This document shows, piece after piece, positions 1 through 32,979 of a DNA stretch of 32,979 nt. Under the pieces are notes generated by a model that saw only the letters and a list, made by a program, of their open reading frames with translations, did not search any database and was not told the origin of the DNA. The position numbers and the translations under genes are program-made. The first letter of the stretch is position 1; each line of letters starts with the position of its first letter. Where the stretch lies: the NCBI GenBank assembly GCA_028281405.1, contig JANQKA010000011.1:1-32979 (forward strand), in the 5' to 3' direction. This stretch comes from Hasllibacter sp. Lineage in GTDB: Bacteria > Pseudomonadota > Alphaproteobacteria > Rhodobacterales > Rhodobacteraceae.

Positions 1-679
1 AGCCGAACCGCTCCGGCATTCGGTCGGGGAACAACGCCTCGACGGTCTTCCGGTCCCCTGCGGAAAGTCCCACGAATTTCTCTTCGAGACCCGGCATGAA
101 TCCGGATCCGATCGCCAACTTCATATCCTCCTCCTCCCCCCCGGCGAATGATTTGCCGTCCACCGTTCCCGAAAAACTGACGATCACCAGATCCCCGTGT
201 TCGGCCGGTCCATCCTTTTCCGCGAGCTTCATGGACATCCCCTTCAGAATATAATCCAATTCGTCATCGGAGGGAGTCGCCACCAACCTCTTGAAATCGA
301 GCCCGCTGAAATCCACCTCCGGGATGCGCGGCTTCAGGTCGTATGTCACCACGAAGGAGAAAGCGCGGTCCGGGAATCCTCCGCTTTCGCAAGTCACCGA
401 TTCGAAATTCGGCGGAGCCATCACGCTGTCGCCCGTCTTATTCAGCAACACGTCAACCGCGGCGTCGACCACCTCCTCGAACGCGACTTCCACGGTCTCT
501 TCGCCGAACCGCCGGTCGGCCTCCTCCAGCGTGATCCGCCCCCTCTTGAGGCGACTATTGCCTCCGATTTCGCCGAGCGTCACCAACGCCTTGTGGAGTT
601 CGCTCTGGAATTCCTTCTGATTCAGCTCGACCCTGTAGGAACGGGTCATACTCTCGTTCCGCAGTTGCTTGACCTTCAT
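1..679 (-). CDS. tig: Trigger factor, N-terminal part (runs off left edge)
   Basis: Ribosome-associated chaperone and peptidyl-prolyl isomerase that receives nascent chains at the exit tunnel. The reverse-strand reading gives about 226 residues before the edge. Residues 1-130 or so match the ribosome-binding domain. The FKBP-type isomerase domain follows, recognisable by GDLVIVSFSGTVDG, FAGG, IGSGFMPGLEE and GLSAGD. The C-terminal chaperone domain lies outside the window. The ATG at 677-679 is chosen because GGGAGG lies 5 nt upstream and the protein then begins MKVKQLRNES, like other trigger factors. The ribosome-docking loop, normally GFRKGKVP, reads RLKRGRIT (residues 43-50), so charge is kept but the Phe and Pro are lost. 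The assignment is firm from the isomerase domain. Confidence 0.93.
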   Translation of the reverse strand, partial: MKVKQLRNESMTRSYRVELNQKEFQSELHKALVTLGEIGGNSRLKRGRITLEEADRRFGEETVEVAFEEVVDAAVDVLLNKTGDSVMAPPNFESVTCESGGFPDRAFSFVVTYDLKPRIPEVDFSGLDFKRLVATPSDDELDYILKGMSMKLAEKDGPAEHGDLVIVSFSGTVDGKSFAGGEEEDMKLAIGSGFMPGLEEKFVGLSAGDRKTVEALFPDRMPERFG

Positions 680-1178
680 GGCCGCCTCCCGTTCGGACGC
701 TCTGTCGGGGTTTTCACCGCCTCATAACGGACCGGCGGGAGGGCGCAAGCGAATTCCTCCCCGCCCGACATCCCGGGCCAACCGGCCATCGGGACCGGGC
801 GGAAGCGTGCCAACCGTGGAAGTTCGCGTCGCGGGCTTCCCCCGGCGCCCCGGTGGTTCGCCGGCGTCCTCACGGGATTTCGGGGCGGTCGCCGCTTTCC
901 CCCCGCCCCGACCAGATTAATTGACCGGATGGCCGGCGCGGCCCGCGAATCACCTCCCGTCGACATCCCACCACCGCCCACGGAAGCCGAAAGGGAACAC
1001 GTCCGGACGCCACGCGCGAACAGCGCGGCCTTGAAAGCGGCGCGTCCATCGACCGAGTGAAGGGGAAATTCTAAATCGACCCGCCACGCGGCATTGAAAT
1101 CGCGGGAGAGGATATCCCGGGAATCCCGTCCGCGAAGCGCCGGGGCCGCCCCGGCGCGTTTCCCGTTCCCGAATACGG
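680..1178. other. Spacer upstream of tig, no gene seen
   Basis: About 500 bp of GC-rich sequence between the small gene at 1179-1445 and tig, both on the minus strand. Long open frames exist on both strands, but they are Arg/Pro/Gly-rich readings typical of high-GC non-coding DNA. The only AT-rich patch is near 915-925. A GAATCACC word at 948-955 matches the palindromic repeats at 19.4-20.2 kb. No tRNA or clear terminator was seen. Confidence 0.5.
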
Positions 1179-1445
1179 TCAACGCCGGGCCGCCCTCCCT
1201 CCGCGGCGCCTGGGCGCAGGGGCCGCCGTCATGCCGTCGGAAAGGACTTTCGTCATGGGATGATCGGGAGCGTCCGGCGCGTGAACGGAGTGAAGCCGGG
1301 CGACCGCGGCATTCTGGTCGATGTCCGGCGGAAGGCCCAAAGCCCAATCGAAGAAAATCGATCGGCACTGCTCTGGCGTGATCCCGTCGATCCTGTACGC
1401 CTCGCGGATGAGGCCGCGGGGGTCGTCAGGCCGTGTCTCGCGCAT
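1179..1445 (-). CDS. Small conserved alphaproteobacterial protein of unknown function
   Basis: An 88-residue protein whose core (EAYRIDGITPEQCRSIFFDW, then ALGLPP and DHPM) resembles a short hypothetical protein I know from Roseobacter-type genomes; its function is unknown. The C-terminus is a basic Arg-rich tail. The ATG at 1443-1445 is preferred over the upstream TTG at 1455-1457 because GGAG sits 6 nt before it. With this start the gene overlaps the last 20 bp of glnE, so it is probably translated from the glnE transcript. No signal peptide, membrane segment or metal motif is visible. The single Cys and the Asp/Trp in the core are the obvious conserved positions. It could act with GlnE or only share its transcript; the sequence does not say. 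Confidence 0.72.
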   Translation of the reverse strand: MRETRPDDPRGLIREAYRIDGITPEQCRSIFFDWALGLPPDIDQNAAVARLHSVHAPDAPDHPMTKVLSDGMTAAPAPRRRGGRAARR

Positions 1446-4176
1446 CGCATTCTCCAAACACCTCGTCGATCACCGAGCCGGCCCTCTCGGAAACCTCGGC
1501 CACCCGCAGGATCAAGTGCTCCACCTCGGGCTCCGAAGCCGTCCTAAGGATGAAGTCGCGCGCCCCCTCGCCGAGTTCATCCGCGTCCACGTAGCGGTCC
1601 GTCAACAACCGCACCGCCATCCTCACCCGCCGCAGAAGGGCGTGGGCGGCGGCGAGAGCCTCCGCGCCGTCGGCGCCCACGAGCCCGGCCCGTTCCCCGG
1701 CGGCGATTTGATCGCCGGTGGTTCTCACGCAGGAACCCGTCAACAACGCGAACGTCTGCGCGGCGAGTTCGATATCTCGGAGCCGGCCCGTACCCGCCTT
1801 CATGTCCCAGCGGCCCTCTCCCGGCATTTCGCGGCTCAGCCGCGCGCGCATGTCGCCCACGTCCCCCAAGATCCTGTCCGGGTCGCGTTCGGTCCCGATG
1901 ACCCCGCGCCTCGCGCGCTCCAGCGCGTCGGCGAGGCCGGGCGGGCCCGCGATGACGCGCGCCCGCGTGAGGGCGAGATGTTCCCAGGTCCAGGCGCTCT
2001 CCCCATGGTAGCCGGAAAACGCTTCTAGGGATGTCGCCACCGGTCCCTGTCGTCCCGAAGGCCGGAGCCGCGTGTCGATTTCGTAGAGGAATCCGTTCGG
2101 CATCGGCGCCTCCAGCGCGGTGATCAGCGCCTTCGTCAAGCGCGCGTAGTACGCGCCCGGCGGCAACGGGCGCGGCCCCTCCGAGGTTTCCACTCCCTCG
2201 TCGTCGTAGACGAGAATCAGATCGAGGTCCGAGGCGGCGCTCAGCGAGCCTCCGCCAAGCGCCCCCATCGCCAGGACGGCCATGCCCCGGCCGGGCGGCG
2301 GTCCGTGTTTCCGGGAAAACTCGGCCGTGACCGCCGACAGCGCCGAATTGACCGTCGCCTCCGCGAGGTCGGCGTACTGCTCCGCCGCCTCGTCGGCGGA
2401 GACGATTCCCCGCAGGTGGTGCACCCCGATCCGGAAATGCCACTCGGAATGCCAGCGCCGGGCCTCGTTGAGCACGGACTCGTAGTCCGGCTGCGCCGCC
2501 ATCGCGCCCGACAGCGACTCCTCGAGCGCCGCGCGCCCCGGCCAATCCTCGAAGAACGAGCCGCCGAGAAAGCTGTCGAGAACCCGGGCGTTGCGGGAAA
2601 GGTAGGTGGCGAGGCCGGGAGCCACGGCGCAGATCTCGATGATCAAATCCACCAGACTCGGATTGGCCTCGAAAAGCGAAAATAGTTGGACGCCCGCCGG
2701 CAATCCCCGCAGGAACCTGTCGAACACCGCCAGGGCCTCGGCAGGCTCCGAAGCCTTGCCGAGCCGGTCGAGAATTTTCGGCCGGAGGCGGCGGAATATT
2801 TCCGCGGCCCGGGGCGAGCGCAGCGCCGGATAGCGTCCCCATCGCTCGATGGCGGCCGCTTCCTCCGGGGTGGCCTCCCGGGACGAATCCGGTTCGGACG
2901 GCGCGAAGAACGGCTCCAATTCGGCGGCCACCTCCTCCGCCAAAGCGGCGATGTCCGCCGAAAAACTCCGGGTGTCGGCGGCGCCGTCGAGCGCGGCGAG
3001 TCGGTCCAAACCCTCGCCCTTGGGGATTTCATGCGTTTGCGCGTCGTTGAGCATCTGAATCCGATGCTCGACCTCCCTAAGGCGCAGGTATTTGGAAGAC
3101 AGCGCGCGCGCGGCGGCTTCCGGAATCCGTCCCGCGGCCGCGAGCGCCTCGAGAGCGTCCAGCGTTCCGCGGTGGCGCAGACCGTCGTCGCGTCCGCCCC
3201 AGATCAACTGATGGGTCTGCGCGAAGAATTCGATCTCCCTAATGCCGCCGCGCCCGAGTTTGACGTCGTGTCCCTCCACCCGGATGTTCCCTCCCAGCCG
3301 TTTGTGGCCCCGGATGCGCTCCCGCATCCGGTGGACGTCGTCGATCGCCGCGTAGTCCAGATACCTGCGCCACACGAACGGACGGAGCGCGCCGAGGAAT
3401 TCCTCGCCGGCGGTCATGTCGCCCGCCGCCGCCCGCCCCTTGATCCAAGCGCCCCGCTCCCACGTCCTGCCTTCCGCCTCGTAGTAGCGTTCCGCCGCGC
3501 TCATGGACACGCAGACCGGCGTCGAGCCCGGATCCGGCCTGAGTCGCAGGTCGGTTCTGAAAACGTATCCGTCCGCGGTCGTGTCCGAGAGGGTCCGCGT
3601 CATCGCCTTGACCGCGCGGACGAGCGCCGGCTGGATTTCCGCCGCGTCCGATCCGAGGCGCGAGTCGTCGAACAGGCAGACCAGATCGATATCGGACGAA
3701 TAGTTGAGTTCGAACGCTCCCATTTTGCCCATGGCGAACACGCTCACCGTCGCCTCTTCGGGAATTCTGCCCTTCGACCGCTCGGCGAGGAGCGCCAGGC
3801 CGAGCGCGCGCTCGACCGCGGCGTCGGCGAACCGGGTGAGCGCCCCGGTCACCCGCGGGACCGGCCAAATCCCGCCGAGGTCCAGCAGCGCGAGCGCCAG
3901 CGCGAGGCGCCGTTTGGCGCGCCGAAGCCCCGCCGCGTCGGCCCCGGCCGCCTCCGCGACGATTCCGTCCACCACCACGCCGGCCTCTCCTTCGAGGGCC
4001 TCCCCGAGCCAGGACGCCTCCCGCGTCAACAGATTGGCCAGATGGGGCGAGGTTCCGCCGACCCCGGCGACGAGTTCCGCCGCGACGCCCGACACCGGGA
4101 GCGCGCCGGACACCTCCGCCCCGCGATCTGGTTCGAACGGCCGCGGAACGCGGGTGATGCCGTCAAGGAGCGCCAT
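1426..4176 (-). CDS. glnE: Glutamine synthetase adenylyltransferase / adenylyl-removing enzyme
   Basis: Bifunctional regulator that adenylylates glutamine synthetase when nitrogen is plentiful and removes AMP by phosphorolysis when it is scarce, normally under PII control. The 916-residue protein has two nucleotidyltransferase domains. The N-terminal deadenylylating domain carries AMGKMGAFELNYSSDIDL at about residues 148-165. The C-terminal adenylylating domain carries GALGGGSLSAASDLDL at about 626-645. Each has the G-S/N-x-S-D-x-D-L metal-binding pattern. The length is slightly short of enteric GlnE but usual for alphaproteobacteria. The ATG at 4174-4176 has a weak ribosome binding site, and no better in-frame start lies between it and the divergent gene at 4248. 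The 71-bp gap must hold both promoters. Confidence 0.96.
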   Translation of the reverse strand: MALLDGITRVPRPFEPDRGAEVSGALPVSGVAAELVAGVGGTSPHLANLLTREASWLGEALEGEAGVVVDGIVAEAAGADAAGLRRAKRRLALALALLDLGGIWPVPRVTGALTRFADAAVERALGLALLAERSKGRIPEEATVSVFAMGKMGAFELNYSSDIDLVCLFDDSRLGSDAAEIQPALVRAVKAMTRTLSDTTADGYVFRTDLRLRPDPGSTPVCVSMSAAERYYEAEGRTWERGAWIKGRAAAGDMTAGEEFLGALRPFVWRRYLDYAAIDDVHRMRERIRGHKRLGGNIRVEGHDVKLGRGGIREIEFFAQTHQLIWGGRDDGLRHRGTLDALEALAAAGRIPEAAARALSSKYLRLREVEHRIQMLNDAQTHEIPKGEGLDRLAALDGAADTRSFSADIAALAEEVAAELEPFFAPSEPDSSREATPEEAAAIERWGRYPALRSPRAAEIFRRLRPKILDRLGKASEPAEALAVFDRFLRGLPAGVQLFSLFEANPSLVDLIIEICAVAPGLATYLSRNARVLDSFLGGSFFEDWPGRAALEESLSGAMAAQPDYESVLNEARRWHSEWHFRIGVHHLRGIVSADEAAEQYADLAEATVNSALSAVTAEFSRKHGPPPGRGMAVLAMGALGGGSLSAASDLDLILVYDDEGVETSEGPRPLPPGAYYARLTKALITALEAPMPNGFLYEIDTRLRPSGRQGPVATSLEAFSGYHGESAWTWEHLALTRARVIAGPPGLADALERARRGVIGTERDPDRILGDVGDMRARLSREMPGEGRWDMKAGTGRLRDIELAAQTFALLTGSCVRTTGDQIAAGERAGLVGADGAEALAAAHALLRRVRMAVRLLTDRYVDADELGEGARDFILRTASEPEVEHLILRVAEVSERAGSVIDEVFGECDARDTA
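1452..1455 (-). promoter_or_regulatory. Ribosome binding site deciding the start of the small gene
   Basis: GGAG on the minus strand, 6 nt before the ATG at 1443-1445 and inside the 3' end of glnE. It favours that ATG over the TTG 12 nt upstream and points to translational coupling with glnE. Confidence 0.6.
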
Positions 4177-4247
4177 TCGCGGGTGATCGACTCCGGCGCA
4201 GCCGAGGTCAAGTTGAACTCCCGCCGGGGCTCCGATACGACGGGGCC

Positions 4248-4718
4248 ATGAGCAAAAGCGTGAACCGCGTCCGCGCCGCCCTCGAGGCCGCCGGATTGGA
4301 GCCGAAGATCAAGGAGACGGGCGGTTCGGCGCGCACCGCCGCGGAAGCCGCCTCCGAGATCGGTTGCGGGGTCGACCAGATCGCGAAGTCCATCATCTTC
4401 AGACGGGAAAGCGACGGCCGCGCCGTCCTGTTCCTGACCGCCGGCGGAAACCGGGTCGACGCGGCGAAGGCGTCGGCCTTGGCCGGCGCCGACCTCGGAA
4501 AGGCCGACGCGGAGCTCATCCGGCAACAGACCGGATTCGCCATCGGCGGAGTCGCGCCCGTGGGCCACCTGTCGCCCATCGACGCGTGGCTCGACCCGCG
4601 GCTGGCCGAATTCGACGTCGTCTGGGCCGCGGCGGGCACGCCCCGCCATGTGTTTCCCATCGCCCCGGCGGACCTGTCGCGGCTGACCGGAGCGGCGGAG
4701 GCGGACTTCGTGCGGTGA
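4248..4718 (+). CDS. YbaK/ProX-type aminoacyl-tRNA deacylase
   Basis: A 156-residue single-domain protein of the YbaK/EbsC (tRNA_edit) family, which hydrolyses mischarged aminoacyl-tRNAs in trans, for example Cys- or Ala-tRNA(Pro). Family marks are CGVDQIAKSIIF, with the conserved Lys at residue 47, VLFLTAGGNRVD, and a GFAIGGVAPVGH segment lining the substrate pocket. The length is normal for a free-standing deacylase. The start has no strong Shine-Dalgarno, but the next codons match the family N-terminus. It diverges from glnE and is followed by about 1 kb without genes. Which mischarged tRNA it prefers (YbaK-like or ProXp-like) cannot be told by reading. Confidence 0.9.
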   Translation: MSKSVNRVRAALEAAGLEPKIKETGGSARTAAEAASEIGCGVDQIAKSIIFRRESDGRAVLFLTAGGNRVDAAKASALAGADLGKADAELIRQQTGFAIGGVAPVGHLSPIDAWLDPRLAEFDVVWAAAGTPRHVFPIAPADLSRLTGAAEADFVR

Positions 4719-5213
4719 TCCCGGCCGGGTGAATTTTCCCATCGCGCGTCCGGCCGAGGCGCCGTCCGGCGGATGCGTGTCGACGAAATCACAATTTCGC
4801 CGCGCCCCGTGGTGGCCAAGGAATCGGAACCATCCAAACTTGGACCCCGCGGGACCGTGGCCGGCTTGACGGCCGCGGCGGGTTGGCGTGGATCCCGGCG
4901 GTGATTCCCGGCTTCAACGTGTTCCGACCAATCGTCCCCCGCGATTCCCGCCCGAATGTTCAACACCGGCGAAGCGGTGTTATCCGGCGGCCTTCAGGTT
5001 TCCGCCCGGAGCGCGGTCTCGGGCGCGGAACGCGGCGGACCGCGCGGCCGGGAAGCGCCGTAACCCGGCCCGGTCACCGATCCACCGACAATCAGGATCC
5101 CCGCCGCGGGAACCGTTGGCGGGAATCGACCGGTGGGACGGAGCGGGGATTCGAAATTCCCCCGGACCCACCCAATTCCCATCCGCGGCGTCACCCCCAC
5201 CGCGAAAAGGATT

Positions 5214-5299
5214 TCCGCCCGCGGGCGCGGACTTCCGGGAGGACGTGAGCGTCACCCTGTCGTCCGGAGCGTTATCCGCCGGCGGGCGCGGACTTCCGG
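5214..5299. repeat. Two-copy direct repeat, 61-bp period
   Basis: A 25-nt word, TCCGCC(C/G)GCGGGCGCGG followed by ACTTCCGG, occurs at 5214-5238 and again at 5275-5299 with one difference. A looser third copy starts at 5307. The 36-nt interval is not repeated. The 61-bp step resembles the spacing in the repeats at 22.3, 25.4 and 32.6 kb. Confidence 0.65.
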
Positions 5300-5644
5300 C
5301 GGATCGTCCGCCGGGAGCGCGGGGATCCGGCGTTCCGCCACCCAATCCGGCCGCGCCGCCGGAACGGGCCGGGGAATCGCGGCATGGAATTCGCGCCTTG
5401 GGAACGCCGACCATTTGGCCGGACGGATCCTCCACCGGATCGCGAGTGAATTCCCGCCGCGCGGACGCGAACCATGAAGGACGCCGGAGTCGGGATCCTG
5501 GCGGCCACCGAATCCGGACGCCTTCCATCGCGGCTCCGGACACGCCGAAACGGGATTCCCCGAGCGTCCGTTCCGGGCGAAGCGGCGGTTCGCGGAAAGG
5601 GAGCCGCCCGTTCGCCCGCGGACCGGTCCGGGCGAAATCTCCTA

Positions 5645-5672
5645 TTGCAAAGTGGTCGGTTTTCAATATATC
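5645..5672 (+). promoter_or_regulatory. Probable sigma-70-type promoter of the RTX gene
   Basis: TTGCAA (5645-5650) and TATATC (5667-5672) are separated by 16 bp in an AT-rich island within very GC-rich DNA, 35 bp upstream of the RTX ATG. GAGAGA at 5694-5699 would serve as ribosome binding site. Prediction from sequence only. Confidence 0.5.
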
Positions 5673-5706
5673 GGCGGGCAGGAAATTTCACTTGAGAGAG
5701 ACCGCG

Positions 5707-8700
5707 ATGCGCAGCGACAACCCCTTGATGACAAACACCCCGAGGAGGGCGCGCGATTCCCTCGGCTTGACGGCGGGCGCCGCGGCGGTGTTGGGCGCGG
5801 GCGGCGGCGCGCTGGCGCAGGAGGCGGAGGAATTCGTGCCCATCGACACCAGCGAAGTGACCCTCGCCCAGGGCGCGGACGGTGTGCTGACGATCAACAG
5901 GCCCGACGCCGATCCCATCCTTCTGCAGCCCGACTCCTACAGGGTCGTGGACGGCGTTTTTCAAGTTCCCTCCGAATTGGCGAGTTCGCTCGGAATCGAC
6001 GTGGCGCGGGAATCCAACCTCGGAGTCAGGATACTGGAGACGTCGGCCGGCATCGCCTTGGCGGCGGGCGTCGTGGTCGCCGGCGACAGGCCGCAGACTC
6101 CGACGGACGCCCCCCCAACGGTGTCTCCCTTGGCGGACAGGGCAGAGACCATCGGAAACCCGATCGAAACCATCAATCTGTTCGACGTGTTCAGCGACCC
6201 CGAAAACGGCCCGCTGACCTACACGGCCACCGGTTTGGATGACACCGGCCTCTCGCTCCGCGGCGGCAGGATTTCGGGAACCTTGGAGGACACGGTGACC
6301 GAGGACGTGACGGTGGACGTCAGGGCCACCGATTTCAGGGGTGGATACGCCACGGACACCTTCGTCATCGAAGTGAACACCATGCCCGTGGTCGGCGCGG
6401 ACGCCACTTCCCTGGACGGAACGACACGGATCGCGCTCGTCAACGAGGAGATCGCCGCGTTCAACGTCGACGGCAGATACACGGACCCCGACGAGGATGA
6501 ATTGACCATCACCGTTTCCGGTCTTCCGAGTGGCGTGGAGTACGACGAGTCGACGGGCGACATCGCGGGCACGCCCACCCGCGAGGGCGAGCGAAGCGTC
6601 ACGGTCACCATCAGCGACGAGAGCAGGGGAGGCAGTTTCACCGAGACCTTCACCTTCAGGGTGGTGCCGATGGGTCTGGAACTGGAGGGTTCGCCCGACG
6701 CGAACGATGTCCTGACCGGAATGACGGGCAACGACACGCTGCGCGGCTACGGCGGAGACGACACCCTCGAGGGCGGAGCCAGCAACGACTTTCTCCACGG
6801 GGGGCCGGGGGACGACAGCATCTTCGGCCACACCGAGGATGACGCCGGCGACGGGAACGACATCGACACGGCGGTCTACGAAAACGACCGGGACGACTAC
6901 GATGTCGTCAAGGCCATGGTCACCGAGGACGGCGAGACCTCCCTTCTGGTGTATGTGGACGACATCTCCGACGACGGGGAAACCGATGGAACCGACGAGG
7001 GGCGCGACACCCTGCGGGACATCGACGTGCTGCGTTTCGCCGACGGGGAGGTGAGCGTCTCCGACGATTTGGACCTCACGAGCGTCACGGGCGACGAAGA
7101 GGACAACACGCTGACCGGCAACGACGAGGGCCAAACCATCGAAGGATACGCGGGAGACGACACCCTGATCGGCGAAGGCGGCGACGACATCTTCAGGGGA
7201 GGCGAAGGGGACGACGGCATATTCGGCCACGCGGAGGACGAAGACGGCGAAGGCGACGAGGTCGACACGGCGGTCTACGAAGGCGACTTCGCCGACTACA
7301 TGGTCAGGAAGGAGCGGGTGTTCGACGCCGATGGCGACCCCGATTTCATCAGGGTGCATGTGGAAGACATCGCCGACGACGGGAACACCGACGGAACCGA
7401 CGAGGGCAGCGACGCCCTGCGGGACGTGGAGGTGCTGCGGTTCGCCAACATCGACAATTTCAGCGTCGAAAACGATTTGGAATTCGATCTGCTCACCGGA
7501 ACCGACGGGAACGACGATTTCTCCGGCGGGGACAGGGACGAAACGATCCAGGGACTCGGCGGCAACGACATGATCCGGGGCGGCCGCGGCGACGACACGA
7601 TTTATGGCCACGCGGAGGAACCGGAGGAGGGCGAGTCCGACTTCGGCACCGACACCGCGGTCTACGACGGCGAGCGCGACGACTACACCATCACCGAGGA
7701 GCAGGTGGTCATGGACGGGGAACTCGTCACCCGGGTCATCGTCGAGGACACGGGCGAAAACGGCGGCGCCGACGGGGTCGACGAGGGACGGGACACGCTC
7801 ATCGGCATCGAAATACTGCAATTCGCCGATTTCGACGAGTTCCGCGTATCGAGCGAATTGACCCTGTCGAGCATCACGGGATCCGAAGGCAATGACGAGT
7901 TGATCGGCGAATCCGGCGATCAGACGATCATGGGCCTTGGCGGTCCCGACTCCATCGAAGGCCGATCCGGCAACGACACGATCGACGGCGGCGCCGGTGA
8001 CGACACAATCAACGGTGATTCGGGCGGAGACACGATCACCGGAGGCGCGGGCGACGACACCATCGACGGCGGTTCCAGTTCGGATACGGCCGTCTACTCG
8101 GGCAACAGGGCCGAATACATGATCACAGAGGTGATGGTTTGGGTGAATGGAAACCCCGTCACCCGGTTGGCCGTCGAGGACACCGCCCCGGACGGGGGAA
8201 CCGATGGCGTCGACGAGGGACGGGACACCTTGAACAGCGTCGAAACCCTGCAATTCGCCGACGAAACTTCCGTGACCGTTTCCGGACTGAACAATCTCGA
8301 AGTCACCCACTACATCGGCGACGGCGAAGACAACGAAGTGACAGCCGCGGACGGGGACGAGACGCTGGAGGGGGGCCGAGGCGACGACACCCTCGACGGC
8401 GGAGCGGGAGACGACAGCATCGACGGAGGCGAAGGAAACGACACGGCCGTCTATGACGGGAATCGATCCGACTACACACTCGACAAGACGGTCGTGTTCG
8501 AGGATGGCGAGTTCGTCACCCTGGTCACCGTGCGCGACAGTTCCTCGGGCGGCGCCGACGGCGTCAACGAAGGCGAAGACACGTTGCGCAACGTGGAGAT
8601 TCTCCAATTCGCCAACGATCAGGATTTCAGCGTCGCCGACGATTTGAGCATCACAACCATCACCGGCACCGAGAATGGCGACATTCTTACCGGCGAAGAC

Positions 8701-11325
8701 GGCGTCCAGACGATTACGCCGGGCGAGGGAGACGACAGGATCGACGGCGGAGCGGGAGACGACATCGTCATCTACGAAGGGATGCGGGACGAGTATGAAA
8801 TCACGAGGGAACGGGTCGCCGACGGCGCCGAACGCTACATCCGGATCATCGTCGACGACACTGCGGACGACGGAAACACGGATGGAACCGACGAGGGCCG
8901 CGACACGTTGCGCAACATCGCGACACTGCGGTTTGGTGGCTTGTCCGGCACCGACACGAGCGTGTCGAGCCTGAGTTCCATCGCCATCTCCCTCCAACTC
9001 AACATGGGCGGCGACGGCGACGACGAATTGACGTTCATGAGCGGCGACACCGGCGACTGGACCTTCGAAGGTGGAGACGGCGACGACACGATCCGGGCCG
9101 GTTCGGGAGACGACAGGATCGAAGGAGGAGACGGCGACGACAGGGTGGTCTACAACGGAAGCCGGGACGACTACACGATCACGACCGACCGCGTCACCCA
9201 CGACGGGGAAAGGACGACGCAGGTGACCGTGACCGGCCAGGGAATCGGAACCGACACGCTGCTCGGCATCGAGCGGATCGTGTTCGACGAGGGCACCGCC
9301 GACGACGAGGAAGACGACGAGACGGTGTTGGTGGCCGACCTGCCGACCAGCGAGGACAACGTCCTTTCCGGAGATCCGGACGCCGAAGGAGACGACGCCA
9401 ACGACACCATCGACGGGCTCGAGGGCGACGACACGATAACCGGCCACGGCGGGGACGACACGCTGATTGGCGGAGAAGGCGACGACACCCTCGACGGCGG
9501 AGACGGCGACGACACACTGCGCGGCGGGGATGACGACGACATTCTCAATGGCGGCGCGGGCAACGACATACTCGACGGCGGCGCGGGCGACGACATCCTC
9601 GACGGTGGCGAAGACAACACCGCCGACGACGGCGAAGGCGGCGATGGCGGCGATGGCGACGACGAACAGGAAGACAATGACAACGACACCGCGATCTACC
9701 AAGGCGCGGTATCCGAATACACCATCATGGAAGAGCAGACCGTGGTGGACGGCGAAACCATCACCCAATACATCATCGAGGACACCGCGGACGACGGAGA
9801 AACCGACGGAAGCGACGAGGGCCGCGACACATTGCGGAACATCGAGACGGTGAGATTCGGCGGCGCCAACATGATGATCGGCGATCTGGTCGTCACGGCC
9901 ATAGACGGAAGCGACGGGGACGATCCCGATCTGGTCGGCGACGACGGAGAGCAGGTGTTCCAAGGTCGCGGCGGCGACGACACGTTCAGGGGCGGAGGCG
10001 GCGACGACACGATCCACGGCCACACGCGCGGCGACGCCGGATCGAGCGCCGAAACGGACAGGGCGGTATACGAGGGAAGCCGGGACGACTACGCGCTCAC
10101 GACGAACCGCGTGGAGGTGGGCGGGACCACGATCACGCAGGTCACCGTGAGGGACAACAATGCCGATGACGGGCAGGAAGGTGTCGACCTGCTGAGTGGA
10201 ATCGAAGAGATCGTGTTCGAGTCGGGAACGCCCGACGACGACGAAGACGACGTAACCGTCGTCGTGTCCAATTTGCCCACTTCCGACTCCGACACATTGA
10301 CCGGCACCGACGGCGACGACATGATCGCCGCGATGGGCGGAGACGACAGGATAACCGGCGGCGCCGGCGACGACACGATCGACGGAGGCGCGGGGTTCTT
10401 CGACCGCTCCCTCTATGACGGCATGGTGGGGGATTACCTGTTCGACTACGACGCGGACGGAAATCTTCTCGTCATCGACAGCGAAGACGGCGGCGAGGAT
10501 GGAGTCGACGAAGGCCGTGACACGCTGATGAGCATCGAGCGGGTGCAATTCGACGGCCTGTCGCTGCAGGTCACGAACATACGCAACGGCGCCAACGAAA
10601 GCACGCCAAACGATGATGGAAACAGGGAGACCGTTGGCGGAAGTTCGACCGACATATTCCTCACCAGGCTCGGCGCCGACGACACGGTCGCGAACACCCA
10701 ATGGAGGGGAGAAGCCGGCGACGACATATTCCAGATATTTTCTCCGTCGGACCTCCCGGGGGACGATGCCGTGCTCACCATTTTCGACTTCCGCCGCCAA
10801 GAAGGCGAAGGAGACGACGCCGTTGAGGACGAGGACCGCATCGCTCTGGCCGACACCGCCGAACTCAGGGCCATCTCGACATCGCGTAGAACCGAAATGA
10901 TCGACGGTGAAGAAGCCACCACCACCGTCATATCCTTTGGCGGAGAGGAATCCATTATCCTCAGGGGGTACGGGGGCGAATTCACTCGGGGCGTGCACTA
11001 TTATTACGTGAAGGTCGCGGAGCGGGAGCCCGAGTCGGGAAACGCCCTCCGCCCGACCGCGAAACAGGAGATCACCGCCACCGCCATCGAACCGGATTCC
11101 GTGTCCGCGGTCAATCACGGCCCCCGGAGCGCGGAGGAGGAACCCGCGGGGGTATCGGAATTCACCGTTGACGATGACCCGGTCGAATCCGCGCGCGACC
11201 CGATCGACTCCACCACATCGGCGGACACGTCCCCGGACTCCGACCCGGAGGGCGACGCGGCGCCGGAAGGCGTGACGCTCGTCGCCGACCCCGAAACGGA
11301 TTACGTATTCTTCGACTTCGCGTAG
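5707..11325 (+). CDS. Giant acidic RTX (haemolysin-type calcium-binding) surface or secreted protein
   Basis: An 1872-residue, very acidic protein. After [20 protein letters not shown] come a hydrophobic Gly/Ala stretch ending ALAQ and a second one near residue 120 ([12 protein letters not shown]). Two cadherin/dystroglycan-like domains follow (about 135-325; [26 protein letters not shown]). From about residue 335 there are ten modules of 100-150 residues. Each has GGxGxDx(L/I/F) nonapeptides that should form calcium-binding beta-rolls, then a linker of the type DTAVYxGxRxDY ... DGxDEGRDTLxxIExLxFA. The last 300 residues lack nonapeptides and end in DYVFFDFA, a plausible type I secretion signal. 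The ATG at 5707 is chosen for GAGAGA upstream and the promoter ahead of it; an in-frame ATG at residue 8 is an alternative. Likely an adhesin or cell-surface layer protein. No enzymatic domain was seen, and no type I transporter genes are nearby. Confidence 0.88.
6694..10600 (+). repeat. Ten-module repeat region within the RTX gene
   Basis: The coding sequence repeats the TAVY-type linker ten times (starts near 6869, 7266, 7656, 8085, 8442, 8767, 9145, 9688, 10060 and 10399), each copy separated by one to ten calcium-binding nonapeptides. Runs of GGCGACGACAC-like sequence recur throughout. Linkers are clearly homologous but diverged, so this is an old expansion rather than a recent slippage array. 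The nonapeptide block in module 7 (about 9409-9611) is the longest and most regular. Confidence 0.8.
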
Positions 11326-11334
11326 TCGGTTCGC

Positions 11335-11362
11335 CGGACTCCGCCGTATTGCGGAGGTTCCG
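11335..11362 (+). terminator. Hairpin between the RTX gene and the methyltransferase gene
   Basis: CTCCGC and GCGGAG pair around a 6-nt loop, extended by CGGA with TCCG across a 2-nt bulge. It starts 10 bp after the RTX stop codon. There is no T-run, so it is a weak terminator or an attenuating or processing hairpin rather than a classic intrinsic terminator. Confidence 0.4.
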
Positions 11363-11385
11363 GGTCGGATTGTGATGATTTGAAC

Positions 11386-11390
11386 GGAGG
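11386..11390 (+). promoter_or_regulatory. Ribosome binding site deciding the methyltransferase start
   Basis: GGAGG ends 8 nt before the GTG at 11399-11401. An earlier in-frame GTG at 11390-11392 overlaps this site and cannot use it, so the later GTG is preferred. Confidence 0.6.
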
Positions 11391-11398
11391 TGGCAGCC

Positions 11399-13606
11399 GT
11401 GGAGTTCAATGGCCGCGCCGCGCAGGAATGCTTCGATCTGCGGCCGGACACCGCTTCCGTGGAGGCGGTTCCGGAATTCGTCGGTCCCTGCGCCCTCGAA
11501 GACGACGACTTCCCGTTCGAGGAGATCAGCGCCGTCGCCCAGGCGGAAAGCTGGCGCAAGGAAATCAACCGCCCCATTTACCATGTCCACAAATGGTGGG
11601 CACAACGCCTCGGATCCGTGTTCCGCGCCATTCTCATAGGAGCCCTGACTCCCGCGGGAACCGATGTTCTCAACAAATTCTACCGTCCCATCCGATTTCA
11701 CGGGCGAACCGTGTTCGACCCGTTCATGGGAAGCGGAACCACAATCGGAGAAGCGGTCAAACTCGGGGCGTCAGCCATTGGGCGCGACATCAATCCCGTC
11801 GCTCACTTCCTGGTCCGAAACGCCTTGGCGATCCACGACCGCGCCGCCGTCCACGAAACATTTCAAAGTATCGAACGTGATGTGGCCGATCCAATCCGGA
11901 ATCATTACAAGACTAAAATGCCGGATGGGGGGAATGCGGATGTTCTATACTATTTTTGGGTGAAACGGGTGGATTGCCCCGAATGCGGCCGCGATGTGGA
12001 CCTATTTCCCTCGATGGTGTTCGCGAAGCACTCCAACCCGCGCGTTCATCCCGAGGCCAAAGCGGTTTGCCCGACCTGCGGGGAAGTGAACTCCGTGCTT
12101 CACGACGACAATCACGCGACCTGCGCGCGTTGCGCCTCCGAATTCAATCCACAAAGTGGAGCGGCCAATGGGAGAAAAGCGGTCTGTCCGAATTGCGACC
12201 ATGAATTTCAAATCGTCAAGACGGTTCGCGACGGGGGGGCCCCTCCATCCCACCATCTCTACGCCAAACTCGCGCTCGCGCCCGATGGAACGAAATTCTA
12301 CGCGGCGGCGACCGACGAAGACCACCGCTCCTACGCATCCGCCCAAAAGGAATTGATCGCGCGCGACAACGCCTATCCGGTTGTCGGCATCAAACCCGGA
12401 TACAACACCAACCAGGCGCTCGGATACAATTATCGTCATTGGCATGAAATGTTCAACGACCGTCAACTTCTTTGCCTATCAATTCTCGCGGAAAGAATTC
12501 GCGGTATACACGACCCGGCTTTGCGGGATCTGTTCACATGCCTATTTTCCGGGACGCTTGAATTCAACAATCTGTTCGCTTCCTACAAGGGGGAGGGAAC
12601 CGGCGCCGTCCGGCACATGTTCGCGCATCATATCCTGAAGCCCGAGCGCACTCCGATCGAGGCGAATATCTGGGGCACGCGCAAAAGTTCGGGATCATTC
12701 ATAACCATGTTCGAAGGCCGGATCCGCCGAGCCATGGACTACGCCGACAATCCTTTCGAACTCGGCGTCCTCAACGCGACAGGAAAGAAATCCACTCGGA
12801 AAATATATGGCTTGTCCGAACCAATCGGTTCCAGCATCGCCGACGATTTCATTTCGTTCAAGAACGGAAAGCGCGTCTATCTTTCGTGCGGCGATTCCAG
12901 CTTGACTGATATCGCAGACGGCGCGGTCGATGTCATTGTCACGGACCCTCCATTCTTCGACAATGTTCACTACTCGCAGCTCGCCGACTTTTTTCACGTT
13001 TGGCAGAGACATATTCTCGGCGAAGGCGGCGCGCGCTCAAGCGACAGCACCCGATCCCCCGCGGAAGTGCAGAATGCCGATGTATCCTCGTTCACAAAGA
13101 GATTGGGGGCGGTATTCGGGGAATGCCACCGTGTGCTGTCCGATCGTGGTTTGCTGGCCTTCACCTACCATCACTCCCGATCCGAAGGATGGATTTCGGT
13201 GTTGCGCGCGGTCATGGAATCCGAATTCGAAATCAGCGCGGCGTTTCCAGTCAAATCCGAGATGTCCGTGGCCATGCCGAAAACCCAGGCAAAGGAGCCA
13301 ATCGACCTGGATATCGTATTGGTTTGCCGGAAACTGCGCCGGGAGAAAGGCCATCGGCGCGATGTCGATCTTTGGAGCGCGGTTCACTCAAAGTCCGCAA
13401 ATCAAATAAATCGGCTCCGCGCGGCGGGCAGGAAACTCAGTCGGAATGATTCACGCATAATCATCATGGCTCAGTTGATTCGAATGCTGTCCCGGTCCCG
13501 AACAATGGATTCCGCCCTGTCAATACTGCATGAAAGCGAGAATGAAATAGAATCCCGCATCGAGGCGCTTCATTCCCCCGGGGTGCTCGACGGAGTCGTA
13601 TCATGA
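11399..13606 (+). CDS. DNA methyltransferase (adenine-N6/cytosine-N4 type) with embedded zinc knuckles
   Basis: A 735-residue methyltransferase. INRPIYHVHKWWAQRLGSVF (about residues 57-76) resembles the HKWWARR signature of DUF1156-like DNA methylases. DPFMGSGTT (107-115) is the SAM-binding motif I and DPPFFDNVHYS (516-526) the catalytic motif IV. The order I then IV, with about 400 residues between, is the alpha-type arrangement. The insert carries four CxxC knuckles (about 193, 224, 242 and 263), probably two zinc ribbons in the target-recognition part. The stop overlaps the ATG of the next gene (ATGA at 13603-13606), so the two proteins are made together. GC content is visibly lower than in the flanking genes, pointing to horizontal transfer. 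Most likely the modification half of a restriction-modification system; the target sequence is unknown. Confidence 0.82.
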   Translation: MEFNGRAAQECFDLRPDTASVEAVPEFVGPCALEDDDFPFEEISAVAQAESWRKEINRPIYHVHKWWAQRLGSVFRAILIGALTPAGTDVLNKFYRPIRFHGRTVFDPFMGSGTTIGEAVKLGASAIGRDINPVAHFLVRNALAIHDRAAVHETFQSIERDVADPIRNHYKTKMPDGGNADVLYYFWVKRVDCPECGRDVDLFPSMVFAKHSNPRVHPEAKAVCPTCGEVNSVLHDDNHATCARCASEFNPQSGAANGRKAVCPNCDHEFQIVKTVRDGGAPPSHHLYAKLALAPDGTKFYAAATDEDHRSYASAQKELIARDNAYPVVGIKPGYNTNQALGYNYRHWHEMFNDRQLLCLSILAERIRGIHDPALRDLFTCLFSGTLEFNNLFASYKGEGTGAVRHMFAHHILKPERTPIEANIWGTRKSSGSFITMFEGRIRRAMDYADNPFELGVLNATGKKSTRKIYGLSEPIGSSIADDFISFKNGKRVYLSCGDSSLTDIADGAVDVIVTDPPFFDNVHYSQLADFFHVWQRHILGEGGARSSDSTRSPAEVQNADVSSFTKRLGAVFGECHRVLSDRGLLAFTYHHSRSEGWISVLRAVMESEFEISAAFPVKSEMSVAMPKTQAKEPIDLDIVLVCRKLRREKGHRRDVDLWSAVHSKSANQINRLRAAGRKLSRNDSRIIIMAQLIRMLSRSRTMDSALSILHESENEIESRIEALHSPGVLDGVVS

Positions 13607-14355
13607 GCACCGTTTGTCCCTTGTTCAAGCAATGCGTGTCCGCAATTCGTCAAAACGTTTTTATCGAACGGATGAACGTGGGGGACAAGGAATTCCACTT
13701 CCAGAACTGGTTCGAAGCCCGATTGAACGACCTTGGCGAGTCCCACGACAGGCCGAGCCGGAACACTTACCCCGACTTCAGGCTGGTCCGCCATGCGGAG
13801 GGGTATGAACTGAAGGGGCTGGCCTATCCTGGCCGACATGCGAATTTCGACTGCAACAGCCGACCGCCCTGCGGTGAACATAACGACCGCCGGATATTTT
13901 ATGTGTTTGGCCGCTACCCGGCGAATCCGGACGGTGACCTGTATCCTGTCCTTGATTTGGTCATGTGCCATGGAGACTTCTTGAACGCCGACAACATGTA
14001 TTTTCACGAAAACAAAAGCTTTCGGGGATTCGGCGCGTACGGTGATATTCTCGTGCGGGACAGAAAGATGTATGTCGCCCCGACTCCCTTCGCCTTGGCG
14101 GACGGAACCGCTCACCATCGAACGCTTATATTACCCAACCATATGCCGGTCGATGACGATTTGATCGAAGTCGCGACCTTGGTCCGCCGCGAAGTCGACC
14201 ATGTGGTGATATCGTATCATTTCGATATGCGCGCCAATGAATTAAAAACGGAATTCGCCCCGAATCCAAACATGGGAAGGGAGCATGCGTTCAAAGCGTA
14301 CAGGTTGAAGGGCGATCCGTTGGGCGCGGTTACTTTGGCGGAACATTCCCGATAA
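13603..14355 (+). CDS. Putative PD-(D/E)XK restriction endonuclease
   Basis: A 250-residue protein with no family I can name with certainty. YPDFRLV at residues 56-62 followed by YELKGL at 68-73 gives P57-D58 ... E69-x-K71, the classic metal-binding core of PD-(D/E)XK nucleases. An upstream helix (FQNWFEARLNDL) supplies a Glu of the kind often found in that fold. The ATG overlaps the methyltransferase stop codon, so it is translationally coupled and probably the restriction half of the pair. Like its partner it is less GC-rich than the neighbours. No HNH, GIY-YIG or helicase motif is present. An alternative is a nuclease of another defence system that uses the same methylase type. The pairing is seen; the cleavage activity is inferred. 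Confidence 0.65.
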   Translation: MSTVCPLFKQCVSAIRQNVFIERMNVGDKEFHFQNWFEARLNDLGESHDRPSRNTYPDFRLVRHAEGYELKGLAYPGRHANFDCNSRPPCGEHNDRRIFYVFGRYPANPDGDLYPVLDLVMCHGDFLNADNMYFHENKSFRGFGAYGDILVRDRKMYVAPTPFALADGTAHHRTLILPNHMPVDDDLIEVATLVRREVDHVVISYHFDMRANELKTEFAPNPNMGREHAFKAYRLKGDPLGAVTLAEHSR

Positions 14356-15161
14356 AAGGTGAATCCCGCCAAATCGGATACTTCGTTCATCAATGGTGTC
14401 GACGGCTTGTCCCCGATTATCCGGATGGCCGCGCCATCGAATCCCTTCATTGATTATTTACGAAGATTGACCTTTCGTCAAGCGGGACAATCAGTTCGGA
14501 GGCGATTTCCCGTCCCGCGCGATCGAGGACGTGGACTGCGGCGGCGAACATGCCCGCGGTTTCCCGGATTACCCCGAATACCGGCATCCCGCTCCGGACC
14601 TTCCCGCCGGAGCGCGCCCTCCCAAGTCATCACCGCCATGGATACGTTCAACCGCGAAATTCCAATTGCCCCGCCCGCCGCAGTTTTACTCCACGATGCG
14701 CCGCTTCCCGTCGTGGCGGGGGACGGCCGGCGATGAATGGGCCGCACCGAACCGTTCGCACCGCAGTCCGCGGATCCATTCAATGCGGCGCGCCGCCTGG
14801 ATTCCGCGTGGAATATCAAGTACTCCATGGTCCTGAACGTTCGGAACTGAGCGAGGGCGACGCGCTTCCATCGGCCACATTTCAAGTCAAACCGATTCCC
14901 TTCGCATCCTTGTCTCCCGCGGTCGGAGCGCCCCTTCGAACCGTCACATGATGTCACGCTTCCGCTCAAATCCGGACTTCCCGAACAGAACATGTCGCGC
15001 CACGCCCCTCTCCGCCACGCGGGGACGATCCCGCCAACCTCGATGGATAAAACCCGGTTGACCCCCATGAAAGGATGATGTATGTGGTGCCCCGAGTAAG
15101 AGCGGCCGGCGTCCGGGATGGACGTTTCGACCGGTTCCCGCGGCCATGCACCCGAATCGAT
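14356..15161. other. Spacer between nuclease gene and bpt, no gene seen
   Basis: About 800 bp. Frames open on both strands have no recognisable domain and read as Arg/Pro/Ser-rich. The left end stays AT-richer as far as about 14480, like the preceding two genes, so the boundary of the transferred block may lie there. No integrase, tRNA or direct repeat marking an insertion was found. Confidence 0.45.
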
Positions 15162-15998
15162 ATGCGCCAATCACGTCCCGCATCCACGCAATTCCTGCTC
15201 ACGGCCTCCCATCCCTGCCCGTACCTCGACGGCAGGGTTGAGCGGAAGCTGTTCACGCAGTTGAACGACCGCGAGACCGCCGACACGCTCAACAGCCGCC
15301 TAACGGCGCAGGGATTCCGCCGGTCGCGGAACGTGATCTATCGCCCCGCCTGCGAGGAATGCGCGGCCTGCATGTCCGCGCGCATACGGGTCGCGGATTT
15401 CAAGCCCACACGGTCGCATCGGAAAATCCTGGCCCGCAACGCCGACATCCGCCGCGATTCGGCTTCGCCTTGGGCGACGGAGGAGCAATTCGAGTTATTC
15501 CGCCGCTACCTCCGTTCCCGCCACTCTTCCGGCGGCATGACCGACATGGATATTTTCGAATTCGCCGCCATGATGGAAGAAACCTCCGTCCAGTCCCAGG
15601 TCGTTCAATACGTCCTGACGTCGGACGACGGCGGGAAGCGGCTGGTCGGAGTGTGTCTGACGGATGTGCTGGATGACGCGCTATCGATGATGTACTCGTT
15701 CTTCGACACATCCGAGCCGCGCCGCTCCCTCGGCACCCATATAATACTCGATCACATCGACGTAGCCCGGCGGTCGGGATTGAGCCACGTTTACCTCGGC
15801 TACTGGATCCCCGGCGCCCCGAAGATGGATTACAAGGCCCGATTCAGCGGTTTCGAGATATTTCACCGCGAAAAGTGGATCCGGCCCAAGGATCCAATAC
15901 GCGAGCCACCGAATACGAGCCCTCCGGAAAACGACGACATTGTTCGCCAGGTGAACCGCATTTCGCTTCCCGCCACGGCGAATGCGCGGACCACCTGA
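15162..15998 (+). CDS. bpt: Aspartate/glutamate leucyltransferase (N-end rule)
   Basis: Transfers Leu from Leu-tRNA to proteins with N-terminal Asp or Glu, marking them for ClpS/ClpAP degradation. The 278-residue product has FLLTASHPCPYLDGRVERKL near the N-terminus, YRPACEECAACMSARI with Cys64, Cys67 and Cys70, and YLGYWIPGAPKMDYKARF, all hallmarks of the bacterial Ate/Bpt family (GNAT-like C-terminal half). The ATG at 15162 is chosen because family members start about ten residues before the FLLT segment; the frame is open back to 15075, but that stretch is not conserved-looking. No clear Shine-Dalgarno. The length is somewhat above the usual 240-250 because of a polar C-terminal tail. It converges on purQ. 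Confidence 0.94.
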   Translation: MRQSRPASTQFLLTASHPCPYLDGRVERKLFTQLNDRETADTLNSRLTAQGFRRSRNVIYRPACEECAACMSARIRVADFKPTRSHRKILARNADIRRDSASPWATEEQFELFRRYLRSRHSSGGMTDMDIFEFAAMMEETSVQSQVVQYVLTSDDGGKRLVGVCLTDVLDDALSMMYSFFDTSEPRRSLGTHIILDHIDVARRSGLSHVYLGYWIPGAPKMDYKARFSGFEIFHREKWIRPKDPIREPPNTSPPENDDIVRQVNRISLPATANARTT

Positions 15999-16493
15999 AA
16001 TTCCTCCCCGCGGGAAAATCGTCATGCGCCGCCACCTTGCCGCCCGGTTGGCCGTCCCGAACCAAAGCATCCAACACGGCCAGCAAACTCCGCGAAAATT
16101 CGACGTGCCCGTTGCGCTGTGGCGGTCCCCCCCGATGGAGGAATTGTCCGCGCCGACTTACCACCCAACGGGCGCGCCGGGTGGCGTGGCGGGCCCCGTC
16201 CGGCCCGCGTGGCGGCGCGGCCAACCGGAATAATCCGTCATGGCCGGGAGTGGCATCCCGGTTGGAATAGGATCCGTGTCGCCGGCCCCGTCCGCGCGGC
16301 CTCCCGCTTACCGACGAGAATCGAACTCACGGTTCAACGCGGCGGGTCCGGCATTCATTGGAGACGCGCGGAACATCCTCACTCGTTGGTCGCCGGCACG
16401 CCCGGCGCCACCGCGCATCCCGGCGGTCAAACGGAACACCGGGCGCGCGGCTCCGACGGCGTGTCAAATCCAATCGACGCCCACCGGGCTCGG
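15999..16493. other. Convergent spacer between bpt and purQ
   Basis: About 495 bp between two genes that point at each other. It contains a small hairpin (CCGGGA-GTGGCA-TCCCGG, 16244-16261) that could help end transcription, though it lacks a T-run. No coding signal was seen. A GTTCGATTC-like word on the minus strand near 16317 recalls a tRNA T-loop, but no tRNA can be built around it. Confidence 0.45.
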
Positions 16494-17168
16494 TCAGACT
16501 CCAGCGGTTTCCAACGCGCCCACCACCCCTTCGAACAGCGTCGAACCGTCCATCCCTCCCAGAGCGGGGTCCACGACCCGCTCGGGGTGCGGCATCATGC
16601 CGAGGATGCGCCTGTTCGGACTGAGAACGCCGGCTATATCCCGGGCGGACCCATTTGGATTCGAGAGATATGTGAAGGCGATCCGATCCTCCCCGGTCAA
16701 ACGATCCAGTGTGTCGGAGTCGGCGGTGTAGTTGCCGTCATGATGGGCGATGGGAATCCGAATAACGCCGTTCTCCCCGTAGCCCTCGGTGAAGGCGCTC
16801 CGCGTTGTTTCCACGCGCAAGGCTTGGGTGTTGCAGACGAATTTCAGTCCGGAGTTCCTCATCAGGACGCCGGGCAGCAGTCCGGTTTCGGTCAATATCT
16901 GGAACCCGTTGCAGATGCCCAGCACATGGCCACCCCGCTCCGCGTGTCCCTTGACCGCGCCTACGATGGCGGACCGGGCGGCGATGGCGCCGCAGCGCAG
17001 GTGATCCCCGTAGGAAAATCCGCCCGGCAGGCCCACGAGATCCACGCCTTTCGGCAAATCGGTCTCCTTGTGCCAGACCATCTCGACCTCCGCCCCGGAG
17101 CGGGCGAGCGCGACGGCGAGATCGCGATCGCAATTCGAACCGGGAAAAACAATGACGGCGGCTTTCAC
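16494..17168 (-). CDS. purQ: Phosphoribosylformylglycinamidine synthase subunit PurQ
   Basis: Glutaminase subunit of the PurS-PurQ-PurL complex, which supplies ammonia for converting FGAR to FGAM in purine synthesis. The 224-residue class I amidotransferase shows [14 protein letters not shown] at the start, the nucleophile Cys86 in LGICNGFQ, and His194/Glu196 in MMPHPERV. The GTG at 17166-17168 gives the usual PurQ N-terminus ([12 protein letters not shown]); the frame stays open further upstream, but those residues are not PurQ-like. The preceding GGGGCGG is a weak ribosome binding site. Unusually, 304 bp separate it from purS, where many genomes have an overlap. purL is not downstream; bpt on the other strand follows. 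Confidence 0.96.
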
Positions 17169-17472
17169 GATCCGCCCCGTCGATGGTTCGGAGCCGCCGA
17201 AGCGTCCGGCGGCGCTTCGGACTCCGCGCATCCATGCGCGCCCACCTGGGCCCGCGCGGCGCTCCCACGGAGTCCCGGTCCCCCTCCCCGCTCCCGCTTT
17301 TCAAACCATTCCGCCAAGCGGCGATTCCAGGGCGCGGCGTGCGACCCGCGACAGCCCTCCGATTCAGGGAGGCGCTTCCGCCGACGGAGTGAAGCGGTCC
17401 ACGCTCCCCGCCGGGGATTCCCCCCGCGCGGCGCCCCTGCGCCATCCTTGTCGAGCCGGTCCGCCGCTCGCA
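17169..17472. other. Long purS-purQ intercistronic gap
   Basis: 304 bp inside what should be a tight operon. No convincing gene in either direction. It contains the hairpin at 17197-17220. purQ may therefore have its own promoter here, or the gap may be expanded junk like the other long spacers in this window. Confidence 0.45.
17197..17220 (-). promoter_or_regulatory. Hairpin in the purS-purQ gap
   Basis: Perfect 8-bp stem CCGAAGCG/CGCTTCGG around an 8-nt loop, 28 bp upstream of the purQ GTG. Too close to purQ and without a T-run for a normal terminator; a role in purQ translation or mRNA stability is possible. Confidence 0.4.
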
Positions 17473-17703
17473 TCAGCCGATCTCGATCCGGTAGGTCTCG
17501 ATGACGGTATTCGCGAGTAGTTTTTCGCACATCGCCCGCACGTCGTCCTTCGTCGTTCCATCTGCGAGGTCGAGTTCGATAATTTTGCCTTGCCGAACCT
17601 TGGAGACCCCATCAAACCCGAGTGACCCCAGCGCGTGGCACACCGCCTCGCCCTGCGGGTCGAGCACTCCGTCCTTCAGCATCACCTCGACCTTGGCGCG
17701 CAT
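17473..17703 (-). CDS. purS: Phosphoribosylformylglycinamidine synthase subunit PurS
   Basis: Small structural subunit that bridges PurQ and PurL and helps channel ammonia. The 76-residue product matches the PurS pattern: MRAKVEVMLKDGVLDPQGEA, LGSLGF, VRQGKIIELDL and a C-terminal YRIEI. The ATG at 17701-17703 has GGGAGG 5 nt upstream (17709-17714), which settles the start; the frame continues further upstream without PurS-like residues. It lies 85 bp after purC on the same strand and forms the purC-purS-purQ cluster common in alphaproteobacteria. Confidence 0.95.
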   Translation of the reverse strand: MRAKVEVMLKDGVLDPQGEAVCHALGSLGFDGVSKVRQGKIIELDLADGTTKDDVRAMCEKLLANTVIETYRIEIG

Positions 17704-17788
17704 GGAATCCTCCCGACCTTCGCCCTCGGGAGTATCCCGCGAACCGCCGGCCTTGTCCACAGGAGCCCGCCCGCGGGCCCGTGCGTGG

Positions 17789-18556
17789 TCACCTGACGAG
17801 TTTGAGCTTCGAATGCTTCGTTGCAGGCGCGGCGGCGGCGATAATACCCAAGCGCCGAGCCACCTCCGAGTAGGCTTCCGACAACGATCCGAGATCTTCG
17901 CGGAACACGTCCTTGTCGAGCTTCCGCTCCGTCTTGACATCCCTGAATCGGCAGCAGTCCGGGCTGATTTCGTCGGCGACGATCAGGAACGGATAGTCGT
18001 CCTCCCAGACCCGGCCAAACTCGAGCTTGAAGTCCACCAGCTTGATGCCGACGCCATACATCACGCCGGAAAGGAAATCGTTCACGCGAAGCGCCATCGA
18101 GACCATGTCCTCGAGGTCGGGCGGCGCGGCCCACCCGAAGTTGATCACATGATCCTCGGTCACCAGCGGGTCGCCGAGTTCGTCGTTTTTGAGGCAGAAT
18201 TCGATGACGGGCCGCGGCAGCTTGGATCCTTCCTCCAACCCCAACCTCTTGACTATGGACCCGGCCGCGAAGTTGCGGACGATCACCTCGAGCGGAATCA
18301 TTTCGGCCTCCCGGACCAGCTGCTCGCGCATGTTCAACCGGCGCACGAGGTGGTTGGGGATGCCGACGTTGGAGAGTCCCCGCATGAAGAATTCGCTGAG
18401 TCTGTTGTTCAGGACGCCCTTGCCCTCGACGATGGCCTTCTTCTCGGCGTTGTTCGCCGTGGCGTCGTCCTTGAAATACTGCACGATGGTGCCCGGCTCG
18501 GGCCCCGCGTACAGAATCTTCGCCTTGCCCTCGTAGATTTTCTTGCGCCGTGCCAT
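17789..18556 (-). CDS. purC: SAICAR synthetase
   Basis: Ligates aspartate to CAIR with ATP (phosphoribosylaminoimidazole-succinocarboxamide synthase). The 255-residue protein shows [20 protein letters not shown], the conserved [14 protein letters not shown] segment, DFKLEFGR and ADEISPD (the metal/ATP site). The ATG at 18554-18556 gives the normal N-terminus; the upstream in-frame extension to 18607 is not PurC-like. First gene of purC-purS-purQ. It diverges from the ATPase inhibitor gene with 154 bp between, which must hold both promoters. This arrangement is conserved in many alphaproteobacteria. Confidence 0.97.
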
Positions 18557-18698
18557 GGGTGTTCCCGAATTGAAGGGCGGGCGAGCGCCCACCGCGCGTT
18601 GTGGCACGGCCCGCGGCCCGCCGCAAGGCGGCCGGGCGGGACGGCCCCTTGCGTCGGACGGCGATTTCCATCAGACGGAGGTGGAGCAACCTGACGAC

Positions 18699-18703
18699 GG
18701 AGG
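18699..18703 (+). promoter_or_regulatory. Ribosome binding site of the ATPase inhibitor gene
   Basis: GGAGG 7 nt before the ATG at 18711. It sets the start within a frame that stays open back to 18543. Confidence 0.6.
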
Positions 18704-18710
18704 ATCGCGG

Positions 18711-19028
18711 ATGACCACGTTCGACGACCGGGAAAACGCCTTCGAAAGCAAATTCGCCCACGACGCGGACATGCGGTTCCGCGCCGAGGCACGGCGCAAC
18801 AAGCTTCTCGGCCTGTGGGCGGCCGGACTCATGGGCAAAACCGGCGACAAGGCGGAGGAATACGCCAAGGAGGTCGTCAAGTCCGATCTCGAGGAAGCCG
18901 GTCACGAGGACGTCTTCCGGAAAGTGTCCGGCGATTTGGGCGACAAGGCCGACGAGGCGACAATCCGCGCCAAAATGCGTGAATTCATGGACGAGGCCAA
19001 AAAACAGATCATGTCCGAGCACGATTGA
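18711..19028 (+). CDS. F1-ATPase inhibitor zeta subunit (DUF1476)
   Basis: A 105-residue, helix-rich, highly charged protein of the DUF1476 family, shown in Paracoccus to be the zeta subunit that blocks reverse ATP hydrolysis by F1. Recognisable are MTTFDDRENAFESKFAHD (the inhibitory N-terminal region), AEARRNKLLGLWAA and a C-terminal DEAKKQIM helix. Length and start match the family. It sits divergent to purC, the usual neighbour in alphaproteobacteria, although it has no purine role. No signal peptide, as expected for a cytoplasmic F1-binding protein. Confidence 0.93.
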   Translation: MTTFDDRENAFESKFAHDADMRFRAEARRNKLLGLWAAGLMGKTGDKAEEYAKEVVKSDLEEAGHEDVFRKVSGDLGDKADEATIRAKMREFMDEAKKQIMSEHD

Positions 19029-19448
19029 TTGGACGCCGGACAATCGGGGGCGGAACGCCGACCGGCGGGAGTCGGAATGGCGGCGGGTCCGCTTTGTTCC
19101 AGCGTCCGCTCCGCCGGGCGGACGAATTTGGATTCGCCGCGGCAAGGGGCGGATTCCCATGCCGGGCGGGACGGGGCGTCCGGAGGCCCGAGCTTTCACT
19201 GATCCAGTGGTGGGAGTGTTCGATCCGCGCCGTCCCTGAACCATGAACCATCGAACGCGCGGGCGGGGAGATGGCCCCGGATCGGGCGGAGGGGTCCGAT
19301 TCCCTCGTCCGGTGTCGATGCGCGGCCCGAACGCCGCGAAGCCCCCGCGAGCCAACCGCGCCGGAGATTTCGAGGCCGCGCCCCCCGCACGGACGCGGTC
19401 GCACGTCAAATGTTCCTCCCGAAGCAGTTCAAGGCGGGCGCCGGATCC

Positions 19449-20226
19449 GCGAATCACCGATTCGGTTCGGATGAGGCGGGTGGCCCGGCGCACCCCGAAT
19501 CGCGCCAGGATCGTCGATTCGTTCCGCGAATCACCCGCCCGCCTACCAAAGCCGAGCGTGGGGGGCGTGAATCCGCCCGGTATCGCGGTGGAAGCGAATC
19601 CGTGCCCCTGGCACGGCGATCACGGGTCCGCGGAATCACCGGTTCGCTTCCGATGGGTGGAGAGGCCGGAACGCCGATTCGACCCTCCGAATCACCCCGC
19701 GCGTCACCGACACGGAGCGGAGAGACCCGCCACCCCGATCGGCCGTGCGACGGGAGCCTTCACGAGCGGCACCGCTTGGCGATCGAAGAGGACACAAATG
19801 ACCGATTCGCTCCCATCGCGGCGCGCGCGCGCCCGGCATCGTGGTGGAATCGACGATTCGCTCCACCGAATCGCCCGCACGACACAAAACGGCGCGGGGA
19901 GATCCGCGCCCCCCGTTGGCCGTGCGGCTGAGCCTTCCCGCTCGGCCCGGCACGGCGTTCACGGAGAGAGCGAATCACCAATCGCACCCGACGCGGCGGG
20001 TGACTCCGGTCCCCGCCCCCCGAACCGCGCCGGACCCATCGATTCGTTTCGCCGAATCACCGGCACCGAGCGGGTCGGCGCGGAAAACACCCGCGGCCTT
20101 GGCCAACGGATTGGCCGCGGGAGCGACTCCCGGGCCATCCCGCATCGCGATCGCGGGGTCGCGAAAAACACGGGCGCCAAGCTCGAAATCCGGCCGGGGG
20201 CTCCGATTCGCCCGCCGAATCACTCC
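19449..20226. repeat. Diverged palindromic repeat array (GATTCG...CGAATCACC)
   Basis: The core GATTCG-N6/7-GAATCACC, a short hairpin, occurs in the same orientation starting at 19516, 19676, 19855, 20041 and 20205, giving steps of 160, 179, 186 and 164 bp. Further single arms lie at 19451, 19633 and 19972. Flanks partly repeat too: GGCCGTGCG, then GAGCCTTC or GGAGCCTTC, occurs after two of the cores (19741 and 19919). This looks like an old, eroded tandem array of roughly 160-190-bp units built around a REP-like hairpin. Similar single words occur at 948 and 26955-26968. Confidence 0.6.
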
Positions 20227-20592
20227 CGTCCGCCGGAATCGGCGCGGAGACCGTCCCATCCGAGGTCATCCCATCGACGACACCGCTCCCGCGGTCACGG
20301 GCGCGGAGGACCGTGGAATCGCCGGCCAGCTCGGATGCGGCCCAGGGTCTGCGCGGGTCGCGAATCAGCCGGGGGAGGCGGATTGATCCCCCCGATCATC
20401 GGCGCAACGCCAAGACGGCTCCGCCTCAGCGCCCTTAATGCCCGATTATTGACCGCTTCCATGGGACCGCCGCGCGGCCACGGGTCAACGCCCGCCAGCG
20501 GAGCGTCACCCGCCTCGAAATGAGGCCAATGACCACGCCGCGGCCTTCCGGCGCCCTTCGAGCCACCTCGATCCCACATGATATGAAGCAAC

Positions 20593-20609
20593 CTCATAAC
20601 TTTGATGAG
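20593..20609 (+). promoter_or_regulatory. AT-rich hairpin upstream of the homocysteine methyltransferase
   Basis: CTCAT and ATGAG flank a 7-nt loop within a sharply AT-rich island (20578-20632), about 70-85 bp before the chosen start. It is a plausible operator or promoter region for a methionine-regulated gene. It does not match the SAM-II riboswitch as I remember it, and no known operator is claimed. Confidence 0.3.
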
Positions 20610-20676
20610 AATTAAGAATTTGCCTCAAGTGCCGCTTGGCGGGAAACAGGCGTTCGAATCACTCATGGACGCCACG

Positions 20677-21777
20677 ATGACGAATCCCCTCCAATCCATC
20701 CTGTCCGAACGCGACTGGCTACTGACCGACGGCGCCACCGGAACCAACCTGTTCAACATGGGCCTCTCTTCCGGCGAGGCTCCCGAATTCTGGAACACGG
20801 ACCGTCCCGCCGAAATCCGCCGCCTTCACGCCGCGGCGGTCGAGGCGGGGTCCGATCTTTTCCTCACCAACAGTTTCGGCGCCAACGCCAGCCGCCTGAA
20901 GCTCCACGGCGCCGCGCATCGCGCCCACGAGTTGTCGAAGGCCGCTGCGGAACTGGGACGGGATGTCGCCGACGCCGCGGGCCGGGACGTGATCGTCGCC
21001 GGGTCGATGGGCCCCACGGGAGAGATCATGGCCCCCGTGGGAAGCCTGACCCACGAAGCCGCCGTGGAGATGTTCCACGAACAGGCAGCCGGCCTGAAGG
21101 ATGGTGGCGCCGACGTGATCTGGGTCGAAACGATCTCGTCACCGGAGGAATTCCTGGCGGCGGCGGAAGCCTGCGCTCTCGCCGGCATCGCGTGGTGCGG
21201 CACGATGAGTTTCGACACTGCCGGGCGCACCATGATGGGGGTGACATCCAACTCCCTCGCCGCCCTCGTGGAAAAAATCTCTCCCGGGCCGACCGCCTTC
21301 GGCGCCAATTGCGGCGTCGGCGCGTCGGACCTCGTCCGCACCGTTCTCGGCTTTTCGGGCGCGGGGCTTCCGATCATCGCCAAAGGCAACGCCGGTATCC
21401 CGAAATACTCGAACGGTTGCATCCACTACGACGGCACCCCCGACCTTATGGCCGACTACGCGGCCCTCGTCCGGGACGCGGGAGCGACCATCATCGGCGG
21501 TTGCTGCGGAACAACCCCGGCCCACATCGGAAAGATGCGCGAAGCGCTAGAGACGCGGCCCCGCGGCCCCCGTCCGTCTCCGGAGGAAATCGAGGCGAGA
21601 CTCGGACGTTTTTCGTCCGCGTCGGACGGAACCCGCCCCGGCGCGGCGCCGAAACGGGAACGCCGCGGCCGCCGGCGCGCCGCCGTCCAACCACCCCGCG
21701 CTCCCGGTCCGCTCCCGGAGCGAAGCCGCGCGCCGGAGCGAGAAACCGGAGCGGAACTGGAACCGCATTGCTCATGA
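20677..21777 (+). CDS. Homocysteine S-methyltransferase (Bmt type, split methionine synthase component)
   Basis: A 366-residue zinc-dependent methyltransferase of the S-methyl_trans family, moving a methyl group to homocysteine to form methionine. LLTDGATGTNLFNMG opens the TIM barrel. The zinc ligands are Cys212 (GANCGVG) and the pair Cys276-Cys277 (GGCCGTTP). It has no cobalamin or pterin domain, so it needs a partner; the corrinoid protein at 23894 is the obvious candidate. The alphaproteobacterial form is often annotated betaine-homocysteine methyltransferase. The ATG at 20677 is chosen by fit to the family; ATGs at 20605 and 20665 are alternatives. After the usual basic end (RRGRRR) the frame runs on for about 34 Pro/Arg-rich residues, suggesting loss of the original stop codon. 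Confidence 0.88.
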   Translation: MTNPLQSILSERDWLLTDGATGTNLFNMGLSSGEAPEFWNTDRPAEIRRLHAAAVEAGSDLFLTNSFGANASRLKLHGAAHRAHELSKAAAELGRDVADAAGRDVIVAGSMGPTGEIMAPVGSLTHEAAVEMFHEQAAGLKDGGADVIWVETISSPEEFLAAAEACALAGIAWCGTMSFDTAGRTMMGVTSNSLAALVEKISPGPTAFGANCGVGASDLVRTVLGFSGAGLPIIAKGNAGIPKYSNGCIHYDGTPDLMADYAALVRDAGATIIGGCCGTTPAHIGKMREALETRPRGPRPSPEEIEARLGRFSSASDGTRPGAAPKRERRGRRRAAVQPPRAPGPLPERSRAPERETGAELEPHCS

Positions 21778-22545
21778 CACCCCGACCGATGGTGGATTCC
21801 CCTCCCCGTTGACCTTGCCCGCGCGGGCGAATCATCCCGGCGTCGCGGATGTTCGCCACACCGGCGCACCCGGACGAACCGCGGCCCGCGAGGGCGCGCC
21901 CGGTTTCACTCGCCCTGCGGGTGGGTCGTGTCCCTCCCCTCCCGCCGGGCCGCATCGCGCCCTCCTGCCGTGGTCGGCGGCGCGCGCCCGTCCCAATCGC
22001 GCGGAAATATCTCCGACCGCGCGCTCCGGCGCCGGGGGCAACGGGAGAATCGGCGGATTTGGGGATCGCTCAAGACGGCGCCGGGAGGCGCCGCCGCGGC
22101 CTTCCAGGGCACACGCCCGGGCCGTCGCCCCCTCGTTCCGCTCCCCGGGGACATCCCCGCCCCCGTGGTGGACATTCACATGTGCGGTTCCCCGCCCAGG
22201 TCAGGGGCCGGCAGAGCCTCCCGGCGCCGTCTCGAACAATCCCAGTGGGTTTCGCCGCCGCATGCCCGGGTCCAACCTTGCCCAAACACGCGCGACTTGG
22301 TGGGTGCCATGGTCGGCAATCGCGTGGATAACTTCACCCTTGCCCAAACCCGGGCGCGGATTGGTGGGGGATGCCGCTGAACGATGTCGCGGCCCTGTTC
22401 CTTGTCCAAACACGCGCGCGCGGATTGGTGGTTTCGCGCCCTCGCGGATGTTCTTCGGATTCACGCGCTTGTCCAAACACGCGCGCGCGGATTGGTGGAC
22501 CCGCGGCCAGTCCCGTCCCAGGCGCCAAGGAGAGGGCGGAGCCCT
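21778..22545. other. Spacer with CRISPR-like repeats, no gene seen
   Basis: Convergent spacer between the homocysteine methyltransferase and the radical SAM gene. The left 500 bp show no gene or clear structure. The right part carries four repeats, described separately. Confidence 0.45.
22277..22498. repeat. Four hairpin repeats with unique intervals (CRISPR-like geometry)
   Basis: The repeat starts CTTGTCCAAACACGCGCG and ends CGGATTGGTGG. Copies lie at 22277-22303 (27 nt, degenerate), 22339-22367 (29 nt, degenerate), 22401-22431 and 22468-22498 (both 31 nt and identical). The three intervals are 35, 33 and 36 nt and unrelated to each other. Each repeat is partly palindromic (CCAA ... TTGG around a CGCG core). 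Degeneration at one end resembles the leader-distal end of a CRISPR array. There are no cas genes in the window and only four copies, so it may equally be a dispersed palindromic element duplicated with flanks. Confidence 0.6.
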
Positions 22546-23634
22546 TCAGAACAGGCTCTGTTGGTCGCCCGCTTCCACGGGAACGCGGAAGAGATCGGTT
22601 CTCAAGCGGGGGAAATCGGCTCTGAAGCCGCAGCGCTTCAGAGCCAACCGGAACCGCATGGCGATGAGTTCCGCGTACTTGCCTTCGCCCCTCCCGCGCT
22701 TGAACCACTCGGAATCGTATTCCTTGCCGCCATGCACCTCCCTGACCCGCGCCATGACCCTCTCGGCGCGGTCGGGACAATGTTCCCTCAAAAAATTCCG
22801 GAACAGCGGCGCCACCTCGTATGGCAGGCGCAACATCACCCACGACCCGCCCGACGCGCCGGCGTCCCTGGCCGAGGAGAGGATCGCCTCCACCTCGCTG
22901 TCGTTCAGCCCCGGAATGATCGGAGCGACCATCACGCGCACCTGGACGCCCGCCCCGGCCAGCTTTTCGATGATCCTCAATCGCCGGGCGGGGAGGGGCA
23001 CGCGCGGCTCCATGGCCCGGCTGAGCGCGGGATCGAGCGTGGTGACGCTGACACCCACCCGGGTCAGGCCACGCGCGGCCAGATCGGAAAGAATGTCGAT
23101 GTCGCGCTCTATCAGCGTCCCCTTGGTGACGATCCCCACCGGATGCCGGAAGGACAGAAGCACCTCCAGGATTCCGCGCATGATCCGATGCTCGCGCTCC
23201 ACGGGTTGGTACGGATCGGTGTTGCTGCCCAGCGCGATGGTGCTCGGTTCGTAGCCTTTTCTGCGGAGCTCCTTCGCGAGAAGTTCCGGCGCGGCGGGAC
23301 GGGCCACCAGACGGGTCTCGAAGTCCAAGCCCGCCGACAATCCGAGATAACCATGCGAGGGGCGGGCGTAACAGTAGACACATCCGTGTTCGCAGCCCCG
23401 GTAGGGGTTGACCGACTGATCGAAGCTGATGTCCGGCGACTGGTTGCGGGTGATCACCTTCTTCGGAGTCTCCAACCGCACCTCGGTCTTGAGCGGCGGC
23501 AGGTCGTCCTCGGGATCCCGGTCCCAGCCGTCGTCGACGACCTCCCTGACGTAGGGGTCGAACCTGTGCGCCGGGTTCGTCGACGCCCCCCGGCCCCGAC
23601 GCCGGCCGGGCGCGATTTCGGCTCTCTCGAACAT
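22546..23634 (-). CDS. PA0069-family radical SAM protein
   Basis: A 362-residue radical SAM enzyme whose reaction is unknown. NPYRGCEHGCVYCYARP supplies Cys81, Cys85 and Cys88 for the 4Fe-4S cluster. The neighbouring conserved segments (SNTDPYQPVE, TKGTLIERDIDIL, VGVSVTTLD, APIIPGLND) are typical of the COG1533/SplB-like group. A basic N-terminus (RRRGRG) precedes the barrel, as usual in this family. The ATG at 23632-23634 is preferred; a GTG at 23641-23643 is in frame three codons upstream. A LexA-like box lies immediately upstream, suggesting DNA-damage control. Damage repair is only a suggestion, from the distant similarity to spore photoproduct lyase. Confidence 0.9.
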   Translation of the reverse strand: MFERAEIAPGRRRGRGASTNPAHRFDPYVREVVDDGWDRDPEDDLPPLKTEVRLETPKKVITRNQSPDISFDQSVNPYRGCEHGCVYCYARPSHGYLGLSAGLDFETRLVARPAAPELLAKELRRKGYEPSTIALGSNTDPYQPVEREHRIMRGILEVLLSFRHPVGIVTKGTLIERDIDILSDLAARGLTRVGVSVTTLDPALSRAMEPRVPLPARRLRIIEKLAGAGVQVRVMVAPIIPGLNDSEVEAILSSARDAGASGGSWVMLRLPYEVAPLFRNFLREHCPDRAERVMARVREVHGGKEYDSEWFKRGRGEGKYAELIAMRFRLALKRCGFRADFPRLRTDLFRVPVEAGDQQSLF

Positions 23635-23646
23635 TGTGGACACATA

Positions 23647-23661
23647 GAACTTAAATGGAAC
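23647..23661 (-). promoter_or_regulatory. LexA-like box (GTTC-N7-GTTC) at the radical SAM start
   Basis: On the minus strand GTTCCATTTAAGTTC fits the alphaproteobacterial LexA motif GTTC-N7-GTTC exactly. It lies 12 bp before the chosen ATG, inside a short AT-rich island where the promoter should be. The motif specifies only eight bases, so chance occurrence is possible; position and context are what make it credible. Confidence 0.5.
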
Positions 23662-23893
23662 ATTTACCAGCCCTCCGCGCCCCGCGGCGGAAAGAGTGTG
23701 TTCCGCGCGGCCGGTGGACCGGCGCGCCCGGCCCGCGCCTCGGCGAATCCACGCGCCCGGCGGAACGCCGGCGGCGGCGCGAAAGCGGAAGCCGCGGAAT
23801 GTCGTTCCGCGCGGAGCGCGTGTCGCATTTCCGGTTAGCGGCGGCGGCCCCTAGCGTGTAATCCAAGGAACAATTCACCTGTGGAGTGCTCCC

Positions 23894-24598
23894 ATGAGCG
23901 ACGAACAAGACGAAATCATCCTCTCCGAACTCAACGACGAGGATCTCGTCGCCCAGATGTTCGACGACCTCTACGACGGTCTCAAAGAGGAGATCGAAGA
24001 GGGCGTGAACATCCTGCTTGAACGCGGCTGGGTGCCCTACCGCATCCTGACCGAGGCGTTGGTCGGCGGAATGAAGATCGTCGGGGACGATTTCCGCGAC
24101 GGCATCCTCTTCGTGCCCGAAGTGCTTCTGGCGGCGAACGCGATGAAGGGCGGGATGGCCATCCTCAAGCCGCTGCTGGCGGAGACCGGCGCGCCCCGCG
24201 TCGGCAAGATGGTGATCGGCACCGTGAAGGGCGACATCCACGACATCGGCAAGAACCTGGTGTCGATGATGATGGAGGGCGCGGGCTTCGAGGTGGTCGA
24301 CCTGGGCATCAACAACGCGGTCGAGGCCTACCTCGAGGCGTTGGAGACGGAGGAACCCGACATCCTCGGCATGTCCGCCCTGCTGACCACGACGATGCCC
24401 TACATGAAGGTCGTCATCGACACGCTGAGCGAGAAGGGAATCCGGGACGACTACATCGTCCTCGTCGGCGGCGCTCCCCTGAACGAGGAATTCGGCAAGG
24501 CGATCGGAGCCGACGCCTATTGCCGGGACGCCGCCGTGGCGGTCGAGACCGCCAAGGAATACATCGCGCGCAAGCACAACCAGATGGCCCGCGCCTGA
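23894..24598 (+). CDS. Corrinoid (B12-binding) methyl-carrier protein
   Basis: A 234-residue two-domain protein. Residues 1-100 form the helical cap (B12-binding 2 type) and 103-230 the Rossmann-like cobalamin domain, with GTVKGDIHDIGKN giving the D114-x-H116-x-x-G119 signature whose His ligates cobalt. Later parts (SALLTTTMPYMK, VGGAPLNEEFGKAIGADAY) are typical of MtaC/MttC-like carriers. In alphaproteobacteria lacking one-piece MetH such a protein carries the methyl group to a separate homocysteine methyltransferase; that gene lies nearby at 20677. The pterin-side methyltransferase and the reactivase are not in the window. GGAG upstream of the ATG supports the start. DUF1638 follows on the same strand. 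Confidence 0.93.
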   Translation: MSDEQDEIILSELNDEDLVAQMFDDLYDGLKEEIEEGVNILLERGWVPYRILTEALVGGMKIVGDDFRDGILFVPEVLLAANAMKGGMAILKPLLAETGAPRVGKMVIGTVKGDIHDIGKNLVSMMMEGAGFEVVDLGINNAVEAYLEALETEEPDILGMSALLTTTMPYMKVVIDTLSEKGIRDDYIVLVGGAPLNEEFGKAIGADAYCRDAAVAVETAKEYIARKHNQMARA

Positions 24599-24605
24599 AA
24601 ACGTC

Positions 24606-24632
24606 GGCGCCCCGGCGGGCCGCCGGGACGCC
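24606..24632 (+). promoter_or_regulatory. Strong hairpin between corrinoid and DUF1638 genes
   Basis: CCCGGCG/CGCCGGG around a GGC loop, extended through one C-A mismatch by GGCG/CGCC: 11 pairs in all, starting 7 bp after the corrinoid stop. No T-run follows. It probably stabilises the upstream message or lowers expression of DUF1638 relative to the corrinoid protein. Confidence 0.45.
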
Positions 24633-24667
24633 GCGGAACACGCGACATCCCCGGACGGGACGGGCCA

Positions 24668-25309
24668 ATGCCGACGCTCGACGACGATGAACTCACCGAA
24701 TCCGCCGTCGATATCGACGGCGGCGGCCGCGTCGCCGTCGTCGCGTGCGGCGCGCTCGCCCACGAAATCGTGGCACTCAAGCGATTGAACGGTTGGGAGC
24801 ACATGTCGGTCCACTGCCTGCCGGCGATCCTTCACAACCATCCCGACCGCATCCCCGCCGCCGTCGAGGAGGCCGTCGCCGCCAAGCTGGCGGAGGGCGT
24901 CCGGGTGTTCGTGGCCTACGCCGACTGCGGCACCGGAGGACGCCTCGAGGAGACCTGCCGGCGGTTGGGCGTGGAAATGATTCCCGGCCCGCACTGCTAC
25001 AGCTTCTTCAGTGGCGTCGGGAATTTCGCCGAAACCGCCGAAGAGGAGATCACCGCCTTCTACCTCACCGATTTCCTGGCCCGGCAATTCGACGCCTTCG
25101 TGACGCGGCCCTTGGGCCTCGACCGCCATCCGGAACTGCGCGAGACGTATTTCGGCCACTACGAGAAAGTCGTGTACTTGGCCCAAACCGAGGACGAGGT
25201 TCTGTCCGGCAAGGCCCGCGAAGCGGCGCGGACACTCGGGTTGGCCTTCGAGCGGCGGTTCACCGGCTACGGCGACCTCGCCGCGGCGCTTGCCCGCGCC
25301 GGCGGCTGA
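24668..25309 (+). CDS. DUF1638 protein linked to corrinoid methyl transfer
   Basis: A 213-residue member of DUF1638, a family of unknown function often found beside corrinoid proteins and their methyltransferases. Conserved-looking parts are VAVVACGALAHEI near the N-terminus, CLPAILHNHPDRIP, YADCGTGG and IPGPHCYSFFSG. The Cys and His residues in these segments could bind a metal or a thiol substrate, but that is inference. No signal peptide or membrane segment. GGGACGGG lies just upstream of the ATG at 24668. It is 69 bp after the corrinoid gene and presumably cotranscribed. A helper role in the split methionine synthase or in methyl transfer is likely from context only. Confidence 0.85.
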   Translation: MPTLDDDELTESAVDIDGGGRVAVVACGALAHEIVALKRLNGWEHMSVHCLPAILHNHPDRIPAAVEEAVAAKLAEGVRVFVAYADCGTGGRLEETCRRLGVEMIPGPHCYSFFSGVGNFAETAEEEITAFYLTDFLARQFDAFVTRPLGLDRHPELRETYFGHYEKVVYLAQTEDEVLSGKAREAARTLGLAFERRFTGYGDLAAALARAGG

Positions 25310-25360
25310 CGCCCCCGCCCGCTCCGAATCCCTCCCTTGGCGCGGATGGGTCGGCACCAC

Positions 25361-25453
25361 GACCGATTCCCGACGCGCGGAGGGCATGAACGCATGGGGC
25401 CGTCTGTGAGCGGTTGGCTTGGACCGGATCCCGACGCCGGGAGGGCGTGAGGA
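25361..25453. repeat. Two-copy repeat, 61-bp period
   Basis: In the convergent gap between DUF1638 and sufE, a 32-nt element beginning GACCG and containing TCCCGACG and GAGGGC occurs at 25361-25392 and again at 25422-25453, with about three quarters identity. The 29-nt interval is not repeated. Same step size as the pair at 5214 and 5275. Confidence 0.5.
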
Positions 25454-25499
25454 CCGACCGCCACGGCGCCCGGCGGCCCGCGGGCCGGGAACCCGGCGA

Positions 25500-25919
25500 T
25501 CAAACCGAAGCGGCGATGACGCGCACCCGTTCGACCATGGCGCGCAGGCCGTTCGACCGCTGAGACGTTAGATGTTCGTTCAACCCCAGCCTTCCGAGTT
25601 CCGACTTGGCGTCGGTGTCGAGGATTTCGCCGGCCGTGGCCCCCGAGTAGAGGGCCTTCAGAACCGCGATGAGGCCCCGCACGATCATGGCGTCCGAATC
25701 CCCGGCGAACCGGACCACCGCGCTCCGGCCCTCGCCCTCCACCTCGGGCACAAGCCAGACCTGGCTGGCGCAACCGTCCACTTTGGTCGCCGCAACCTTC
25801 AGCGCGTCGTCGAGCGGATCCATCGCCTTGCCCATTTCGATCACATGGCGGTAGCGGTCCTCCCAATCTTCAAGGAACACAAAGGTCTCGACGATCTCCT
25901 CGAAGCCCTCCCGCGCCAT
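25500..25919 (-). CDS. sufE: SufE-type cysteine desulfuration protein
   Basis: Accepts persulfide sulfur from the cysteine desulfurase SufS and passes it to the SufBCD scaffold for Fe-S assembly. The 139-residue protein has FVFLEDWEDRYRHVIEMGK, then VDGCASQVWL with the sulfur-accepting Cys50, and the C-terminal LGLNEHLTSQRSNGL that is nearly invariant in SufE. The ATG at 25917-25919 follows GGGGAG at a good distance; the upstream in-frame ATG at 25952 adds 11 residues that are not SufE-like. It diverges from the lipoprotein gene with 107 bp between. No other suf genes are in the window. Confidence 0.95.
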   Translation of the reverse strand: MAREGFEEIVETFVFLEDWEDRYRHVIEMGKAMDPLDDALKVAATKVDGCASQVWLVPEVEGEGRSAVVRFAGDSDAMIVRGLIAVLKALYSGATAGEILDTDAKSELGRLGLNEHLTSQRSNGLRAMVERVRVIAASV

Positions 25920-26026
25920 GAATCCATCTCCCCGTGCCGATCCCCTCCGCACCTATCCGCGGTCCGCCGTCTTTTCAACCGCGCCGCGATCCGCTAGCCA
26001 CGCCGCGAAGCAATGCCCGGGTTTCA

Positions 26027-26449
26027 GTGACGCGACCGATCCTCATCCTTTTCCTCGGCATGCTCGCCGCCTGCGGCGCGGCCGCGCCGGAGGACGACGG
26101 CGGTCAGGATACCGCGGACGCCGCGGACATTTCGCACCCGCTCGTCCAGGAGGTCCTGTCGTTGGAGGTTCTGGAGAGCGTCAACGGATTGCTGGTCAGC
26201 GCCGTTGGGCTGCCGCCGACCCAAGGGTACTGGGTGGCCGATCTGGTGCTGGTCGACGGCGACGGGGTCTCCGAAGATGGCGTTTTGGTCTATGAATTCC
26301 GGGCTCTGCCGCCACCTTCCGCCACTCGTCCCGGATCCCGGCGGTCGCGTGAAGTCGTCGTTTCGCGCCACATATCGAATCGGAAGGCCAGGGACGTCGT
26401 TCGAATCGATGTCGTGGGCGCGTCGAACCGGCGTAGTGTCCGCCGCTGA
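26027..26449 (+). CDS. Small conserved lipoprotein
   Basis: A 140-residue protein beginning with a short signal peptide ending in the lipobox LAAC (Cys16), so it is predicted to be lipidated and, with no Asp at +2, probably sorted to the outer membrane. The body contains LPPTQGYWVADLV, GVLVYEFRALPPP, SREVVVSRHIS and a C-terminal NRRSVRR. This pattern I recognise from a conserved hypothetical lipoprotein of Rhodobacterales. A beta-sandwich is likely from the alternating pattern; the function is unknown. The start is the GTG at 26027, which places the lipobox correctly; the frame is open further upstream. It diverges from sufE, an arrangement I remember from related genomes. Confidence 0.8.
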   Translation: MTRPILILFLGMLAACGAAAPEDDGGQDTADAADISHPLVQEVLSLEVLESVNGLLVSAVGLPPTQGYWVADLVLVDGDGVSEDGVLVYEFRALPPPSATRPGSRRSREVVVSRHISNRKARDVVRIDVVGASNRRSVRR

Positions 26450-27265
26450 GGCGCGCTTCCCGAATCGGACAGGTTTCCCCGCGCGACCGGATTTCGAAGG
26501 GGCGGTCGCCCGCACCGTCGCGAGATGGGAGCGGAGGGCGGCCCCCGCCGGAAGAGCCTTGTCCACCGCGGCGTTCGGGATCCCGCTTCCGGAATCGGTT
26601 GCGCGCTCCGATGGGGAATGGTCCGCGGCGGGCCGAAGCGGTCCCTTCTCCAAGGTTGGGACGGGCATGTTCACCGGAACAACGGAGCGGACGCGGAGCC
26701 TCGAGGCGGAAACCCGCCACCGGCCACGCTTGGCGGAGCGCGACCGGTGGCGGCGGGACGGCCCAGGAGAGTAAACGGCCTGATGACGGACCGTTGTGCA
26801 TGACCGCCCCGCCCTCCGTCCTGTCGGAAAGGAAGCCAGAGGCGTTGCCGCCATCATGACTAGCCCAAGACGAAAGGCACACCATTCGTAGCGGACGGGC
26901 CGCCCATACGCAACCGCCTTAAAAACAAGGAACTTTGCGGCGATTCCCCGGCGCGAATCGGTGATTCGTTCCGCCAACCCACCAAGGACGCCCCGGTCGC
27001 GAATCGAGGCGCCGAAAGCCTGTCGAAGCGCCTCCGCCCTCCGACCGGCCACGCTTAGAACGCGCCGCATGGCAAGGATTCGCCCGCGAAGATTTCATGT
27101 CGCCTTCGACCGAACGACGGCATGCCGGGAAATTGCCGCCGCGCCTCCACCACCATCCGATAGCGGAACATCACCCACCGCCAGGGTTTGCCGCGCAACG
27201 CTCCGGGCGCCGAACAATCCCCGCGAGAAAATTCGTCCCTCCGGCAATTGACGGGAATTTCATGG

Positions 27266-27325
27266 CGCGTCGCGACTTTGTTCGCCGTCACCATCGCCGC
27301 CCCCGCCTTCGCAGGAGACGGATCC
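27266..27325 (+). pseudogene. Possible remnant of a secreted-protein gene
   Basis: One frame reads RVATLFAVTIAAPAFAGDGS, which looks like the hydrophobic core and AxA cleavage site of a Sec signal peptide. No ATG or ribosome binding site suits it, and the reading dissolves into Arg-rich sequence just before the hairpin at 27351. It could be a gene start disrupted by that element, or chance. Confidence 0.2.
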
Positions 27326-27350
27326 CGCCAACACCCGCGCTGGAGAAGGT

Positions 27351-27415
27351 CTTTACATCGACGGAAGATCGCTGCATGTTCTAAGGACATGCGGCGATCT
27401 TCCGTCGATGTAAAG
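27351..27415. repeat. Large near-perfect hairpin, 29-bp arms
   Basis: Left arm 27351-27379 (starts CTTTACATCGACGGAAGATC) and right arm 27387-27415 are inverted copies with one mismatch, which is a G-U pair in RNA, around a 7-nt loop TCTAAGG. The arms are AT-richer than the surroundings. There is no T-run. A palindromic mobile element, the hairpin core of a small RNA or a protein-binding cruciform are all possible. Confidence 0.85.
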
Positions 27416-28096
27416 CTTTCCAAAGCCCCGCGCGGACGACTGGATTTCGGAGCGTCCGACTGGTTCCCGGCGCGCCACGCGTACATCGGAGGACCGCTTG
27501 CCGACGGACGCCGTGATTCGCGGTCACCGCCCCTCGGTTCCACGATTCATGGGATCAAACGGCCGAATCGACATGAAGCGGCGATTCGCCCTCTCCCGCT
27601 CCAAGTACGAAACACCCGGAACAAGCGGCGAACCTTAGTCGGGGAACCAACCCGTCCGCCCCCCGTTTTTCCCCCCGGACGGTTGTCGTGAGCTGTCGCG
27701 GGTTCAACCGCCGCAGCACGGGCCAACCCCCGGAGCATCAAATCGATTCGATTGCGCCTCCATGCATTCGTGCCGACCGCGGAAGCGCCAAGCCAACCGG
27801 ATCCACCACACGGGTGAGCCGATCTCACGCGGCAAGACGCCAATATTCCTTCTCGGCGCCCCCAACCGCTCCCTCCAAGCAGGCTGCCGGAGAAATGCCG
27901 ATGCGCGGTCATCCCTGACCGCGCCCGTGGAAGTGACCGTCATCACGGCCCGGGCCATAACCCGATCGGAAGTCTCTGAGACGCCGGCGTTCGCCCGAGG
28001 TCAGCACCCGGTCGCGCCCGGGGATCCGCGATTGGCTTGCCCCGCCGGCGGCCCATCCATACGAACCCGGGCGGAAACAGGAGAATCGGCGGGTGC

Positions 28097-28981
28097 ATGG
28101 ATTTCGCGGACGCCATGGAACAGGCCCTACTGGAGCGCGACCTTCCCGTGATCGCGTTCTACGATTTTTTCACGCTCGGCCACCAACTCTTCACCGCTGG
28201 AACGTGGAAGGGCGAGAACATCGACCCACTGCCCGAATTCTGGGATAGATCCATGGCCAACGCCGCCCTGAAGCGTTTGGACAAAAAACGAACACTCGTC
28301 CCCGACGCCGATTTCCGATCGGGTGTCTGGCGTGTCGCGCAGTCGACCCAAGGAGGATACGCGCAGGACATAGTCTGCATGGTGGATCCATACGCCCATG
28401 TCTCCCACCTCTCGGCGATGGAAGCTTACGGGCTCACCGACCGCACCCCCCGCGCACTGCACCTTACGACGCCGAAGCGCGAAGTCTGGAAGGACTTTCA
28501 GGCCAAACTGATCCGCCGGGATCTGATCGGATTGGATTCAGCTCGAATCCCCGTGTTTCGAAGGCCCGGCATCGGAGACGAAGTCCGTCGAAGGCCGATT
28601 GCGATTCACGAAACGGCCCTTCCCTGGGATCCCATGTCCCTCGCGGGGCGACAAACCAGGGTGACCACCATCGGACAAACTTTCGCCGACATGCTCGTCA
28701 CACCGCGGTTGTGTGGAGGCATGCACCATGTCATCGATGTGTGGGAAGCGGAGGCAAAGGACTGGGAAGACGAAATCGTGGACGCGGTGCGGCAACTCGA
28801 CAACAAAATCGCGACGGTGAGGGCGGGATACCTCCTCTCCGAATTGCTGGGATTGGAAAATCCCGTGTTCTCGGAATGGGAGGCGTTCAGCCAGAGGGGC
28901 GGATCCCGCAAGTTGGACCCCGACTCGGAATACGTTCCCAAGCACTCGCGAAGATGGGGAATTTCCCTGAATGCCTATTGA
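28097..28981 (+). CDS. AbiEi-like type IV antitoxin
   Basis: A 294-residue protein resembling the AbiEi antitoxin family, whose members pair with AbiEii nucleotidyltransferase toxins in phage defence. Evidence: an N-terminal winged-helix-like region, DPYAHVSHLSAMEAYGLTDR (97-116), a beta-rich middle part, and VTTIGQTFADMLVTPRLCGG (189-208), which corresponds to the ERTLIDxLxxPxxxGG segment of AbiEi. The ATG at 28097 is preferred over an Arg-rich upstream extension to 28037, although no clear Shine-Dalgarno is present. GC content is somewhat lower than in the housekeeping neighbours. The expected toxin gene should overlap its end; only a short, apparently broken frame is found there. It may now be an orphan. 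Confidence 0.68.
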   Translation: MDFADAMEQALLERDLPVIAFYDFFTLGHQLFTAGTWKGENIDPLPEFWDRSMANAALKRLDKKRTLVPDADFRSGVWRVAQSTQGGYAQDIVCMVDPYAHVSHLSAMEAYGLTDRTPRALHLTTPKREVWKDFQAKLIRRDLIGLDSARIPVFRRPGIGDEVRRRPIAIHETALPWDPMSLAGRQTRVTTIGQTFADMLVTPRLCGGMHHVIDVWEAEAKDWEDEIVDAVRQLDNKIATVRAGYLLSELLGLENPVFSEWEAFSQRGGSRKLDPDSEYVPKHSRRWGISLNAY

Positions 28982-29120
28982 GGAAAACGCTACGGCCCTT
29001 CCGGACACAACGTCTTGGGTGCGAATTCCGCGCAAGGGCCGAACCGGGAAAGTCGGACACGGAAACCATTCGAATTCTCCGCGCGGACGGATCAAAGCCC
29101 GCCCCCGTCATGTCAAGGCC
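28971..29120 (+). pseudogene. Possible decayed AbiEii-type toxin start
   Basis: An ATG at 28971 overlaps the antitoxin stop, as a toxin gene should, and reads MPIEENATALPDTTSWV. After that, shifting frame gives CEFRARAEPGKSDTETIRIL, which looks more like protein than the original frame. Neither frame continues into nucleotidyltransferase motifs (GS-x-D-x-D). Suggests a frameshifted, truncated toxin; alternative: chance open frame. Confidence 0.3.
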
Positions 29121-29169
29121 GCATCTCCGGACCCGGGGCGATCCATCCACGAAATCCGGAGGGTTTCCT

Positions 29170-29445
29170 TCAATTCGCAAGCGGCCTTCGGTCCACCGCC
29201 ATCCAGTGTTCAGGGATGAACGCGACATTCCCCATCCCGACCGACCACCGGTCGAACCGGAGCGGCGCGGACGACCGAACCGCGGGATTATCCCATTCAA
29301 TGGGAGTTCCGCCGCATTCCACCGTAAGAATGGCCAAGTCTCGACGCGACCAATCCGGGTCAACTCCAATGGCCGCGGCCGCCGAAACCGGAACCCGGCG
29401 CGTGTCGTGAAGAATCCAGTCCCGCGCCAACCGGTGTGGGATCAC
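29170..29445 (-). CDS. Unknown small protein downstream of rnd
   Basis: A frame of 91 residues from a GTG at 29443-29445 to a TGA, on the same strand as purM-purN-rnd and starting 36 bp after rnd. I do not recognise it. It is Trp-rich (RDWILHD, PDWSRRD, IEWDN, DRWSVG, EHWMAVD) and its codons lean to G/C at the third position with a less biased second position, as real genes do here. No signal peptide or motif. The start is uncertain: no ATG and only a weak ribosome binding site; the frame stays open upstream into rnd. It could be the last gene of the operon, a fragment, or spurious. Confidence 0.38.
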   Translation of the reverse strand: MIPHRLARDWILHDTRRVPVSAAAAIGVDPDWSRRDLAILTVECGGTPIEWDNPAVRSSAPLRFDRWSVGMGNVAFIPEHWMAVDRRPLAN

Positions 29446-29480
29446 GCCAAAGTCCGCTTCCCACGCCGGTATTCCAGCCT

Positions 29481-30638
29481 TCAAAGATCGATGATATCCA
29501 CGCGCCCTTCCTTGGCGCCCAAGGCCATCTTTCCCTCGCTGAGCTTGAGCGCCTGATTCCCGAACACCTCCGCGCGCCAGCCACGTAGGCACGGCAAATC
29601 CCGATGCCCCGCCGCGAGCAGGTTCAGATCGGAGGCGGAAGCGATAAGTTTCGACGCCACGCCGGATTCCCCGCTCTTGGCCTTCAGGAGAACCCGCAAC
29701 AGGTCGGCAACCGCCGGATCCGCGTCACGGGCGTCCGGCTGTTCTTCGAGGCGGGGATGGTCTTCGGGGGCCATCCCGTCCGCGGAGCGGATCGCGGCGA
29801 GGATTCCCTTGGCGATTTCTCCATGCCGCGCTTCCCGCGCGAGAAGCCGCGCGCGGGACAAATCCTCCTGGGCCCGCGGCCTAAGCGCCGCGATCTCCAG
29901 AAGCGCGTCGTCCTTGAACACGCGGGCGCGGGGAACGTCCTTTCTTTGGGCGTGGACTTCGCGGAAACGGGCGAGCTCCTTCACCGCCGCGAGAAATTTT
30001 CCGGCGCTCGAGCGGACCTTCACGCGTTTCCACGCCTCCTCCGGCGCGACCACGTAGGTGTCCGGGTCGACGAGCGACGCGAGTTCCTCCTCCACCCAAG
30101 CACGCCGGCCCGTGCGGTCGATTTCCCCGGCGAGGTGCTCGTAGATATCGCGGAGGTGCGTCACGTCGGTCAGGGCGTAGGATTTCTGCTCCTTGGTCAG
30201 CGGCCGCCGAGACCAGTCCGTGAAGCGCGACGTCTTGTCGAGCCGCCGTTTGGCCACATGGCGCACCAGCGTCTCGTAGCCCGCCTGATCGCCGAATCCG
30301 CAGACCATCGCCGCCACCTGCGTGTCGAACAGCGGAAGCGGAAACACCCGGCCTTCGATGTAGAAAATCTCGAGATCCTGCCGGGCCGCGTGGAACACCT
30401 TGACGACCGAGGGATCCCTGAAGAGATCGTACAATGGTTCGAGATCCATGTCGTCGGCCAACGGATCGACGAGCGCCGCGTCGTTATCGCCATCTCCCCG
30501 ATACGCGAGCTGCACAAGGCAAAGCTTGGCGTAGTAGGTGCGGTCCCTGAGGAATTCGGTGTCGACGGTGACGTATGGCCGTTCGGCGGCGGCGGCGCAG
30601 AATTCCGCCAAATCCCCCGTATTCTCGATCTGTTTCAT
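29481..30638 (-). CDS. rnd: Ribonuclease D
   Basis: 3'-5' exoribonuclease that trims tRNA precursors. The 385-residue protein has the DEDDy exonuclease domain first: VDTEF (Asp26, Glu28), HAARQDLEIF (Asp88) and YALTDVTHLRDIY (Tyr154, Asp158). HRDC-type helical domains follow (about 205-370). The length is normal. The ATG at 30636-30638 overlaps the purN TGA (ATGA), so translation is coupled. Third gene of purM-purN-rnd, an order I know from Rhodobacterales. No links to purine synthesis are expected beyond cotranscription. Confidence 0.96.
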   Translation of the reverse strand: MKQIENTGDLAEFCAAAAERPYVTVDTEFLRDRTYYAKLCLVQLAYRGDGDNDAALVDPLADDMDLEPLYDLFRDPSVVKVFHAARQDLEIFYIEGRVFPLPLFDTQVAAMVCGFGDQAGYETLVRHVAKRRLDKTSRFTDWSRRPLTKEQKSYALTDVTHLRDIYEHLAGEIDRTGRRAWVEEELASLVDPDTYVVAPEEAWKRVKVRSSAGKFLAAVKELARFREVHAQRKDVPRARVFKDDALLEIAALRPRAQEDLSRARLLAREARHGEIAKGILAAIRSADGMAPEDHPRLEEQPDARDADPAVADLLRVLLKAKSGESGVASKLIASASDLNLLAAGHRDLPCLRGWRAEVFGNQALKLSEGKMALGAKEGRVDIIDL

Positions 30639-31300
30639 CCCCGTCCTTCGAAGGTGACCCGCGGTCGGGATAGCGCGGCGGAGACCCCATCGCCACCCGA
30701 TTCGGAGCCGTCCCGGAGCGTAAAAAGCGAACGGTCCCCCGCGGCCACCCGGCGCAGGACCGCGGGATAAAGCCGATGCTCCATCTCCAACACCCGGACG
30801 GCCAGCGATTCGGGAGTGTCATCCGGCGACACCGGCACCAGACCGCGTCCCAGAACCGGCCCCGCGTCGAGATCTTCGGTAACTTCGTGAACCGTGCAGC
30901 CCGCCTCGGAATCGCCCTTCGCGATGGCGCGGGCATGGGTGTCCAGACCGGGATACTTCGGCAGAAGGGAAGGATGGATGTTGAGAACGCGTCCCCTCCA
31001 ACGCGCCACGAAGCCCTGAGTGAGCACGCGCATGAATCCCGCGAGGCAGATCAGGTCCGGATCCGCGGCCTCCAGCCTCCGCGTCAGAGCCGCCTCGAAC
31101 TCGAGCCTCCCCGGATGGCGCGCATGGTCGATCACATCCGCCTCCACTCCGAGCGACCGCGCGCGGGAAACCCCGGCGGCGTCCGGCCTGTTCGACAGCA
31201 CCAGCACGGCGCGCGCCGGATGGTCGCCGGACATGCTCTCGACCAGCCGCTTCATGTTGGAACCACCGCCCGATATCAGGATCGCGACTCGGGCCGTCAT
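30635..31300 (-). CDS. purN: Phosphoribosylglycinamide formyltransferase
   Basis: Transfers a formyl group from 10-formyl-THF to GAR, the third step of purine synthesis. The 221-residue protein has [15 protein letters not shown] at the phosphate-binding end and the catalytic triad in [15 protein letters not shown] (Asn107, His109) and [10 protein letters not shown] (Asp145). The ATG at 31298-31300 overlaps the purM stop, and its own stop overlaps the rnd start, both as ATGA, so the three genes form one coupled operon. The C-terminal 20 residues are Gly/Ser/Arg-rich and probably disordered. Confidence 0.97.
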
Positions 31301-32313
31301 GCGTAACGCACGCCTTCGCCGGCTTCGACTACGCCCATGACCCAGACCTTTTCACCCGCATCCTCGAGGTCGCGGGACAATTTATCGGCATGTTCCGGCG
31401 CCGCCACAATGACCATGCCGACCCCGCGGTTGAAGGTTCTGAACATCTCCGCCTCTTCGACGCCGCCCTCCCGACGGAGCCAGTCGAACACGTCCGGCGG
31501 GCGCCAACTGCCGGTGTCGATGCGCGCGCCAAGTCCGGCGGGGAGGATCCGCGGCAAATTTTCCGTCAGCCCTCCGCCGGTGATGTGCGCCAACGCGCGC
31601 GCGGCCCCGGCGCGGATGACCCGCAGCGCCGGACGAACGTAGATCCGGGTGGGCGTCAGAAGCGCCTCGCCGAGGGTTTCCTCCGCGAACGGCGCCCGGT
31701 CGGACCAATCGAGGCCCTTCTCGGCCACGATGCGGCGCACAAGGCTGAAGCCGTTCGAATGCAAACCATCCGAGGCCAAGCCGAGCAGGACGTCGCCCTT
31801 AGACACCCCGGACGGCAGTTCCCGTCCGCGCTCGACCGCGCCCACGGCGAAACCCGCGAGGTCGAAGTCCCCGACCGCGTACAGGCCCGGCATCTCCGCG
31901 GTCTCGCCTCCGATCAAGGCGGCCCCCGCGCGGCGGCACCCCTCGGCGATTCCTCCGATCACGTTGGCAGCCCCGTCCACCGACAGCTTTCCCGCCGCCA
32001 GGTAGTCGAGAAAAAAGAGTGGTTCGGCTCCTTGGCAAACGAGGTCGTTCGCGCACATCGCAACGAGATCGATGCCCACCGTGTCGAGACGCCCGGTGTC
32101 GATGGCGATTCTGAGCTTTGTGCCGACGCCGTCGGTGGCCGCCACGAGGACCGGATCACGGTAACCGGCCGCGCCGAGGTCGAAGATGCCTCCGAATCCT
32201 CCGAGCGCGTCGGAGGCCCCTGATCTCCGGGTGGAATTCGCGAGTGGCTTGATTCGCTCCACGAGGGTGTTGCCGGCGTCGATATCAACTCCGGCGTCCG
32301 CGTAGGTGGCCAT
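31297..32313 (-). CDS. purM: Phosphoribosylformylglycinamidine cyclo-ligase (AIR synthetase)
   Basis: Closes the imidazole ring, turning FGAM into AIR with ATP. The 338-residue protein shows [12 protein letters not shown] at the N-terminus, [15 protein letters not shown] (residues 57-70), [34 protein letters not shown] and [14 protein letters not shown], all diagnostic. The ATG at 32311-32313 with GGGGGA 5 nt upstream gives the normal start; the frame runs on upstream to 32484 without conserved residues. First gene of purM-purN-rnd. Confidence 0.97.
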
Positions 32314-32561
32314 GTCGTCCCCCGATTTGTCGGGGTGGGGATTAGCCGCCGCGATGAGTGGATGAAAGGCCGAAGCGACCGGGGACGGGCACCGTCCAGA
32401 GCCAAATTTCCTCCCCGGGCGCCCCATCGGCCTCCGCGGATTGGATTTTCCGGCCGGCCAGCCAGTCTCCCGGAGGGGTTTCAATCCGGCGCGGTGTTCA
32501 AGGGAGCGCCGAGCGCCGCCACCCTGCCCTGGTTCCGGACGGCGATTCCGCCCCTCACGGC
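32314..32561. other. Upstream region of purM, no gene seen
   Basis: About 250 bp between purM and the tandem array. It must hold the purM promoter. TTGTCG and a GGGGTGGGGATTAG stretch lie just upstream of the gene, but no convincing promoter or purine-responsive element could be picked out. Confidence 0.4.
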
Positions 32562-32979
32562 GGCCGGGTGAATTCGGGCACCGCCGCCGTGACCCGGTTC
32601 CGGGCGGTGATCCCGCCCCGCACGGAGGCCAGGTGAAATCGGGACGCCGCCGCAGTGGCCCGGTTCCGGGCGGTGATCCCGCCCCGTCGCGGCCTCAATG
32701 GAAACGTGGCGTCCAGTTCCGCGTGCTGCTCAGTTGGAATCCCGCCCCGCGCGGCGGCCAGATGAATTCGGGCACCGCCGCCGTGGCCCGGTTCCGGGCG
32801 GTGAACCCGCCCCGTCGCGTCCTCAATGGAAACGTGGCGTCCTGTTCCGCGGGCTGCTCAGTTGGAATCCCGCCCCGCGCGGCGGCCAGGTGAATTCGGG
32901 CACCGCCGCAGTGGCCCGGTTCCGGGCGGTGATCCCGCCCCGTCGCGGCCTCAATGGAAACGTGGCGTCCAGTTCCGCG
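32562..32979. repeat. Composite tandem array, 63-65-bp half units, runs off right edge
   Basis: A core (G/A)ATCCCGCCCCG followed by a GC-rich tail and GGCC recurs seven times; GGCC, or GTCC in one copy, falls at 32562, 32627, 32691, 32756, 32819, 32884 and 32947. The roughly 40-nt intervals are of only two kinds. Type A contains GTGAATTCGGGC and CCCGGTTCCGGGCGG. Type B contains TCAATGGAAACGTGGCGTCC and GCTCAGTTGGAA. The order is A-A-B-A-B-A-B. The A-B composite is therefore a 128-bp tandem repeat. In the CGCGCGGCGG version the core can fold (CCGCC/GGCGG). The left edge near 32530 shows a degenerate further core. No cas genes are present. Confidence 0.85.

Follow-up and report, generated by a model that had tools for sequence, protein, structure and literature searches.

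The window, by which we mean the whole 32,979-nucleotide stretch analyzed here, carries a four-copy repeat array at positions 22277 to 22498 that is real and unique in its genome, and the same genome contains dozens of small CRISPR-shaped intergenic units, most of them with a step of exactly 61 bp. The array belongs to this lag-61 class probably rather than certainly, because its own steps of 62, 62, and 67 bp lie off the 61-bp ruler. The explanation that we prefer, with a little short of even confidence, is that the array is a product of ectopic spacer integration by type I-E Cas1-Cas2, one of many such arrays to have arisen in this genome. Of more interest than the single array in the window is the class as a whole, with its exact 61-bp ruler.

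The array consists of four direct repeats, all on the plus strand, of 27, 29, 31, and 31 nt (R1 to R4; Table 1), with start-to-start steps of 62, 62, and 67 bp (64, 64, and 67 bp from right end to right end). Between them lie three intervals (I1 to I3) of 35, 33, and 36 nt. R3 and R4 are identical across exactly 31 nt, and the sequences on both sides diverge at once, while R1 and R2 differ from them chiefly in the length of a CG run and in a few substitutions. The chance expectation for the 26-nt repeat core, estimated from shuffled windows, was 0. The intervals showed no significant similarity to one another or to the flanks compared with shuffled sequence, and a relation among them or to the flanks was therefore rejected. 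The array thus has the near-identical, sharp-ended direct repeats of 23 to 50 nt that are looked for in CRISPR arrays (R3 and R4 being identical and R1 and R2 diverged), together with unique intervals of near-constant length. The original prediction, made from the sequence alone, had given these coordinates, the 62/62/67 spacing, and the interval sizes and had described two identical 31-nt repeats and intervals unrelated in sequence, all of which was borne out by re-measurement. Its description of the other two copies as progressively degenerate holds insofar as R1 and R2 are mutated, but the copies of 27, 29, and 31 nt differ by the CG run and are not simply degenerate.

The array lies in a gap of ~770 bp that separates two convergent genes, as called with a simple codon model. 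A search of the whole 4.9-Mb, 872-contig MAG recovered the repeat at this single site, without the single scattered copies that had been named beforehand as evidence against a CRISPR-like array, and a repeat dispersed through the genome was therefore rejected. The repeat was also absent from 393 other family genomes. A dispersed element of ~190 bp, bounded by 35-bp terminal inverted repeats (86% complementary), lies immediately to the left of the array at 22057 to 22254, and ~12 more copies or fragments of it occur genome-wide at 70 to 83% identity (on C604, C249, C573, C488, C684, C441, C522, and others).

Table 1. Coordinates of the repeat array, its neighboring genes, and two doublets in the window
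Feature	Position	Strand	Remarks
CRISPR-sized doublet	5214..5299	+	~25-nt repeat, 24/25 identical, exactly 61 bp apart, intergenic
Homocysteine S-methyltransferase-like gene	20629..21777	+	PF02574; convergent neighbor, left of array
Repeat R1	22277..22303	+	27 nt, most diverged copy
Interval I1	22304..22338		35 nt, no match elsewhere
Repeat R2	22339..22367	+	29 nt
Interval I2	22368..22400		33 nt; 22/33 nt common to one IMG/VR contig
Repeat R3	22401..22431	+	31 nt, identical to R4
Interval I3	22432..22467		36 nt; 24/26 nt common to two homologous IMG/VR contigs
Repeat R4	22468..22498	+	31 nt; end 47 bp from stop-codon end of radical SAM gene
Radical SAM gene	22546..23643	-	PF04055; convergent neighbor, right of array
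Weaker doublet	25361..25450	+	29-nt repeat, 24/29 identical, exactly 61 bp, intergenic

A site between convergent genes, 47 bp beyond the radical SAM gene end, would suit a repeated transcription-termination or regulatory site, but we consider this explanation very unlikely, as no T-tract follows any repeat copy, the lone terminator-like match sits in I3 and is near the shuffle expectation, no promoter was found near the array, and folding of the whole array was no better than that of shuffled sequence (z 0.51). The repeats had been described as hairpins, and they are indeed partly palindromic, but each copy folds only weakly (-2.4 to -7.8 kcal/mol) and no compensatory change or covariation was found among the copies. 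A structured RNA or terminator is thus unsupported by the fold, T-tract, and covariation checks, and no Rfam family matched in the window. No AT-rich leader of the kind that accompanies CRISPR arrays lies beside the array, where the GC content is 0.62 to 0.74 on both sides, and we saw no sign of array expression or of a defense role.

We surveyed repeat lags in 0.82 Mb (17% of the fragmented MAG), leaving the canonical I-E array out of the counts. At 18 further non-coding places (16 loci), a short repeat recurs exactly 61 bp away with an unrelated interval and flanks, compared with a mean of 0.48 places and a maximum of 3 at the other lags from 40 to 100 (Poisson P about 2e-22 for lag 61). Repeat lengths at this lag cluster at 25 to 30, with a mode of 28 to 29, and no long tandem repeats were seen at 61; a looser cut-off gave 21 non-coding and 0 coding places. 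The number of lag-61 places in 1.06 Mb from 114 related genomes was 0. Applied to canonical I-E arrays, the same script returned a period of 61 and repeats of 28 to 30 in C748 and in three of four related plasmid stretches, all three from Rhodobacterales, and in 200 kb of I-E-bearing plasmids, used as an I-E-bearing control, the lag-61 matches listed carry the canonical repeat. An array detector requiring at least three short repeats at steps of 50 to 80 found ~40 arrays per Mb here; the rate was 2.5 per Mb in relatives (400 kb scanned), and Markov-shuffled sequence yielded none.

Each lag-61 place has its own repeat sequence, and the low all-against-all similarity, save between two units of the same array, led us to reject copies of one dispersed element. 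Tandem duplication was rejected because the interval does not recur beyond the second copy. Helical phasing accounts poorly for the ruler, as 61 bp corresponds to ~5.8 turns, which is not a whole number. The cleanest single events are on C760 (28/28 identical) and C70 (29/29 identical), and arrays with unrelated intervals occur on C600, C603, and C770 (all with period 61) and on C25 (61 to 66). The C25 array mixes steps of 61, 62, 65, and 66, so the off-ruler array in the window is not unique in this respect, and drift of this sort does take place inside a single array. The window array has further features in common with the class, namely, sharp boundaries, a GC-rich core, an intergenic site, and unrelated inserts; its polarity, with two identical copies at one end, was also counted as class-like. 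Doublet repeats resemble the I-E repeats of the genome (mean score of 11.5, versus 6.8 for random intergenic 29-mers), and 11 of 19 do so at about P 0.02 or better against GC-matched sequence, whereas the likeness of the window repeat to the I-E repeat is weak (P of 0.06 for R3 and 0.13 for R2).

The original prediction remarked that no cas gene is nearby, which is true of this contig but not of the genome, since C748 carries a complete type I-E operon, including Cas1e and Cas2e, with a long array of 46 perfect repeats at period 61, and C258 carries a type I-G operon with a three-copy I-E-like array close by. There are no cas genes in the window, and the I-E repeats of C748 and C258 bear no relation to the repeat of the window array; no repeat of the I-G system was seen on its contig, which is cut. 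C748 has a tetranucleotide profile among the most deviant of the contigs sampled, and its Cas1e is 83 to 86% identical to plasmid-borne Cas1e of Paracoccus, Haematobacter, Frigidibacter, and Thioclava; because of this composition and this likeness to plasmid-borne proteins, C748 may have arrived recently or have been binned in error. When the I-E spacers were queried with repeats attached against the phage set, the matches were indistinguishable from repeat matches.

Several CRISPR systems are tolerated by this genome, and the unique intervals, the sharp repeat boundaries, and the degenerate copies at one end would all be expected if the array were a genuine CRISPR remnant that was transferred without cas genes or outlived their loss. 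We nevertheless find such a remnant unlikely. The repeat matches neither of the resident I-E arrays and none of the 393 other family genomes, no leader is present, no mobile genetic element matches a full interval, and the lengths vary (27 to 31 for repeats and 33 to 36 for intervals). In addition, there are too many differing arrays in the genome for each to represent a separate lost system. The orphan or decaying array first proposed is therefore less likely, because the genome has many more arrays of the same shape with different repeats. The better of the initial guesses was a repeat system of another kind in which the spacing is held constant. The window array is better read as a probable member of the lag-61 class than as an orphan CRISPR array.

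Comparison of the intervals with mobile elements, which had also been proposed, yielded no full-length match of I1, I2, or I3 in phage or plasmid sequences or in IMG/VR, nor was there one in the part of the genome sampled, and no interval had a convincing protospacer. Two interval 20-mers do match IMG/VR, and extension of these matches ends at 22 of 33 nt for I2 and at 24 of 26 nt for I3, with 9 nt at one end of I3 unmatched in the IMG/VR contigs; two control 20-mers, one of which serves as a random control, had no match there. Because the I2 and I3 matches are partial and the end of I3 is unmatched, they are probably due to chance. Derivation of the intervals from the genome itself was rejected, as nothing above chance appeared in the 0.83 Mb sampled. 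An empty target site with a single repeat copy, whether paralogous or orthologous, was not found in the DNA searched.

One Cas1-Cas2 integration yields a 28-bp direct repeat on either side of 33 bp of unrelated DNA. Under the integration explanation, type I-E Cas1-Cas2 would have taken a GC-rich, partly palindromic intergenic site for a CRISPR repeat, and each foreign insert of ~33 bp would have duplicated a ~28-bp target to give a target-insert-target arrangement. Reuse of the same site would yield four copies and three inserts, and later drift would account for the changes in CG run length and the mutations in R1 and R2. Off-target integration has been described in laboratory E. coli overexpressing Cas1-Cas2 (Nivala et al. 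2018, Nat Microbiol 3:310, as reported in PMC11788318 and PMC9456107). As far as those reports describe them, such neo-CRISPR loci resemble the units found here in being new repeat-spacer-repeat units located between genes, outside CRISPR loci, with a separate repeat sequence for each; the genome-wide lag-61 class has the I-E unit size. The neo-CRISPR loci differ in that they arose under overexpression, whereas here the units would be natural and number 18 in ~17% of the genome, and in that the window array departs from the 61-bp ruler. From the unit of a 28-bp repeat and a 33-bp insert, the lack of a tandem interval, and the overexpression precedent, we infer that Cas1-Cas2 made the lag-61 units and that many units in this genome are natural off-target integrations. 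The type I-E Cas1 and Cas2 that such events call for in the same cell are encoded on C748, a composition outlier.

The neo-CRISPR unit, that is, a target duplication of 28 to 29 bp with an insert of 32 to 33 bp and a period of 61, is found at 18 other places and not in the window array, where 31-nt repeats, inserts of 33 to 36 nt, and steps of 62, 62, and 67 all speak against an I-E unit. Further points against integration are that no convincing protospacer, empty site, AT-rich leader, or promoter was found in the DNA searched, that the likeness of the window repeat to the I-E repeat is weak, that the contig with the I-E system may be newly acquired or misassigned, and that some 64- to 67-bp arrays are partly or wholly tandem, which slippage fits better. 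Type I-E arrays proper, such as those of C748 and of Haematobacter, Frigidibacter, and Paracoccus plasmids, share with the class direct repeats of 28 to 30 nt, unique intervals of 32 to 33 nt, and a period of 61. The class differs from them in having no cas genes or leader, its own repeat at each site, and usually 2 to 4 copies, and the window array differs in its 62/62/67 steps.

The 62/62/67 steps and the varying CG run would also fit slippage, and the array could instead be a local interspersed hairpin repeat, either STAR- or BIME-like or a decayed tandem of 62 to 67 bp, that does not derive from CRISPR. A GC-rich palindromic core of ~30 nt would then owe its continued likeness to slippage, conversion, or weak selection, and the intervals would have diverged. 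We consider this somewhat less likely than integration. Several kinds of intergenic repeats abound in this genome, among them 65- to 67-bp arrays with partly or fully conserved intervals (window 32516 to 32979, C441, C488, and C603:15594). The 31-nt identity of R3 and R4, however, is set amid wholly unrelated DNA, which tandem-repeat decay does not yield; the repeat occurs at a single site with all copies direct, and neither a conserved fold nor covariation was seen. The array resembles REP/BIME elements as a set of short GC-rich palindromes in an intergenic array, but REP units lie scattered in alternating orientation, and here four copies occupy one site, all on the plus strand. STAR elements are GC-rich direct repeats between genes, without cas, that have been mistaken for CRISPR and are thus known false CRISPRs (PMC5294841). 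The lag-61 class likewise comprises GC-rich intergenic direct repeats without cas genes, but STAR has one signature genome-wide, whereas in this genome the repeat differs from array to array and 18 places keep the lag exactly; on reading, the S. aureus STAR signature T[GAT]TGTTG[GT]GGCCC[CA] is absent from R1 to R4.

Non-coding lags of 63 to 67 show a weaker excess of 31- to 40-nt repeats, with 8 short places (score of at least 18) versus ~2.4 expected, and some 63- to 67-bp repeats in the genome are fully tandem. This group may be a second class, and because it includes true tandem repeats, slippage stays a serious rival for the window array.

Taken more broadly, ectopic Cas1-Cas2 integration would mean that the genome records large-scale natural ectopic CRISPR adaptation, with about a hundred new units made at GC-rich intergenic sites (an extrapolation from 18 in 0.82 Mb to the genome) and new CRISPR repeats born in nature, some of the units having grown into multispacer arrays (C603, C600, and the window array). 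We hold this broader reading with somewhat less than even confidence. Off-target integration upon Cas1-Cas2 overexpression is already known; here, if the reading is true, it would be both natural and numerous. A natural genome with many I-E-sized footprints would make the origin of new CRISPR arrays and repeats a testable question, in terms of which sites are used, whether the inserts are foreign, whether the units are processed into crRNAs, and whether some grow into real arrays. Units not derived from CRISPR would instead generate false CRISPR calls, and their strikingly exact 61-bp ruler would need another cause.

Other repeats were observed in the same DNA. At G000:C603:5560-6470, a cas-less array of ~13 copies with a period of 60 to 61 has two interval types that alternate A-B-A-B before a run of unique ones, and it resembles an I-E array that has diverged and duplicated internally. 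Long intergenic stretches of degenerate palindromes of the form CGATTCG...CGAATCACC occur in the window at 19400 to 20400 and at G000:C600:13560-14440, and on C600 a regular 61-bp array has the palindrome ending GCGAATCACCC as its tail. The tandem repeat at 32516 to 32979 of the window has periods of 65 to 66 and 128 bp with CCGGTTCCGGGCGG hairpins and runs off the contig end, where it probably broke the assembly. A large RTX (calcium-binding nonapeptide) repeat protein with an Ig-like domain is encoded at 5767 to 11322 by DNA with a 27-bp periodicity, and an intergenic, near-perfect 32-bp inverted repeat with a 1-nt center (94% complementary) lies at 27351 to 27415.
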